Shown here one piece after another: positions 1 through 64,000 of a stretch of 64,000 nt of DNA (positions within the stretch are counted from its first letter, which is position 1; each line of letters begins with the position of its first letter). Source of the DNA: Glycocaulis abyssi (GTDB lineage: Bacteria > Pseudomonadota > Alphaproteobacteria > Caulobacterales > Maricaulaceae); NCBI RefSeq assembly GCF_041429775.1, contig NZ_CP163421.1:1054001-1118000 (forward strand). Reading direction: 5' to 3'. A program made the translations under genes and the position numbers. Under the pieces are notes generated by a model. That model saw only the letters and a program-made list of their open reading frames with translations, ran no database searches and was not told the DNA's origin.

Positions 1-570
1 CGCCGCTCTGGCGAGCATGTCTTCATGCCGCGCAAATACGTGTTTCCCGGTGGACGCGTGGACCGGACGGACGGCTACGCCCCGCTGGCCAGTGAACCGG
101 CCGAGCCGGTGCTGGACGTGCTGACCCGCTGCATGACAGAGCGCCGCGCCCGCGCAGCAGCCGCAGCGGCCATACGCGAGACGGCAGAGGAAACCGGCCT
201 TCTGATCGGCGAGAGCGCACCCCTCATCCGCGCACGCCCGCAATGGGAACCCTTCGCGCAAGCGGGCCTTGCCCCCGCCGCCGCACCGCTGGAGCTGGTA
301 GCGCGCGCGATTACGCCGCCCGGCCGTCCGCGCCGGTTTGACGCCTGGTTCTTCCGCGCTCCGGAAGAGGCGGTAGCGGCTTCCGCCGATGACTTTATGG
401 CAGCCGAGCTGGAAGATGTGCGCTGGGTCTCTCTGGAGGATACCGGCGCGCTGGATCTGCCCATCATCACCCGCTTTGTGCTCGCCGAACTGGCTGGCCA
501 CATGAAGGGCCCTGCCCCTGTTCGCTGCGCGCGCGTGACGCCGAAAGGCCCGCGCGTCGACGAGCTATGA
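1..570 (+). CDS. Nudix hydrolase, 5' end outside window
   Basis: The frame is open to the first base of the window, so the gene begins upstream; 189 residues are visible. The early run VFMPRKYVFPGGRVD is typical of Nudix proteins that hydrolyse nucleoside diphosphate-linked substrates, and RETAEETGL (about residues 60-70 of the visible part) is the catalytic Nudix box core. The C-terminal half keeps the ARAITPPGRPRRFDAWFF region seen in alphaproteobacterial members. Substrate cannot be read from sequence. It overlaps the next gene by 4 nt (ATGA), so the two are translationally coupled. Confidence 0.85.
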   Translation, partial: RRSGEHVFMPRKYVFPGGRVDRTDGYAPLASEPAEPVLDVLTRCMTERRARAAAAAAIRETAEETGLLIGESAPLIRARPQWEPFAQAGLAPAAAPLELVARAITPPGRPRRFDAWFFRAPEEAVAASADDFMAAELEDVRWVSLEDTGALDLPIITRFVLAELAGHMKGPAPVRCARVTPKGPRVDEL

Positions 571-1199
571 GCGCCCCGCGCAACACAAGGCGCGCACGCC
601 CCGCAGCCGGTATTTTCGTGGTGGACAGTGCCACAGGCCGTTTCGCCCTGCCCGCAACGCCAGACGCGCTGCCGCTGGCGTTTTCGCCAGTAAATGCGTG
701 TGCCGTGGTCCATGCGGGCGAACGCCCCGATATAGCCCAGCGCGCGCTGGGAGTTCGCAGCCTGAGCCCCCGCGCCTTCACCGACGCGGCGTTAAGCGCG
801 GCGCATGCGCAGCTGGGGCTGCTGTTCGCATCACCCGCCAACGCAGCCGTGACACTGCCGCCGCAGCCGGGCCTGTGGGGGCGCGCCGCCCGCCACGGGC
901 TTGCGCCAGACCGGCAGGGCCTGACCTATCTGGGACGCAGCGTGTTCACCCGGCCCGATGGCACACGCTGGCATTTGCGCCTGTTCGCCATTGCGCAGGC
1001 GCGCGCCGTTCAGGCCCTGTTTCCAGTAGCCCCCGGCGGACGCGCCGTCTGGATCGAGGAAGAGGCGGTGGAGGCGCGTCTGGCCCAGCCGGAGCTGACC
1101 GGGTTCATTCCGCTGGCCAGGGCCGCCGCATCAGGTGTGATAATCACGCCGCTGCAGGTGAGAAAACAGGCAGGACGGCTGCGCACGACCGGGCTATAG
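567..1199 (+). CDS. Nudix-like protein lacking the catalytic box
   Basis: A 210-residue protein starting inside the stop codon of the Nudix gene. I do not recognise a named family, but its layout follows its neighbour: AALSAAHAQLGLL sits where the upstream gene has AAIRETAEETGLL, and GLTYLGRSVFTRPDGTRWHLRLFAIA aligns with the neighbour's LELVARAITPPGRPRRFDAWFF. The acidic and arginine residues of the Nudix box are gone, so if the fold is shared it should be catalytically inactive. This is inference from eye alignment. It may bind a ligand, or partner with the active enzyme. Confidence 0.7.
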   Translation: MSAPRNTRRARPAAGIFVVDSATGRFALPATPDALPLAFSPVNACAVVHAGERPDIAQRALGVRSLSPRAFTDAALSAAHAQLGLLFASPANAAVTLPPQPGLWGRAARHGLAPDRQGLTYLGRSVFTRPDGTRWHLRLFAIAQARAVQALFPVAPGGRAVWIEEEAVEARLAQPELTGFIPLARAAASGVIITPLQVRKQAGRLRTTGL

Positions 1200-1208
1200 A
1201 CTGGCCGC

Positions 1209-2375
1209 ATGGCCCTCTCATTCCTCATCAGCGACACCCATGCCCGCACCCGTTCGCTCTTCGTGGCGATAATGTGCGGCGGACTGGCCGGGTGCGGGTT
1301 CGGCCTGCTCATGCCGCTGATCTCGCTCAATCTGGAGGCGATGACGGGTTCTGGCGCGCAAGCAGGTATCAACGCCGCCGCCGCCGCGCTGGCGATGATC
1401 CTGGCAACGCCTTTCATCCCCGGCCTGTTCTCGCGGATCAGCCCGCGCGCCCTGTTGGCCGCCAGTCTGGCCGTCATCGCCCTTGGCATACTGGTCTTCC
1501 CGGCCGTGAGGGAGGTGTGGGTGTGGTTCGGCACGCGCTTCCTCATCGGCATCGCGGTCACCATCGTCTTCATTGCCAGCGAGACCTGGATCAACCAGCT
1601 GGCAAAGCCTGAACGGCGCGCATCATTGCTGGCTGTATATGCGACGGTGCTGTCAGCCGGGTTCGGTTCTGGCGGACTTCTGCTGGCGCTGCTGGGCGCG
1701 GAAGGCTGGGCGCCCTGGATAGCCGGAGCGGCGATCTACGCCGCCGGTGTGCTGCCGGTGCTGTTCCTCCGCGGTCCGGGCCTGATACCGCCCAGCCGGG
1801 ATGAAGGCAGCCCGCTGGCCATGCTCACCACGGCACGTCTGGCTCCCGCAGCGATCCTTGCCGGGTTTCTGTTCGGTGCGCTGGAGAACAGCTTCTTTGC
1901 CCTGATGCCTGTCTATGGCGAACGCACCGGACTGACGACCACACTCATCGGCCTGTTGATGACGACCGGCGCACTGGGCGCGCTGTGCCTGCAGATACCG
2001 ATCGGCAACTTCGCCGACCGGGCCGGACGCATGCGCACGCTGGCGCTGATTACGCTGGCAGCCGTGGCCGTACCGCTCTTCATCATTGCGTCGAGCGGGT
2101 TCGGCTTTGCCCTCTTCCCGCTCATCTTCCTCTATGTCGGCCTTGCCAGCGCCTATTACACAGTTGGCCTGTCGGTAATTGGTGAACGGGTTCAGGCGGG
2201 CCAGCTCGCCGCCGCCAATGCCGCCTTCATCTTCGCCTACGGTTCAGGGTCGCTGGTCGGGCCGCCACTGGGCGGAATGGCCATGGACTGGATCAACCCG
2301 CACGGCTTCCTGCTGGCACTGAGCGTGATCGCGGCGATCTATCTGCCCATCGCGCTGAGAAGCTGGCGGCGCTGA
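1209..2375 (+). CDS. MFS transporter (YcaD-like)
   Basis: A 388-residue polytopic membrane protein with about 12 hydrophobic segments in two halves, the size and pattern of the major facilitator superfamily. It lacks a signal peptide. The loop after TM4-5 (ASETWINQLAKPERRASLLAVYA) resembles the YcaD-like branch of sugar/drug exporters. Substrate is unknown. It starts 9 nt after the Nudix-like gene and probably belongs to the same transcript. The last codons (LPIALRSWRR) lie in a 26-bp stretch that is repeated exactly 370 bp downstream. Confidence 0.85.
   Translation: MALSFLISDTHARTRSLFVAIMCGGLAGCGFGLLMPLISLNLEAMTGSGAQAGINAAAAALAMILATPFIPGLFSRISPRALLAASLAVIALGILVFPAVREVWVWFGTRFLIGIAVTIVFIASETWINQLAKPERRASLLAVYATVLSAGFGSGGLLLALLGAEGWAPWIAGAAIYAAGVLPVLFLRGPGLIPPSRDEGSPLAMLTTARLAPAAILAGFLFGALENSFFALMPVYGERTGLTTTLIGLLMTTGALGALCLQIPIGNFADRAGRMRTLALITLAAVAVPLFIIASSGFGFALFPLIFLYVGLASAYYTVGLSVIGERVQAGQLAAANAAFIFAYGSGSLVGPPLGGMAMDWINPHGFLLALSVIAAIYLPIALRSWRR
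2343..2368 (+). repeat. 26-bp exact direct repeat, copy 1
   Basis: This stretch forms the 3' end of the MFS gene (encoding LPIALRSW). The same 26 bases recur at 2713-2738. A match this long is not expected by chance in a window of this size. Confidence 0.95.
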
Positions 2376-2388
2376 GAAGCACCGGCGA

Positions 2389-2616
2389 TCAGGTTTCGGA
2401 GATTTCCAGCCGGCGTTCGATACGGTTCAAGCGCGCCTGCAGCGAAGCAAGCGCCCCCTCATGCGCGGCATCGGTAGACATGAATGCCGTCAGGTGCTGG
2501 CGCAGGCTGATAAGGCTGGTCTTCACGTCAGACATGTCGTTCTGCAGCGTTCCCACCTGGGTCCGCAATGCCTTGAGATGTTCCAGCAATAGCTCGTTTG
2601 TAACGTTGTCTGCCAT
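2389..2616 (-). CDS. Small coiled-coil protein
   Basis: A 75-residue protein beginning MADNVTNELLLEHLKALR and ending RRLEISET. It is almost entirely heptad-like helix (LLLEHLKALRTQVGTLQNDMSDVKTSLISLRQHL), so it is probably an oligomeric coiled coil in the cytoplasm. An upstream in-frame start at 2691 would add a hydrophobic stretch (HLAALLIGVICASQAL), giving a membrane-anchored version; the shorter form starts like free-standing family members I have seen in alphaproteobacteria. It converges on the MFS gene and lies between the two copies of the 26-bp repeat. Function unknown. Confidence 0.65.
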   Translation of the reverse strand: MADNVTNELLLEHLKALRTQVGTLQNDMSDVKTSLISLRQHLTAFMSTDAAHEGALASLQARLNRIERRLEISET

Positions 2617-2712
2617 ATGCCTTGTCCTGAGCGCCTGACTTGCGCAAATCACGCCAATCAACAACGCCGCAAGGTGAGTATACGGTTTCATCAGCCGTTC
2701 GTCACTTTTTCG

Positions 2713-2738
2713 CTGCCCATCGCGCTGAGAAGCTGGCG
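2713..2738 (+). repeat. 26-bp exact direct repeat, copy 2
   Basis: It is identical to 2343-2368. On the plus strand it again reads LPIALRSWR and runs into an in-frame TGA at 2743-2745, so it looks like a second copy of the MFS gene tail with no gene in front of it. Confidence 0.9.
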
Positions 2739-2846
2739 CGCCTGAGCACACAGCGCCATTGACACCCTAGCGAACATGCGTATTTTCGCGCGCTCGCGAA
2801 GCGTCAGGTCCGGTCTGGCGCGGCAATCCAGTTTCAGGTGAGTGAC

Positions 2847-3014
2847 ATGGCCAAGCCGACAACCATCAAGATCCGCCTCAATTCGACGGCTGGCACGGGT
2901 TACTTCTACGTGACCAAGAAAAACGCGCGCACCATGACCGAGAAACTCGTGCTGAAAAAGTACGATCCGGTCGCGCGCAAGCATGTCGAGTTCAAGGAAG
3001 GCAAGATCAAGTAG
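2847..3014 (+). CDS. rpmG: 50S ribosomal protein L33
   Basis: A 55-residue basic protein, [20 protein letters not shown] through [10 protein letters not shown], matching alphaproteobacterial L33 over its full length. It lacks the zinc-binding cysteines, so it is the Cys-free form. A purine-rich GTGAGTGAC precedes the start. It is followed by a strong intrinsic terminator at 3049-3077, so it is probably transcribed alone. Confidence 0.96.
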
Positions 3015-3048
3015 ATCTGCCCCTTTATCGCATTTGCCGATTTGAGGA

Positions 3049-3077
3049 AGGCCGCGTGATGCTCACGCGGCCTTTTT
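3049..3077 (+). terminator. Intrinsic terminator of rpmG
   Basis: An 11-bp perfect GC-rich stem (3049-3059 with 3063-3073) has a 3-nt loop and is followed by a T run ending at 3077. The right arm overlaps the last codons of the convergent pleD gene. Confidence 0.9.
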
Positions 3078-4424
3078 CTGTGCCACCATCACCTGATTGC
3101 GGCCCGCTGCCTTGGCCTGATAGAGCGCGGCATCGGCGCGCGCGACAAGGCGTTCTGGCGTATCGCCATGCATGATCTCGGCTACGCCCGCGCTGGTGGT
3201 CGCGTCCACGCTGACCCCGGCGCTGGAAATCCGGAAAGGCGTGCGCGCGATGGCCGCCCGCACGCGCTCTGCCGCTTCCGTGGCTTCGCGCTGGGTGGCA
3301 CCGGCCAGCACCACCATGAACTCCTCGCCGCCATGACGCCCGGCAATGTCCAGCGCGCGCAGCTGGGTGTTCATCCGCTCGGTAAAGGCACGTATCACCT
3401 CATCACCGGCCTGATGGCCCCAGGTGTCGTTGATGCGCTTGAAATGGTCGATATCAAACAGGATGACCGAGACCGTTTCGGCACTCGCCTCCCATGCATC
3501 GACCGCCTGACGCAGGCGTGAGCCCATATAGCGGCGGTTATAAAGCCCGGTCAGCGGATCAATGACCGCCATCTCGAGGCTCTCTTCCAGACGCTCACGC
3601 AGCTGCTCGGCATAGCGCTTGCGCTTTAGCTGCGTGTTCAGGCGCGCCGCCAGCTCGCCCGGATCAACCGGGCGCGTCACCACATCGCTAACCCCCAGAT
3701 CCAGCGCACGGACCATGTCCTGCGGCGTGTCGGGATCGACAACGCAGATGATCGGCGTGTGCCGGGTTACGGCGTCAGAGCGGATGCGCGCGCAGACCCG
3801 CAGCGCATCAAACTTTGCCGTCGCCAGATCGATCAGCACCAGCTCGGCGCCTGCCCGCGCGGCCTTCACCACGCCTGCCGGATCGCCAATCGGGCGCGGC
3901 GCAAAACCCTTGGGCAGTTTGGCAGACAGGCGCTCGGCGGCAATGTTGTCGCCAGCGGCCACGATAACAATCGCCGGGCCGTCCAGATCACCGTCCTCAA
4001 CGCCATCATCGGTCAGCGTAGCCTCGTGGCGCAGGCGCAGCTCGTCGAGCACTTCCTTGAGGCGCAGCAGCGAGCGCACCCGCGCAAACAGGGCAACATC
4101 ATTGACCGGCTTGGTGAGAAACTCGTCCGCGCCAGCTTCCAGCCCCTTCACCCGGTCCTCGCGCTGATCCAGCGCCGTCACCATGATGACAGGGATATGG
4201 CGGGTGGCGGCATCAGCCTTCAGGCGGCGGCAGGCTTCAAACCCGTCCATGCCCGGCATCATCACGTCCAGAAGGATCATGTCCGGCATGGTGTCGCGCG
4301 CCTTTTCCAGGCACTCGAGGCCGGAAGACGCCAGCACAACATCAAAATATTCCGCCGACAGGCGCGCTTCCAGCAAGCGCCTGTTGGTCTCGATATCATC
4401 GACAACGAGGATGCGCGCGCTCAT
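3063..4424 (-). CDS. pleD: Diguanylate cyclase response regulator PleD
   Basis: A 453-residue REC-REC-GGDEF protein that makes c-di-GMP and drives the swarmer-to-stalked transition in Caulobacter. The first receiver has the acidic pair DD at 9-10, phospho-acceptor D53 (LLDVMMPG) and the conserved lysine (TKPV). The second receiver is degenerate, as in known PleD. The cyclase domain carries the active-site GGEEF and, just upstream, RALD, which fits the RxxD inhibitory site. The start at 4424 is preceded by GGAAGAG; upstream in-frame starts overlap divK and were rejected. It is 17 nt downstream of divK. Confidence 0.95.
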   Translation of the reverse strand: MSARILVVDDIETNRRLLEARLSAEYFDVVLASSGLECLEKARDTMPDMILLDVMMPGMDGFEACRRLKADAATRHIPVIMVTALDQREDRVKGLEAGADEFLTKPVNDVALFARVRSLLRLKEVLDELRLRHEATLTDDGVEDGDLDGPAIVIVAAGDNIAAERLSAKLPKGFAPRPIGDPAGVVKAARAGAELVLIDLATAKFDALRVCARIRSDAVTRHTPIICVVDPDTPQDMVRALDLGVSDVVTRPVDPGELAARLNTQLKRKRYAEQLRERLEESLEMAVIDPLTGLYNRRYMGSRLRQAVDAWEASAETVSVILFDIDHFKRINDTWGHQAGDEVIRAFTERMNTQLRALDIAGRHGGEEFMVVLAGATQREATEAAERVRAAIARTPFRISSAGVSVDATTSAGVAEIMHGDTPERLVARADAALYQAKAAGRNQVMVAQKKAA

Positions 4425-4441
4425 CTCTTCCCTGCGCCTCC

Positions 4442-4807
4442 CTACCCGATGAATTTCCGGATTGTCTCGATAAAGCTCGTCACCGTGATGGGTTTGGACA
4501 GATAGCCCTCGCACCCGCCCTCGCGGATACGCTCCTCATCACCCTTCATCGCAAAGGCGGTGACGGCCACAACCGGGATATCGGCCAGCTCGTCATCGTT
4601 CTTCAGCCATTTGGTGACGTCCAGACCGGAGACCTCCGGCAACTGGATATCCATCAGGATAAGATCCGGGCGGTGCTCGCGCGCCATATCAATGGCCTTC
4701 AAGCCCTCCCGTGTCTGGAAGGTCTCGTAGCCGTGGGCCTCGAGCAGATCATGAAAAAGCTTCATGTTCAGCTCGTTATCTTCAACGATCAGAACTTTTT
4801 TGGACAT
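4442..4807 (-). CDS. divK: Single-domain response regulator DivK
   Basis: A 121-residue stand-alone receiver starting [20 protein letters not shown], with phospho-acceptor D53 in [10 protein letters not shown], the switch threonine in VTAFAM and the conserved lysine in LSKPI. In Caulobacter DivK is phosphorylated by DivJ, dephosphorylated by PleC, and steers CtrA activity through DivL/CckA. The sequence and pairing with pleD make the assignment firm. The start at 4807 matches family N-termini; longer in-frame versions add a low-complexity basic stretch not seen in the family. Confidence 0.95.
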
Positions 4808-4984
4808 GACCTGCAGCATGGCGACCGCGCGCTTCCCCCATTTGCCCCGCCTTTGGCGTGGACCTTTTTCCATCCACCGACGAGTAGACACCATTTTCCT
4901 TAATCAACGATGAGTCGGGCGCTAGGAACCCGGTAAGGAACAAGATAAGAACGTGGCAACATCAGGACCGGCAGGGGATTCTGC

Positions 4985-5893
4985 ATGATCCGCATCGGCG
5001 TTGATCTGGGCGGCACGAAGACCGAAGCCATCGCGCTGGGCGCTGACGGCACCATTCTGACCCGCAAGCGCATTGCCTCTGCGTCCCGCTACGCTGATGC
5101 CGTCGAATCGATTCGCGCCCTTGTCGCCGATATACGCCAGAGCGCAGGCAGCACAACCGCGAGCATAGGGGTCGGCCATCCCGGCTCGATCAATCCGCGC
5201 ACGGGGCTGGTACGCAATGCCAACTCCTCCCATCTCAATGGCCAGTCTCTGCAGCGCGACCTGGCAGACGCGCTGGGACAGGAGGTGCGCTGCGCCAATG
5301 ACGCGAACTGCTTTGCCCTGTCCGAAGCCACGGACGGCGCAGGCGCGGGCGCACATTGCGTGTTTGGCGTGATCGCAGGCACGGGCGTAGGCGGCGGCAT
5401 CGTCATCGGCGGACGCCTCCACGATGGCGGCGGTCTTATCGCCGGCGAGTGGGGCCACACCGCCCTGCCCCGCCCTTCAGCGGACGAGATTCCCGGACCG
5501 CAATGCGGGTGCGGGCGCCTCGGCTGCGTGGAAAGCTGGTGCTCCGGCCCGGCGCTGGCCCGCGACCACGCGCGGGTAACGGGCGAAAGCCTCACAGCAG
5601 AACAGATTGCCGCAAAGGCCGCTCAAGGCGACGTGAAAGCGATGGCCACGCTCGACCGGCACGCTGACCGGCTGGCGCGCGCGCTCTCCACCATCGTCAA
5701 TGTGCTGGACCCCGACGTGATCGTGCTGGGCGGCGGGCTGTCCAACCTGCCCGGCCTGGCCGCCGATCTGGAAACCCGCCTCGCGCCCCACGTCTTCACC
5801 GACGAGTTCCGCACCCGCGTGGCGGTGAACCGGCACGGCGACTCCTCCGGCGTGCGCGGGGCGGCCTGGCTATGGCCGCTGGAAGCGCGATGA
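4985..5893 (+). CDS. mak: ROK-family fructokinase (Mak-like)
   Basis: A 302-residue cytoplasmic sugar kinase. The N-terminal phosphate-binding motif DLGGTKTE (about residues 7-14), the ANDANCFALSEA segment, the GTGVGGG loop, and the ROK zinc site CGCGRLGCVES (three cysteines plus the upstream histidine in GEWGH) are present. The whole chain, including the tail HGDSSGVRGAAWLWP, closely follows E. coli Mak, which phosphorylates fructose with ATP. Substrate is therefore inferred by similarity; glucosamine- or mannose-type ROK kinases remain possible. Confidence 0.88.
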   Translation: MIRIGVDLGGTKTEAIALGADGTILTRKRIASASRYADAVESIRALVADIRQSAGSTTASIGVGHPGSINPRTGLVRNANSSHLNGQSLQRDLADALGQEVRCANDANCFALSEATDGAGAGAHCVFGVIAGTGVGGGIVIGGRLHDGGGLIAGEWGHTALPRPSADEIPGPQCGCGRLGCVESWCSGPALARDHARVTGESLTAEQIAAKAAQGDVKAMATLDRHADRLARALSTIVNVLDPDVIVLGGGLSNLPGLAADLETRLAPHVFTDEFRTRVAVNRHGDSSGVRGAAWLWPLEAR

Positions 5894-7140
5894 GCGGATA
5901 TTGCCGCACCTGTTTTGCGCCAGCGGGCCCGCCGCGATGCGGGGCGTGCGGCTCGCGCAAGGCGTTCGCCCATGACGAGCTGGATACGCTGTCGATCGCC
6001 CATATCGATTGTGATGCGTTTTACGCCTCCATCGAGAAGCGCGATGATCCGTCCCTCGCCAACCAGCCGGTCATTATTGGCGGCGGCAAGCGCGGCGTGG
6101 TGGCCACCGCCTGCTATGTGGCAAGGTTGCACGGCGTGCGCTCGGCCATGCCCATGTTCAAGGCGCTCAAAGCCTGCCCGGATGCCGTGGTCATCCCCCC
6201 GCGCATGCAGGTCTATGCAGCCGAGGGCAAGCGCATCCGCCAGATGATGGAGGACGTAACGCCGGCGGTGGAGCCGCTGTCCATAGACGAAGCCTTTCTC
6301 GACCTGACAGGCACGCAGCGCCTGCATGGAGCTTCGCCCGCTCTCACGCTGATGAAGCTGGCCGCGCGCATCAGGGCGGACGTGGGCGTTACTGTCTCGG
6401 TGGGCCTCAGCTATAACAAGTTTCTCGCCAAGACGGCATCCGAGCTGGACAAGCCGGACGGGTTTTCCGTGATCGGCCAGTCCGAGGCGGCAGAGTTTCT
6501 GCGTCCACGCCCCGTCCAGAGCGTGTTTGGCGTCGGCCCGGCCTTTGCGGCGGCGCTGAACCGCGACGGGCTCAAAACGCTGGGCGATGTCATCGCCCGC
6601 GGTGAGGAGGCGCTGATGCGCCGCCACGGGCCGTCGGGCGCGCGCCTCTGGCGGCTGGCGCAAGGCATCGACACCCGCACGGTCGCCCGCGACGGGGAAC
6701 GTAAGAGCGTATCGGCTGAAACCACCTTCTTTGATGATATCGCCAGCCATGACGAGCTGGAAAAGCGCCTCTGGCCGCTTTGCGTGAGGGCGGCCGACCG
6801 GATGAAGGCGCAAGGCATTGCGGGCCGCGTTGTCACGCTGAAGCTGAAGACGGAAGGCTTCAGATCACTGACACGCCGGCGCACCCTGTCCCAGCCTGCC
6901 CAGCTGGCCGACACACTGTTCCGGACCGGGCGCGAGCTGTTGCGCGCGGAAGCCCAAGGCCCGCGCTACCGGCTGATCGGCATAGGTTTCAGCGATCTGG
7001 AACCGGCCACGGGTGATGCGCGCGATCTTCTCGATCCGGACGGGCCCAAACGCGCCGCCGCCGAGCGCGCCATGGACAAGGCCCGCGCCCGCTTTGGCCC
7101 CTCCGCCGTCATCAAGGGGCGCTCCCTGAAGGACAATTAG
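5890..7140 (+). CDS. dinB: DNA polymerase IV with N-terminal zinc-ribbon-like motif
   Basis: A 416-residue Y-family translesion polymerase. The catalytic acidic motifs HIDCDAFYAS and SIDEAFLD, the FLAKTASELDKP palm segment, and the helix-hairpin-helix thumb and little-finger regions are in order. Before the polymerase, residues 4-22 hold two cysteine pairs (CRTC ... CGAC), a probable zinc-binding knuckle found in some alphaproteobacterial DinB. I chose the ATG at 5890, which overlaps the fructokinase stop by 4 nt; another start at 5872 adds six residues. It is expected to copy past DNA lesions with low fidelity. Confidence 0.93.
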   Translation: MSGYCRTCFAPAGPPRCGACGSRKAFAHDELDTLSIAHIDCDAFYASIEKRDDPSLANQPVIIGGGKRGVVATACYVARLHGVRSAMPMFKALKACPDAVVIPPRMQVYAAEGKRIRQMMEDVTPAVEPLSIDEAFLDLTGTQRLHGASPALTLMKLAARIRADVGVTVSVGLSYNKFLAKTASELDKPDGFSVIGQSEAAEFLRPRPVQSVFGVGPAFAAALNRDGLKTLGDVIARGEEALMRRHGPSGARLWRLAQGIDTRTVARDGERKSVSAETTFFDDIASHDELEKRLWPLCVRAADRMKAQGIAGRVVTLKLKTEGFRSLTRRRTLSQPAQLADTLFRTGRELLRAEAQGPRYRLIGIGFSDLEPATGDARDLLDPDGPKRAAAERAMDKARARFGPSAVIKGRSLKDN

Positions 7141-7205
7141 CGTTTGTTCACTTGGCCGCCCGGCGCTTCGGTGCTTGGCTGGCCACCGACACAAGGATGC
7201 ACGAC

Positions 7206-7784
7206 ATGATCCATCGCTGTCCCTGGCCGGGCGAAGACCCGCTCTATGTCGATTACCACGACACCGAATGGGGCGTGCCTGAGCGCGATGACGAGGCGCT
7301 GTTTGCCAAGCTGATCCTCGATGGCTTCCAGGCGGGCCTCAGCTGGATCACCATTTTGCGCAAGCGCGAGGCATTTCTGGAGGCGTTTGACGGCTTCAAC
7401 CCGGAGACGCTGGCGCGCTATGGCGAGGCCGACATTGCCCGCTTGCTCGGCAATGCGGGCATCATCCGCTCGCGCGCCAAGATCGAAGCCTCGATAGGCA
7501 ATGCAAAGGCGTATCTCGCCTTGCGCGAGCGCGGGCAGGGTTTCAGCGACTATCTGTGGGGCTTCGTGGATGGCGAGCCGGTGCAGAACCGTTTCTCCAC
7601 GATGAAGGAAGTCCCCGCCGAAACACCGGTCAGCCAGGCGATGAGCAAGGCACTGAAGAAGGAAGGCTTCAAATTCTGCGGCCCCGTCATCGTCTATGCT
7701 TTCATGCAGGCAACAGGGCTGGTCAATGACCATCTGGTCAGCTGTCACCGCCATGAGGAAGTGAAAAACCTGTCGAGGTCATAA
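7206..7784 (+). CDS. tag: DNA-3-methyladenine glycosylase I
   Basis: A 192-residue base-excision repair enzyme that removes 3-methyladenine. It has RCPWPGEDPLYVDYHDTEWG at the N-terminus and VNDHLVSCHRHEEV near the C-terminus; the Cys and His residues in these two segments match the zinc snap of E. coli Tag. The start at 7206 has AAGG nine bases upstream; the ATG at 7197 abuts that motif and is less likely. It follows dinB on the same strand, placing two DNA-damage genes together. Confidence 0.93.
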   Translation: MIHRCPWPGEDPLYVDYHDTEWGVPERDDEALFAKLILDGFQAGLSWITILRKREAFLEAFDGFNPETLARYGEADIARLLGNAGIIRSRAKIEASIGNAKAYLALRERGQGFSDYLWGFVDGEPVQNRFSTMKEVPAETPVSQAMSKALKKEGFKFCGPVIVYAFMQATGLVNDHLVSCHRHEEVKNLSRS

Positions 7785-8005
7785 TGAAACCTGCCTTGAA
7801 ACTTGCCATTCTTGGCGTTGGCCTTCTCACACTATCCGCCTGCGCCAACCGTCCACCGGCCCACGCGCTTGACCGCACTTGCGAGATGGGCGGACGCCAC
7901 GGCGCTACCGGCATTCTGGAACACCAGTGCACGGACGGAGACGGCGTCGTGCGCGAGCGTCCGCAACCCATTCACCGCGTCATCAGCGGCCGCCGTAACG
8001 GCTGA
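7784..8005 (+). CDS. Small secreted lipoprotein
   Basis: A 73-residue protein whose ATG shares one base with the tag stop codon (TAATG). MKPALKLAILGVGLLTLSAC is a classic lipoprotein signal with lipobox LSAC. The mature part is about 54 residues with two more cysteines and no recognised domain. Function unknown; coupling to tag may be only translational convenience. Confidence 0.7.
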   Translation: MKPALKLAILGVGLLTLSACANRPPAHALDRTCEMGGRHGATGILEHQCTDGDGVVRERPQPIHRVISGRRNG

Positions 8006-8162
8006 ATCGCGCGAAAGGCCATCTTTTGTTGTGTGCAAGCCACATGCACGCAGAGCCATAATCGGCTATGGCCAACCACCACCCGCCTCACAATGGTCGA
8101 CACCATACCAGTGTGAAGGCTAGGGTAATGAGATAGCGATCAGGAATCGTTCGGGGAAACCG

Positions 8163-9308
8163 ATGAGTGAAGCCGTCATTCGCGCCACAGGTCTGTGGAC
8201 GCCGCCCCATTCCATATCCAATGAAGAGCTGGTCGTGGCGTATAACGCCTATGCCGAGCGCTATAACGCCCAGCATTCCGGCGAGATCGAACGCGGCGAG
8301 CTGGAGGCGCTGACCCCCTCTTCTGCCGAGTTCATCGAGAAGGCATCGGGCATAAAATCACGCTATGTCGTGGAAAAAGATGGCGTACTCGACATCACCC
8401 GCATGATGCCCAACATCCCCGAACGGTCCAATGACGAATTGGCGATACTGGCCGAGATTGGCGCGAACGCCGCGCGCGATGCGCTGGAGCGGGCCGGTAA
8501 AACGCCAGACGATGTGGATGGCATCATCGTGGCCGCCTCCAACATGCAGCGCGCCTATCCGGCCGTGGCCATCGAGGTGCAGATGGCGCTGGGGATGGAA
8601 CACGGCTTCGGGTTTGACATGAATGTCGCCTGCTCCTCGGCGACGTTCGGCATGCAGGCGGCCGCCGACATGATCGCGGCGGGCAATGCCCGCGCCATAC
8701 TGGTCGTCAGCCCGGAGATCACGTCGGCGCACCTCAACTGGCGCGACCGCGACAGCCATTTCATCTTCGGCGATGTGGCCACAGCCGTGCTGCTGGAACG
8801 CGCGGAGCTGGGGACAAGTGGCTGGCGCATTATCGGCTCGCGCCTGAAAACGCAGTTCTCCAACAATATCCGCAATAATTTCGGCTTCCTGAACCGCACC
8901 GAGCGCGCTACGGGCGACAACCGGGCGCTGCAGAACGGCTCGCCGAAGGATGACAAGCTGTTCGTCCAGGAGGGCCGCAAAGTGTTCAAGGAGGTCGTGC
9001 CGATGGTCTCCGACATGATCCGCGAGCACATGGACGATCTGGGGCTTGAGCCGGACCAGATGAAGCGCGTCTGGCTGCACCAGGCCAATATCAACATGAA
9101 TCTGATGATCGCCAAGAAGGTGTTCGGGCGCGAGGCCGGCGGCGAAGATGCCCCGACCATTCTGGATGAGTTTGCCAACACATCGTCTGCCGGCTCGATC
9201 ATCGCCTTCCACCGCCATTCCGACGATCTTCAGAGCGGCGACAAGGGCGTCATCTGCTCCTTCGGCGCGGGCTATTCCGCCGGCACGGTTTTTGTGGAGA
9301 AGCTTTAG
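8163..9308 (+). CDS. Beta-ketoacyl-ACP synthase III-like, long form
   Basis: A 381-residue thiolase-fold condensing enzyme. The Cys-His-Asn triad is present: C157 in VACSSATFG, His in WLHQANINMNL, and Asn in FANTSSAGS. It is about 50 residues longer than the FabH that starts fatty-acid synthesis, with an inserted helical stretch after the first 20 residues (AYNAYAERYNAQHSGEIERG). That architecture matches the FabH-like proteins of Pseudomonas and alphaproteobacteria that condense medium-chain acyl-CoA with malonyl-ACP; the substrate here is inference. The next gene starts one base after its stop. Confidence 0.88.
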   Translation: MSEAVIRATGLWTPPHSISNEELVVAYNAYAERYNAQHSGEIERGELEALTPSSAEFIEKASGIKSRYVVEKDGVLDITRMMPNIPERSNDELAILAEIGANAARDALERAGKTPDDVDGIIVAASNMQRAYPAVAIEVQMALGMEHGFGFDMNVACSSATFGMQAAADMIAAGNARAILVVSPEITSAHLNWRDRDSHFIFGDVATAVLLERAELGTSGWRIIGSRLKTQFSNNIRNNFGFLNRTERATGDNRALQNGSPKDDKLFVQEGRKVFKEVVPMVSDMIREHMDDLGLEPDQMKRVWLHQANINMNLMIAKKVFGREAGGEDAPTILDEFANTSSAGSIIAFHRHSDDLQSGDKGVICSFGAGYSAGTVFVEKL

Positions 9309-10373
9309 ATGAACCTGGCCGGCGAGACCGATCTCGCCGCGCGGATTCTGGCCAAGACCAACGAATATCTGGACTTTCCAAGCGTCGTTGGCCACGAGAC
9401 ACCGTTTCTCGATCATCTCGCGCGCGATTTTGCGGGGCTCGGCTTCACGCCGGAGCGCCATGCCAATCTTTGCGTTATCAACACCGGCAAGCCCGGCCCG
9501 GTCTTCATCGCCCATATCGACCGCCATGGCGCGGTGATCGCACCCGACGGCGCGTCGGTCTATGCCGCGCACGCGGTCAAGAACGAGAAATATGGCGAGG
9601 ACGCCGTCGCCAGCCAGGTGCTCGCCACCCGCGTCAATGAACGCTATGGCGGCGAGGAGGTCTTCGCCTATGACCGCAAGACAGGCGGACGGCTGGCCTA
9701 TGGCGATGTCACTGGCGCGCGGCTTGATGGCGAGGGCCGGATCGTTCTGGACATTACCGGGATGCCCGCCCTGCCCGCCGGCACACCCTTGAGCTTTGCC
9801 CGCGCGCTGGATCGCAGCGCGGGTGGCCAGGTCTCCGGCCAGCTGGATAATCCCGTGTCGGTCGCCGTGCTGCGCATGGCGGCAGAGCTGGGGCTGGGCG
9901 GCGTCATTGTCTTCACCGCCGAGGAGGAAATTGGCCGCTCCGCCGCGCACTTCCTGCAATGGGCCGGTGAAGCGCTGTCCGCGCGCAAGGATATCGTCGT
10001 TCTGGATACCAGCCCGTTTGAGGATTCTGCGGCGATGCTGGCAGGCGCCGTCATCCTGCGGCGGCGCGATGCCAGTGCCAGCTTCCACGAAGCGATGGTG
10101 GAAAGGGTAGAGCGCGCAGCCGCGAGCGCAGGCGCGCCCATCATCTTCAAGGATGCCTTCATCGAGGCCGAAAATGCCGCCCGCGCGCGCCGTGGCCAGC
10201 CGCTCAAAAGCATCGGGGTTACAGAGCTTGGCAAGATCGCGGCCCAGTCAAAGGGCGAGTTCACCGGGGCCAGCCTGCAAGTGCCTACGGTGAACTACCA
10301 CTCCAATCAGGAAACCACCTCGCCGCGCGCGCTGGTGGCGATGCTGAAGACCGCGCTGGCCCTGACATCCTGA
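9309..10373 (+). CDS. M42-like zinc aminopeptidase
   Basis: A 354-residue metallopeptidase-like protein. Metal and catalytic residues seem to be placed as in the M42/M28-type clan: HIDRHG for the first metal ligand, QLDNPVSV for the bridging Asp, FTAEEEIG for the general-base and ligand glutamates, VLDTSPF, and a late histidine in NYHSNQETTS. The characteristic insertion domain lies around residues 80-170. The substrate is unknown. It directly abuts the ketoacyl synthase gene and is probably cotranscribed with it. A deacetylase or carboxypeptidase role cannot be ruled out. Confidence 0.75.
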   Translation: MNLAGETDLAARILAKTNEYLDFPSVVGHETPFLDHLARDFAGLGFTPERHANLCVINTGKPGPVFIAHIDRHGAVIAPDGASVYAAHAVKNEKYGEDAVASQVLATRVNERYGGEEVFAYDRKTGGRLAYGDVTGARLDGEGRIVLDITGMPALPAGTPLSFARALDRSAGGQVSGQLDNPVSVAVLRMAAELGLGGVIVFTAEEEIGRSAAHFLQWAGEALSARKDIVVLDTSPFEDSAAMLAGAVILRRRDASASFHEAMVERVERAAASAGAPIIFKDAFIEAENAARARRGQPLKSIGVTELGKIAAQSKGEFTGASLQVPTVNYHSNQETTSPRALVAMLKTALALTS

Positions 10374-10375
10374 CA

Positions 10376-10410
10376 AAAAAGAACCCCGCCAGCGAACTGG
10401 CGGGGCTTTA
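10376..10410. terminator. Bidirectional terminator between peptidase gene and amt
   Basis: A 9-bp perfect stem (10384-10392 with 10397-10405) carries a CGAA loop. An A-rich run on its left makes a strong U tract for the minus-strand amt transcript; the right side has CTTTA, weaker for the plus strand. Confidence 0.88.
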
Positions 10411-10438
10411 GTCAGGGAGGACCGGTAAACCAGGGTCG

Positions 10439-11650
10439 TCAGGCGCTCTCGCCATGCAGCGCGATATCGACCCCGGTAACTTCGTATTCTTCCTCGATGC
10501 GCAGCTTCACCACGCGCCCGATCAGGAAGAGAATGACAAAAGTGGCAATGGCGCACCACGCGACCGCCGCAAGCGCCCCCCAGGTCTGCGTCCAGATCAG
10601 CATCCAGTTGCCCTCGATCGCGCCCGGCGTGCCGCCAATGGCTTCGACGGCAAACACGCCGGTCAGCACCGCGCCGGCAAACCCGGCAATCCCGTGCAGG
10701 CCGAACGCATCCAGGCTGTCATCGTATTTGAGTGCCGTTTTCAGGGCGGTCACCGCAAAATAGGCGGCGACTGCGCCCGCCGCACCCAGCGCAAAGGCCG
10801 CTTGCGGTCCGACAAAACCTGCTGCAGGCGTGATCGCCACCAGACCCGCCACCGCGCCGGAGGCTGCGCCCAGAACGGTCGGCTTGCCGCGCAGGATCCA
10901 TTCCAGCGCACACCAGACCAGCGCCGCCATGGCGGCTGCAATCTGCGTCACGAGAGCGGCATGAGCGGCAATCTCGTCTGCGGCCAGCGCCGAGCCGCCA
11001 TTAAAGCCGAACCAGCCAACCCAGAGCAGGCCCGCACCAATGACCGTGAGCACGAGATTGTGCGGCGGATGGCCTTCCTTCGGCCAGCCCCGGCGCGGAC
11101 CCAGCACGAGCGCCAGAATGAGCCCGGCCACGCCCGAATTGATGTGCACGACCGCGCCACCCGCAAAGTCGATGACGCCCGCCTCATCCAGGAAGCCGCC
11201 GCCCCACACCCAGTGCGCAATCGGCGCATAGACCACCAGCAGCCAGACCGGCACGAAAATCACCCACGCCTTGAAGCTCATCCGCTCGGCTGCTGCGCCG
11301 GAAATGATCGCAACCGTGATGATCGCGAAGGTGAGTTGGAACAGGATGAAGACCGGCTCTGGCAGCCCGTCCGCATCGCTTCCCGGCTCCAGCCCGGCAA
11401 GGAACAGCCGGTCCAGCCCGCCAATGAACGCGCCCTCCCCCGTCAGCGCGAGGGAATAGCCAACCAGCATCCAGGTGACCGTGACCAGCACCGCAGCGGC
11501 CAGCGAATGCATGAGGGTAGACAGCACACTCGTCCGGCGCACCATGCCGCCATAGAAGAGCGCAAGCCCCGGAACGGTCATCATCAGCACCAGCGCCGAA
11601 GCGGTCAGAATCCAGGCGGTATCGCCTGCGGAGAAGGCAGCGTCTTCCAT
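10439..11650 (-). CDS. amt: Ammonium transporter
   Basis: A 403-residue Amt/Mep/Rh channel with about 11 transmembrane segments. The twin histidines of the pore are in GGAVVHINSGVAGL and AFGLHGIAGFAGA, and the conserved FYGGMVRR and GWFGFNGG motifs are present. It has no obvious signal peptide, unlike E. coli AmtB. The C-terminal tail EEEYEVTGVDIALHGESA keeps the region that contacts PII proteins, but no glnK lies beside it. A purine-rich AAGGGG is about 10 nt upstream of the start. Confidence 0.93.
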   Translation of the reverse strand: MEDAAFSAGDTAWILTASALVLMMTVPGLALFYGGMVRRTSVLSTLMHSLAAAVLVTVTWMLVGYSLALTGEGAFIGGLDRLFLAGLEPGSDADGLPEPVFILFQLTFAIITVAIISGAAAERMSFKAWVIFVPVWLLVVYAPIAHWVWGGGFLDEAGVIDFAGGAVVHINSGVAGLILALVLGPRRGWPKEGHPPHNLVLTVIGAGLLWVGWFGFNGGSALAADEIAAHAALVTQIAAAMAALVWCALEWILRGKPTVLGAASGAVAGLVAITPAAGFVGPQAAFALGAAGAVAAYFAVTALKTALKYDDSLDAFGLHGIAGFAGAVLTGVFAVEAIGGTPGAIEGNWMLIWTQTWGALAAVAWCAIATFVILFLIGRVVKLRIEEEYEVTGVDIALHGESA

Positions 11651-11801
11651 GTGCGGATTACCCCTTGGCAGAAAACATGCGCCAAGCGTGCGTCCGCCTG
11701 TCGAAGCTTGTCAGCGTCCGGGGTTGTATTGCGCCGCAGCAAGGCCGGGCCTGCCGCGCGTTTGGGCGCATCTGCCTGATATTCGTGCACGGCGGGGGTG
11801 G

Positions 11802-12446
11802 CTAGCCGGCCACGCCCCGCTTTGCGGCGTGCACGAAGGCTGCAATTTTGCCCGTGTCCTTGGTCCCCGGCTCCTGCTCCACGCCCGACACCGTATCCAC
11901 CGCCATCGCGCCCGACGCGGCGATGGCATCGGTCACATTGTCTGGCGTCAGACCGCCCGCCAGGATGAAGGGCAAGGCGTCAAAACCTTTGACAAGGCTG
12001 TAATCATAGCCCTCGCCCCAGCCGCCGGGCCTGTCCGCGCCTGCAGGCGGCTTGGCATCAAACAGGACCGCATCGGCAAAGCCCGCATAGCGGCTGGCGC
12101 GCGCCACATCGGCTGCCCCGCTGACCGGTACAGCCTTCCACACGCCCTCACGCGCGTAATTGCGCACATCAAGGCAGCGCTCAGGGCTCTCCTGCCCGTG
12201 CAGCTGGATGATGTCGGGGGCAAGCACGCGCAAGACCTGACCCAGCAGCGCATCATCGGGATCAACGAGCACCGCGACCGATTTCGCGCTGCCTTTCAGC
12301 GCCGACAGGCGCGCCGCCTCGGCCAGTGACACGCCGCGCGGGCTTTTCGGGAAGATGATGAAGCCGAGCCAGTCCGCGCCCGCAGCCACGGCCGCCCTCA
12401 CCGAAGCCTCGTCACTCATCCCGCAGATTTTCACAAGCACGCTCAT
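11802..12446 (-). CDS. trpF: Phosphoribosylanthranilate isomerase
   Basis: A 214-residue (beta/alpha)8 barrel of tryptophan synthesis that converts N-(5'-phosphoribosyl)anthranilate to CdRP. VKICGM at the N-terminus holds the catalytic Cys; FIIFPKSPRGVS, QLHGQESPERC, LFDAKPP (catalytic Asp) and ILAGGLTPDNV are all present. In many alphaproteobacteria trpF is followed by trpB and trpA; here amt follows instead, so the gene appears detached from its usual partners. Confidence 0.95.
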   Translation of the reverse strand: MSVLVKICGMSDEASVRAAVAAGADWLGFIIFPKSPRGVSLAEAARLSALKGSAKSVAVLVDPDDALLGQVLRVLAPDIIQLHGQESPERCLDVRNYAREGVWKAVPVSGAADVARASRYAGFADAVLFDAKPPAGADRPGGWGEGYDYSLVKGFDALPFILAGGLTPDNVTDAIAASGAMAVDTVSGVEQEPGTKDTGKIAAFVHAAKRGVAG

Positions 12447-12486
12447 GGGGACGGTCCTAGCCCGCCCCCGGCGGCCAGAAAAGAGA

Positions 12487-12903
12487 CTACTTCTTCAGCA
12501 GGTCCCGGATCTCTTCGAGCAGCTCTTCATTGCGCGGCTTTGCGGGCGGCGCGGCTGGCGTCTCGTCCTTCTTCGTCTCCTGCATCCGGTTCATGCCCTT
12601 GATGAGCAGGAACAGGGCAAAGGCCACGATGATGAAGCTGACAACCGCGTTGATGAAGACGCCATAATTGATCGTCGCCGCACCGGCGTCCGCCGCCGCC
12701 GCGCGCGAGGCGTATTCCACCCCGTCCAGCGCCACGAAGAGTTCGGTGAAATCCACCCCGCCCAGAAGCAGGCCGACCGGTGGCATCAGGATATCGTTCA
12801 CGAAGGACGAGACGATGGTGGAGAACGCGCCGCCCAGAATGAAGCCGACCGCAAGATCGACCACATTGCCGCGCATCGCGAATGTCTTGAATTCATTGAG
12901 CAT
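12487..12903 (-). CDS. mscL: Large-conductance mechanosensitive channel
   Basis: A 138-residue membrane channel that opens under high tension to release osmolytes. The N-terminal helix [22 protein letters not shown]1 with the [12 protein letters not shown] gate region, TM2 ([19 protein letters not shown]) and the charged C-terminal helix bundle ([15 protein letters not shown]) are complete. GGAGGG sits 7 nt upstream of the start. It lies between ihfB and trpF. Confidence 0.96.
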
Positions 12904-12990
12904 GATAAAGCCCTCCCGGAGAATCCAGGAAGGAGCCTAGGCCGGTTCGCTGCAGGCGCATAGCCGCAACGCCGCCTCGAAACGCGCGCT

Positions 12991-13275
12991 TTATGCCTTG
13001 CCGTCGACGCGCTCGCGCAATTCCTTGCCCGTCTTGAAGAAGGGTACGTGCTTTTCCTTCACGGCCACACTTTCGCCGGTGCGCGGATTGCGGCCCTGGC
13101 GCGGCGGACGGTTGCGTACCGAAAAGGCACCAAAGCCCCGCAATTCTACGCGTTCCCCGCGCTCCAGCGCCTGGGTGATTTCCTCGAATATCGAATTGAC
13201 GACCCGCTCGACATCACGCTGGAAAAGGTGCGGATTGGCGGCTGCCAGTTTTTCGATCAGTTCAGACTTGATCAT
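12991..13275 (-). CDS. ihfB: Integration host factor beta subunit
   Basis: A 94-residue HU/IHF-fold protein that bends DNA as a heterodimer with Ihf[21 protein letters not shown] (the beta-arm region with the intercalating proline) and [16 protein letters not shown] identify the beta subunit rather than HU. It lies downstream of rpsA, as in many proteobacteria, but is separated from it by a terminator hairpin, so it may also have its own promoter. Confidence 0.95.
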
Positions 13276-13373
13276 GGTATCGCGTCCCCGGGATGACGAA
13301 GAGTGGAACCTTGGGACGGGTACCGGCCAAGGTCAATCACTTCAAGGCAAAAAGAGTGGAAGCGGCAAAAGAA

Positions 13374-13404
13374 AATGGCCGGACCCGTGAAAGGTCCGGC
13401 CATT
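13374..13404 (-). terminator. Intrinsic terminator of rpsA
   Basis: A 12-bp perfect stem (13374-13385 with 13393-13404) has a 7-nt loop. On the minus strand it is followed by a T-rich stretch (TTCTTTTGCC). It sits 22 nt past the rpsA stop. Confidence 0.85.
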
Positions 13405-13426
13405 GCCTTTTACGCATCGATGCGGA

Positions 13427-15136
13427 CTATTCGTCCTTCTTGGTGTCCTGCTGTTTCAGCGCGGCACCGAGAATGTCGCCGAGCGACGCACCGGACTCAG
13501 ACGAGCCGTACTGCTCGACCGCTTCCTTCTCCTCGGCCATTTCCAGGGCCTTGATGGAGACAGATACGCGCCGCGCGCCCTTGTCGATATTGGTGATGCG
13601 CGCATCAACCTTGTCACCGACCGAGAAGCGCTCGGGGCGCTGTTCGGCACGGTCACGCGACAGGTCGGACTTGCGGATGAAGGACTTCATCTGACCGCCT
13701 TCGCCGAAGCTGACTTCGATACCGCCGGTGGTGACTTCCGTCACGGTGCAGGTCACGGTCTCGCCGCGCTTGAACCCGCCGGAATCTTCCATCGGATCGC
13801 CGGCCAGCTGCTTGATGCCCAGCGAGACGCGCTCTTTCTCGACATCCACGTCCAGCACCTTGGCCTCGACCATGTCGCCCTTGTTGAAGTCGGCCAGCGC
13901 CTCTTCGCCAGAGCGGTCCCAGTCGATGTCGGACAGATGGACCATGCCATCAATGTCTTCGCCGACGCCGATGAACAGGCCAAACTCGGTGATGTTCTTC
14001 ACCTCGCCCTTCACGACCGTACCGGCCGGATGGGTTTCAGCGAAGATTTCCCACGGATTGCGCTGGGTCTGCTTGATGCCAAGCGAGATGCGGCGCTTCT
14101 CTTCGTCCACATCCAGCACCATGACGGTGACTTCCTGGGAGGTGGAGACGATCTTGCCGGGGTGGATGTTCTTCTTCGTCCAGCTCATTTCAGAGACGTG
14201 GACCAGACCTTCAACGCCCGATTCCAGCTCAACGAACGCGCCGTATTCGGCGATATTCGTCACGCGGCCTTCAAAGGTCGCGCCCACCGGATACTTGGCG
14301 GCCACCGCGTCCCACGGATCGGACAGAAGCTGCTTCATGCCGAGCGAGATGCGCTGGGTGTCTTTATTGATCTTGATGATCTGGACCGTCACCGTCTGGC
14401 CGACCTCGACCACTTCGCTGGGATGGCCAACGCGGCTCCAGCTCATGTCGGTGACGTGCAGGAGGCCGTCAATACCGCCCAGATCCACGAACGCACCGTA
14501 ATCGGTGATGTTCTTGACCACGCCTTCGCGGGTCTCGCCCTCGGCCAGATTGCCGACAAGCTCGGCGCGCTGCTCGGCGCGCGACTCTTCGAGCACGGCG
14601 CGGCGCGAGACAACGATATTGCCGCGCGGACGGTCCATTTTCAGGATCGCGAAGGGCTGTTCCTTGTTCATCAGCGGGCCGACATCGCGCACCGGGCGGA
14701 TATCAACCTGAGAGCCCGGCAGGAAGGCCGAAGCACCGCCCAGATCAACCGTGAAGCCACCCTTGACGCGGCCGACAATGGCGCCGTTGACCGGCTCCTT
14801 GGCCTCGAACATTTTCTCCAGACGGTCCCAGGCTTCCTCGCGGCGGGCCTTGTCACGTGACAGCACCGCTTCGCCGAGCGCGTTCTCTATGCGCTCCAGA
14901 TAGACTTCGACCTCGTCGCCGGGCTTGGGGGTGGTCGAGCCCGGGCCGGCAAACTCGCGCAGCGAGATGCGGCCTTCGGTTTTCAGACCCACATCGATCA
15001 CGATCATGTCGTGTTCGACGGCGGTCACGGTGCCACGCACCACAGAGCCTTCTACAAGGTCACGGCCTGCAAAGCTCGCTTCGAGCATTGAGGCAAAATC
15101 GTCGCGGCTAGCCGCAGAGGAAGATGTAGCATTCAT
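13427..15136 (-). CDS. rpsA: 30S ribosomal protein S1
   Basis: A 569-residue RNA-binding protein of the small subunit that helps load structured mRNAs. Six S1 domains can be followed, each with the G-x-F/V-V-D/E-L-x-G core (for example GAFVDLGGIDGLLHVTDMSW and GAFVELESGVEGLVHVSEMSW). Length is normal for alphaproteobacteria. The family usually has cmk just upstream; here a 1.1-kb gene-free stretch is found instead. Confidence 0.97.
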   Translation of the reverse strand: MNATSSSAASRDDFASMLEASFAGRDLVEGSVVRGTVTAVEHDMIVIDVGLKTEGRISLREFAGPGSTTPKPGDEVEVYLERIENALGEAVLSRDKARREEAWDRLEKMFEAKEPVNGAIVGRVKGGFTVDLGGASAFLPGSQVDIRPVRDVGPLMNKEQPFAILKMDRPRGNIVVSRRAVLEESRAEQRAELVGNLAEGETREGVVKNITDYGAFVDLGGIDGLLHVTDMSWSRVGHPSEVVEVGQTVTVQIIKINKDTQRISLGMKQLLSDPWDAVAAKYPVGATFEGRVTNIAEYGAFVELESGVEGLVHVSEMSWTKKNIHPGKIVSTSQEVTVMVLDVDEEKRRISLGIKQTQRNPWEIFAETHPAGTVVKGEVKNITEFGLFIGVGEDIDGMVHLSDIDWDRSGEEALADFNKGDMVEAKVLDVDVEKERVSLGIKQLAGDPMEDSGGFKRGETVTCTVTEVTTGGIEVSFGEGGQMKSFIRKSDLSRDRAEQRPERFSVGDKVDARITNIDKGARRVSVSIKALEMAEEKEAVEQYGSSESGASLGDILGAALKQQDTKKDE

Positions 15137-15510
15137 GCGAAAAGACAGTCTCCAGCTTATGCGTTTGTATTCCGGCCGGCCGGTTGTCTCCGGCGGTCTT
15201 GCTGCTTTGGGGGAACACCCCCTCGCAGCCGGAATGGTTAAAGTCTGGACACGTCCCTGCCACCGGTGCCCGGCGCTCCGGGCCCGTCGATCTCAGAGGA
15301 AAGGGGGTTGGAGGAGCCGGAGGGCCGATGACAAAATCGTGCCCGGTTAAACGCCCCGCCTGCCGAACGGGCAGAAGCGAAGCGCGCGCGTCCTTACTCC
15401 ATAAGGGCTTTAAGCGCAAGCGGGAGAGGTAGAGGTTGCCCCCTGTTGTCATCGCCCGCCAGTGCGTTTCCCCGGCGTGCATGGGGGAAAGCATTTTGTG
15501 CCTCGCACTC

Positions 15511-15535
15511 GTCATTCCGGCGCAAGCCGGAACCC
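15511..15535. repeat. Short dispersed hairpin element
   Basis: TTCCGGC (15515-15521) pairs with GCCGGAA (15526-15532) around a GCAA tetraloop. The flanking GTCATTCCGG...CCGGAACCC form resembles a small intergenic repeat very common in alphaproteobacterial genomes. Only one copy is evident in this window. Confidence 0.65.
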
Positions 15536-15606
15536 ATTTTCCGAGCACTGCCACCCTGTCATCATCCGCTTTATGCGGGTGATCCATGCCTCCGGCTTTC
15601 TTTTCC

Positions 15607-15720
15607 AAGCCCTCGTCCTTCGAGACGGCTTCTGACGAAGCCCCTCAGGATGAGGGCTTTGGGGTTGCTTCTCCCCTCATCCTGAGGGTGAGCGTAGCGA
15701 ACGTCTCGAAGGACGAGGGA
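15607..15720. repeat. REP-like palindromic element, copy 1
   Basis: The outer arms CCTCGTCCTTCGAGACG (15611-15627) and its exact reverse complement (15702-15718) enclose a second inverted pair, CCTCAGGATGAGG and CCTCATCCTGAGG. The whole can fold into a long cruciform or RNA hairpin. A diverged second copy is at 37068-37175. No transposase is nearby. Confidence 0.85.
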
Positions 15721-15841
15721 AAAGCAATCTCTATGGCATGGGTGGCCCGGACCTCGCTGACGCTCGGCCGGAGGATGACAAAGGCGGAGGATAAATCCCC
15801 ACTTATCCCCCTCCTGCGAACTTGCGGCATAATAGCCAGCG

Positions 15842-16050
15842 TTCATCTCCGGCAAGACGGCGGTCCGGAATGCGTCCCGGCCGGGAGATGAAGCGGTGAC
15901 TTGAGACGGGGTGCGCCCTGGTGTCTGGCCAATGCCGGGCATCGACGCGGGGCGCATCCTCAGGTTCAGGCGGCCGACGACGCGGAAAACCGTAGCGGGC
16001 GCGGCTCGTCTCACCCTTGTGGACGGCTATACAGGTCCAGCTGGACCGGC
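15842..16050 (+). ncRNA. Candidate structured RNA, family unknown
   Basis: Three strong stems follow one another: TTCATCTCCGG (15842-15852) with 15881-15892 (11 bp, one bulge), GGGUGCGCC with GGCGCAUCC (about 15907-15962, one G-U), and a 14-base perfect palindrome at 16034-16047. There is no matching open frame. I could not match it to 6S, RNase P, SRP RNA or a known riboswitch. Strand is a guess. Confidence 0.3.
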
Positions 16051-16256
16051 TGACCCTTGGGAGGGCTTGCTGACGTCACGGAGGCTACGGCTATGGAGCA
16101 GCGTAAGGTATCCGCCACGGCTGAAGAAACACCTGCGTGCGGGCGGCCTTGAGAGGGCCCGTTTGAACGTTCGCGATTGGCCATCCCATGGCCGCCCGCG
16201 CCATCCGTCCCTTACCCTCACTCCGGAACCGGGTGGGGATGGGGGTGTTGGTGGCC

Positions 16257-17096
16257 CTAGTGCGCGACCAGCAGGGACGGCCCGTCCTTGGCCCCCAGCA
16301 GGGTGCGCGTCACACCGCCAAAGATGAACTGGGCAAGGCGTGACTGGCCATAGGCGCCAGCGACCAGCAGGTCTGCGCCAGATGCAGCCTCAAGCAGCGC
16401 ATCGCCCAGACTGCCCTTGGCTTCCACGGCTTGAGACTTCGCCTTGATACCGCGCGGGGCGAGCCAGTTGGCCAGCCGGTTGGGCGCGGCCGCTGCGCGG
16501 TCAGCATAATCGAGATTTTTCGGGCTATGCAGGATCGTCACCTCCACGCCCTTGGTGAAGAAGGGTTCGGCGGCGAAGGCCGCGCGCGAGGCTTCGCGTG
16601 AGCCATCCCACGCCACGCAGATTTTCTTCGGCGGTATCGCCCCGCCGCGCGGCACGAAGAGCGGGCACGCCTCGTCAACAAGGCACGACGCCGTAAAGCC
16701 TGATAGCGGCCCCTTGCCAGCCGCCGCATCGGGGCAGGCGACCAGCATGCGCACCAGCCTTGCCTGCTGGGCGGCTTCCGACGGGCTGTCGGTGACACGG
16801 CGGAAGGAGGCATTCACGCCCCGGTCGTCCAGCGTTTCGAGATGGCGCTTCATGCGCGCCTCAGCCTCGATCGCGGCCTTGGCCGCCTCCTCGCGGACGG
16901 TTTCAATGGCGCTGGTGACAACCGAAGCGCCGGCTGCGCCCGGCCCGGTCCACAGCATGTAGCTGGCCGGGTCCGGCTCCACGAATACGGCGCGGATATC
17001 GGCCTTTATCAGCGGGGCCAGCGCCATGGCGGCCGCCAGCGGCGTGTCGTCGGCTTCATCACCTTGCAAGGCTACGAGAATGCGTTCGGGGTTCAT
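16257..17096 (-). CDS. Universal stress protein, tandem Usp domains
   Basis: A 279-residue cytoplasmic protein with two Usp folds. The N-terminal half begins RILVALQGDEADDTPL and looks diverged. The C-terminal half has the start motif KKICVAWDGSREASRAA and the ATP-binding signature GAYGQSRLAQFIFGGVTRTLL (G-x2-G-x9-G-S/T type). Such tandem Usps are usually tied to stress or dormancy. GGAGG lies six bases before the start. It is isolated from its neighbours by the gene-free region downstream. Confidence 0.85.
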   Translation of the reverse strand: MNPERILVALQGDEADDTPLAAAMALAPLIKADIRAVFVEPDPASYMLWTGPGAAGASVVTSAIETVREEAAKAAIEAEARMKRHLETLDDRGVNASFRRVTDSPSEAAQQARLVRMLVACPDAAAGKGPLSGFTASCLVDEACPLFVPRGGAIPPKKICVAWDGSREASRAAFAAEPFFTKGVEVTILHSPKNLDYADRAAAAPNRLANWLAPRGIKAKSQAVEAKGSLGDALLEAASGADLLVAGAYGQSRLAQFIFGGVTRTLLGAKDGPSLLVAH

Positions 17097-17179
17097 GGCC
17101 AGCCTCCGTGTGCGTGTCCTTGTGCTTGAACTTACGCCAATTCCTTCTAGACCGGGAGAGGAGAAGCTGGCCCCGCGAC

Positions 17180-17839
17180 ATGATTACCCACATGGCTCAA
17201 CGCAAGACATCCACGCCCCCGCCCAGAGCCTGGCAGCGCATGCTGTCCGGGCGGCGTCTCGATTTGCTGGACCCTTCGCCGTTCGACATCGAGATCGAGG
17301 ATATTGCACAAGGTCTGGCGCGTGTGGCACGCTGGAACGGGCAGACGCTGGGCGAACACGCCTTTTCAGTCGCCGAGCACAGCCTGATCGTGGAGCGCCT
17401 GTGCGGCGAGCTTGAGCCGTCCTGGGCGGCAAAATGGCGCATGGCCGCCCTGCTGCACGATGCGCCCGAATATGTGATCGGTGACATGATCTCGCCCTTC
17501 AAGAGCGCGCTCGGCTTCGACTATCAGGCTTTCGAGGCAAAGCTGGAGCGCGCCGTGCACACCCGCTTCGGCCTGCCCGCCCAATTACCCAGATATGTGA
17601 AGACCACGATCAAGAAGGCGGACCGTTTGTGCGCCTTCTTCGAGGCGGTGCAGCTGGCCGGGTTCAGCGTGGAAGACGCACGCGAGTTTTTCGGCAAGCC
17701 GCCTTTGGGTTTGCGGGTAGACATACCCGTGCGCTCCACGGCAGAAGTTCAGGGCGATTATGTCGCGCGCTTCGAGGCGCTGCTGCTCGCCATGGACGAG
17801 GAAGACCGTCCGGCAGGGCGAAAGGCAGGGCGGCCATGA
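17180..17839 (+). CDS. HD-domain phosphohydrolase (YfbR-like)
   Basis: A 219-residue protein of the HD metal-dependent phosphohydrolase superfamily. Metal ligands fit FSVAEHS, LLHDAPEYVIGD and IKKADRLCAF, the arrangement in YfbR-type 5'-nucleotidases that dephosphorylate dNMPs. The N-terminal WQRMLSGRRLDLLDPSPFDI is shared by alphaproteobacterial homologues. The start at 17180 is preceded by GAGGAG at about 13 nt; 17192 is another option. It overlaps the next gene by 4 nt. Confidence 0.8.
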   Translation: MITHMAQRKTSTPPPRAWQRMLSGRRLDLLDPSPFDIEIEDIAQGLARVARWNGQTLGEHAFSVAEHSLIVERLCGELEPSWAAKWRMAALLHDAPEYVIGDMISPFKSALGFDYQAFEAKLERAVHTRFGLPAQLPRYVKTTIKKADRLCAFFEAVQLAGFSVEDAREFFGKPPLGLRVDIPVRSTAEVQGDYVARFEALLLAMDEEDRPAGRKAGRP

Positions 17840-18819
17840 GCCCGTCGCGTCCGCCCCTTCCGGTATCCAAGGGTCTGGTGGTCGGCCTGAACGCCGTGAT
17901 CTTTGCCAGCGAGAACGGCGAGCCGCGCGTGCTGGTCACGCAAGGGCTGGCGACGCCGGAAGCCGCCCTGCCCTTCGGCCCGTTCGACCCTGACGCTCAC
18001 CGCACATTTGAGATCGGTCTGCGCGAATGGGTGCGCGGCCAGACCGGGTTCGAGCTCGGCTATGTCGAGCAGCTCTACACATTCGGCGACCGTGGGCGCG
18101 AAGCCCCGCTGGCGGCGCTCACGGGCGCGGCCGGTGCACGCGTGATCTCGCTGGGCTATCTCGGCCTTGCCCGTGAAGCGCGCGAGCTGTCGGGCCTTGG
18201 CGCGCGCTGGGCAAGCTGGAACGAATTCTTCCCGTGGGAAGACCATCGCCATGGCCGCCCGCCCGTGATCGATGAGCTGCTGGCGCCTGCCTTGCGCAGC
18301 TGGGCCGATGAGGCGGGCGCTCCGGGCGGCCGCGCCGCCCGGCTGGAGCGGGTACGCACCAATTTCGCCCTTGATGGCCTTGTCTGGAACGAGGAGCGCG
18401 CGCTCGACCGGTATGAGCTGCTCTACGAAGCAGGGCTGGTGGCAGAAGCCGCGCGCGATCAGGGCGAACCGGTACTCGCAGTTGCCGGAACCGGACAGAT
18501 CATGGCGTCCGACCACCGGCGCATCCTGGCGACCGCCATCTCGCGCCTGCGCGGCAAGGTGAAATACCGCCCGGTCGTGTTCGAGCTGATGGGCGACACC
18601 TTCACGCTATCCGAGTTGCAGCGCATGGTGGAAGGCATAGCCGGTTTCGCCCTGCACAAGCAGAATTTCCGCCGCGCGCTCGACCGGGCAGGCTTCGTCG
18701 AAGGCACGGGCCGGTTCGAGGCGCGCACGGGCGGACGCCCGGCAGAGCTTTACCGCTTCCGCAAGGAGGCCGTCAGCGCGGGCCCGGCGCTGGGACTAGC
18801 CATACCCCGGCTGAAGTAG
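17836..18819 (+). CDS. Nudix-winged helix regulator (NrtR/NadQ-like)
   Basis: A 327-residue protein with a Nudix-like N-terminal domain and a C-terminal winged-helix segment (about residues 230-310, FTLSELQRMVEGIAGFALHKQNFRRAL). The Nudix box is degenerate (LREWVRGQTGF), as in NrtR-type proteins that sense ADP-ribose or NAD metabolites and repress NAD genes. The stretch VEQLYTFGDRGR is also typical of NrtR. Family members are annotated as NAD regulators in alphaproteobacteria. No nad genes are adjacent, so the target is open; the coupled HD gene is one candidate. Confidence 0.75.
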   Translation: MSPSRPPLPVSKGLVVGLNAVIFASENGEPRVLVTQGLATPEAALPFGPFDPDAHRTFEIGLREWVRGQTGFELGYVEQLYTFGDRGREAPLAALTGAAGARVISLGYLGLAREARELSGLGARWASWNEFFPWEDHRHGRPPVIDELLAPALRSWADEAGAPGGRAARLERVRTNFALDGLVWNEERALDRYELLYEAGLVAEAARDQGEPVLAVAGTGQIMASDHRRILATAISRLRGKVKYRPVVFELMGDTFTLSELQRMVEGIAGFALHKQNFRRALDRAGFVEGTGRFEARTGGRPAELYRFRKEAVSAGPALGLAIPRLK

Positions 18820-18824
18820 ATCGC

Positions 18825-18854
18825 TTGACAATGCGAACGAACGTTCGCACATAA
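18825..18854 (+). promoter_or_regulatory. tetR promoter with embedded operator
   Basis: A consensus -35 TTGACA (18825-18830) and a weak -10 (CACATA/ACATAA, ending 18854) flank a perfect palindrome at 18832-18849: TGCGAACG, two bases, CGTTCGCA. Its position between the promoter elements implies repression, most likely self-regulation by the TetR protein. The -10 ends 5 nt before the ATG, so the mRNA is probably leaderless or nearly so. Confidence 0.7.
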
Positions 18855-18859
18855 GCGGC

Positions 18860-19447
18860 ATGCCACACGAAAAATCCACCCGGACCCGTATCGTCGAAAC
18901 CGCGCTGGAGGAGATGTCCAACGGCGGGCTTGCCACCTTGTCCATCGGCCATCTGGCCAAGGCGTGTTCCATGTCGAAAAGCGGGCTGTTTGCCCATTTC
19001 GGCGGCCAGGAAGCGCTGCAGATCTCGGTGATCGAAGCCGCCATCGAGCAATTCCGCCAGCAGGTGGTCGAGCCTGCCCGCCAGCAGAGCGGTACGCTGG
19101 CGCGTATCGAAATGCTGGGCGCGAACTGGACAGACTGGCTCTTGCGCGACCCATCGCGCCCCTGCCCGATCCTGCAGGCCGCGTTTGAAGCCCCGGCCCT
19201 GACACCCAAAGCGGCTGAGCTGGCCCGGCAGGCACGGCGCGGCTGGACAGACTGGGTGGAGCGCCTCGCCAAGCTGGCCATCCACGAGGGCGGATTTGCC
19301 GCCACTACCGACGCCAAGCGCTTCGCCTTCCAGTTCGAGGCGATTGGTGTGGGCTGTCAGTCCTGGTCCGTGGTTCAGGGGCGCGACGAGGCCGGACGGC
19401 TGACCCGCGCCAGCTTCACCGCCCTAATTGACAGCGCACGGGCCTGA
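18860..19447 (+). CDS. TetR-family transcriptional regulator
   Basis: A 195-residue repressor. The N-terminal helix-turn-helix lies at about residues 20-50 (GLATLSIGHLAKACSMSKSGLFAHFGGQEAL). The C-terminal ligand-binding domain matches the TetR_C family with WTDWLLRDPSRPCPILQAAFE. It is followed 7 nt later by an alpha/beta hydrolase, which is probably its regulated partner. No Shine-Dalgarno sequence is evident before the ATG. Confidence 0.9.
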   Translation: MPHEKSTRTRIVETALEEMSNGGLATLSIGHLAKACSMSKSGLFAHFGGQEALQISVIEAAIEQFRQQVVEPARQQSGTLARIEMLGANWTDWLLRDPSRPCPILQAAFEAPALTPKAAELARQARRGWTDWVERLAKLAIHEGGFAATTDAKRFAFQFEAIGVGCQSWSVVQGRDEAGRLTRASFTALIDSARA

Positions 19448-19454
19448 TCCGGCC

Positions 19455-20279
19455 ATGAAAGTATCGATTGCCATGGCCAACACGATGGCCGTTATCGCGC
19501 CGCGCCGCTTTCGCGATGTGGTGGCCAGCCGCTTCGTGCGACCGCGTGTGCGCCAGCAGACCGATACGGGCCGGGAGTTTCTGGCAACGCTGGAGGCAGG
19601 ATGGATCGAGGGTCCGCTTGGCCGCCAGCGCATCTATACCGGCGGCACCGGCCCGTCCGTCTTCTTCCAGCACGGCTGGGAGGCCGACGCAGCCGATCTC
19701 ACCAGCCAGGCAGAGCACCTGCTGGCCAGCGGCTTTCGCGTGGTGCTGCTTGACGGGCCAGCTCATGGCGCTTCGGAGGGCGAGATTGCCACCCTGCCGC
19801 TCTTTGCCGAAGGGATTGGTGCGGCCGCCGCCACGCTCGGCCAGCCCTTCGCCGTCGTTGCCCACTCCATGGGCGCTGCTGCGTCGGTGATCGCGATGAG
19901 CGAGGGAGAGCTTGTCCCGCAAGCCTTCGTGGCGCTGGCCTCGCCCTGCTCGCTTAGCGACAATATCGCGTTTCAGGCCGGATCAATGGGGCTGTCGGGG
20001 CGCGCGATCAGGCTGATGCAGGACGGTATCGAGACGCGGCTGAAAACCCCCATTTCCCGCTTTGACATCGCACGCGACGCACCGGCCATGACGGCCCGCG
20101 CGCTTTTCATCTACGGCGACAGGGATGTGATCGTCCCTGCGAGTGCAGGCGAAAAAGCCTCACAGCACTGGCCGGGTGCCAGGCTGGACATCAGGCCCGG
20201 CCTTGGCCATCGCGGCGTATTGCGTGACCCCGGCGTCCTGGCCGAAGTGGCGCGCTTTCTGGACGGGGTGCGGGGGTAA
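19455..20279 (+). CDS. Alpha/beta hydrolase
   Basis: A 274-residue alpha/beta-fold hydrolase. The nucleophile elbow is AHSMGAA, the oxyanion region is FFQHGWEA, the catalytic Asp fits YGDRDVIV, and the His fits GLGHRG. The first 40 residues (PRRFRDVVASRFVRPRVRQQ) precede the fold. The start at 19455 was chosen because the upstream ATG lies inside tetR. It may be an esterase or lipase controlled by the TetR protein; substrate unknown. Confidence 0.85.
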   Translation: MKVSIAMANTMAVIAPRRFRDVVASRFVRPRVRQQTDTGREFLATLEAGWIEGPLGRQRIYTGGTGPSVFFQHGWEADAADLTSQAEHLLASGFRVVLLDGPAHGASEGEIATLPLFAEGIGAAAATLGQPFAVVAHSMGAAASVIAMSEGELVPQAFVALASPCSLSDNIAFQAGSMGLSGRAIRLMQDGIETRLKTPISRFDIARDAPAMTARALFIYGDRDVIVPASAGEKASQHWPGARLDIRPGLGHRGVLRDPGVLAEVARFLDGVRG

Positions 20280-20284
20280 AGCCC

Positions 20285-22303
20285 CTACGCCCCGATAATC
20301 CCGCCATCAAGGCGCCGAATCGCCACCGTGGCCGAGCGCGGCAGCGCGTCACCGCCATCCGGCCAGTGACTGTCGAAATTGCCGCTGGCGAAGTCCTCCG
20401 GCGAGGTTGTCGCGCCGGGGTGCTGAACATTGACGAAGATGGTGCGGTGATCGGGCGTCGTGACTACGCCGGTAATCTCCTGTCCTACCGGGCCGGTCAG
20501 GAAGCGCTTGATTTCACCCGTCTCCGGATTGGCCGCCAGCATGGCGTTATTACCGAACGGGACGTGATTGCCCTGATACATCACGCCTTCGGAAATATCG
20601 GTCTGAATCCAGAGGCGCCGGTCAGCATCCATCCACAGCCCGTCGGGGCTGGAGAAGATGTTGTTGTCGTCGAGCGGATTGCCGTTCATGTCGCGGCTGT
20701 CGCTTTCAGGACCAGCGACCACGAACAGATCCCAGTTGAAGCGCGTGGCGGTCTGATCGCCATCCTCGTGCCAGCGCACGATCTGGCCAAAGGCATTCGG
20801 CGCGCGCGGATTGACGCCATCGGTCTGGTCCTCGCTGCGCCGGGTATTGTTCGTCAATGTGAAATAGACGGCGCGCGTGTCGAAATCGACCGTGCCCCAC
20901 TCGGGCCGGTCCATCGGGGTCGCGCCCACAATGTCGGCGGCAGTGCGTGTGTTGATGAGGACATCGCCCTGATCGGTGAAGCCATTGCCCTCATCGAGGC
21001 CGTTCTGGCCATAGACCAGCGGCAACCACTCGCCCGTGCCGTCATCGTTGAACTTCGCGACATAGAGCGTGCCGGTATCGAGGATGTCTCCGCGCGTCAC
21101 GCCGGGCTCATAAAGCCCTTCGGAAACAAACTTGTAGATGTATTCAAAGCGGGAATCGTCGCCCGAATAGCAGACCACGGGCTGGCCCGCCTCGGCAGGG
21201 GCGAAAACGACACCTTCATGGGCAAAGCGGCCAAGCGTGGTGCGCTTCACCGGCGTGGAGTCCGGATCAAACGGATCGATTTCCGTCATCCAGCCAAACA
21301 TGTTGGGTTCGTTGCGGTAATCACCGGCAGCGCTGTCGGCTTTCGTTGACGCATCAAAACGCACAAACCCGTCCCCGCCATCATCGGCCAGATGCCAGTT
21401 ATGACGGCCAACATCGGTGCGCACGCCGTAGCGGGCATGTTCACGCGGCAGTTCCCCATCCAGATTGACGAAATAGCCCGACCAGTTCTCTTCCGCCGCC
21501 ATATAGGTGTTCCACGGGGTGACGCCGTGGGCGCAGTTGGACAGCGTGCCACGCGTGTGGGTGCCTTCCGGGCTGTAGAGCGTCGCCATCTTGGCGTGAC
21601 CGCGCGCAGGCCCCGCAATCTCCATGCGGGTCAGGCCGGTGATACGCCGGTTGCGCGGATCGGGAACGATTGCCCAGTTGCCATTGCCGTCATCGCGCAT
21701 GCGCACGACCGAGACGCCATGCGCGTTCAGCTCTTTGAGGACGTGGTCAGCGTCGCGCGGCCCGGCGTGATTGGGCGTTGCCCAAGTCTGCAGCTCGCTG
21801 CCCTGCGCCGAGCCATAATGCAAAAAGCGCGGCTCGATATATTCGTGGTTCAGCACCAGTAGCCCGTCGGTGGAGCTCCCCTCCCACGGATCATCGCCCT
21901 CGATCGGAAAGAAGTGCATGCCGTCATGGTGCATGCCGGCCTGATGGGCCTGATCCTCGCCGGTATTGTCCGGCCCGAAGGCGGGCATATGCCCGCTGAT
22001 CGCATCGCCCCAGCGATAGATGACTTTCGCCTCATACCCTTCAGGCACGACGAAGCGGTCCGTGATGTCGACCGGAACCGGGTCAAAGCCGAGCGTCGGG
22101 CCCGCAGAGGCCGCCTCGGCCTCATTCGCCCCGCACGCTGCCAGCGGAGCGGCAAACATGCCCGCAACCGTCACGCTCAAGCCACCACGCAAAATCGCCC
22201 GTCTGGAAAGCCGTGCTTCCACAACGTCAGCAAAGGGGCGATTTCCAGACTCATTGGCTTCCGGCTCGAAATCGGGATCGAGTCGTGTGGCAAGATCAGT
22301 CAT
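20285..22303 (-). CDS. PhoX-like phosphatase, Tat-exported (DUF839)
   Basis: A 672-residue exported protein of the PhoX/DUF839 family, whose characterised members are calcium/iron-dependent alkaline phosphatases. The N-terminus carries a twin-arginine signal (SRRAILRGGL, RR at 34-35) followed by PLAAC, which could be a lipobox with C57. The family hallmark CAHGVTPWNTYMAAEENW is present, as are several DGLWMDADRRLWI-type beta-propeller repeats. GGAG precedes the start at 22303. A candidate Pho box lies upstream. Confidence 0.87.
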   Translation of the reverse strand: MTDLATRLDPDFEPEANESGNRPFADVVEARLSRRAILRGGLSVTVAGMFAAPLAACGANEAEAASAGPTLGFDPVPVDITDRFVVPEGYEAKVIYRWGDAISGHMPAFGPDNTGEDQAHQAGMHHDGMHFFPIEGDDPWEGSSTDGLLVLNHEYIEPRFLHYGSAQGSELQTWATPNHAGPRDADHVLKELNAHGVSVVRMRDDGNGNWAIVPDPRNRRITGLTRMEIAGPARGHAKMATLYSPEGTHTRGTLSNCAHGVTPWNTYMAAEENWSGYFVNLDGELPREHARYGVRTDVGRHNWHLADDGGDGFVRFDASTKADSAAGDYRNEPNMFGWMTEIDPFDPDSTPVKRTTLGRFAHEGVVFAPAEAGQPVVCYSGDDSRFEYIYKFVSEGLYEPGVTRGDILDTGTLYVAKFNDDGTGEWLPLVYGQNGLDEGNGFTDQGDVLINTRTAADIVGATPMDRPEWGTVDFDTRAVYFTLTNNTRRSEDQTDGVNPRAPNAFGQIVRWHEDGDQTATRFNWDLFVVAGPESDSRDMNGNPLDDNNIFSSPDGLWMDADRRLWIQTDISEGVMYQGNHVPFGNNAMLAANPETGEIKRFLTGPVGQEITGVVTTPDHRTIFVNVQHPGATTSPEDFASGNFDSHWPDGGDALPRSATVAIRRLDGGIIGA

Positions 22304-22357
22304 TGCAGGCTCCGGGGAGTTTCTTCGTGGGGTGCGATATGGGCCTAGCAGGCCAGT

Positions 22358-22375
22358 GTGACGAGGGTGTGATAC
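22358..22375 (-). promoter_or_regulatory. Candidate Pho box upstream of phoX-like gene
   Basis: On the minus strand GTATCAC and TCGTCAC are spaced 11 bases apart start to start, the geometry of PhoB half-sites (CTGTCAT, four bases, CTGTCAT). Each half matches only four or five of seven positions. It lies 55-72 nt before the gene. Weak evidence. Confidence 0.3.
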
Positions 22376-22462
22376 AGGCAAAATCGTTTTCAGGGACGCT
22401 TTGCCGCAGTTTGCATCCGCCGCCCCTTGCCTTTGTCCGGCGCACACGCCAAGCCTTGCGCG

Positions 22463-23437
22463 ATGAGCGATAAAGCCCCCTCACCCGTTCTGCCATCACA
22501 CGATGACGTGAACCTGGACCGCGCCGCAGCGATCCTGGGTGAAGGAGGGCTGGTGGCGGTGCCGACCGAGACCGTCTACGGGCTGGCCGCCGACGCCACC
22601 AGTCCGCACGCCATTGCGGCGCTATACGCCGCCAAGGGCAGGCCGCGCTTTAACCCTCTGATCGCGCATGTGGACAGTCTGGAGCGCGCCCTGTCACTGG
22701 TAGACTTGTCCCCGGCCGCGCAGGCGCTGGCAAAAACGGTCTGGCCCGGCCCGCTGACACTGGTGGGCCGTCACCGCGATGACAGCCCGGTGTGCGATCT
22801 GGCGCGGGCCGGCCTTGATACGCTGGCCGTGCGCTGGCCGGATTCGCCCGCCATGACCGGGCTGATATCCCGCCTGAACCGTCCACTGGCCGCACCAAGC
22901 GCGAATCGTTCAGGCAGTATCAGTCCAACAACGGCGCAGCACGTGGCGGACAGCCTCGGCAGCCGCGTCAATCTCATACTCGATGGCGGGCCATGCCGGG
23001 TGGGGCTGGAAAGCACGATCCTTGCCGATACGCCGGACGGGCTCGTCATGCTGCGGGCCGGCGCGCTGGAGGCTGAGCACATAGAAGCACTCACGGGTAA
23101 AGCCTTGAAGAGAGCCGATGCCAGTGCCGCCATTGCCGCGCCCGGCATGCTCAAAAGCCATTACGCGCCGGACTGCCCCTTGCGCCTGAATGTTACCGAG
23201 CCTGCACCCGGCGAGACCTATCTGGCGTTTGGCCAATGGCGCGGAGACTTTGCCAACGCCGTGCTGGACCTCTCCTCCACCGGTGATCTGGCCGAAGCAG
23301 CCGCGCGGCTCTTTGCGCACTTGCGAAAAGCCGATGCACTGGGCAAACCCATAGCGGTCGCCCCGATCCCGCCAGAGGGGCTGGGCGAGGCCATCAATGA
23401 CCGGCTTGCCCGTGCGGCAGCCCCGAAGGACAATTGA
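22463..23437 (+). CDS. tsaC: L-threonylcarbamoyladenylate synthase (Sua5 type)
   Basis: A 324-residue enzyme that makes threonylcarbamoyl-AMP for the t6A37 tRNA modification. The YrdC fold is shown by VAVPTETVYGLAADA, AAKGRPRFNPLIAHV, WPGPLTLV, and AAPSANRSGSISPTTA. A linker and C-terminal Sua5 domain (from about residue 215, with PGMLKSHYAPDCPL) make it the long form rather than short TsaC. The start at 22463 follows the divergent PhoX promoter region. Confidence 0.93.
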   Translation: MSDKAPSPVLPSHDDVNLDRAAAILGEGGLVAVPTETVYGLAADATSPHAIAALYAAKGRPRFNPLIAHVDSLERALSLVDLSPAAQALAKTVWPGPLTLVGRHRDDSPVCDLARAGLDTLAVRWPDSPAMTGLISRLNRPLAAPSANRSGSISPTTAQHVADSLGSRVNLILDGGPCRVGLESTILADTPDGLVMLRAGALEAEHIEALTGKALKRADASAAIAAPGMLKSHYAPDCPLRLNVTEPAPGETYLAFGQWRGDFANAVLDLSSTGDLAEAAARLFAHLRKADALGKPIAVAPIPPEGLGEAINDRLARAAAPKDN

Positions 23438-23467
23438 GGTCTGAACCCGTCAGCAGGCAAATTCCAC

Positions 23468-23848
23468 ATGGACACCCAGACAGCCAAACCACACTTCCCG
23501 CGCTCGCAATGGATACCTGATGGCGTCTATGTCGTGCGCTTCCGCAGCCCGCTGGACCAGTCCGGCGGTGTGGTCACCCTGCGTAATGGCCGCGCAACGG
23601 GCGGCGACAGCAGCTATTATTATGACGGCTATCTGGAAGATGGCCCCGATGGCCCGGTTGCGCGCATGCTGTTCGTGCGCCACCGGCCAGAGACCGTTTC
23701 AGTGGTCGGGGATGTGAGCCGGTTCAGGGTCGTGTTTGATGGCAGGACCGAGGGTGAACTTTACCATCTCGAAGGCCGCATGGACCGCGCACCCGGCCTG
23801 AAGCTGACCGCCGTGATGACACGCCTGCCCGTCGAACTTGAGGACTAG
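23468..23848 (+). CDS. GrlR-like domain protein
   Basis: A 126-residue protein resembling the GrlR family: IPDGVYVVRFRSPLDQSGGVVTLRNG, then GGDSSYYYDGYLEDG, then an alternating beta pattern. GrlR in attaching-effacing E. coli restrains the activator GrlA of type III secretion. No secretion genes are near, so here it is best seen as a conserved beta-barrel fold of unknown role. It lies between tsaC and a dehydrogenase on the same strand with short gaps. Confidence 0.65.
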   Translation: MDTQTAKPHFPRSQWIPDGVYVVRFRSPLDQSGGVVTLRNGRATGGDSSYYYDGYLEDGPDGPVARMLFVRHRPETVSVVGDVSRFRVVFDGRTEGELYHLEGRMDRAPGLKLTAVMTRLPVELED

Positions 23849-23857
23849 TTTCCTGCC

Positions 23858-25267
23858 ATGAGCAGCCTGCCCCCTGCCCTCGCATCACTGACCGCATCGC
23901 TGGACCCCAAATCGTGGTCCATTGATCCAGCCGAGCTGGAAAGCCATGCGCGCGACTGGCGCGGGCGTTATGCGGGCGGTACGCCGCTAGTCCTCAAACC
24001 GGCCAGTACGCAGGAGGCCACGCGCATGCTCGCCGCCTGCAATGAGGCGCGCATCGCCGTGATGCCCCAGGGCGGCATTACCGGGCTGGTGGGTGCCTCC
24101 ACCCCTGCCAATGAGGTCGTCATCTCGATGAAGCGGATGAATGCCATCCGCGAGATCGATACCGCCAACGAGTCCATGACCGTGGAGGCCGGCGCGGTGC
24201 TGCAGACCGTGCAGGACGCCGCCCGCGACGCAGGCAAGCTCTTTCCCTTGAGCCTCGGCGCTCAAGGCTCTGCCATGATTGGCGGGCTGATCTCCACCAA
24301 TGCGGGCGGGGTGCAGGTGCTGCGCTATGGCATGATGCGCGATCTGGTGCTGGGACTGGAAGCGGTGCTGCCAGACGGGCGCGTGCTGAGTGGGCTGTCG
24401 GGCCTGCGCAAGGACAATACCGGCTATGACCTCAAACAGCTTTTCATCGGCGCGGAAGGCACGCTGGGTCTCGTCACCGCCGCCACGCTGAAGCTCTTCC
24501 CGCGCCCGGCATCGGTGAGCGTCGCCATCGCGGCAGTCAGCACCCCGGACGCGGCAGTGAGCCTGCTGGGCCATCTCAAAGACCGCACGGGCGGCGCGGT
24601 CAGCGCGTTCGAGCTGATCTCCGGCTTCGCCATGGAGCTGGTCTGCCAGCACGTTCCGGGCGCACGCTCGCCCCTGGAAGGTTCCCCCGAATGGATGGTG
24701 CTGATCGAGCTGTCGAGCGCAGAAGAGGAACGGGCCGGCATATTGATGGAAACCGCACTGGAGAGCGCGTTCGAGGCCGGGCTGGTGTCGGACGCCGCAC
24801 TGGCACAATCGGACGCGCAGGCCGCCCAGTTCTGGGCCTTGCGTGAAAACGTGCCGGAAGGCGAGAAGGCACACGGCAAGGCCGCCAAGCACGACGTGTC
24901 CGTGCCGGTCTCACGCATGGCGGCGTTCATGCGCGAAGCAACCGAAAGGGCCGAAGCGCTGGTCGAGGGCTCCCGCGTGATCGCGTTCGGCCATGTCGGC
25001 GATGGCAATGTGCATTTCAACCTGGCCGCCCGCGAGCCGGGCGCCGGTGAGGATTTCATCGCCAGCGCCGCGCCCGCCACCCGGCTGATCTACGATCTTG
25101 TGGACAAGCATCACGGCTCGATCTCGGCCGAGCACGGCATCGGCATTCTCAAACAGGCCGAACTGAAAGCGCGAAAGCCCGTAGAGGTGGAGCTGATGCG
25201 GACCATCAAGGCAGTGCTCGACCCCAACAATATAATGAACCCGCGCATACTGACCGGGCTGGAGTGA
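23858..25267 (+). CDS. FAD-linked oxidoreductase (GlcD / D-2-hydroxyacid type)
   Basis: A 469-residue flavoprotein of the FAD_binding_4 plus FAD-oxidase C architecture. The PP loop appears as VMPQGGITGLVGAS, with the later FAD segment LGAQGSAMIGGLISTNAGG. The C-terminal domain ends with FGHVGDGNVHFNLAA and HGSISAEHGIG, which hold the metal/substrate histidines. Relatives oxidise glycolate, D-lactate or D-2-hydroxyglutarate; the exact substrate cannot be assigned. It is cytoplasmic, with no TM segment. Confidence 0.88.
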   Translation: MSSLPPALASLTASLDPKSWSIDPAELESHARDWRGRYAGGTPLVLKPASTQEATRMLAACNEARIAVMPQGGITGLVGASTPANEVVISMKRMNAIREIDTANESMTVEAGAVLQTVQDAARDAGKLFPLSLGAQGSAMIGGLISTNAGGVQVLRYGMMRDLVLGLEAVLPDGRVLSGLSGLRKDNTGYDLKQLFIGAEGTLGLVTAATLKLFPRPASVSVAIAAVSTPDAAVSLLGHLKDRTGGAVSAFELISGFAMELVCQHVPGARSPLEGSPEWMVLIELSSAEEERAGILMETALESAFEAGLVSDAALAQSDAQAAQFWALRENVPEGEKAHGKAAKHDVSVPVSRMAAFMREATERAEALVEGSRVIAFGHVGDGNVHFNLAAREPGAGEDFIASAAPATRLIYDLVDKHHGSISAEHGIGILKQAELKARKPVEVELMRTIKAVLDPNNIMNPRILTGLE

Positions 25268-25358
25268 GTCCCGGCGGCCCGTGCCATTGGCAATTTCGGG
25301 GAACGCCCCTATTTCGATAGACACAATCACTGGAAATTGCAGGCGAGACCCAACCTTC

Positions 25359-26141
25359 ATGCTTATCCTTCTCTCCCCGGCCAAGCAGCTCGATTTCGAA
25401 CCGGCCCGTCCGGAGCTGGAGACCAGCCGGCCCGCGCTTCTGACGCGTACCGCAGAGCTGTCAAAGACCACATCGAAGCTGTCGCGGGCCAAGCTGCGCC
25501 AGCTCATGCACATTTCCGATGATCTGGCCGCGCTCAATGTGGAGCGTTTCAAGGCGTTCAACCCTGAGAGCGAAGACGGCAAAGCCGCGGCACTGGCCTT
25601 CGCGGGCGAGGTTTATCGTGGTCTTGATGCGGCAAACCTGACCAAGGACGATCTGCAATGGGCGCAGGACCATCTGCGCATACTCTCCGGGCTCTATGGC
25701 GCCTTGCGTCCGCTCGATGCCATCCAGCCCTACCGCCTCGAAATGGGCACACGGCTGAAGACAAAGAAGGGCGCAAACCTCTATGATTTCTGGGGTGATG
25801 ATATCGCGGACGAACTCACCCGCACACTGGACGGCCATCCCCATCCGGTCATCGTCAATCTGGCGTCCAACGAGTATGCGAAAGCCGCCCGCCTGACGAA
25901 GATGAAGGCGCGCGTCATCACGGTCGACTTCAAGGAAGAGAAGGACGGCCAGCTGCGCGCCCTGATGGTCTATGCCAAGAAGGCACGCGGCATGATGGCC
26001 CGCTGGATCATCGAAAACCGGGTGGAAGATCCGGCCCTGCTTTCCCGTTTCAATGTCGAGGGTTACAAGCTCGACAAGGCCGGATCAAAGCCGGACCGGC
26101 TCCTGTTCACCCGCCCGCAGCCGCCTTTAAAGAAAGGCTGA
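25359..26141 (+). CDS. yaaA: Peroxide stress protein YaaA
   Basis: A 260-residue UPF0246/DUF328 protein. MLILLSPAKQLDFE, LYGALRPLDAIQPYRLEMGT and NLASNEYAKAA are family signatures. In E. coli YaaA lowers free iron under hydrogen peroxide and binds DNA. I rejected the longer in-frame start at 25281 because family members begin MLILLSPAK. Confidence 0.95.
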   Translation: MLILLSPAKQLDFEPARPELETSRPALLTRTAELSKTTSKLSRAKLRQLMHISDDLAALNVERFKAFNPESEDGKAAALAFAGEVYRGLDAANLTKDDLQWAQDHLRILSGLYGALRPLDAIQPYRLEMGTRLKTKKGANLYDFWGDDIADELTRTLDGHPHPVIVNLASNEYAKAARLTKMKARVITVDFKEEKDGQLRALMVYAKKARGMMARWIIENRVEDPALLSRFNVEGYKLDKAGSKPDRLLFTRPQPPLKKG

Positions 26142-26234
26142 GCGCTACGGCGCAGCCTTGACAAAACCGGCGCAAACCGTCTTCTGCACCGCAACAATTC
26201 CCGACACAGGGCCGTTATGGCTAAGGAGACAGGC

Positions 26235-27035
26235 ATGGGTGGTCTGAGGACCGACTTGAGCGGACAGGCCGCAGTGATTACCGGCTCGACCTCCGGCATC
26301 GGTCTGGCACTGGCGCGCGCGCTCGCGGCCAATGGCGCCAACGTCATGCTCAACGGCCTGGGCGATGCGGGCGAGATCGAGAAAACGCGCAAGTCCATCG
26401 AGACCGAGTTCGGCGTGAAGGCGGCCTATAACGGCGCCAACATGCTGGATTCAGGCGAGATCGAGAGCCTGATCGCGGACACGGTGAAGACCTTCGGCCG
26501 GCTCGATATCCTCATCAATAATGCCGGCATTCAGCGCGTTGCTCCAGTCGAGGAGCTCGCGCCGGAGACGTGGGACGCGATCGTTGCGATCAACCTCACC
26601 TCCTGCTTCCACACCACCCGCCACGCCGTTCCAGTCATGCGTAAAGCCGGGCGCGGGCGCATCGTGAACATCGCCTCTGCGCACGGGCTGGTCGCCTCGC
26701 CCTTCAAGTCAGCCTATGTCGCGGCCAAGCACGGCGTGATCGGCCTGACGAAAACCGTCGCACTGGAGGTCGCTGAAGCGGGCATTACCTGCAACGCCAT
26801 CTGCCCCGGCTATGTGCGCACCCCGCTGGTGGAAAGCCAGATCGCCGACACGGCAAAGGCGCGCGGCATTTCCGAAGAGGAAGTGGTGCGCGACGTCATG
26901 CTGAGCGCGCAGCCGACGAAGAAGTTCGTTGAATACGATCACTTGACCGGCCTCTTGCTCTATCTGGTGTCGGATTCCGGCGCTTCGGCCAATGGCGCGG
27001 CCTACCCGGTCGAGGGCGGCTGGGTGGCTGCCTGA
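26235..27035 (+). CDS. bdhA: D-3-hydroxybutyrate dehydrogenase
   Basis: A 266-residue short-chain dehydrogenase that interconverts 3-hydroxybutyrate and acetoacetate with NAD. The Rossmann motif TGSTSGIG, NNAGIQ, catalytic Ser in IASAHG, YVAAK and the C-terminal KKFVEYDHLTGLLLYLVSD are as in BdhA. A strong AAGGAG six bases before 26235 decides the start over the ATG at 26217. The stop overlaps the next start by one base. Confidence 0.9.
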   Translation: MGGLRTDLSGQAAVITGSTSGIGLALARALAANGANVMLNGLGDAGEIEKTRKSIETEFGVKAAYNGANMLDSGEIESLIADTVKTFGRLDILINNAGIQRVAPVEELAPETWDAIVAINLTSCFHTTRHAVPVMRKAGRGRIVNIASAHGLVASPFKSAYVAAKHGVIGLTKTVALEVAEAGITCNAICPGYVRTPLVESQIADTAKARGISEEEVVRDVMLSAQPTKKFVEYDHLTGLLLYLVSDSGASANGAAYPVEGGWVAA

Positions 27036-28042
27036 TGGCCATGCGCGCCAGAGCGGTCTCGCTGGCCCTGCAGGGCGGCGGCTCGCATGGCGCCTACACC
27101 TGGGGCGTGCTTGACGCCCTGCTGGAAGATGGCCGCATAACCCCCGGAGCCATAACAGCTACCAGCGCTGGCGCGATGAACGCCGTTGCGCTGGCTCATG
27201 GCTGGCTGGATGGCGGCGCTGATGGCGCCCGCGAAAACCTTGAAAGCTTCTGGCGCGAGGTGTCCCGGCGCGGCGCAGCCTTCCGCCCCATGGTGCCGGG
27301 CGGGACATTCCTGAAGCTGATGCCGTTCTTCGACGCCTTCTCGCGCCTGACCAGCCCCTATGATCTCAACCCGTATAATCTCGATCCGCTAAAAGACATT
27401 CTGGACGCACAGATCGATTTTGAACGGCTGCGCGCGCAGGACCAGATTGGGCTATTCGTTACCGCGACATGCGTAACGACGGGCCGCGCCGAAGTCTTTA
27501 CCGGCGACCGCATCAGCACCGATGCCGTGCTGGCCTCCGCCTGCCTGCCCTTCATCCGTCAGGCCGTGGAGATTGACGGCGAGCCCTATTGGGATGGCGG
27601 CTTTACCGGCAATCCGGCCCTGTGGCCGCTCTTTTACGCTGACACGCCGGGTGATCTGCTGATCGTACACATCAATCCGCTCAAGCGGCCCGGCACGCCG
27701 AAATCCGCCGACGACATCATGAACCGGGTCAATGAGATCACGTTCAACGCCTCGCTGATGGCCGAGCTGCGCGCGGTCGCCTTCGTCAAGCGGCTGATCG
27801 AGGACGATCTTCTCAAGGACACGCAGAAGGCGCGGCTACGCAATCTGCATATCCACGCGATCCGGGCCGATGAGGCGCTGAAAGACTATTCAGCCGCCAG
27901 CAAGTACGACACAAGCTGGCGCTTCCTGACCGGCCTGCGCGATGCCGGCCGGCAGGCGGCAAAGGACTGGCTGGAGAACTGCCATGTCCATGTCGGCAAG
28001 CGTTCCAGCGTGGATGTGCGCGCAGACTATTTGCAGGAATAG
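27035..28042 (+). CDS. Patatin-like phospholipase
   Basis: A 335-residue lipid acyl hydrolase. The oxyanion glycine run ALQGGGSHGAY, the nucleophile S44 in TSAGAMNA and the catalytic Asp in WDGGFTGNP form the Ser-Asp dyad of patatins. It is translationally coupled to bdhA (shared base in TGATG); this pairing suggests a role in polyhydroxybutyrate or membrane-lipid turnover, which is inference. No signal peptide. Confidence 0.88.
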   Translation: MAMRARAVSLALQGGGSHGAYTWGVLDALLEDGRITPGAITATSAGAMNAVALAHGWLDGGADGARENLESFWREVSRRGAAFRPMVPGGTFLKLMPFFDAFSRLTSPYDLNPYNLDPLKDILDAQIDFERLRAQDQIGLFVTATCVTTGRAEVFTGDRISTDAVLASACLPFIRQAVEIDGEPYWDGGFTGNPALWPLFYADTPGDLLIVHINPLKRPGTPKSADDIMNRVNEITFNASLMAELRAVAFVKRLIEDDLLKDTQKARLRNLHIHAIRADEALKDYSAASKYDTSWRFLTGLRDAGRQAAKDWLENCHVHVGKRSSVDVRADYLQE

Positions 28043-28070
28043 GCCAGGCTTCAGGAACAGGTCGGGGCCA

Positions 28071-28475
28071 TCACGTCTTGCTGGCCACCCATTCCAGCCA
28101 GTCGCCGCTCTCCACGCGGGCAAATCCCGTCACTGGCCGGTTCCACACATAGACCCAGGCGTCGGCGTCTGGCGACAGGAGACGGATACGCTGGCGCAGA
28201 TAGCGCGAGCGGTCAGGCGCTTGCGGATCATAATCCTCGAACGCGTCGAGCCGCGGAATGACAGACGGGTCGGCGACTTCAAACAGCTCGCCAATGACCG
28301 CGCCTTCTCCGGCCACTAGCCCCGGATAACCGCCCAGATCATGGATCACGCCGGGGATGCAGCACGGGCCGAGCGGCCTGAACGCAGCCTCCAGCCCGAA
28401 CTCGGCAAAGCCGGACGCGCCCTTGCGCAGCAAGCCATAGACCGCAAAAGCGTCTCCCGCCTTTACCGCGCTCAT
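28071..28475 (-). CDS. Gamma-glutamylcyclotransferase-like protein
   Basis: A 134-residue AIG2/GGCT-fold protein starting MSAVKAGDAFAVYGLLRKG. The YGLLRKGAS motif corresponds to the YGSL substrate loop of the family, and the conserved acidic region is LDAFEDYD. Enzymes of this fold cleave gamma-glutamyl groups to 5-oxoproline. The substrate is unknown. The start overlaps the DUF418 stop by 4 nt, so it is the second gene of that operon. Confidence 0.78.
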   Translation of the reverse strand: MSAVKAGDAFAVYGLLRKGASGFAEFGLEAAFRPLGPCCIPGVIHDLGGYPGLVAGEGAVIGELFEVADPSVIPRLDAFEDYDPQAPDRSRYLRQRIRLLSPDADAWVYVWNRPVTGFARVESGDWLEWVASKT

Positions 28476-29680
28476 GCCTTGGATCTGGTGATCGGTTGCA
28501 GCTTCCAGTAGGTCAGCGAGCGCCACAGCCACTCAAACGGCCCGAAGCGGAAGACCTGCAGCCACGCCATCGAAACCACGAGCTGCACCACCCAGATCGC
28601 CAGCACGATCGGAATAAGCTCCTCGCGCCCCAGCGTACCGTAAAGGCCAAGACCAATCGTGCCCGTCGACAGGATCACCAGCGTGATGGTCTGGGTAAGA
28701 TAGTTGGTGAAGGCCATCCGCCCGGCGGCGGCAAACGGCGCACGCAGCAGGGCCAGACCCGGCATCTTGCAAATCAGCATCACCACGCTGGCATAACCAA
28801 AGGCGACGAGCAGGCTGGCAAGATAGTTCGTCGCCGTGTGCACCCACATGCTGCGCAGATCAAAGTCTACGGCCACCGCATGCTGTCCCCCGTACCACGC
28901 CAGCGGCAGGCCGATGGCAAGGCCGGCGACGGCACAGATAGCGTACTTGGCCACGCCCCATTGCGCGGTCAGGAAGCCGGACTTGAACAGGGCCATGCCC
29001 AGGAACATCACGCCTATGACCCGGCCGCCGAAGAAGGACAGTCCCGCCAGCTGTGCCATCACCGCCGACAGGGCATTATGGCGCCAGCGCCCGGCGCTGC
29101 CCTCCTGATAGGCGGCAATAATGTTGGCGGCGGCTTCAGGACTTTGCGCCATCCCGACAGAAGCCGGATCAATGTCGCCCGGCATCATCATGAAGGCAGC
29201 AAACAGGCCAACCATCAAAAGTCCGGTCAGCGTGATCCAGAAAAAGCCCCAGAAGACCAGCTTGCCAACACTCATCTTGCGGAACAGCACGGCGATCATG
29301 CCGAACAGCGCGTAGGCCACCAGAATATCGCCATACCACAACGCGTAGGCGTGGATCATGCCGAAGGCGAGCAGCCAGAGCATGCGCCGGTAGTGAACCT
29401 TCGTGAAGCTGTCCGGCCCGTACCCGACCATCAACAGAATGCCCGCACCGAACAGGGCGGAGAACATGGTGATGAACTTCATTTCGAAGAAGACGTGAAC
29501 AAACAGCCATGCCTGCGCGCCAGCGGCGTCAAACCCCGGATCGCCCGGCGGATACTGGTAGGCTTCCGGCAGCATGAAAAAGGTCGGGATATTCACCATG
29601 AGGATACCCAGCACGGCGATGCCGCGCAGGACATCAAGGCTCTGGTGGCGGTTCTCGGCCGTGACCGGGCTGGCGCTCAT
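28472..29680 (-). CDS. DUF418 membrane protein
   Basis: A 402-residue inner-membrane protein with about 10 TM segments. The N-terminal SLDVLRGIAVLGILMVN and the C-terminal domain (AAGRMAFTNYLTQ ... FGPFEWLWRSLTYWK) define the DUF418/YeiB family, related to acyltransferase-3-like membrane enzymes. Function unknown. The start at 29680 was preferred over an upstream frame that adds a hydrophilic stretch. Confidence 0.88.
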   Translation of the reverse strand: MSASPVTAENRHQSLDVLRGIAVLGILMVNIPTFFMLPEAYQYPPGDPGFDAAGAQAWLFVHVFFEMKFITMFSALFGAGILLMVGYGPDSFTKVHYRRMLWLLAFGMIHAYALWYGDILVAYALFGMIAVLFRKMSVGKLVFWGFFWITLTGLLMVGLFAAFMMMPGDIDPASVGMAQSPEAAANIIAAYQEGSAGRWRHNALSAVMAQLAGLSFFGGRVIGVMFLGMALFKSGFLTAQWGVAKYAICAVAGLAIGLPLAWYGGQHAVAVDFDLRSMWVHTATNYLASLLVAFGYASVVMLICKMPGLALLRAPFAAAGRMAFTNYLTQTITLVILSTGTIGLGLYGTLGREELIPIVLAIWVVQLVVSMAWLQVFRFGPFEWLWRSLTYWKLQPITRSKA

Positions 29681-29860
29681 AACAGTATCACTCCCCGCAA
29701 GAATCTGGGGCGCACGTTCGCCGCAAGGCGCACCGTCTGGCAAGTAAAACCAGCCCCAAGACCTCCACCTTACCAAGATTTCATCCGTCAAACGGCCAAA
29801 AAGCCTTGAGCCGCCGGGCGGGCACCGTCATAAGCGGCGTCAGGGATAGGGACCGAACCA

Positions 29861-30172
29861 ATGCTCAGCATGGTCATCGATATACTTCACTGGATCGCGG
29901 GTGCCGTGCTTGCACTCGTGGGTATCGGCTATGACCGTGCCGAAGACTGCACGCCGGCTGTCCGCCAGCACAGCTTCGATGAGGCCCGTTTTGTGGACGA
30001 TGGGGCAGCCTTCCATTTCCTCACCGCAGATGTCCGCGTGGAACAGGTCCGCACCCCCCACGGTGAGGTGATGATCGTGGTGCATACCGGCGCGGTTCAG
30101 GAAGCATCGGGCTGCGCCGCGGCGCCCACCCGCCTGCCATCGGCGCCGCCTCCACCGGTCTTGCGGCTTTAA
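29861..30172 (+). CDS. Hypothetical protein with N-terminal hydrophobic helix
   Basis: A 103-residue product I do not recognise. Residues 1-23 (MLSMVIDILHWIAGAVLALVG) could be a signal or TM helix; a mixed beta-like part and a proline-rich tail follow. Codon third positions are mostly G/C, like the neighbours, which supports coding. It stands alone on the plus strand between the DUF418 operon and the coiled-coil gene. Confidence 0.5.
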   Translation: MLSMVIDILHWIAGAVLALVGIGYDRAEDCTPAVRQHSFDEARFVDDGAAFHFLTADVRVEQVRTPHGEVMIVVHTGAVQEASGCAAAPTRLPSAPPPPVLRL

Positions 30173-30255
30173 ATTTTCTTCATCTCGCCCTAGAACCAGC
30201 TATTGCGGTCAGCATTGGCGCTGACCTGCCCCACGTGCTGTGATCGAGGCGAATT

Positions 30256-32232
30256 ATGCCTGCCGACGATAACTCTGCTGCCAAATCTGCCAAATCCGCA
30301 CAGCCGGTAACGCCAGCCGTGCTCAAGGACCCTGCAGAAGGTAAGGTGCCTGCCACGCGTACGGACGCCCCGCTGACCGCGCCGCCAGCACGCCCGGCCG
30401 GCGGTGGCGGATGGATTGCCTTTGCCGGAGCGGCCTGCGCCGCGCTGTGGCTCGGTGGTTCAGGGGCCTATCTCTATGGCTATGTGATTGATGATTTCAC
30501 CGCGCTGAGCCCGGCCCAGCTGGCAGGCATCGCCATCTTTGCCGGCGCGCCCGCCCTGCTCTTCCTTCTCTCCGGTCTTCTGGGCGGCACGGTAGCGCGC
30601 GCCAGTGCGCAAATACGCTCGGTGGAGACCACTATGGCCCGCCTCGCCACACCTGCAGACACCCTGCAGGGCGAAGTGCGCCAGATGGCCGATGCCGTCA
30701 GCCTGCAGGTCGGACGCATCAATACCGCAATGGACAGCGCACTGGCGCGTCTGGCGGCCATGGAAGAGGTCATCACCCACCACGCCGACAGCCTTGAGGA
30801 CACCTCAAAGGCCGCGCGCGAACGGGTAGAATCGCTCATGCGCGCCCTGAAGGGCGAGCGCGAAAAGCTCGCTGAAATCGCCGACAGTCTCGACGACAAG
30901 GCCGCGCTGATCGCGGCGGCCATACAGGAACAGGGCGAGATGGTTGCCGCTGCCGCCGAACTGGCGAACGAGAAGGCCAATGAAGGCGCCCTCACCTTGC
31001 GCGCTGGCGCCGAGCGCCTGTCCGGCGCCGGAGACGAGACGGTCAAGTCTGCCGAAAAAGCCTCCGAGATACTGGCCAAGCGCGCTGGCGACATGCGCGA
31101 ACTGGCCGACACGCTCAAAAGCCGCGGTGACGGGCTGGACGCGGCCTATCTCAAGCACCGCGAACGCCTTGCCGAGGCCAGCGAGGCCCTACGCAAGGAG
31201 CAGGAAAAGATCGCCTCGGCCCTCGACTTCCACAAAGCCGAACTGGCGACCCTCTCCAAAACTGCCGGAGCGGGCGCGGAAACCTTGCGCAAATCGGCTG
31301 AGGAAAGCGGCGCGGTATTCACACGCGCGGTCAATGACGCCATCACGCGTGCCTCCGCCTTGTCGAAAACGATTGAGAGTGAGACCCGCCTTGCGGCCGA
31401 AGCCAACGAGGCCATTCTCAACCGTCTGACAGAAACGGCCAGGGAAGCGCGCGAAGCGGCCACCGAGTCAGCTGAACGGTTTTCCGGGCAGGCGAGCGCC
31501 GCCGAAGCCGCGCTGGAACGCGTCAGCGAGGCCGGGTTTGAAGCAGCCCGCCGGTCCGACGAAGCTTTCCAGGCGCGCCTGCGTGAAGCTGAGCTTCTTG
31601 TCGACAAGGCCGCCAAGGCGTCCGAGGAGGCGGGTGAGACAGTCCGCAAGCAACTCGCCGACACGCTGGAAGCGGCGCGCAAGCAGGCCGACCATGTCGA
31701 GATGATGCTGCGCGACATGCGCTCGCGCTTCGACGATGCGCCAGCCGCCGCGCGCCGTGCAACGCTGGAGCTTGAACGCGCCCTGTCGGAGGGCCTCGCC
31801 AAGCTGAACCAGACCGCCGAGGACGCCTCTGAAAGCGCGCGCGAGATCGACACCATGTTCCAGGCGCGCGTACGGCATAATTACGAGTTGCTGTCGGACT
31901 TCATGTTGCGCATGGGGTCGGTCGCCGGCGGACGCAAGCCGATTGATATCGCGCCCGATGAAGTGCCTGACCCGCTGAACGCCCGGCGCCGGACCGCCCG
32001 GCCGGCACCTGCGCCCACAGACGATGAAGTGCGCCTTGAGGCGCGCGACCAGATCACCGGCGATGACGAGGACGATACGGTCGAAGACCGTCCGCGCGAT
32101 GAAAGGCTGGCGACCCAGGCCCGCCCCGAAGGCGGATGGCGCTGGAAAGACCTGCTGGCCAATATGGAACCGGATGAGGACGACGAACCGCCTGCTGGCA
32201 GCCGGTCAAAACGCCCCAAACGTCCAGGCTAG
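30256..32232 (+). CDS. TipN-like polar coiled-coil membrane protein
   Basis: A 658-residue protein. After a Pro/Ala-rich cytoplasmic start, two TM helices lie at about 53-75 and 88-110. Residues about 120-560 are nearly continuous coiled coil rich in Ala, Glu and Arg, and the C-terminus is acidic, ending near WRWKDLLANMEPDEDDE. This is the architecture of Caulobacter TipN, the birth-scar marker that sets the polarity axis and guides ParA. TipN is longer, so orthology is inference. An SMC-like or methyl-accepting origin is less likely because no such domains are seen. It converges on the Mla operon, overlapping by 4 nt. Confidence 0.55.
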   Translation: MPADDNSAAKSAKSAQPVTPAVLKDPAEGKVPATRTDAPLTAPPARPAGGGGWIAFAGAACAALWLGGSGAYLYGYVIDDFTALSPAQLAGIAIFAGAPALLFLLSGLLGGTVARASAQIRSVETTMARLATPADTLQGEVRQMADAVSLQVGRINTAMDSALARLAAMEEVITHHADSLEDTSKAARERVESLMRALKGEREKLAEIADSLDDKAALIAAAIQEQGEMVAAAAELANEKANEGALTLRAGAERLSGAGDETVKSAEKASEILAKRAGDMRELADTLKSRGDGLDAAYLKHRERLAEASEALRKEQEKIASALDFHKAELATLSKTAGAGAETLRKSAEESGAVFTRAVNDAITRASALSKTIESETRLAAEANEAILNRLTETAREAREAATESAERFSGQASAAEAALERVSEAGFEAARRSDEAFQARLREAELLVDKAAKASEEAGETVRKQLADTLEAARKQADHVEMMLRDMRSRFDDAPAAARRATLELERALSEGLAKLNQTAEDASESAREIDTMFQARVRHNYELLSDFMLRMGSVAGGRKPIDIAPDEVPDPLNARRRTARPAPAPTDDEVRLEARDQITGDDEDDTVEDRPRDERLATQARPEGGWRWKDLLANMEPDEDDEPPAGSRSKRPKRPG

Positions 32233-32879
32233 CCTGCCTCGCCGGGTGTAGCACCGCCCGCCGCCTCGGCGGCACTCACCTGCTGCGACGCCCAGTCAGC
32301 CAGCTCGCTGGACATTTCCGATGCCGCGCGGCTGAACGCATCGACGATCAGAGCCTGACGATTGCCATCGGCGCGGCGCGACGTCTCGAACGTGCGTGTA
32401 CTGGTAACTTCGCGATTGCCTGCGTCTATCAGGCGTGCGCGGATGGCCACATCCACACGCGGGGCCGCGTTGCTGCCCTGATCGTAGACCGCCTCGAACC
32501 GGCGCAGCTCCAGTCGCAGATCCCAGCGGCTGGCCACGCCATCATCCGGCCTTGCCGCGACGACAACGTTGGATCGCCGGTCGATCGTATCGATCACCAG
32601 CTCCTGAATGAGCACCGGCACCGCACTGATCCAGTTCGCCCCGGCCACATAGGCTATCCGCCCCTCACCGGCATCCAGCGCTATCCGGTCGCCCGAAAGG
32701 GCGCGCGGCGCGATGGGCCGGGCAATGCGCACGACGGGCAGGTCATGGCTGGCCACCTCCGTCTCCGGCACGTGGTTTGACAGACGGTAGAGCGAACTCG
32801 TCTGTGACTCCGGCAGGAGCGAGATGCACCCGGAAAGCGTCAGCGCTGCGCCTGCCAGCAACAGGTTTCTTGCGGTCAT
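32229..32879 (-). CDS. ABC transport auxiliary lipoprotein (PqiC-like)
   Basis: A 216-residue outer-membrane lipoprotein. The signal ends in LTLSGC, and the mature part matches the ABC-type transport auxiliary family (SSLYRLSNHV, then VVRIARPIAPRALSGDRIAL). It is the last gene of the four-gene lipid transport operon and overlaps the MCE gene by 4 nt. It likely receives lipid at, or anchors the complex to, the outer membrane. Confidence 0.82.
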   Translation of the reverse strand: MTARNLLLAGAALTLSGCISLLPESQTSSLYRLSNHVPETEVASHDLPVVRIARPIAPRALSGDRIALDAGEGRIAYVAGANWISAVPVLIQELVIDTIDRRSNVVVAARPDDGVASRWDLRLELRRFEAVYDQGSNAAPRVDVAIRARLIDAGNREVTSTRTFETSRRADGNRQALIVDAFSRAASEMSSELADWASQQVSAAEAAGGATPGEAG

Positions 32880-33832
32880 TGGGGCACCTCGACTTCCTCG
32901 CCACGCCGCCGGGTCAGAAGCCCGCCGGGATCGTTTTCAAGATCGGCTGTCAAACGTTCAAGATTTTCAACCAGCTGCCGCAAGTCATGCGACGCCGCAT
33001 TGAGCTGGTAAACGCCGTCAGTGGCGAATGTTTCCAGCCCCGGGCGCAGCGCGACCAGCGCATCATAGGTCTCCATCGATGCCTGATTGACCGCGATGGA
33101 TGCAGCCTCGGTCTCGGCCACCATCGGTCCCACCTCGTCGATCAGGAAGCGTTCTGCGGTCACACCGAACTGTTCGATGCTGGCCGCCGCCGTCGACATG
33201 TCGTTCGCAGCCCGCTCGATGGAGGCGATGGTATCGCGCATCTCGGCCATCATCGCGCCGTTCTCGGCCAACTGGCCTGAGACAACAGCGAGGTTCTCCA
33301 GCAGGGACGAGAACTGCTCCTGGTTTTCCTCGTTGAGCAGCCGGTTCAGCAGCACGCCCGTAGTCTGGACCGTCTCCAGCAGCGTCTCACCGCCCTGCAC
33401 CAGCAGATCAAGCTGGGTCTGGCGGGCGTAGATGCGCGCCGGCCGGTCGCCAAAGCGGGTTTCCAGCAAGGGCGAACCGCTCTCACCGCTTGAAATCTGG
33501 ATGTAGGACAGGCCGGTCAGCCCTTGCGGCTCCAGCTGCGCAAAGCTGTCCACCCGGATCGGCGTGGTGGCGTCGATCCTGACGCGCGCAATCACCTCGC
33601 TTGTGTCGTCCGGGTTCAGGCCCAGATCCGTGACCTCGCCGACCTGAATGCCGTTAAAGCGCACCTCCGACGATGTACGAAGCCCTCTGACGGGCCCCTC
33701 GAACACCACGTCATACTGACGGAATTCGCGGTCGAACGAGGCCTGCGACAGCCAGACAAAGAACAGTCCGCCGGCCAGCGCCAGCAGGATGACGAACAGG
33801 CCGACCAGTGCGTGATGGGCACGGGTTTCCAT
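32876..33832 (-). CDS. MCE/MlaD-family lipid-binding protein
   Basis: A 318-residue periplasmic protein with an N-terminal TM anchor (HHALVGLFVILLALAGGLFFVW) and one MCE domain (residues about 40-120, VVFEGPVRGLRTSSEVRFNGIQVGEV). A long helical tail follows, as in MCE proteins that build a lipid tunnel. It is the substrate-binding part of an Mla-type ABC importer or exporter, between the ATPase and the lipoprotein. Confidence 0.9.
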   Translation of the reverse strand: METRAHHALVGLFVILLALAGGLFFVWLSQASFDREFRQYDVVFEGPVRGLRTSSEVRFNGIQVGEVTDLGLNPDDTSEVIARVRIDATTPIRVDSFAQLEPQGLTGLSYIQISSGESGSPLLETRFGDRPARIYARQTQLDLLVQGGETLLETVQTTGVLLNRLLNEENQEQFSSLLENLAVVSGQLAENGAMMAEMRDTIASIERAANDMSTAAASIEQFGVTAERFLIDEVGPMVAETEAASIAVNQASMETYDALVALRPGLETFATDGVYQLNAASHDLRQLVENLERLTADLENDPGGLLTRRRGEEVEVPQ

Positions 33833-33835
33833 TGT

Positions 33836-34600
33836 TCAGCTCCTCAATGCTGCCCGCCCGCGCGGGCCGCCAAAATAGCTCTGTATCCAAGGGTGGGGGT
33901 GATTTGCCAGCTGCGCAATCGTATCCACCGCAATGATACGCTTCTCCGCGATCACGGCCACCCGGTCGCAAACGGCGTGCAGCGTATCAAGATCGTGCGT
34001 GACCAGCAGTATCGTCAGCCCCAGCGTCCGGGAGAGTTCGCGGATCAGCTCGTCAAACGCCGCAGCGCTGATCGGATCCAGCCCGGCCGTCGGCTCGTCA
34101 AGAAACAGGACATCAGGGTCGAGCGCCAGCGCCCGCGCCAGCCCTGCCCGCTTCTTCATCCCGCCCGACAGCTCTGAGGGATATTTGCTCGCGGCCTCAA
34201 TCCCCAGCCCAGCCAGACCAAGCTTGAGATCAGCAATCTCGTCCATCAGGGCGGGCGGCAGCGATACATGCTCGCGGATCGGCACCAGAATGTTTTCCTT
34301 CACCGTCAGCGAGGAGAACAGTGCCGATCCCTGGAACAGCACGCCCCAGCGCCGCTCCAGCGCCGAACGCTCATCGGCTGACATGCGCGAGAGCGCCTTG
34401 CCATCGTAGAATATCTCGCCGCCATCGGGCTTCTTAAGGCCAAGAATGGCGTGAAGCAGGACCGACTTGCCGCTGCCCGAACCGCCGACAATGCCCATGA
34501 CCTCGCCGCGCCGGACCTCAAGGTCCACACCATCATGCACGGTATGGCTGCCGAAACGGGTCACCAGCCCACGCACCTCGATGACCGGGCGCGTACTCAT
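33836..34600 (-). CDS. ABC transporter ATPase, MlaF-like
   Basis: A 254-residue ABC ATPase. Walker A is GGSGSGKS, the signature is LSGGMKKRAGLARA, Walker B is VLFLDEPTAGLDP, and the H-loop is LVTHD. The LSGGMKKR form of the signature is specific to the Mla/TGD lipid-transport group. Start overlaps the permease stop by 4 nt. Confidence 0.93.
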   Translation of the reverse strand: MSTRPVIEVRGLVTRFGSHTVHDGVDLEVRRGEVMGIVGGSGSGKSVLLHAILGLKKPDGGEIFYDGKALSRMSADERSALERRWGVLFQGSALFSSLTVKENILVPIREHVSLPPALMDEIADLKLGLAGLGIEAASKYPSELSGGMKKRAGLARALALDPDVLFLDEPTAGLDPISAAAFDELIRELSRTLGLTILLVTHDLDTLHAVCDRVAVIAEKRIIAVDTIAQLANHPHPWIQSYFGGPRGRAALRS

Positions 34601-35751
34601 ATGTCCGCCTCAAGATACATCAGCGCGAACAGCGCATCGATGACAATGACCATGAATATGGCCTGCACCACGGACGCGGTGGTGCGCTGGCCCAGGCTCT
34701 CCACGTCGCCGCCCACCTTCATGCCCTGACGGCAGCCGATAATGGCAATCACCAGCCCGAACACGGGCGCCTTGGACATGCCCACCATGAAGTGGGTCCA
34801 GTCGATTACGTTCTGCAGCCGGGTCAGGAAAAAGCCCGGCGATATGTCCAGCGTCACCCATGATACCAGCAGGCCACCAAACAGCCCCGCCAGCATGGCC
34901 GCCAGCGTGAGCAGCGGTGCCATGACCACACAGGCAATCACGCGCGGCACCACCAGAACCTCGTACGGGTTCAGCCCGATGACGCGCATGGCATCGATTT
35001 CCTGCTGCATCTTCATCGAGCCGATGGAGGCGGTGAAAGCCGAATCCGACCGGCCAGCCAGCATGATCGCGGTAATCAGCACGCCAAACTCACGCAAGAC
35101 CGAAATGCCCACGAGATCGACCGTGAAGACCGACGCGCCGAACGTCTCCAGCAGGCTCGCCCCCATGAAGGCCACGACCGCCCCGATGAAGAAGGACAGC
35201 GCCGCGATGATCGGCAGGGCATTGATACCGACGGTCTCCATCAGATGGACGGTCGGGGTCCAGCGCAGGCGCGACGGGTTCAGCAGGGACGCGCCAAGCG
35301 TCATCAGCGTGCGCCCGAAGAAGCCGAACGTATCCCATGCCTCGTCCAGAACGTGCTCGGTGCCTGCGCCCACCCGCTCCAGCATGGTCTTCAGGCCCCA
35401 GCCCGGACCTTCTTCCGGCGGGCAATGGTCCATCCGCTTGTGGACTTCCCGGATCAGCCTGGCGGCTACCGGGTGCTCGCCGGTTATGCTGCTTTCCGGG
35501 ATCGCGTCATTGCGCTGCCGGAGCGGGCGGCCAAGCAGATAGGCGCCGGAAGTGTCTATGCGGCCCAGCCCGGACACGTCGAGGCGTAACGCTTTCGCCC
35601 CGGAATCGCGTTCCAGCGCGCGGACCTGCCGGTCCATCTGACCGATGGTCTCCAGAAGCCAGTCCCCGGTGGGCTCAATGACAGCTCCGCCGTCCGTCTC
35701 GCGCAGCGCAAGGCGGGGCGGTGTCAGCGTCTGTGTCCCCGTGGCGGCCAT
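34597..35751 (-). CDS. MlaE-type permease with N-terminal STAS domain
   Basis: A 384-residue fusion. Residues 1 to about 110 form a STAS-like domain (GDWLLETIGQ ... LRLDVSGLGRIDTSGAYLL); the rest is the MlaE permease with its core FTASIGSMKMQQEIDAMRVIGLNP. In E. coli the STAS function is a separate protein, MlaB. The start at 35751 has GGAGG just upstream; a longer version from 35814 lacks support. First gene of the operon. Confidence 0.88.
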   Translation of the reverse strand: MAATGTQTLTPPRLALRETDGGAVIEPTGDWLLETIGQMDRQVRALERDSGAKALRLDVSGLGRIDTSGAYLLGRPLRQRNDAIPESSITGEHPVAARLIREVHKRMDHCPPEEGPGWGLKTMLERVGAGTEHVLDEAWDTFGFFGRTLMTLGASLLNPSRLRWTPTVHLMETVGINALPIIAALSFFIGAVVAFMGASLLETFGASVFTVDLVGISVLREFGVLITAIMLAGRSDSAFTASIGSMKMQQEIDAMRVIGLNPYEVLVVPRVIACVVMAPLLTLAAMLAGLFGGLLVSWVTLDISPGFFLTRLQNVIDWTHFMVGMSKAPVFGLVIAIIGCRQGMKVGGDVESLGQRTTASVVQAIFMVIVIDALFALMYLEADI

Positions 35752-35857
35752 GACCCTCCAGCCAAAAGCAGCGTGGCTGCCTGATGTTATCCGACGCTTC
35801 GCCGCCATTCCCAAGACTCAACCGGGCGGAGTTGCAACATTCTCCGCACGATGACGC

Positions 35858-37021
35858 TTATCGGCCACGCCGTATCAGCCAGAGCGCGCACAATCCGCCC
35901 AGTCCTGCCGGTATGGCCATCAGCGCGAAGCCGGCCGTGCCGAAGGCAGCAAACGCCAGACCAGAGACGAAGGTTGCACCGGCCAGCACCAGCCCGCCCG
36001 AAAGGGCAGAGTTCACCGCCTGCGCGGTAGCAGACAGGCGTTCAGGCGCATGGTCGGCGGCATAGCGCAGAAAGCCCAGATAGGCGGCAGCAAAGCTGAA
36101 CGCGTGCAGCCCCTGCAAGGGGAAGAGCGCCCAGAGCGGCGGCGACAGGGCGAGCGCCAGCCAGCGCACCACCGCCACGCCGCCCGCCAGCGCCATCATC
36201 GCCGCCGGGCTCCAGCCTTTGAGCACGCGGCCCCAGACCGCAAAAAAGATGATCTCCGCGCCTACCCCCGTCGCCCACAGCAGGCCAATCGCCCATGCAG
36301 GCACACCATCAGCGCGCCACGCCAGAGCCGAGAATGCGTAATAGAAGCCATGTGCGCCCTGAATGAGGGCAGAGGCAGCAAAAGCCAGCGGCAAGCCCGC
36401 ACCCAGCAGAACGCGCAAGCGAGGCGGCTCCTGGCGTTCTGCCCCGGCCATGGCGTCGATGCGTCCGGCTGGCAGAAAAGCGGCCGCCAGCGCCGTCAGC
36501 GCCGCGCTGGCAAGCACCCAGACCAGCACCGCTTCGCCGCCAAACGCGGAAATGAGCGCCCCTGTCCCCAGATTACCAATGACAAAGAGGGCCGAACCAA
36601 AGGCGCGCGGTACACCGAAGGCAAACCCCTCCTTGCGGGCCTGCCCCATCGCAAACGCGTCCACCAGCGGGATGACGCCGGTCATCGCGGCACCGCTCAA
36701 GCCCGCAAGCACGAGGATGACAACAGGCGGCGTGCCTGGAATATGCGCCAGAAACACGCACAGCGCTGCCAGCGAGAAAGCCAGGATCGCATCGCGCCTG
36801 CGCGCCGCCCTGTCCGACCAGTATGCCCCCAGCGGGGCGACAGCCACACGCCCCACCATGCCGGCAGCAGCGGCAATGCCTATCAGCTCTGGCGACAGGC
36901 CACGCTCGGCATACCAGACCGGCATGTAGGGCAGATACGCCCCGAAGCCGAGATAAAACGCGCCGTAAAACAGCGCAAAACGCGTATCGATGCGGGCGAA
37001 GAGTGCGGCGGGGCTGGTCAC
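35858..37021 (-). CDS. MFS transporter (HcaT/PPP-like)
   Basis: A 387-residue 12-TM transporter, beginning VTSPAALFARIDTRFALFYGAFYLGFG. It resembles the phenylpropionate-permease branch (YLPYMPVWYAERGLSPELIGI). Substrate unknown. The start is uncertain: no ATG fits, so I give GTG at 37021; a TTG at 37069 would extend it into the REP element. That palindrome sits directly upstream and may affect its mRNA. Confidence 0.75.
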   Translation of the reverse strand: MTSPAALFARIDTRFALFYGAFYLGFGAYLPYMPVWYAERGLSPELIGIAAAAGMVGRVAVAPLGAYWSDRAARRRDAILAFSLAALCVFLAHIPGTPPVVILVLAGLSGAAMTGVIPLVDAFAMGQARKEGFAFGVPRAFGSALFVIGNLGTGALISAFGGEAVLVWVLASAALTALAAAFLPAGRIDAMAGAERQEPPRLRVLLGAGLPLAFAASALIQGAHGFYYAFSALAWRADGVPAWAIGLLWATGVGAEIIFFAVWGRVLKGWSPAAMMALAGGVAVVRWLALALSPPLWALFPLQGLHAFSFAAAYLGFLRYAADHAPERLSATAQAVNSALSGGLVLAGATFVSGLAFAAFGTAGFALMAIPAGLGGLCALWLIRRGR

Positions 37022-37067
37022 CCGCGCGGTGTAGCGCAGCGCAGGCGGCGCGGGCAATGGGGCTAGC

Positions 37068-37175
37068 AAGCCCTCGTCCTTCGAGACGCACTACGTGCTC
37101 CTCAGGATGAGGGCTTGGGCATTCTTTTTCCTCATCCTGAGGGTGAGCGATAGCGAACATCTAGAAGGACGAGGA
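37068..37175. repeat. REP-like palindromic element, copy 2
   Basis: It has the same layout as 15607-15720. The left arm (37072-37088) is identical to copy 1, but the right arm (about 37158-37174) carries at least two changes, so the outer stem is imperfect. The inner CCTCAGGATGAGG/CCTCATCCTGAGG pair is intact. It lies in the 5' region of the MFS gene. Confidence 0.85.
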
Positions 37176-37254
37176 AAAAGAACATCCCCCACAGTAAACA
37201 CTGTTCACATTGGCACTTGGCGGAACGGCATTGCCCGTCTAGCTTCCCGCGCCA

Positions 37255-38535
37255 ATGAAAGACCTTGCTGATTATCCCCTGTCACAGCGCCCCTTGCGGG
37301 TGCTGGTGACCAGCTATCGCTCCCACCCGCATGTCGGCGGGCAGGGCATTTATGTGCATGAGCTGACGCGTGCGCTTAAAGCTGCCGGCTGCGAGGTGAG
37401 CGTGGCGTCCGGCCCGCCCTACCCTGAGCTGGATGCCGGCATCGAGCTTATCAAGCTGCCCTCGCTTGATCTGTTTGCCGTCGATAACGCCATGCTGGCG
37501 CTGCGCTGGCGGCATCTGGGCAGCCGGGCCGACCGCGCCGAGTGGCTCGCCCACAATACCGGCGCGTTCGGCGAGATGACGGCCTTCGCGCTGCGTCTGG
37601 AGGACTTCATCGCGCGTGAGGGCCACCGCTTTGACATCATCCACGACAACCAGACACTGGCCATGCCGATGGCGCGCATCGCGCAAACCCTGCCCGTTAT
37701 CACCACCCTGCACCACCCGATTGCGATTGATCGCGATTTCGCGGTGGCCGGCGCACATACCCGGCTTGGCAAGGCCCTGTCCTGGCGCTGGCATTCCTTC
37801 GTGAATGAGCAGGCAAAGGCCGCGCGTGCCCTCACCCATTTCATCGCCGTTTCCGATGCCGCGCGGCGCTCCTACGCCGAACGCACGGGCATGGACACGG
37901 GCGGCGTTCGCGTCGCCTATAACGGCATCGACCATGCCAGCTTCACGCCCGACCCGTCGGTAAAGCGCGAGACCGGCCTGATCGTCGCCAGCGCCAGCGC
38001 GGATGTGCCCATCAAGGGGCTGGACGTGCTGATCGCGGCGCTGGCCCGCCTCAAAGACAGCCATCCGGCTGCCCGCCTGACCGTCATCGGCCAGCTGCGC
38101 GAGGGACCGACAAAACGCATGCTGGGGCGTACTGGCCTGTCTGACCGGGTGAATTTCGTATCCGGTCTGACACGCGAAGAGATCGCAGACCTGCACCGGC
38201 GCGCCACCGTCTTCGTGTCGGCTTCACGCTTTGAAGGCTTTGGCTTTCCCCCTGCCGAGGCGATGGCCTGCGGCGCGCCGGTTATCGTATCGGATGGCGG
38301 CGCGCTGCCCGAAGTTGCCGGAGATGCCGGGCTGGTCACGCCGGTCGGCGATGACGAGGCGCTGGCCGCAGCGATTGCCCGCGTGCTGGACGACGAAAGC
38401 CTGCGCGCTGCCATGAGCCGGGCCGGGCTGAACCGGGTACGCACCCTCTTCCGCTGGGATCTGCATGCAGGGCTTTCCATCGGACTTTATCGCGATGTGC
38501 TGGGCCTCGCCGACGCCGGAGTGATTGCGGCATGA
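37255..38535 (+). CDS. Glycosyltransferase family 4
   Basis: A 426-residue GT-B enzyme. The acceptor-side loop YRSHPHVGGQGIYVHELTRAL and the donor-side motif SRFEGFGFPPAEAMACGAPVIVSDGGALPEV (with E-x7-E) are present. It probably transfers a sugar from a nucleotide donor to a lipid or small-molecule acceptor, with retention of stereochemistry. It starts an overlapped three-gene set (GT4, methyltransferase, toroid protein); donor and acceptor unknown. Confidence 0.88.
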   Translation: MKDLADYPLSQRPLRVLVTSYRSHPHVGGQGIYVHELTRALKAAGCEVSVASGPPYPELDAGIELIKLPSLDLFAVDNAMLALRWRHLGSRADRAEWLAHNTGAFGEMTAFALRLEDFIAREGHRFDIIHDNQTLAMPMARIAQTLPVITTLHHPIAIDRDFAVAGAHTRLGKALSWRWHSFVNEQAKAARALTHFIAVSDAARRSYAERTGMDTGGVRVAYNGIDHASFTPDPSVKRETGLIVASASADVPIKGLDVLIAALARLKDSHPAARLTVIGQLREGPTKRMLGRTGLSDRVNFVSGLTREEIADLHRRATVFVSASRFEGFGFPPAEAMACGAPVIVSDGGALPEVAGDAGLVTPVGDDEALAAAIARVLDDESLRAAMSRAGLNRVRTLFRWDLHAGLSIGLYRDVLGLADAGVIAA

Positions 38536-39251
38536 TGACGATTGATCCTGATCGGCTGGAGCTTGCCGACGGCCAGCGCGTGCTGGACCTGGGCTGCGGG
38601 CGCGGGCGCCATCTGCACGCGCTTTACTGGCATGAACGCGCGCTGGATGTGACGGGGCTGGACCTCGACTTTGCCGATCTGGGTGCGGCGATTGACGGCT
38701 TTTTCGAGCTGCCTCCGCCGCCCGAAACCCCTCCGCGTACCGCCGTATTCACGGTCGGCGATGCAGGCCGCCTGCCTTTTGCCGATGCCAGCTTTGATGC
38801 CGTCATCTGCTCTGAGGTTCTCGAACACCTTCCCGATGTGCCACTGGCGCTGAGCGAGATCGACCGGGTTCTCAAACCCGGCGGCAAGTTTGCGCTGTCC
38901 GTGCCGCGCTACTGGCCGGAAAAGATCTGCTGGATGCTGTCTGAGGCATACCACAACACGCCGGGCGGTCATGTGCGCATCTTCAAGGATGGCGCGCTAC
39001 GCAAACAGGTTGAGGCGCTCGGCTATTCCTTCCGCCACCGCCACTGGGTACACGCCCTGCACAGCCCCTACTGGTGGCTGCAATGCGCGCTGTGGGAGCG
39101 GCGCGAGCAGAGCGGCATGGTGGCCGCCTACCGCAAAATGCTCGAATGGGATTTGCTGTCTGCGCCGCGCCTGACGCGCTGGAGCGAGAAGGCCCTCAAC
39201 CCGCTTCTGGGCAAATCCGTTGCCCTCTATTTCGACAAGGCCCGCCCATGA
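38532..39251 (+). CDS. Class I SAM methyltransferase
   Basis: A 239-residue Rossmann methyltransferase. SAM motif I is VLDLGCGRGRHL, motif II lies at FTVGDAGRLPFADASFD, and CSEVLEHLPD is the post-I acidic region. It overlaps the glycosyltransferase and the following gene by 4 nt each, so the three are made together. An O-methyltransferase role on the glycosylated product is plausible but inferred. Confidence 0.87.
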   Translation: MMTIDPDRLELADGQRVLDLGCGRGRHLHALYWHERALDVTGLDLDFADLGAAIDGFFELPPPPETPPRTAVFTVGDAGRLPFADASFDAVICSEVLEHLPDVPLALSEIDRVLKPGGKFALSVPRYWPEKICWMLSEAYHNTPGGHVRIFKDGALRKQVEALGYSFRHRHWVHALHSPYWWLQCALWERREQSGMVAAYRKMLEWDLLSAPRLTRWSEKALNPLLGKSVALYFDKARP

Positions 39252-40351
39252 GCCCGCGATCCGTCATAACCGGGCTTGATATCCGCGCCTGCGCCGACCG
39301 CATCGAAGCGCTGCAGCAGCGCGACGGCGCTATTCCGTGGGTGGAGACCGGCGTCTGGGACCCGTGGAACCATGGCGAGAGCGCGATGGGCCTGGCGGTC
39401 GCCGGACGGGTGGAAGGCGTGCATCTCGCGCTGGACGCGCTGGCAGCCCGGCAGGAAGCCGATGGCGGCTGGACGGGCGAGCTGGGTGCGGGCATCCCCA
39501 TGGACGAGGCAGGCGAGCGCATTGCGCCCCCGTCCGTGCCGGTGACCGCGCGCGACACCAATTTTGCCGGCTATGCCGCCGTGACCGTTTTGCGTTGCGC
39601 GCTGGCGCTGGACGAGCCGCGCCTCATCGCGCGCTACTTCCCCATGGTCGCACGCGCGCTGGATTTCGTGATGAATTTGCAGACCGCTCATGGCGATGTG
39701 GTCTGGCGCGCGCCCGATATCAACCAGCCCTTGGAAGACGTGGACGCGCTGCGGGCGGGCAATTCCTCCCTGTTCAAGAGCTTTGAATGCGGCCTGCGCA
39801 TGGCCGAAATCCTTGAAAAGCCGCGCACCGACTGGGCGCGCAGCCGCGCTGCCATTGCCCGCGCCCTGACAGCTATGCCCGAACGCTTTGACCGCAAGGG
39901 CATCGACCGCTCTACCTACGCGATGGACTGGTACTATCCGGTACTCACCGGCGTGATGACCGGAGCAGAAGCCCGCGCACGTCTGGATGAGGGCTGGGAC
40001 ACATTCGTCGTCGCCGATCTGGGCTGCCGCTGCGTCACCGGCGAGCCGTGGGTGACAGCGGCTGAAACCGCCGAGCTGGCTCTGGCCTGCCTGAGTGCGG
40101 GGCGGCGCGATGCGGCGCGGACACTGGTCAATGAGCTGGCGCCGCTGGCGGCCCCCGATGGCGGCTACTGGATGGGCTGGCAGTACGAGATTGGCGATGT
40201 CTGGCCCAAGGAGCGCCCGTCATGGACCGCTGGCGCGATCATTCTCGCTGCCGACGCGCTGGACGCTCTGTCACCGGGTTCAGACCTGCTGGTGCGCCAT
40301 GCCCGCGCGGACGCGTGGACTACAGACGGCGCAGAAATTCGAGCGAATTGA
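39248..40351 (+). CDS. Alpha/alpha-toroid (prenyltransferase/cyclase-like) protein
   Basis: A 367-residue protein with repeated DGGW/DGGYW-type turns (RQEADGGWTGELG, APDGGYWMGWQYE) between helical pairs, like the QW repeats of squalene cyclases and prenyltransferases. I see no DxDD or DDxxD acid motif that would prove terpene chemistry. The long central helix pairs fit a six-hairpin barrel, so a glycosidase-type toroid is an alternative. It overlaps the methyltransferase by 4 nt, and its last 32 nt overlap the convergent methyltransferase. Function unknown. Confidence 0.7.
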   Translation: MSPRSVITGLDIRACADRIEALQQRDGAIPWVETGVWDPWNHGESAMGLAVAGRVEGVHLALDALAARQEADGGWTGELGAGIPMDEAGERIAPPSVPVTARDTNFAGYAAVTVLRCALALDEPRLIARYFPMVARALDFVMNLQTAHGDVVWRAPDINQPLEDVDALRAGNSSLFKSFECGLRMAEILEKPRTDWARSRAAIARALTAMPERFDRKGIDRSTYAMDWYYPVLTGVMTGAEARARLDEGWDTFVVADLGCRCVTGEPWVTAAETAELALACLSAGRRDAARTLVNELAPLAAPDGGYWMGWQYEIGDVWPKERPSWTAGAIILAADALDALSPGSDLLVRHARADAWTTDGAEIRAN

Positions 40352-40937
40352 TCCGCTCCAGCGGCTCAAACAGGCCCGACGCCACGGCCAGCTTCCAGAT
40401 TTCATAGGGCGGCCTGCCACCATCGGCAGGATCGGGAAAGACATCATGGATGGCCAGTATCCCGCCGCGCGCCACCTGGCCCGCCCAGGCGCGATAATCG
40501 GCCAGCGCCGTATCCATTGCATGCCCGCCATCGATGAACACCATGGCCAGCGGCGTGGCCCAGTTCGCGCCTATGATGGCTGACGGGCCCACTAGCGCGA
40601 TGACCGTCTGCTCCAGCCCTGCCAGCGCGATCGAGCGGCGAAAAGCAGGCAGCGTGTCCACCCGGCCAAGTTCACCGTCGAAATGGGCCGGATCGTGATA
40701 GCCCTCGCCCGGCTGGTGCTCCTCAGACCCGCGATGATGGTCGAGCGCGTACACAATGCGTCCGGTCTCTCTCGCGGCCTGACCCAGCCACACGCTGGAC
40801 CGCCCGCACCACGACCCGATTTCCAGAACAGGCCCGGAAACGTCTAGCGCACGCACATGGCGCGCCAGCGCCTCGCCTTCTTCGCGCGCGAGAAAGCCTT
40901 GTACGGATTCAGGATCAAAGCGGGGCGGCTTGCTCAA
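40320..40937 (-). CDS. Class I SAM methyltransferase (CmcI/TylF-like)
   Basis: A 205-residue methyltransferase with the SAM loop VLEIGSWCGRSSVWL and the conserved FIDGGHAMDTALADYRAW segment of the Methyltransf_24 group. Related enzymes O-methylate sugars or antibiotics. It faces the three-gene glycosyltransferase set, with a 32-nt tail overlap, and its start is 7 nt after the lipoprotein gene. It probably belongs to the same pathway. Confidence 0.8.
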   Translation of the reverse strand: MSKPPRFDPESVQGFLAREEGEALARHVRALDVSGPVLEIGSWCGRSSVWLGQAARETGRIVYALDHHRGSEEHQPGEGYHDPAHFDGELGRVDTLPAFRRSIALAGLEQTVIALVGPSAIIGANWATPLAMVFIDGGHAMDTALADYRAWAGQVARGGILAIHDVFPDPADGGRPPYEIWKLAVASGLFEPLERINSLEFLRRL

Positions 40938-40944
40938 GACTGGA

Positions 40945-41580
40945 TCAGCCGATCAGGGCGTTGCTCGCCGCCCAGCGGCGGTCAGCCAGCGCATCGGCAG
41001 CCCCGACAAGCTCTGTGATGGCGCCGTCCAGCCGCGTGAGCGCCTCGCTCACCGTTACCCGCTGATTGGAGGTCAGGCCGGCACGCTCATCGACCGATAC
41101 GGCCTGAAAGAAGGTGCGCGCGCGCCGGGCCGACGCAAGGACGGTCTCCACCGATGCAATATCCCGCACCAGCAAGTTTTCGGGCAGCGGCGTGCTGGTG
41201 CTGGCCAGCACAATGGCCGCCTGGGACACATCATCAACAAGATCACTGGCCAGAACGATGTCACCAGCCAGATAGGATGCAAGCTCATCGCCAGCCTGGC
41301 TGATATAGTCGCCTATGGCATCGCCGCGTTCAGGCGCGCCGCCGACAAGGCGGCCCAGCAGCCCGCGGGCCGAACCGTCACCGCCCAGCGTCCACCCGCC
41401 AGCTTCTTCCTGGCGCATGCGGAAGGCCGCGATAGCGGTCCGCAAATCTTCCTGGGCGCTGACGGGCATTTCAGATTGCGGGCGCGCCGCGAGGTCTACG
41501 GGCTGGCTGACGCATGCCGTCAAAAGCATCGCGCCTGCCATGGCGATCAACAATCCACCTAGCCTACGCGTTGCTGTCAC
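40945..41580 (-). CDS. Predicted lipoprotein, helical
   Basis: A 211-residue product from a GTG start (GGGGGCC just upstream) giving the signal VTATRRLGGLLIAMAGAMLLTAC with lipobox LTAC. The mature part is alpha-helical, with no recognised domain. Longer starts at 41649 or 41712 would put a 40-65-residue extension before the signal and are less likely. It is cotranscribed with the CmcI-like methyltransferase. Function unknown. Confidence 0.62.
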   Translation of the reverse strand: MTATRRLGGLLIAMAGAMLLTACVSQPVDLAARPQSEMPVSAQEDLRTAIAAFRMRQEEAGGWTLGGDGSARGLLGRLVGGAPERGDAIGDYISQAGDELASYLAGDIVLASDLVDDVSQAAIVLASTSTPLPENLLVRDIASVETVLASARRARTFFQAVSVDERAGLTSNQRVTVSEALTRLDGAITELVGAADALADRRWAASNALIG

Positions 41581-41704
41581 AAGGCCCCCGGCCAGTAGCT
41601 GTGCTGCGATACACGGGCGTATCGCTTCCGCATTCGAATAAAACCTCATAGTGTTCCGATACTCAAAGCTAAATCGCATCCCCGACTGTTTATAGGGCCG
41701 CCCA

Positions 41705-42676
41705 ATGGACACTTTGCGCAGACCAGAGAGGATCGGCCTGTACCCTCTGATTGAGCCCTATCGCACCGGCATGATGGATGTCGGCGAAGGCCATAGCGTC
41801 TACTATGAAGAATGCGGGCGCGCCGATGGCGTTCCAATTGTTGCGCTGCACGGCGGACCGGGCGGCGGAGCAGCGCCCTCCATGCGCCGCTTTTTTGACC
41901 CCCATGTCTATCGCATCATTATTTTCGACCAGCGCGGATGCGGGCGGTCCAGACCCTTCTCCGATACACGCACCAACGATACGCACCGGCTGGTTGCGGA
42001 CATGGAAACCATCCGCACAGCGCTTGGCGTGGAGCGCTGGATCGTTTTTGGCGGTTCCTGGGGCGCTACCCTGTCACTGGCCTATGCGCGCGCCTGCCCT
42101 GAGCGCGTGATGGGCCTCATCCTGCGCGGCGTGTTCGGCTGCACCCGGGCAGAACTCGACTGGTTCTACCGCAACGGCGCCAACCAGATTTTCCCCGATG
42201 CCTGGCAGGCGCTCACCGGCCGCCTCACACCGGACGAGCGCGAGAATGTCCTTCTGTCCTATCACGCACGCCTGCAGCTTGATGATCCCGACGCCCGCCA
42301 TGAAGACGCGCTGGCATGGGCCCAATGGGAGAATGCCCTCATCAGCCTGTTGCCCGAAGGCGATGGCCCAGCCCCCGACCCGCGCCGCGCCGATGCGCTG
42401 GCACGGATGGAAACCCACTATTTCGTCAATAACGGCTTTCTGGAACGCGATGGCGTGCTTCTGGACGACACGGCGCACCTGACCGGCATTCCCGGAATCA
42501 TCGTTCAGGGCCGTTATGACATGGTGACGCCCGCGCGCACCGCCTGGCAGCTTCAGCGCAACTGGACATCAGCTCAGCTGCACATCATTCCCGACGCTGG
42601 CCATGCCGCAGGCGAGCCGGGCATTGTCGATGCGCTGGTGCGCGCGACCGACCGGTTCGCGGCAAAGCTGGCATAG
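41705..42676 (+). CDS. pip: Proline iminopeptidase
   Basis: A 323-residue alpha/beta hydrolase that releases N-terminal proline. The family signatures ALHGGPGGG, FDQRGCGRS and the nucleophile GGSWGATLSLAY are present, with a late catalytic region (GRYDMVTPART and IPDAGHAAGEPG). It is divergent from the lipoprotein gene; TTTATA lies close upstream and may be a -10 element. Confidence 0.93.
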   Translation: MDTLRRPERIGLYPLIEPYRTGMMDVGEGHSVYYEECGRADGVPIVALHGGPGGGAAPSMRRFFDPHVYRIIIFDQRGCGRSRPFSDTRTNDTHRLVADMETIRTALGVERWIVFGGSWGATLSLAYARACPERVMGLILRGVFGCTRAELDWFYRNGANQIFPDAWQALTGRLTPDERENVLLSYHARLQLDDPDARHEDALAWAQWENALISLLPEGDGPAPDPRRADALARMETHYFVNNGFLERDGVLLDDTAHLTGIPGIIVQGRYDMVTPARTAWQLQRNWTSAQLHIIPDAGHAAGEPGIVDALVRATDRFAAKLA

Positions 42677-42721
42677 CGGCCCTTCGCGGCACCGCCCGGC
42701 ACAAACACCCGCCTGAAAGCA

Positions 42722-42758
42722 AAAAGCCCCGGAGCCGCGATGCGGGTCCGGGGCTTTT
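42722..42758. terminator. Bidirectional terminator
   Basis: A 12-bp perfect stem (42722-42733 with 42747-42758) has A and T runs on its outer sides and a 13-nt loop. It separates pip from the convergent symporter gene and can serve both. Confidence 0.92.
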
Positions 42759-42774
42759 CAGGCATTGCGTAAAG

Positions 42775-44130
42775 CTAGCCTTGCAGGCCCGGCAGGCTGA
42801 TGCCGAAAGCCGAGGCGATACCCGCCGCAAGGATCAGGAACACCGCGATCGGCACCAGGAAGCGGATCAGGAAGCGCCAGGTGTTGAACACCAGGTTGGA
42901 TGCGCCCGCCAGTTCGTGGCGCATCAGCGATCGGGCCACGACCCAGCCGGTAAAGACCGCGATCAGCAGCCCGCCCAGCGGCAGGAACACACTGCCCGAA
43001 AGCATGTCCAGCAGATCGAAGAAACCACCGGAGAAGGCCGCACCACAACCCACCAGCCAGATGATAACGCCGAAGAAGACCGCCGAACCGGTCCTGCCGA
43101 AGTCGGTATGCTCCTCGGCAAAGGCCACCACGACCTGCAATAGCGAAATCGAGGATGTCAGCGCGGCGATGAAGGCCAGCAAGAAGAAGGCTGTACCGAC
43201 ATACTGGCCCGCCGGCATCTGCGCGAAGGCGCTCGGCAGAGTCTGGAAGAACAGGGCCGGGCCGGCGGCCGGGTCCAGCGCGAAGGCAAACACGAACGGG
43301 AAGATGGCCAGGCCAGCCACGATCGCCACCAGCGTGTCAGCACCGGTGATGATGACGGACGAACCTGCCAGATTGTCAGTGCGCGGCAGATAGGAACCGT
43401 AGGTAATCATGATCGCGCTGCCGACGCCGATGGAGAAGAACGCCTGGCCCAGCGCGGCAAGGAAGGTCTGCGGGCCAATCTCGGAGAAGTCCGGCGTGAA
43501 CAGATATTCCAGCGCGCCGCCCATATCGGCGGTAAAGGCCGCATAGATCACCAGCGCCAGCAGCATGGTGAAGAAGAGCGGCATGAGGATGGTCACGGCG
43601 CGCTCAATGCCCTTGGTCACGCCCAGCGAGACGATGCCCACCGTGACGATCATGAAGGCGGTATGCCAGCCAATGACGGCATTGGTATCGCCGATCAGCT
43701 CCTCGAACCGGCCTGCCACAACATCAGGTGCCAGTCCCATGAACTGGCCGGTACCCATCTGGAACACATAGGCCACGACCCAACCGGCAACGACCGAATA
43801 GAAGCACAGGATGAATATGCCGCCCGCCATCGCAACCCAGCCGGCAACCGACCAGATGCCGGGAGCGCCAGCGTTGAAGGCCATTTTCTGGACCGATCCC
43901 ACCGCAGAACGGCGCGCATGGCGCCCGACAGACAGTTCGGCCATCAGGATCGGCAGCGCGATGAACACTACACACACAAGGTAGATGACGATGAAGGCGG
44001 CGCCGCCATTCTCACCGGCCACATAGGGAAAGCGCCAGAAATTGCCCAGCCCTACTGATGAGCCGATAGCCGCCATCAGGAAGCCGAATCGTGTTCCCCA
44101 GGTGCTGTGCGCACCGCCGCCTATTGCCAT
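42775..44130 (-). CDS. Sodium-dependent symporter (NSS/SNF family)
   Basis: A 451-residue transporter of the neurotransmitter:sodium symporter family. TM1 carries GLGNFWRFPYVAGENGGAAF, the sodium- and substrate-binding unwound helix as in LeuT, and about 11 TM segments follow. Bacterial members import amino acids such as hydrophobic or tyrosine-type residues; the substrate here is unknown. The start at 44130 was chosen because GGGGAGC precedes it; an upstream ATG adds seven residues. Confidence 0.9.
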   Translation of the reverse strand: MAIGGGAHSTWGTRFGFLMAAIGSSVGLGNFWRFPYVAGENGGAAFIVIYLVCVVFIALPILMAELSVGRHARRSAVGSVQKMAFNAGAPGIWSVAGWVAMAGGIFILCFYSVVAGWVVAYVFQMGTGQFMGLAPDVVAGRFEELIGDTNAVIGWHTAFMIVTVGIVSLGVTKGIERAVTILMPLFFTMLLALVIYAAFTADMGGALEYLFTPDFSEIGPQTFLAALGQAFFSIGVGSAIMITYGSYLPRTDNLAGSSVIITGADTLVAIVAGLAIFPFVFAFALDPAAGPALFFQTLPSAFAQMPAGQYVGTAFFLLAFIAALTSSISLLQVVVAFAEEHTDFGRTGSAVFFGVIIWLVGCGAAFSGGFFDLLDMLSGSVFLPLGGLLIAVFTGWVVARSLMRHELAGASNLVFNTWRFLIRFLVPIAVFLILAAGIASAFGISLPGLQG

Positions 44131-44216
44131 GTGAGCTCCCCCGCTGTGCAAGCGTGTGTGTTATGGTCTGATTTGGCGGGGAGACTTCCCCACCGGGCTT
44201 GCAAGGTCAAGCGTGC

Positions 44217-45362
44217 TTAGCCGAAAAGACCTGCACCTCGCGGCGGCTCGGCCGCGCGATGGATGTGTGCACCAAGGATCAGCCCAAGCCCTGTCAGCAC
44301 TGTGAGCATGACCGAACCGCCATAGGAAATCATCGGCAGCGGCACACCCACAACCGGCACCAGCCCCATCACCATGGCCGTGTTGATGAACACGTAGAGG
44401 GCGAACGTGGTGGTCACCCCCATCGTCACCAGACGCAGGAAGACGGAGCGGCATGCCATGGCGGTCATCAGGCAGTGTCCCAGGATGAGCGCGTAGAGCA
44501 CGAGCACGGCGATGCCGCCGATAAAGCCGAATTCCTCACCCAGCATGGTGAATATGAAATCGGTCTGCTTCTCGGGCAGGAAGTTGAGATGGGCCTGCGT
44601 CCCCTGCATATAGCCCTTGCCGGTCAGTCCGCCCGAACCCAGAGCGATCTTGGACTGCATGATGTGGTAACCCGCGCCCAGCGGATCATTCTCAGGGTTC
44701 AGGAAGGTCATCACCCGCGCGCGCTGATATTCCTCCAGCCCGTAGCGGATAAAGGCGATGCCGCCGGCAACACCGGCGACCATGCCCGGCACGATGACTT
44801 TCCAGCTCAGCCCGGCCAGAAACACCATGACCACGCCCGTCGCCCCGGTCAGCACCGCTGTGCCGAGGTCCGGCTGTTTGGCGATGAGACCCACGGGAAG
44901 CGCTATCACCAGCACTGGCACGATCATCCCCCCCGGCGTTGAGACCTTCTCAGACGGCAGATCGTGATAATAGCGCGCCAGCGCGAGCACGAGCGCGATC
45001 TTCATAATCTCCGAGGGCTGCACCCGTATCGGCCCGACATCCAGCCAGCGTTGCGCACCCATGGCCGTCGCACCGAAGAGTTCCACCATGACCAGCAGAA
45101 AGAGCGCGCCGAGATAGGCCGGATAGGCCAGGCTCATCCACAGGCGCGGCGGCACCATCGCCACGACCAGCATCACCAGAAACCCTGCGCCAAAGCGGCT
45201 GGCGTGGCGCACCGCCCATGGGTCCCAGGCCCCGCCCGCAACCGAGTAGAGCATCAAGATGCCGATACACCCTGTCAGTACGACCAGCAGCACAAAGGCC
45301 CAGTTCAGCTCAAACAGCTTGGCGCGCAGATCACGCGGCACTGGCTGGGTGAATACCGGCAC
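44217..45362 (-). CDS. rodA: Peptidoglycan polymerase RodA
   Basis: A 381-residue SEDS-family glycosyltransferase with about 10 TM segments. MVELFGATAMGAQRWLDVG and KQPDLGTA are conserved SEDS segments, the latter including the essential aspartate. It polymerises glycan strands for cell elongation with its partner PBP2, whose gene is 2 nt upstream. Last gene of the mreBCD-mrdA-rodA operon. Confidence 0.95.
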   Translation of the reverse strand: MPVFTQPVPRDLRAKLFELNWAFVLLVVLTGCIGILMLYSVAGGAWDPWAVRHASRFGAGFLVMLVVAMVPPRLWMSLAYPAYLGALFLLVMVELFGATAMGAQRWLDVGPIRVQPSEIMKIALVLALARYYHDLPSEKVSTPGGMIVPVLVIALPVGLIAKQPDLGTAVLTGATGVVMVFLAGLSWKVIVPGMVAGVAGGIAFIRYGLEEYQRARVMTFLNPENDPLGAGYHIMQSKIALGSGGLTGKGYMQGTQAHLNFLPEKQTDFIFTMLGEEFGFIGGIAVLVLYALILGHCLMTAMACRSVFLRLVTMGVTTTFALYVFINTAMVMGLVPVVGVPLPMISYGGSVMLTVLTGLGLILGAHIHRAAEPPRGAGLFG

Positions 45363-45364
45363 GG

Positions 45365-47242
45365 CTAGCCTCCCTGAGCCAGATTGATCGGTTCATGGCG
45401 GGCAGCAACAATCCCTGAGCGCCCTGCCGGATCGCGCAGGATCAGCTCGCGCAGAATGTCGCGCGCAGGCTGCGCGGCAGAGCGCGCACCGCCGCCGCCA
45501 TGCTCGACGACCAGCGCAACCGCGTAGCGCGGTGCCTCGGCAGGCGCATAGCAGATGAAAAGGCCGTGATTGCGCAGGCGCCAGGGCAGGTCGTCCTGAC
45601 TGCGCACGCCGCGCGCGCGCTCCTCCGCACTGATCGAATAGACCTGGCTTGTGCCGGTCTTGCCAGCCATGCGCACGCCCTCGACACCCAGCCCGCCAAG
45701 CGACCAGTAGGACGTGCCGCCAGGCTCATGGACCACGCCCACATGCGCATTGTGGACGGCCTCGATATGAGCATCGTCAAAATCAAGCCGGGCAAACTGA
45801 GCAGGGCCGCGCCGGGGGTAGAGCGTCGGCTCGACGGCCCGCCCCGTTGCCATGCGCGCCGTCATCACCGCCAGCTGCAGCGGGGACGCCAGCACCGCGC
45901 CCTGCCCGATACCGACATTATAGGTATCGCCCATCGACCAGCCTTGCCCGGTACGCGCGCGCTTCCATTGCGGGCTGGGAAACAGGCCGCCAGCCTGCGA
46001 CAGCATGGGAATACCGACGTCGAAAAGCTGGCCAAACCCCAGCTCCAGCGCTGTCTCGCGAATACGCTCAATGCCCAGGCGCGATGCCACCTCATAAAAA
46101 TACGTATCGCAGGACACCTTGATGGCATCGTGCATATTGACCGGGCCGTGCCCTTCGCGCCGCCAGCAATGGAAGCGCCTATTGCCCAGCTGCACCGAGC
46201 CCCGGCAGGTGACCCGCTCGCCCGGACGCATCACGCCGTGCCTGAGCGCAGCCAGCGAAATCACGCCCTTGACGGTCGAGGCTGGTGCGTAAAGACCGTT
46301 AATGGCCTTGTTGAACAGCGGCCGGTACGGGTTTTCATTGAGATCGCGGAACTCCCGGCTGGGAATGCCCAGAACGAACAGATTGGGATCGAAGGATGGG
46401 GTTGAGGCCATCACCACGATCTCGCCGGTCTGCACATCGAGGCCCACAACGGATGCGCTTTCCGTACCCAGCCTTTCGGTGGCAAAGCGCTGCACCTCAG
46501 AATCGATGGTCAGCGTAACGTCACGGCCGGGCTGGGCCAGCCGGGACTGGTCTGGCAGTTCACGGATCACCCGGCCGAACGCGTTCACCTCAACTTTCAG
46601 GGAGCCAGCAGAACCGCGCAATTCCGTGTCGCGCGCAATCTCCACCCCGGAGCGTCCGACGCGGAAAGCGGGATGGCGCAGAAGCGGATCATCGCCCGCA
46701 ATCTCCGGCGGAGCCGACTGCACGTATCCAGCCACATGCGCAAAGGCCGCCGGCATCGGATAGGTTCGCACCTCGCCCACATCCGGCATGACACCCGGCA
46801 GTTCAGGAAGGTGCAGATTGACGCGTGAGAAGGTTTCCCAGTCAACGCCTTCAGCAATGGTCACCGGCTGAAAGCGCGGCGTGCGTGCCAGATCGCGCAA
46901 TACCCGCTCCCGGCGGGCCTCGCCAATGTGCATGTACCGGGACAGCCGGTCGAGGGCGAGCGCCGGGTCCCCGGCCTGCTCGCGGATCAGATAGATGCGG
47001 TAGCTGTCGCGGTTCTCGGCGATGGTTTCGCCAAACCGGTCGAGAATGCGGCCGCGCGTTGGCAGCTGGATGCGGAAGGAGAACTGGTTGTTGTCCGAGA
47101 GAACGCGGTATTCGTCCTCCTGCAGGATCTGGAGGGTGTAGAGCTGGGCACCGATACCGGCGAACGCGCCAACACCGCCTGCCCCCACCATGAAGGTGCG
47201 CCGGTTGAACTGGGCCTGGGCTTCCTGCTTGTCGCGCCGCAT
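45365..47242 (-). CDS. mrdA: Penicillin-binding protein 2
   Basis: A 625-residue class B transpeptidase of elongation. An N-terminal TM anchor (MVGAGGVGAFAGIGAQLYTL) is followed by the pedestal and the transpeptidase domain with STVK (SxxK), SCD (SxN) and KTGT motifs in order. Together with RodA it crosslinks new peptidoglycan. Close linkage to rodA and mreD confirms identity. Confidence 0.96.
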   Translation of the reverse strand: MRRDKQEAQAQFNRRTFMVGAGGVGAFAGIGAQLYTLQILQEDEYRVLSDNNQFSFRIQLPTRGRILDRFGETIAENRDSYRIYLIREQAGDPALALDRLSRYMHIGEARRERVLRDLARTPRFQPVTIAEGVDWETFSRVNLHLPELPGVMPDVGEVRTYPMPAAFAHVAGYVQSAPPEIAGDDPLLRHPAFRVGRSGVEIARDTELRGSAGSLKVEVNAFGRVIRELPDQSRLAQPGRDVTLTIDSEVQRFATERLGTESASVVGLDVQTGEIVVMASTPSFDPNLFVLGIPSREFRDLNENPYRPLFNKAINGLYAPASTVKGVISLAALRHGVMRPGERVTCRGSVQLGNRRFHCWRREGHGPVNMHDAIKVSCDTYFYEVASRLGIERIRETALELGFGQLFDVGIPMLSQAGGLFPSPQWKRARTGQGWSMGDTYNVGIGQGAVLASPLQLAVMTARMATGRAVEPTLYPRRGPAQFARLDFDDAHIEAVHNAHVGVVHEPGGTSYWSLGGLGVEGVRMAGKTGTSQVYSISAEERARGVRSQDDLPWRLRNHGLFICYAPAEAPRYAVALVVEHGGGGARSAAQPARDILRELILRDPAGRSGIVAARHEPINLAQGG

Positions 47243-47262
47243 GGTCGCTCTTGGTCAAACCC

Positions 47263-47775
47263 TCATGAGAATGTGGTGCGTTCACGCTTTCGCGCAAACA
47301 GCCAGCAAAAGGCCGGAAACACGATAAGCGTTATCACAGCTTCGGTTACAAGGCTTGTCGGGTCTGCAGGCTGTCCGATGGACAATGAGCCCGTGACCCA
47401 CGCCACAAGGCTGGCAATACCGGTCATTACCGAGAAGCGCGCAATGAGCAGGATGAACTCGCGCGCCGACGGTTCGGTGGAGCGCAATCGCGCAATCGCA
47501 AACGCCAGCAGATAGGACAGCGCCCACATGCCGAGCGGCCCGCCGGTGAGCAGATCCTGAAACAGGCCGACGATGAAGATCAGCCAGGGCGGCACAAAAT
47601 GCGGATGGCGCACCGACCAGACAAACAGCGCAATCAGCGGGAATAGCGGAGCCGGAAAGCCCTGCCCTTCAGGAAGGCGCAAGGGCGCGGCAACCGCCAG
47701 CAGGCTCAACGCGAAGGTCAGCGCCATTGCCGTCAGCACCGGCCAGGTGGAGTTGCGTTCCAGTGATGCGCGCAT
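47263..47775 (-). CDS. mreD: Rod shape-determining protein MreD
   Basis: A 170-residue inner-membrane protein with about five TM segments, as usual for MreD. The central PPWLIFIVGLFQDLLTGGPLGMWAL is a recognisable MreD stretch. It lies directly after mreC and before mrdA. Confidence 0.9.
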   Translation of the reverse strand: MRASLERNSTWPVLTAMALTFALSLLAVAAPLRLPEGQGFPAPLFPLIALFVWSVRHPHFVPPWLIFIVGLFQDLLTGGPLGMWALSYLLAFAIARLRSTEPSAREFILLIARFSVMTGIASLVAWVTGSLSIGQPADPTSLVTEAVITLIVFPAFCWLFARKRERTTFS

Positions 47776-48738
47776 CTACTGCCCCTCCCCGTTTTCCACC
47801 GAAGGCTGGGCTGCGCTTGAAACAGCCGGTGCCGGGACGCCCTGCCCCTCAATCTCTTCGGGTTGTCCGTCAATGGTCAGGGCCGGAATGTCCTCCACAG
47901 GCGCTGCCACGGGCGTGAAGGGCCAGATCCAGATCAGATCGATCGGTGTCGCGCTGGAATACAAGACGACACGCCAGGCACCGCGCCGGTCGAGCACCGC
48001 CTCGCCGATCGGCAGGCCGCGCGGCAGGATATTGTCATCCCCGGAGGTGACGATCCGGTCCCCCTCGCGCAGGTCCGGCGCGCGGCCAAGATAGTCCAGA
48101 CGCGGGAAATCGGTGTTGTCGCCAACCAGCATGGCGCGCGCATTGGACCTGTCAGCCATCACCGAGACCCGGCTGTTAAGGTCTGTCAGCAACAGGATGC
48201 GCGAGGAGCGCGCGCCCACATCAATCGTGCGCCCCACCACGCCGTAAATGTTCAGCGCCGGATAGCCCGGAGCAACGCCGTGCTCGGTGCCAACACCGAC
48301 AAGACGCGTACGCACAAACGGCCCGCCAGTCTCTGTGACAGCCCACGCAGTAATGCGCTGGCGCGGCATGGGCGGATCCAGATTGAGCAATTCCTGCTGG
48401 CGGCGCATCTGTTCGGAATAGTTCAGCGCCACGTCGCGCCAGGCGCGCAGCTCCGACATTTCCTGACGCAGCTCGCGGATTTCACTGGCCAACTCCATCT
48501 GGCGGCGCCACCACGGACCGACATTGTAAAGCCCGCGCAAGGGCTGGGCGGCAACTTCCAGCAGCGGCAGGGACAGATCATTGAACGTGGCGCGGAACAC
48601 CGTCACAGCCTCGACCCGGTCTTCCGACCGGTCGGCGGCCACCAGAATCGCCGACAAGGCAAGAAGCATGAGGAGAAGGGTCCGCGAAAAGCGGATCGTG
48701 TCGTCTGCCCCTTGCCGCGCTGAACGCCATTGCGCCAC
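47776..48738 (-). CDS. mreC: Rod shape-determining protein MreC
   Basis: A 320-residue bitopic protein. A TM anchor (LLLMLLALSAILVAAD) leads to a coiled coil (about 80-120) and the beta-rich periplasmic domain (NIYGVVGRTIDVGARSSRILLLTD). The C-terminus is Pro/Glu-rich and probably disordered. MreC scaffolds PBP2-RodA under MreB. It abuts mreD with no gap. Confidence 0.95.
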   Translation of the reverse strand: MAQWRSARQGADDTIRFSRTLLLMLLALSAILVAADRSEDRVEAVTVFRATFNDLSLPLLEVAAQPLRGLYNVGPWWRRQMELASEIRELRQEMSELRAWRDVALNYSEQMRRQQELLNLDPPMPRQRITAWAVTETGGPFVRTRLVGVGTEHGVAPGYPALNIYGVVGRTIDVGARSSRILLLTDLNSRVSVMADRSNARAMLVGDNTDFPRLDYLGRAPDLREGDRIVTSGDDNILPRGLPIGEAVLDRRGAWRVVLYSSATPIDLIWIWPFTPVAAPVEDIPALTIDGQPEEIEGQGVPAPAVSSAAQPSVENGEGQ

Positions 48739-48776
48739 CGCCCGGCACCTCCTCTAGAGAATCAATCCCGCGCCGC

Positions 48777-50671
<1,895 letters not shown>

Positions 50672-50729
50672 AAAACTCTCATAGCGCGTTCGTTTGCGCC
50701 TTGCCATGCAGACGATGTGCCGCGCGCTG

Positions 50730-51722
50730 CTACTCCAGCCCCAGCGCCTTGCGCAGATAGCGGCCCGTCTCTTCCAGCTCGTGCTGACCGGCGTTTGCGC
50801 GGGCGGCGTGCAAACCGGCCCGGTCCTTCTCGAAATCAGCGACCCAGCGGCGGGCAAAATCACCAGAAACGACATCGGCAACGATATCGTCGAACACCGG
50901 CTTCACCGCGTCTGCGATGCGGGCCTCCACCTCGTGCGCGCCGAACTCGGCCGTGTCGGAAATGGCTGCATACATGCCCGCAATGCCGCGCCTGTGGATC
51001 AGCTCGGCGATATATTTCAGCTCATGCACGGTATCGATATAGGCCATGAGCGGGCTGATACCGGCGGCCACCAGCGTTTCGTAACCTTGGCGCGCCAGCG
51101 CACACATGCCGCCGACCAGCACGGCCTGCTCGCCCAGAATATCGGCCAGCGCCTCTTCGCGGAAGCTGGTGGCGAAGATGCCAGCGCGCCCGCAGCCCAG
51201 CCCTTTGAGATACGCTTTGGCTATGGTTTCGGCCTGCCCTGACGCGTCGTGATGAACGGCCCAGAAGCCAGTCAGACCGCCACCGCGCTCAAAGCTCTCT
51301 CGCACCGCGCCGCCCGGCCCCTTGGCAGCGGCGAGGATGACATCACAGTCGGCGGGCGGATCGATCAGGTCATAATCGATGGAAAACCCGTGACAGAAGA
51401 TGAGCCCCTGCCCGGCTTTGCGGTTAGGGGCGATATGGCCGGTCCAGATCGCGCCGTGCGCTTCGTCCGCCGCAAGGATCGAAACATAGTCCGCGCGACG
51501 GGCCGCCTCATCAAGGCTGACCACCTCAAACCCGTCGCCGCGCGCTTTGTCCGCCGAGGGCGAGCCATCGCGCAGCGCCACCAGAACGCCCTTCACACCA
51601 CTATCGCGCAGGTTCAGTGCATGGGAGCGGCCATGATTGCCATAGCCGATAATCGCCAGCGTGACGGCCTGCAGCGGGGCCAGGTCGATATCGCGGTCAT
51701 AAAGCGCGTCAGGCAAATTCAT
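50730..51722 (-). CDS. Ketol-acid reductoisomerase-like protein, divergent
   Basis: A 330-residue IlvC-fold protein. The Rossmann motif is GYGNHGRSHALNLRDSG, where typical class I enzymes have GYGSQG. Active-site segments are mostly kept: CHGFSI, AAKGPGG (lysine present, last His of PGH replaced), ADILGEQ (metal Asp and Glu), HELKYI, AISDTAEFG. The metal-II glutamate of AYFE is Asp here (AYID). It could be a true but odd ketol-acid reductoisomerase, or a paralogue with another substrate. It overlaps the miaA stop by 4 nt; ilvB and ilvN are not adjacent. Confidence 0.8.
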   Translation of the reverse strand: MNLPDALYDRDIDLAPLQAVTLAIIGYGNHGRSHALNLRDSGVKGVLVALRDGSPSADKARGDGFEVVSLDEAARRADYVSILAADEAHGAIWTGHIAPNRKAGQGLIFCHGFSIDYDLIDPPADCDVILAAAKGPGGAVRESFERGGGLTGFWAVHHDASGQAETIAKAYLKGLGCGRAGIFATSFREEALADILGEQAVLVGGMCALARQGYETLVAAGISPLMAYIDTVHELKYIAELIHRRGIAGMYAAISDTAEFGAHEVEARIADAVKPVFDDIVADVVSGDFARRWVADFEKDRAGLHAARANAGQHELEETGRYLRKALGLE

Positions 51723-52645
51723 GGCGTATCCGTCTTGTCCAGATTGGCGATCATGCGGGCGAGGTTTTCGTCCGGCGTGGCGGCATCAAGCCGGGTCCAG
51801 TCGGCGTGCTGGTTGGCAAACCAGGTGAACTGGCGTTTGGCATAGCGACGGGAGTCCGTCTTGGCACGCTCCACAGCCTCCTCAAGGGTCAGCTCGCCGT
51901 CCAGATGCGCCAGCAGCGGGCGTATGCCAACCGCTTTCAGCGCCGGAAGCTGGCGGTCCAGGCCGCGCGCATGCAGGGCGCGCGCCTCGTCCAGCGCGCC
52001 TGCCTCCATCATGGCGTCAAAGCGTCGCTCTATGCGTGCGTAGAGCGCTTCGCGGTCGGGGCGCAGGGCAAAGCCCGCCCAGCTGCCCGGCGCGATCAGG
52101 GGGCGGGTATCGGCATGCAGGACGCTTAAAGGTTTTCCGGTTGTGCGCACCAGCTCGATCAGGCGCACAAGCCGCTGGCGGTCACCGGGCTTGATCCGGC
52201 CTGCGCCTTCAGCATCGAGGCGCTCCGCCTCAGCGCGTAAGGCCGCATGACCGGATTCTTCCAGCAGGCTCACCTCGGCGCGCACCTCGGGCGGAATCTC
52301 TGGCGTTGGCGCGATACCATCTATGAGGGTTTTGAAATAAAGCCCTGTGCCGCCGACGAAAATGGCGGGCACGCCGCTCTCCCTGAGCGGCTCTGCAATC
52401 GCCAGCGCCGCGCGGACCCAGCGCCCCGCCGACCAGCGGGTCGACGGGTCCGCTTCGCCAAAAAGATGATGCGGCACGCCTGCGCGCTCATCCTCGCCCG
52501 GCTGGGCGGACAACACTTCCAGCCCCCGGTAGAGCTGCATGGAATCGGCATTGATGATCTCGCCGCCCACACGCTGCGCCAGCGCCACTGCGAGGGCCGT
52601 TTTCCCCGAAGCGGTCGGGCCGCCAAGAAAGATGAAGGGCGGCAC
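51719..52645 (-). CDS. miaA: tRNA dimethylallyltransferase
   Basis: A 308-residue enzyme that adds a dimethylallyl group to A37 of tRNAs reading UNN codons. The P-loop GGPTASGKTALA, INADSMQLYRGLEV, FVGGTGLY and RYAKRQFTWF are diagnostic. I chose GTG at 52645 because GGAGG lies five bases upstream; a TTG at 52690 would give 15 more residues. It follows degP by 19 nt. Confidence 0.94.
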   Translation of the reverse strand: MPPFIFLGGPTASGKTALAVALAQRVGGEIINADSMQLYRGLEVLSAQPGEDERAGVPHHLFGEADPSTRWSAGRWVRAALAIAEPLRESGVPAIFVGGTGLYFKTLIDGIAPTPEIPPEVRAEVSLLEESGHAALRAEAERLDAEGAGRIKPGDRQRLVRLIELVRTTGKPLSVLHADTRPLIAPGSWAGFALRPDREALYARIERRFDAMMEAGALDEARALHARGLDRQLPALKAVGIRPLLAHLDGELTLEEAVERAKTDSRRYAKRQFTWFANQHADWTRLDAATPDENLARMIANLDKTDTP

Positions 52646-52664
52646 GGCCACCTCCAGCAAAGCC

Positions 52665-54065
52665 TTATGGTCTAAGGCTTTGCAGAACAAACTGGCCCTG
52701 CCGGTTCAGGCTGAACAGCACCGGGCGGCCAGACTCGCCCGCCGCCGTGCGAGCGATCTGGCGGGCGTCATCCACGGTGCTCACCCGCGTCCACGCGATT
52801 TCCTCGACAACATCGCCCACACGCACCTTGCCCGCGGCATCCGAGCCCGGCTCGACGGCTGTGACGACCAGCCCGCGCGCGTCCGGATGCAGGCGATGCG
52901 CGCGGCGCAACGCATCTGTGATGGGCGCAAGCGTCAGGCCGAACACGGCGCGCGATGAGGGCGCTGTACCCGGCTCATCCCCGTCTGCGCCCACCGGGCG
53001 CTGCGGAGCCGCATCGGGTTCCTCGAGACGGGCAACTTCCACCTCCAGCGTCAGGGGTTCGCCCCGGCGCAGTACATCGATACTGACGGTCGATCCGATA
53101 GCGGTATCGGCCACCATGCGCGGCAGGCGCCGGTCATCGGGCACAATCTCGCCGTTGAAGGCCAGGATAAGATCGCCGCGCTCAATACCGGCCGCATAGG
53201 CAGGCCCGTCAGGGTCCACCCGGCTGACAATGGCGCCGCGCGGGCTGGCAAGCCCCAGCGCTTCTGCCGTGTCGGCGGTCACAGCCTGCACATTGACACC
53301 CAGCCAGCCACGGCGGGTTTCGCCAAACTCTGCCAGCTGGCGCACGATGGGCGCCGCAATGTTGGAAGGGATGGAAAAGCTGATGCCGACGCTGGCCCCT
53401 GTCGGCGAGAAAATCGCCGTGTTTACGCCCACGACCTGCCCGTCCATGTTGAAGAGCGGCCCACCGGAATTGCCCCGGTTGATGGCCACATCGGTCTGCA
53501 GATAGTCGTCATAGCGCCCGCCAATCTCGCGCCCGCGCGCGGAGATCACACCAGCGGTGAGCGAGCCGCCAAGCCCGAACGGATTGCCGATGGCAATCAC
53601 CCAGTCGCCCACCCGCGCCGCATCAGAATCGCCAAAGCGCACGAAGGGGAAATTGCCGCTGCCGCCGCGAATGCGCAGCACGGCCAAGTCTGTGGCCGGA
53701 TCCACGCCGACAATATCGGCCGGCAGTGTGCGTCCGTCGGTGAAGACGACCTCTACGTCATCGGCTTCCTCGATAACGTGATTATTCGTCACCACCAGCC
53801 CGCGCGCATCGATGATGAAGCCGGAGCCGAGCGAGTTGGCCACGCGCGGATTGTCGCCCAGAAGATCGTTGAAGCGTTCCAGCGGAGAGCCGGGCGGGAA
53901 GGTCGGCAGATTAGCCCCGGAGCGCATGCGCTGGGCAGCCGATATGTTGACCACCGCTGGCGAGAGCTGATCGGCCAGGTCTCCAAAGCCTTCGCGTGGC
54001 TGGGCCATCGCCTGGGGCACACACAGCAGGAAGGCGGCGGCAATAACAGCCAGAACGGCACGCAT
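52665..54065 (-). CDS. degP: Periplasmic serine protease Do (DegP/HtrA)
   Basis: A 466-residue HtrA-family protease. A signal peptide ends near AMA-Q (residue 21). The trypsin-like triad is His in TNNHVIEEA, Asp in ATDLAVLRI and Ser in GNSGGPLF; two PDZ domains follow (about 250-345 and 365-460). It degrades or refolds damaged envelope proteins. It sits after hflK-hflC-DUF2065, the usual alphaproteobacterial order. Confidence 0.95.
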   Translation of the reverse strand: MRAVLAVIAAAFLLCVPQAMAQPREGFGDLADQLSPAVVNISAAQRMRSGANLPTFPPGSPLERFNDLLGDNPRVANSLGSGFIIDARGLVVTNNHVIEEADDVEVVFTDGRTLPADIVGVDPATDLAVLRIRGGSGNFPFVRFGDSDAARVGDWVIAIGNPFGLGGSLTAGVISARGREIGGRYDDYLQTDVAINRGNSGGPLFNMDGQVVGVNTAIFSPTGASVGISFSIPSNIAAPIVRQLAEFGETRRGWLGVNVQAVTADTAEALGLASPRGAIVSRVDPDGPAYAAGIERGDLILAFNGEIVPDDRRLPRMVADTAIGSTVSIDVLRRGEPLTLEVEVARLEEPDAAPQRPVGADGDEPGTAPSSRAVFGLTLAPITDALRRAHRLHPDARGLVVTAVEPGSDAAGKVRVGDVVEEIAWTRVSTVDDARQIARTAAGESGRPVLFSLNRQGQFVLQSLRP

Positions 54066-54152
54066 GGGCGACTCCGGTAGCAGGGCAGTTTCAGGTTCAG
54101 CTTAAGCTTAACGCGTTGTCTGCCATCCAACACCCCGCGATGCAGATGGCCC

Positions 54153-54362
54153 CTACCCCAGCGTGCGGCCAAGCCATACCAGAATGACACCCGCAGCAAC
54201 CGCGCCCACACCGGCCAGCCGCAGCGTGCCGGGTGGCACGCTGGCCGCCGCTTCGGCCATCCGCCGGGCGAGAGACGGAGCCAACGCGTAAAGAAGGCCC
54301 TCGACAACCAGCACGAGGCCGATGGCAAGAACGATCCAGCCGAGCATGGCTCCGACACTCAT
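54153..54362 (-). CDS. DUF2065 (YjeT-like) small membrane protein
   Basis: A 69-residue protein with two TM helices (MLGWIVLAIGLVLVVEGLLYAL and LAGVGAVAAGVILVWLG) typical of DUF2065. It starts 4 nt after hflC and precedes degP, the conserved position for this family. Function unknown, though context suggests a link to the HflKC complex. Confidence 0.85.
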   Translation of the reverse strand: MSVGAMLGWIVLAIGLVLVVEGLLYALAPSLARRMAEAAASVPPGTLRLAGVGAVAAGVILVWLGRTLG

Positions 54363-54366
54363 ACCC

Positions 54367-55260
54367 CTAGTTCGGCGCCCCCGCCTGGTTCTGGAAGTAG
54401 CGGAAGAACTCCGAATCCGGGCTGATGATGATCGGCGTATTGTCCCGCAGGGCGAGATCATAAGCCAGCATCGAGCGGTAGAAGGCGAAGAAGTCCGGAT
54501 CCTGCCCATAGGACTCCGCGAAGATCGCCGTCCGGCGGCCATCGCCCTCACCGCGGATACGTTCCGCTTCGGCGCGGGCATTGGCCAGGATCACCACCGC
54601 TTCACGATCGGCTTCAGCGCGGATCTGACGGGCGCGTTCTTCACCTTGCGCACGGATCAGGGCGGCTTCCTGCTGACGCTCGGACCGCATCCGTTCGAAC
54701 ACCCGGTCGGTGATCTGCTGGGGCAGGTCGGCACGCAGGATGCGCACATCAATGACCTGAATGCCGATATCCTGCGTGGCGACCTGCGCCTCGACGGCAA
54801 GCTGGATACGGTTCATCACCTGCGCACGCTGGCCGGAAATGACCTCGCTGGAGGGGATGGATGCGATCACGCCGCGCAGCGAGTCATCCATGATCGCCGA
54901 CAGGCGCTGCTGCAGGCCGCGCTCATCGCGCACGGTCTGGTAGACCCGCAACGGATTGACGATGCGGTAGCGCAGGAACGCATCAACGACGAGACGTTCC
55001 TGGTCAGCAGCCAGAATTTCGGCCGGTGCCATGTTGAACTCGACATTGCGCTTGTCGAAATGCAGCACGTCATCGACGAACGGGATCTTGAAGTGCAGAC
55101 CCGGCTCTTCGTCACCGGGCTCGTTGATGACGGCGACCGGATTACCCAGCCGCAGCACCAGAGCGGATTCCCGTTCGGAAACGGTGTAGGTCGCCGACAG
55201 GCCGACAATCACCGCGATGGCGAGGATGACGGCAAGGCTGATCAATACAATACGAGGCAT
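54367..55260 (-). CDS. hflC: HflC, modulator of FtsH
   Basis: A 297-residue SPFH/prohibitin-domain membrane protein. An N-terminal TM anchor (IVLISLAVILAIAVIVGLSA) is followed by the SPFH fold and a coiled coil (QEAALIRAQGEERARQIRAEADREA). With HflK it cages the FtsH protease in the inner membrane. The start at 55260 is one base after the hflK stop. Confidence 0.95.
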   Translation of the reverse strand: MPRIVLISLAVILAIAVIVGLSATYTVSERESALVLRLGNPVAVINEPGDEEPGLHFKIPFVDDVLHFDKRNVEFNMAPAEILAADQERLVVDAFLRYRIVNPLRVYQTVRDERGLQQRLSAIMDDSLRGVIASIPSSEVISGQRAQVMNRIQLAVEAQVATQDIGIQVIDVRILRADLPQQITDRVFERMRSERQQEAALIRAQGEERARQIRAEADREAVVILANARAEAERIRGEGDGRRTAIFAESYGQDPDFFAFYRSMLAYDLALRDNTPIIISPDSEFFRYFQNQAGAPN

Positions 55261-55261
55261 A

Positions 55262-56446
55262 TCAGCGCTCTCCCGTTCTGGATGCGGACCCGGTTTGCGT
55301 GCGGGCGGGACTGCGGTCGCGGCCCAGCTGGTCAAGCGGCAGGTAAGGCACTGCTCCGCTGCCGCCCTGCTGATCCAGGATGATCAGTTCAGACCGGCCC
55401 AGCACCTGCTCCATCGTTTCGAGGAAAATGCGCCGGCGGGTAACATCGGGCGCCAAACGATACTCGGTGTAGATCTGGTTGAAGCGTGAGGCCTGACCTT
55501 CAGCTTCCGCTATCACACGCTCGCGATAACCGCGCGATTCCTCCAGCAGGCGCACGGCGTCACCGCGCGCTTCCGGGATCACCTGGTTGGCGTGGGCGGT
55601 GGCCTGCAGCGCGGCACGCTCAGCATCCTGACGCGCCGCATCCACATCGCGGAACGCGTCGATAACGCTGGCCGGCGCCGACGCTTCACGCAGCTGAACC
55701 TCCAGTACCTGAATGCCGGAATCATAGCTGCCCAGCGTGTCCTGGATGATCTGGCGCGCACGCCGGGCGACTTCGGTACGGCCCGCCGTGATAATGGGCT
55801 GAAGCTCCGTCGTGCCGACAACCTCACGCATCGCGCTTTCAGCCACGGCTTTCACCGTACCTTGCGGATCACGCACGTTGAACAGGAAGTCGCGCACGCC
55901 TTCGGGATAGGTCAGATCAACGCGCCACTGCACCACGAAATCGATCTCGACGATATTTTCGTCGCGGGTCAGCATCAGGCTTTCCTGCGGCGTGGCGCCG
56001 ACGGCGACCTCGTTGGTGGTCGTCACTTCAGGCAGGAGCACCGTCTCGAACGGCACCGGCAGCTTGAACTGCAGACCCGCGCCGGTGGTACGAACATACT
56101 CGCCAAAGCGCAGGACTACGCCCGCCTGCTGCGGACCAACCACGTACCAGGCCGAACCCGGCCAGGCGAGCCAGACAAAGAAGATCCCCGCCGCGATCAG
56201 GCCAAGGCCCGGACCGCCGGAGCCCTTGCCGCCACCGCCGCCGAACATGCGCCGGATACGCGCCTGCAACTGGGCAATGAACTGTTCCAGATCCGGCTCG
56301 CCGCCGCCCTGCCCGTTGCCAGAGCCACGCCGTCCGCCGCCGGGGCCTTGCCCCCACGGATTCTGGTTATTGTTATTGCCGCGCCGTCCGCCGCCGCCAG
56401 AGCCCCAAGGCCCCCCGCCGCCGCCTGCATTGTCGTTCCAGGGCAT
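55262..56446 (-). CDS. hflK: HflK, modulator of FtsH
   Basis: A 394-residue partner of HflC. Residues 1 to about 50 are a glycine-rich cytoplasmic tail (GGGGGPWGSGGGG...). A TM helix (LGLIAAGIFFVWLAWPGSAW), the SPFH domain and a coiled coil with ALQATAHANQVIPEARGDAV follow. First gene of the hflKC-DUF2065-degP operon. Confidence 0.95.
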   Translation of the reverse strand: MPWNDNAGGGGGPWGSGGGGRRGNNNNQNPWGQGPGGGRRGSGNGQGGGEPDLEQFIAQLQARIRRMFGGGGGKGSGGPGLGLIAAGIFFVWLAWPGSAWYVVGPQQAGVVLRFGEYVRTTGAGLQFKLPVPFETVLLPEVTTTNEVAVGATPQESLMLTRDENIVEIDFVVQWRVDLTYPEGVRDFLFNVRDPQGTVKAVAESAMREVVGTTELQPIITAGRTEVARRARQIIQDTLGSYDSGIQVLEVQLREASAPASVIDAFRDVDAARQDAERAALQATAHANQVIPEARGDAVRLLEESRGYRERVIAEAEGQASRFNQIYTEYRLAPDVTRRRIFLETMEQVLGRSELIILDQQGGSGAVPYLPLDQLGRDRSPARTQTGSASRTGER

Positions 56447-56552
56447 ATACGTCCTCGTAACGGAATGAAAATTGATCGGTGTTGCCCCGATATGTGGACG
56501 GATCGGCCCGCCGGTTCAAGTCAAACCGGCACCGGACGCAGTGCGCGATGCG

Positions 56553-57065
56553 TCACACCCGCTCCAATACCCGCGCCACAAACCCCGCATCATCGCCCGG
56601 TGCCGGGTCGAAACGTTCGGCGCTGACCTCACGCCATTCGAGCGGGTTCAGCATCGCAAAATGCGCATCACCCTCCGGCTCGAGATCGACCTCTGTCAGA
56701 TGGATACGGCTGACAGCGGGCAGCAGAGCCGCATAGAGCGCCGCGCCGCCAATCAGGCATACTTCCTGCGCACCGTCCTTCGCCGCGACCTTCCGCGCAG
56801 CCTCCACCGCATCGGCCGCATTGGCGAAAACTTGCGCGCCTTCCAGTGCCGAGACGCTGCGTGAGACAACGAAATTGGCCCGACCGGGCAAAGGCTTGCG
56901 CGGCAGGCTGTCCCACGTCTTGCGGCCCATGATGACCGGCTTGCCGAGCGTGACCGCCTTGAAATTCTTCAGATCAGACGGAATGCGCCAGGGCAGATCA
57001 TTGCCCCGCCCGATCACGCCATTCCTGGCCACCGCAACGACGATTGAGAGGGGGATGTCACTCAC
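56553..57065 (-). CDS. folA: Dihydrofolate reductase
   Basis: A 170-residue enzyme that regenerates tetrahydrofolate with NADPH. VVAVARNGVIGRGNDLPWRIPSDLKNFK and KPVIMGRKTWDSLP hold the substrate and cofactor residues, and CLIGGAALY the later NADPH segment. It is 9 nt downstream of thyA, whose reaction produces the dihydrofolate it reduces. Confidence 0.95.
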   Translation of the reverse strand: MSDIPLSIVVAVARNGVIGRGNDLPWRIPSDLKNFKAVTLGKPVIMGRKTWDSLPRKPLPGRANFVVSRSVSALEGAQVFANAADAVEAARKVAAKDGAQEVCLIGGAALYAALLPAVSRIHLTEVDLEPEGDAHFAMLNPLEWREVSAERFDPAPGDDAGFVARVLERV

Positions 57066-57074
57066 ACCGCCGCC

Positions 57075-57914
57075 CTACACCGCCACCGGCGCAGATATGC
57101 CCGGATGCGGGTCATAGCCGATAATCTCGATATCCTCGTACTCGAAGGCGAAGAGATCGGTGACGTTCGGATTGAGCTTCAGCGTCGGCAACGGACGCAT
57201 ATCGCGCGCCAGCTGGCGCTCCACCTGCTCGACATGGTTTGAGTAGATATGCGCATCGCCAAATGTGTGGACGAACTCGCCGGGCTTCAGCCCCGTCGCC
57301 TGCGCCATCATGGCCAGCAGCAGCGCATAGCTCGCGATGTTGAACGGCACGCCGAGGAACAAATCCGCACTGCGCTGGTAAAGCTGCAGCGAAAGACGCC
57401 CGTTCGCGACGTGGAACTGGAAGAGCGTATGGCAGGGCGGCAGCGCCATGGACGGCACATCGGCCGGATTCCAAGCCGACAGAACGAGGCGGCGCGAGGC
57501 CGGATTGGCCTTTATCTGAGCCACAAGGTCTGCCAGCTGATCGATCTCCCGCCCGTCAGGGCCAGCCCAGCGCCGCCATTGCTTGCCATAGACGGGGCCA
57601 AGCTCGCCATTTTCGTCGGCCCATTCATCCCAGATCGTGACGCCGCGCTCCTGCAGCCATTTCACATTAGTCATCCCCTTGATGAACCAGAGAAGTTCAA
57701 TGGCGATGGAGCGGAAATGCACCTTTTTGGTGGTGAGAAGCGGGAAGCCGTCGGCCAGATCACAGCGTATCTGGCGGCCAAACACCGTTCGCGTGCCCAC
57801 CCCTGTGCGGTCGTCTGACGGCGTGCCATTGGCCATCACATCGCGCAGCAGATCGAGATACGCCGCCTCAATGCCGGGGCGCGTGGGTGCAGGATGATGT
57901 TCGGCAAGGGCCAT
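57075..57914 (-). CDS. thyA: Thymidylate synthase
   Basis: A 279-residue enzyme that methylates dUMP with methylene-tetrahydrofolate. The active-site Cys is in [13 protein letters not shown], the dUMP arginines are in [20 protein letters not shown], and [16 protein letters not shown] and [12 protein letters not shown] are diagnostic. Full length. Coupled with folA. Confidence 0.97.
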
Positions 57915-58088
57915 GGGCGGGGCTCCACTGGTCTCAGCGCGTCAATTTGCACGATTCCAATCATCAATGTCCCGGCTGGCCTGCAAGAAACTGTGAACAA
58001 GATTTAATCAACGCAGCCGATTTCCCGCTTGCCTCCCCCTCTTCTCGATGGCAGCTTGCCCGAACCGGAACAAAAAGGGAATATTTCA

Positions 58089-58469
58089 ATGATCGGATAT
58101 GTGACTGTCGGCACGAACGACCTGGAAAAGGCGTGTGCCTTCTACGACGCCATCGCGAAGGAGCTCGATACCCCGCGCATGATGGAGTTCGACACCTTCG
58201 TGGCCTGGGGCAAGCCCGGCGGAGCCGCCGGCATCGCCGCTACCAAACCGTTTGACGGCAATACGGCCAGCGTCGGCAATGGCGTGATGGTGGCGCTGGA
58301 AGCCAAGGACAAGGAGCAGGTTCACCGGCTCTATGACATCGCGCTGGCCAATGGCGGCACATGCGAGGGCAAGCCCGGCCCGCGCGGCGACAATTTCTAT
58401 GCAGCCTATTTCCGCGATCCTGATGGCAACAAGCTCAACGCCTTCATTATGACCGGCCCGCTCGGCTAG
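58089..58469 (+). CDS. VOC-family (glyoxalase-like) protein
   Basis: A 126-residue vicinal-oxygen-chelate fold. MIGYVTVGTNDLEKACAFYDAIAKEL starts the first beta-alpha-beta-beta-beta unit and FRDPDGNKLNAFI ends the second. VOC relatives include glyoxalases, dioxygenases and resistance proteins; no specific function can be assigned. AAGGGAATA precedes the start. It is divergent from thyA. Confidence 0.82.
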   Translation: MIGYVTVGTNDLEKACAFYDAIAKELDTPRMMEFDTFVAWGKPGGAAGIAATKPFDGNTASVGNGVMVALEAKDKEQVHRLYDIALANGGTCEGKPGPRGDNFYAAYFRDPDGNKLNAFIMTGPLG

Positions 58470-58476
58470 AAACCGT

Positions 58477-59148
58477 CTAGCGGGTTTCCTCCCCGGAGGG
58501 CGGACAGCTTGACGGCGCTGTCCGCCCCAGCCGGTTCAAGAGGCTTGAGGGCAGCAAATGCCCGCCTGTCCAGCCGGTATCAAGACCCGCCTCGCGCAGG
58601 CGCGCAGCCGTCCACACATTGCAGGTCTGGAAAGCGTGATAGCTGGAGCGGCCGGCGAAGAAGGCGCTGCCGCGCGGGTCTAGCCCTTCGGCCACGAAGC
58701 CTGGCGCGCCCGCTTCGTCCAGCACAAGCTCGGTCTCCAGTGCGTCAACGATTGTGGCCAGCGCCTCGCCGGACAGGGCCACATCGCGGTATTCGCTCAA
58801 ATAAGCCTCGCGCGGATCACGGCCCAGCGCCGCGACATGCACGACAGAGCGCGTTGGCCATGCAATGGCGGCAATGCTGTTGAGCGGGTTCACGCCGTCC
58901 ACGTACGCGCCCTCATCGCCCCAGCCAATGGCAAACCAACGCGCATCGGGAAACGCCGCGCGCATCGGCCCGTCGCCGGGAAACGCATCGGCAGGCAGGT
59001 AGAAATTGGCGTGCCAGCCATTGGAACTGATGGCGGCCAGATGACAATCATCCGCGCTTGCCGCCGCCACCGGCGCAGGCCGCGTACAAGCCGACAGCGC
59101 AAGCATGAAGGCCGCCAGCAGACCTGCCAGGGGGTAAAGCCGTGCCAT
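58477..59148 (-). CDS. DUF2459 (TIGR02117) lipoprotein
   Basis: A 223-residue protein with signal MARLYPLAGLLAAFMLALSAC (lipobox LSAC). ISSNGWHANFYLPADAF, WFAIGWGDEGAYVD and FQTCNVWTAARLREAGLD are the conserved boxes of DUF2459, annotated as a putative urease-accessory-like family with no proven function. It converges with the VOC gene, 7 nt apart. Confidence 0.82.
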   Translation of the reverse strand: MARLYPLAGLLAAFMLALSACTRPAPVAAASADDCHLAAISSNGWHANFYLPADAFPGDGPMRAAFPDARWFAIGWGDEGAYVDGVNPLNSIAAIAWPTRSVVHVAALGRDPREAYLSEYRDVALSGEALATIVDALETELVLDEAGAPGFVAEGLDPRGSAFFAGRSSYHAFQTCNVWTAARLREAGLDTGWTGGHLLPSSLLNRLGRTAPSSCPPSGEETR

Positions 59149-59174
59149 GCCCTTTCATATCACGGCCAAACGCC

Positions 59175-59510
59175 CTATATTCAAGGGGTCCGCCTCGGCG
59201 GTCTATGGTGATAAACGTGCGTGTAATAACCAGACCGGACCCGGGTGCGATTCCCGGCGGCTCCACCAATCTCTTTCCCGCTCGTTGGGCGGTGAGCATG
59301 GGGCCGATCAGGATCGACGGATGGGTAAAGACGTTGCTTTCACCCGCATGGGCTCCGTTATCAGCCCATTGTTAAAGTTGCCAACGACAACTTTGCTGAA
59401 GAAGTGCGTCTCGCTGCGTAAGCAGTGCGATCATTTCGCATCTTAAGTCCTCGGCTCTAGCAAGCCGCAGGCGGGGTTCGGGGGGCGCCTGGCAACAGAA
59501 GCCCCCTACT
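59175..59510 (+). ncRNA. ssrA: Permuted two-piece tmRNA
   Basis: The acceptor piece comes first: a tRNA-like T arm and acceptor 3' strand (GGACCCGGGTGCGATTCCCG, then GGCTCCACCA ending at 59268). The coding piece begins GGGGCCGATCAGGATCGACG at 59300, whose first seven bases pair with the acceptor strand. The tag frame is at 59380-59421, followed by a pseudoknot-like GGGGGC/GCCCCC pair (59481-59486 with 59501-59506). Permutation with an intervening segment (59269-59299) is the alphaproteobacterial arrangement. tmRNA rescues stalled ribosomes by trans-translation. The outer ends are approximate. Confidence 0.92.
59380..59421 (+). other. ssrA proteolysis-tag reading frame
   Basis: The frame reads ANDNFAEEVRLAA then TAA, with the resume codon GCC at 59380-59382. 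The first alanine of the full tag comes from the charged tmRNA. The C-terminal LAA is the ClpX signal and ANDNF the part expected to contact SspB. Confidence 0.93.
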
Positions 59511-59530
59511 TCTCCAGATTTGCCGGCTGT

Positions 59531-60142
59531 CTACCGCCTGTGGGACCGTTCGCGGATCAGCACCGGCAGGAGCTGCGTCAGCGCCGTATACAGCCCCGCG
59601 CCGAACGCCCAGCTGAGCGGCACGAACAATATGCCCAGCACATCGCGCGCTTCGGGGTAATTGCCGCCAATGCCCAGCACATAACCGCCAGTGGAGAGCT
59701 GGTATATGCCAGCTGCATCCGGCGAGATGAGCCGCGCCGCGCCCGCGGCGATCACGAACAGCACCGCCGCATAAAGAAGCCCCAGCACGCTGACGATGGT
59801 GGCTGTGCCTACGCCCGACATCGCGCCATAGCGCAAAGCCTCCACCACCCGGCGCGGATTAAGGGTGCGGGCGGCGCGGCGCGCAGCCTGACTGGCGATT
59901 TCTGCCGGAAGATAGTGTCCGGGCGGCCCGACGAGATCCAGGGTGCGGGCCACCGTTTCAGCGCTGGCATTGCGTCCGCCGTTTAGGGCCTCGATCACGC
60001 GCAACTCCACGTCGCGGCGATACTGACGCGCGAGGCTGCGCGGCAACCGGCCGAGCAGGATATCGGCTTCGTGCATGTATTCGGCGGCCAGAGCGCGGGC
60101 CGGTTCGTGTTCAAGCTCAGTCAGTCGTTCCAAGACGGCCAC
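59531..60142 (-). CDS. Membrane protein, unrecognised
   Basis: A 203-residue protein from a GTG start. Residues 1-100 are soluble and helical (LLGRLPRSLARQYRRDVELRVIEAL, similar in style to HAAS/DUF1700 domains that sit next to PadR regulators); two or three TM helices follow (ATIVSVLGLLYAAVLFVIAAG and DVLGILFVPLSWAFGAGLYTAL). No regulator is adjacent. Function unknown. Confidence 0.62.
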   Translation of the reverse strand: MAVLERLTELEHEPARALAAEYMHEADILLGRLPRSLARQYRRDVELRVIEALNGGRNASAETVARTLDLVGPPGHYLPAEIASQAARRAARTLNPRRVVEALRYGAMSGVGTATIVSVLGLLYAAVLFVIAAGAARLISPDAAGIYQLSTGGYVLGIGGNYPEARDVLGILFVPLSWAFGAGLYTALTQLLPVLIRERSHRR

Positions 60143-60235
60143 CCCGTAATTTGCCGGTTAACCCTGACGGTAGCCGCATACTGGCGGCCACGAAAGATGC
60201 GGCGGCGCAGATTTTTCAACAATGCAAGGCGATTA

Positions 60236-61624
60236 TCACGCCGGTTTGACATTCAGATGAAGCCCGCCAGCCGGACGCAAGGTGACCTGCATGGCTAGCT
60301 CGACCGCGCGCGCATCGGCCTGCGGCAAAAACGCCAGATCACGCACCATTGTGGCCAGCATGATAATGGCCTCCATCATCGCAAACCCCATGCCGATACA
60401 GGCACGCGGTCCGCCGCCAAAAGCCAGGAACTGGTAGCGGTCGGTGGGCCGCCGGTCGCGCAGCCAGCGATCCGGATCAAACCTGTCAGGATCATCCCAG
60501 AGCGTGGTGTGCCGGTGCAGACAGTAAAAGGCGAGCAGCGCCACATCGCCCTTGCGTACAGGCCGTCCACATATCTCGGTCGCACGCACCGCGCGCCGGG
60601 CCACCATGGGCGCGGGCGGATAGAGCCGCATCGCCTCTTCCAGCACCTGACGGGTGAAATAGAGCTGGCTGACATGCTCTGCCGATGCAGGCCCCTCGCC
60701 CAGCACGGCGCGCGCCTCTTCGCGCAGGCGGGCCTGCGCTTCAGGCTGGTTGGCCAGCAGGTAGAGCGCCCAGGTCAGGGCGATGCCGGTGGTTTCGTGG
60801 CCTGCTGCCACAAACGTCATCACGCTATCGCGGATATCGGTGTCGGACAGGCCCTCTCCCGTCTCCTCATCGCGCACCGTCAACAGCAGGCCCAGCAGGT
60901 CGGTGCCGGCATCAGAGGCGGCACGGCGCCGGGCAATCTGGCCCTCCACCGCCCGCCGGAAAACCTTGCGCGCCTTGCCTGCGCGCGCGGTCATCAGGCG
61001 CGGCGTCCACTCAGGCACCGGCGCAAGATCGGTAAGGCGCATGCGCCCGATTTCCTCCAGCAATATCTCGATCGCCAGCCTCACCTCGCCCCGGTCAAAG
61101 CCCTCCACATCAGAAAACAGGACGCGCTCGATAACGGCGAAGGTCGCATCGCTCATCACGCTCATTATTTCAGGCGTTTGCGGGTGTTTTAGCCGGGCAA
61201 CAACCATCGCCGCAGCCTCGGCCATGATGGGCGCAAACGGATCGAGGCGGCGCTTGAGGAAGGCAGGCTGCAGCGTCATGCGCTGACGCCGCCAGCTTTC
61301 CCCGTGCGCGGTCAGGATGGCGTCGCCCAGTACAGGGCGCAGCATGCGCTGGATCAGGGGCGATTTGCGCCAATTCTCGAAATTGTCCTGCAGAACCGAC
61401 CTCATCTCCGCCGGACCGGACAGATGATGGACCGACCGGCCGAGATATGGCCCGGTCAGAATCGTCTTGTCAAAGAGCGGAGCAGGCAGGATGGAGAGCG
61501 GATTGTCCCGCATCATCATGCCGGTTTTGAGAAGATTCGTGGGCCGGTCGAGCGGCGTCACCCGGGCAGGCTGAAAGCCGTCCGTCATACCGGTGTCACC
61601 CTTGGCTGGCATGGGTTTTTCCAT
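60236..61624 (-). CDS. Cytochrome P450
   Basis: A 462-residue P450 monooxygenase. The I-helix oxygen motif is AGHETTGIAL, the K-helix ExxR is EAMR in VLEEAMRLYPPAP, and the haem cysteine lies in FLAFGGGPRACIG. No TM anchor, so it is a soluble bacterial form. Its redox partners and substrate are not in the window. It is alone on its strand; ATGs at 61612 and 61588 are possible shorter starts. Confidence 0.93.
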   Translation of the reverse strand: MEKPMPAKGDTGMTDGFQPARVTPLDRPTNLLKTGMMMRDNPLSILPAPLFDKTILTGPYLGRSVHHLSGPAEMRSVLQDNFENWRKSPLIQRMLRPVLGDAILTAHGESWRRQRMTLQPAFLKRRLDPFAPIMAEAAAMVVARLKHPQTPEIMSVMSDATFAVIERVLFSDVEGFDRGEVRLAIEILLEEIGRMRLTDLAPVPEWTPRLMTARAGKARKVFRRAVEGQIARRRAASDAGTDLLGLLLTVRDEETGEGLSDTDIRDSVMTFVAAGHETTGIALTWALYLLANQPEAQARLREEARAVLGEGPASAEHVSQLYFTRQVLEEAMRLYPPAPMVARRAVRATEICGRPVRKGDVALLAFYCLHRHTTLWDDPDRFDPDRWLRDRRPTDRYQFLAFGGGPRACIGMGFAMMEAIIMLATMVRDLAFLPQADARAVELAMQVTLRPAGGLHLNVKPA

Positions 61625-61750
61625 GCGGCGATGTTTAGCGCAGCAAGGCCGCTCCGGCTATTGGCGAATGTGCCAACAGTGTTGACCGATTGACGCAAGG
61701 AACGCGTCGGCTAGGCTCGGTTAAGGAAGCTCAAGGCAGGGGGAGACGCG

Positions 61751-62218
61751 GTGAGCAAGGACCTGATGCGGTATGACCGGCTTGCGCAGGACGCGTTGCG
61801 CGGCGTGATCCGTCAGGCGCTCAACAAGGCCGGGAGCCCGGAAGGTCTGCCCGGTGCCCACCATTTCTACATCTCCTTCAAGACCTCTGATCCGGGCTGC
61901 GACATCGACCCCAGCCTGGCGGAAGCCTATCCCGACGAGATGACGGTCGTACTGGAACACCAGTTCTGGGATCTGGCGGCGGAAGAAGAATATTTCGAGG
62001 TGACGCTGAAATTCGGCGGCGTACCGAAATACCTCAAAGTCCCCTACCGGGCGGTAACGCGCTTCCACGATCCGGCCGTCGGCTTCCACCTGCATTTTGA
62101 CTATGAGGCGCCCGACGCAGCCAACGGCGCGGCGCCAAGCGTAGCGGCCAGTGGTGGCGGCGCTGACAGCGAAGAAGGCACCGTGGTCAGCCTGGACGCC
62201 TTCCGCAAGAAGGACTGA
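61751..62218 (+). CDS. sspB: ClpXP adaptor SspB (alpha type)
   Basis: A 155-residue protein starting from GTG (GGGGGAGA upstream), MSKDLMRYDRLAQDALRGVIRQ. The beta-rich substrate domain (HHFYISFKTSDPGCDIDPSL through YLKVPYRAVTRFHDP) fits SspB-alpha. The C-terminal end (VVSLDAFRKKD) is probably the short ClpX-docking tail after a flexible linker. It delivers ssrA-tagged proteins to ClpXP; ssrA lies 2.3 kb away. Confidence 0.92.
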   Translation: MSKDLMRYDRLAQDALRGVIRQALNKAGSPEGLPGAHHFYISFKTSDPGCDIDPSLAEAYPDEMTVVLEHQFWDLAAEEEYFEVTLKFGGVPKYLKVPYRAVTRFHDPAVGFHLHFDYEAPDAANGAAPSVAASGGGADSEEGTVVSLDAFRKKD

Positions 62219-62242
62219 GGTCAAAAGGGTCCGCGCTGCCCG

Positions 62243-63274
62243 TCAGAGCAGCTTCATCTTCCTGAAGACATAGGTGAGGATCACAGCCACCAGCACGATA
62301 AGCCCGGTAACGGCCGCAAACGCCCATTCCTCCTCGGCGAACGGGATGCCTTCGACATTGATGCCGAGCAGACCAGTGAAAAGAGTGAGCGGCAGGAAAA
62401 TCGCCGCCAGCGCCGACAGCAGCACCATATAGCGGTCCATTTTCGCGCCGCGCGCCTCGACGATCTGGTCCTGGATCAGCGCGGCGCGTTCGCGCACCGC
62501 TTCCAGCTCTTCGAGCACGCGGGTCGTCTTGTCTGCGGCCTCGCGCACCCGCGAGCGATCCCGGTCGATCAGCCAGCTCAAATCTTCGATAGAGAGCGTA
62601 GTCAGCGCATCGCGCTGCGGGCCGATATAGCGGCGCAGGCGGATCGCCCGGCGGCGAACCTTCGCCAGTGCACCGCGCTCCACCGTGCCATCATCTTCCA
62701 GCAGGGCGTCCTCGAACGTATCCAGCTCATCGTGAAGCTCGCCGACATGAGGCTCCATCCGATCGGCAAGACGCTGGGCCAGCTTGGCCACCAGCTCACC
62801 CGGACTGACCGGCGCAATCCCGCGCTCAATCGCACTGACAAGGTCCCTCACCGCATGCAGCGGGCGCACCCACACCCCGATCACCCGTGAACGGTCTACC
62901 CACAGCCGCACCGAGACCATGTCCTCCGGCTCGGCGCCCTCCATCAGGTTTACCCCGCGCAGGATGATAATGGCCCCTTCCCCGTGAACGGTGCAGCGCG
63001 GGCGGGTATCGTCGGCGAGAAGCGCTGACTGAAGGAAGCTGTCCAGCCCACTCTCTGTCTCCAGCCAGTCGCGTGTACGCGGGTCTTCGCGTTGCAAATG
63101 GACCCAGGTGAAGGGCGGGCGCCCCTTGCCCTTGCTGTCAGCCTTCGGCGTATCACCAGCCGGCACGCCCATCGCATCGAGCTCTGCCGGTGCAGCCGCA
63201 CCATGCCCGTCCAGCGCAAAGCACAGGACCGGCGCAAGTTCGGAAGGCATAGTCCCGGCATCAGTGGGGGCCAT
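62243..63274 (-). CDS. ZntB/CorA-family metal transporter
   Basis: A 343-residue 2-TM-GxN transporter. The long N-terminal cytoplasmic funnel and helices lead to TM1 (YMVLLSALAAIFLPLTLFTGLLGINVEGIP) and TM2. The signature is GIN where CorA has GMN, and the following NVEGIP resembles ZntB, so zinc rather than magnesium transport is likelier. GGAGG precedes the start at 63274. It converges with sspB. Confidence 0.88.
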   Translation of the reverse strand: MAPTDAGTMPSELAPVLCFALDGHGAAAPAELDAMGVPAGDTPKADSKGKGRPPFTWVHLQREDPRTRDWLETESGLDSFLQSALLADDTRPRCTVHGEGAIIILRGVNLMEGAEPEDMVSVRLWVDRSRVIGVWVRPLHAVRDLVSAIERGIAPVSPGELVAKLAQRLADRMEPHVGELHDELDTFEDALLEDDGTVERGALAKVRRRAIRLRRYIGPQRDALTTLSIEDLSWLIDRDRSRVREAADKTTRVLEELEAVRERAALIQDQIVEARGAKMDRYMVLLSALAAIFLPLTLFTGLLGINVEGIPFAEEEWAFAAVTGLIVLVAVILTYVFRKMKLL

Positions 63275-63305
63275 TTTATACGGTCCTCCCGGTAAGCTGG
63301 AAAAC

Positions 63306-63713
63306 TCAGGCGGCTTCCGGCACCAGCGGCACGGCGCGTACACGCACCCGCGCGCGCTCACCCAGCACTTTTTCAACGTGCAGGCGTTCAACCTGGCTAT
63401 CATCATGGAAGACGACGCCGGTCAGGGCATCGAGCACCGCCTTGGCGACATTGTCGACATCGTGGACGGGCGAGTTTTCTGTACGCTCGATGATGATGGT
63501 GACTTCATAGGGGCCCCATTTGGGGCGTACCCGCTTGAACTCGGTGCGGAAAAACTCCCCGATCAGCGTCTTGAAGCGGCGCGACTGCGAAGTGAGCGCA
63601 TCAACCCGCAGATGAAGCGATCCTGTTGGCGTGGCTACCTGCACCTTCCCTCTCCCGGACCATTCAAGGCCCTCATCCTGCAGCACATGGCCGTCAGCGG
63701 CTTGATCCGTCAT
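63306..63713 (-). CDS. RusA-family Holliday junction resolvase
   Basis: A 135-residue protein with [16 protein letters not shown] followed by [11 protein letters not shown], the acidic core of RusA, a homodimeric junction resolvase usually carried by prophages. Aspartates of the catalytic triad are in place. No other phage genes are visible nearby, so it seems a stable chromosomal gene. N-terminal 25 residues look unusual and may be partly untranslated. Confidence 0.8.
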
Positions 63714-63813
63714 CGCCCGATGCTACACACCCGATTCGTTATATTCACCAGTGTCCGCGCGCTTTGGCCCTCTGGCAAGCCGCACGGGCAAACCAGACCC
63801 GCTGAGGAACACC

Positions 63814-64000
63814 ATGTCTGCCATGCGCACCGAGACCGACTCCTTTGGCCCGCTTCAGGTTCCCGCCGACAAATATTACGGCGCGCAGACCGCCCGCTCG
63901 CTGATTAACTTCAAGATTGGCGGCCAGACCATGCCGGTGCCGCTGGTGCGCGCGCTGGGCGTCGTCAAGCATTGTGCCGCCAAGGCCAATATGGCGCTCG
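63814..64000 (+). CDS. fumC: Class II fumarate hydratase, 3' end outside window
   Basis: The first 62 codons: [20 protein letters not shown], then [18 protein letters not shown]. The E-x-D-S-x-G-x-x-x-V-P-A-D-x-x-x-G-A-Q-T-x-R pattern is that of FumC, the iron-independent TCA enzyme converting fumarate to malate. GAGG lies six bases before the ATG. Aspartase and argininosuccinate lyase share the superfamily but start differently. Confidence 0.9.

Follow-up and report, generated by a model that had tools for sequence, protein, structure and literature searches.

A candidate methylmannose polysaccharide biosynthesis and recycling gene cluster in a Glycocaulis-like alphaproteobacterium

In nontuberculous mycobacteria, methylmannose polysaccharides (MMPs) are linked to a small gene cluster, which in Mycolicibacterium hassiacum consists of MeT1, MmpH, pMeT3 and ManT (MHAS_04402-04405) and in M. 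smegmatis has locus tags in another order, strand aside (MmpH 6481, MeT1 6482, pMeT3 6483 and ManT 6484; PMC9883506). A second mycobacterial polysaccharide, the 6-O-methylglucose lipopolysaccharide (MGLP), is likewise cytoplasmic, polymethylated and a proposed binder of acyl chains, but it is built from a different sugar and is initiated by glucosyl-3-phosphoglycerate synthase (PMC2674218). Acyl-chain binding and the modulation of FAS-I in vitro are properties of both MMPs and MGLPs, from which a role of MMPs in the regulation of fatty acid synthesis has been proposed, and their role in the cell is described as unclear (PMC2674218). The survey of the cluster in PMC9883506 covered actinobacteria only, and the word Proteobacteria is absent from its main text. 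In the open-licence literature, searched by title and start of abstract, we found no report of this cluster in Proteobacteria, and the literature searched yielded no MMP product or enzyme activity from any proteobacterium.

Here we analyze a locus within a 64,000-nucleotide stretch of DNA (the window) from a genome of 3.05 Mb in two contigs. Judged by its sequence, the locus is probably a complete cluster for MMP biosynthesis and recycling in a Glycocaulis-like alphaproteobacterium (Table 1). Each of the four gene types of the M. hassiacum cluster has a homologue here and, by locus tags, the order is the same (PMC9883506). Successive plus-strand genes overlap by 4 nt, with ATGA at both junctions (38532-38535 for ManT/pMeT3 and 39248-39251 for pMeT3/MmpH), and the MeT1 gene is convergent with MmpH. 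The 3' ends of the latter two genes overlap by 32 nt, a feature absent from an earlier sequence-only reading of this DNA. That reading had described the three overlapping plus-strand genes and the CmcI-like methyltransferase opposite them as we find them, and its GT4 and SAM methyltransferase labels are also those given by Pfam. Its proposal of a pathway that glycosylates and methylates stands, but not the choice of a small molecule or lipid as substrate: the layout matches a characterized MMP cluster, and therefore the substrate is most likely a polysaccharide. It recognized no named pathway with such a layout and saw here the best candidate in the window for an undescribed system; both points give way to the match with the MMP cluster of M. 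hassiacum (PMC9883506), the kind of match that the reading itself had named as grounds for refutation.

Table 1. Features of the locus, in window positions.
Feature	Positions	Strand	Length	Pfam family
ManT homologue, GT4 alpha-(1->4)-mannosyltransferase	37255..38535	+	426 aa	
pMeT3, putative SAM-dependent 3-O-methyltransferase	38532..39251	+	239 aa	Methyltransf_11
MmpH homologue, methylmannose polysaccharide endomannosidase	39248..40351	+	367 aa	
MeT1 homologue, 1-O-methyltransferase, CmcI-like	40320..40937	-	205 aa	Methyltransf_24
Lipoprotein-like ORF	40945..41712	-		

The third plus-strand gene had been read as an alpha/alpha-toroid protein, probably not a terpene cyclase. It matches no Pfam or NCBIfam family at E 0.001, and the only solved structure that its sequence matches at E 1 is MmpH, findings on which we reject a terpene/squalene cyclase or prenyltransferase. 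Structure prediction gives it a largely helical fold (mean pLDDT 90.5) that, in a VIA-align structure comparison, matches (alpha/alpha)-barrel glycosidases, in agreement with the toroid description. Among the structural matches are glucodextranase, the GH63 mannosylglycerate hydrolase and other (alpha/alpha)6 glycosidases and phosphorylases, which have the barrel fold of MmpH. We read this protein as a glycoside hydrolase. It has the fold and most of the catalytic residues of mycobacterial MmpH, with 9 of the 11 positions named in PMC9883506 identical and two substituted (Asp50 to Asn and Thr163 to Ala). Mutation of Asp47, Asp50 or Glu262 abolishes or strongly lowers MmpH activity, the drop being drastic for Asp50Ala in the M. 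hassiacum enzyme, and the catalytic acid is left open between Asp47 and Asp50 (PMC9883506). The Fig. 2 legend of that paper prints Glu256Ala where its text has Glu262; the glutamate is at alignment position 262. We find that Asp47, Glu262 and Glu265 are kept in all 91 distinct MmpH proteins and in all 33 from class, phylum and Nonomuraea loci, whereas position 50 is Asn in 88 of the 91 and 30 of the 33, Nonomuraea included (the two sets overlap, sharing at least the Nonomuraea row). This natural Asp/Asn variation beside an invariant Asp47 favours Asp47 as the catalytic acid, provided that enzymes of the window type are active.

The best solved-structure match of the window ManT is 7qsg (E 5.8e-69; runner-up 1.6e-21), the structure of mycobacterial ManT (PMC9883506). 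The window protein is 36.9% identical to the M. hassiacum enzyme over 412 columns, has equivalents of His142, Lys240, Glu313 and Glu321, and agrees at seven of the nine positions named in PMC9883506, with Asp293 replaced by Arg and Leu317 by Phe. Mutating Lys240, Glu313 or Glu321 lowers or abolishes activity (PMC9883506). Glu313 and Glu321 are kept in 89/89 ManT proteins and Lys240 in 88/89, with one gap; all three are kept in 33/33 proteins encoded at the loci of the class, the phylum and Nonomuraea. Asp293 lies near the guanine of GDP-mannose (PMC9883506). Its replacement by Arg could be taken as a sign of a donor other than mannose. This argument is weakened because position 293 varies freely among relatives (Asp in 8/89 and in 17/33).

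MeT1 matches the solved entries 6g7d, 6g80 and 6h40 (E 1.9e-53; runner-up 0.0024). We take 6g7d, deposited as 'Methyltransferase domain protein' and not named in PMC9883506, to be MeT1; identity to the mycobacterial enzyme is 46% over 193 columns, and those window enzymes that were aligned with their M. hassiacum counterparts are 36-46% identical to them. pMeT3 has no specific solved relative among its structure matches, and we assign it as putative by its position between ManT and MmpH, the place held by MHAS_04403 (pMeT3) in M. hassiacum; the role of pMeT3 is unproven even in mycobacteria (PMC9883506). The gene in the same slot of the actinobacterium Nonomuraea gerenzanensis (L146) is 44% identical to it. 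As in the window, Nonomuraea has ManT, pMeT3 and MmpH on the plus strand and a convergent MeT1 on the minus strand; unlike in the window, about 1.2 kb and another ORF lie between MmpH and MeT1.

Conservation of the four-gene unit extends well beyond the window. The layout is the same in 29 of 30 loci (29 genomes) of the order sample, where only members of the window's own family share flanking genes. It is also the same in 33 of 33 loci comprising 30 from the class, two from outside it and Nonomuraea. It is complete in 103 of 111 pooled loci (30 from the order sample, 80 from a genome collection and Nonomuraea, with some genomes counted twice). MeT1 is missing from six of these loci (L061, L082, L106, L116, L131 and L132), ManT from L134 and both from L121. 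Whole-genome searches of four of the genomes whose locus has no MeT1 located the gene elsewhere in all four. Unrelated genes separate MmpH and MeT1 in L065, L124 and L146. Some of the eight incomplete loci sit at contig ends.

The commonest extra neighbour, seemingly an alpha/beta hydrolase, accompanies the unit in 13 of 42 loci, a number that no other gene family exceeds. An ABC-transporter ATPase family that includes MlaF of the window's family reaches 12. These counts are lower bounds because longer antisense frames displaced some genes in the ORF calling (the four unit genes themselves were called in only 40, 37, 37 and 32 of the 42). Near the unit in the 21 loci of the window's family we find MlaF in 19, MlaE in 19, an MFS gene in 18, proline iminopeptidase in 20 and the lipoprotein in 8. 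Each of the five is present in 0/9 loci of families f2 and f3, and of the 30 class loci 10 have MlaF-like genes, mostly at 26-34% identity, while MFS and proline iminopeptidase genes are near the unit in 3 each, MlaE in 1 and the lipoprotein in 0. Since the recurrence of these neighbours is largely confined to the window's family, none of them belongs to the unit. This includes the lipoprotein that the sequence-only reading had placed facing the three genes: the ORF exists, but within the window's family it accompanies the other four in only 7 of 21 loci at E 1e-8, or 8 of 21 at 1e-6.

The genes also co-occur across genomes, in keeping with the co-conservation on which the earlier reading depended. 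MmpH is found in 29/150 genomes of the order sample and MeT1 in 36/150; of the MeT1 matches 29 are strong, with E no higher than 1e-62, and 7 are weak, ranging from 3e-13 to 8e-4. For the class sample the numbers are 35/337 for MmpH, of which 31 are strong and 4 are weak (between 2.5e-4 and 6.5e-4), and 46/337 for MeT1, of which 31 are strong (E at most 1.4e-39) and 15 are weaker (the best of them 1.9e-18). In both samples the genomes with strong MmpH and with strong MeT1 matches are identical sets, and the nine genomes of the window's own family without MmpH are also without MeT1. The association of the four genes is more than chance; we state no probability for it because shared ancestry of the genomes would inflate any such value. 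A phylum-level search matched 6/397 genomes, five strongly (the window's own and two from the order included) and one weakly (5.1e-4). The best 80 of at least 560 confirmed loci in a genome-collection scan comprise, by title or taxonomy, 79 from Pseudomonadota and one from a MAG assigned to Deltaproteobacteria (L099), but in the tree the MmpH of this MAG falls inside Hyphomonadaceae. The closest named relative of the window's MmpH among these best 80 is Glycocaulis albus (95%), and on this ground we regard the host as Glycocaulis-like and as belonging to the Maricaulaceae.

An unrooted MmpH tree of 108 rows largely tracks taxonomy inside Alphaproteobacteria, with exceptions such as two f80 rows that stand apart, and both rows from actinobacteria fall together with L117, L137 and L213 (99/94). 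This topology speaks against a recent transfer from mycobacteria, although direction and root are not readable from a tree with only two actinobacterial rows and no outgroup. Within these bounds, the tree suggests that MmpH may have resided in Alphaproteobacteria for a long time, with losses.

Based on homology, the sharing of most catalytic residues, the conserved unit, the co-occurrence and the lack of strongly hydrophobic segments, we propose a cycle modelled on that of MmpH, ManT, pMeT3 and MeT1 in mycobacteria (PMC9883506). MmpH would cut mature cytoplasmic MMP, a short alpha-(1->4)-linked chain of 3-O-methylmannose, into oligomer primers; ManT would extend these with GDP-mannose as the donor; pMeT3 would methylate O-3 of the newly added mannoses; and MeT1 would block the reducing end still free by 1-O-methylation, and in this way one chain would seed two. 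No hydrophobic window exceeds 1.6 in any of the four proteins, which fits a cytosolic product. The genome also encodes a mannose-1-phosphate guanylyltransferase-like protein, whose match to the guanylyltransferase part of TIGR01479 (335.8 bits, positions 1-345 of 467) stays below the cut-off of 372.95 for this two-domain model. We infer the product, the donor, the part played by pMeT3 and a physiological role independent of FAS-I, which may be the sequestering of long acyl chains or adaptation to cold.

Other readings of the locus have to be weighed against an MMP cycle. GT4 and methyltransferase families, both present here, are common to many small-molecule and lipid pathways, and the locus could in principle be the undescribed pathway of this kind envisaged earlier. 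We regard this as extremely improbable in view of the specific best matches to MMP enzymes, the four-gene layout shared with the MMP cluster and the lack of any further widely recurrent gene family nearby. Only slightly less remote is the making or tailoring of a cell-envelope glycan, for example an O-antigen, an idea for which Oligotropha carboxidovorans, an alphaproteobacterium, provides the precedent. Its O-antigen is a methylated mannose homopolymer, composed of 3-O-methylmannose, but the linkage is alpha-(1->2) (PMC9883506). An ABC-transporter ATPase family that recurs in the neighbourhoods also speaks for this reading, though MlaF of the window's family is among its members; against it, the four proteins are free of strongly hydrophobic segments, no accompanying family is frequent near the unit, and a reducing-end 1-O-methyl cap together with an intracellular endohydrolase is ill-suited to a lipid-linked glycan.

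A more serious contender, which we nevertheless consider unlikely, is a cycle of these enzymes whose product is a polymethylated polysaccharide related to MMP but differing from it in hexose donor, linkage or decoration. An acetylated MMP, for example, is attributed to Streptomyces griseus in a legend of PMC9883506. The Arg at the widely variable ManT position 293, the prevalence of Asn at MmpH position 50 and the only moderate identity to the characterized enzymes all leave room for it. However, MmpH Asp47 and Glu262 and ManT Lys240, Glu313 and Glu321 are kept in all rows but for the one gap, an actinobacterium (Nonomuraea) likewise has Asn at position 50, and the genome has a gene resembling those of GDP-mannose synthesis.

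If the locus does encode an MMP cycle, its hosts bear on what MMPs are for. The FAS-I marker PF08354 is found in 0/61 cluster-bearing Pseudomonadota genomes, in contrast to the mycobacterial setting; among 14 controls the search was positive in one, Corynebacterium glutamicum. The genome of the window carries FabF, which belongs to FAS-II. Therefore, FAS-I control cannot be the role of the cluster in these hosts. The MMP cluster was known from mycobacteria, and here the same gene set is found in Gram-negative alphaproteobacteria that appear to lack FAS-I. As a tentative wider view, it is possible that MMP is an old and widespread bacterial polysaccharide system rather than a mycobacterial speciality tied to FAS-I. 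Much of its diversity would then lie in Alphaproteobacteria, which would have received it mainly by descent within their lineage, its common role would be one shared by cells with FAS-II only, such as acyl-chain buffering or cold protection, and the mycobacterial version would be one branch. Should the gene set prove to make MMP, FAS-I control would drop out as a general explanation of these polysaccharides, and the cultivated environmental carriers offer hosts for gene deletion and a search for phenotypes.

The probable cluster for methylmannose polysaccharide biosynthesis and recycling varies in sequence and in layout. At the MmpH position equivalent to mycobacterial Asp50, 88 of 91 aligned proteins carry Asn, Nonomuraea among them. 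Across two alignments (91 and 33 proteins), we find Asp at this position in loci L117, L137, L207, L213 and L214, and Cys in L139. In the MmpH tree, the protein of locus L099 is nested in Hyphomonadaceae, and its source is a MAG titled Deltaproteobacteria (3.7-kb contig); this placement reflects either transfer or bin contamination.

In Glycocaulis profundi and Phenylobacterium aquaticum, MmpH and MeT1 are separated by unrelated genes. One genome (G140) has two complete four-gene clusters, L054 and L059, on separate contigs. In another (G164), MeT1 matches as two overlapping pieces in differing frames (contig C70:197987-198579); either the gene is disrupted or the sequence contains an error.

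The lipoprotein-like gene adjoining MeT1 has matches in two other genomes of group g1 (70-82% identity) and in four additional genomes of the family (29-38%), all at E 1e-8; relaxing E to 1e-6 adds one genome. The window holds two palindromic pairs of CCTCATCCTGAGG, the second of them upstream of ManT (4 matches observed versus a mean of 0.07 expected from 100 shuffles); they look like a dispersed intergenic repeat. Of 42 loci, 13 (L181, L185, L189 and ten more) have an alpha/beta hydrolase gene, epoxide-hydrolase-like by eye, close to the cluster; the count is a lower bound given the ORF caller, and the recurrence of this gene may simply reflect local synteny.

Features of the window and of two other cluster loci
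Feature	Position	Strand	Remark
MmpH residue 41 codon	39368-39370		Asn; Asp50 in mycobacterial enzyme
Palindromic CCTCATCCTGAGG, first pair	15643-15687		
Palindromic CCTCATCCTGAGG, second pair	37100-37142		between MFS gene and ManT
Small lipoprotein-like gene	40945-41712	minus	LLTAC motif
Between MmpH and MeT1, G. profundi	L065:7230-9923		897-aa lipoprotein-like protein, by eye from translation
Between MmpH and MeT1, P. aquaticum	L124:7308-9640		MFS-like and membrane sugar-phosphate-transferase-like genes, by eye from translations
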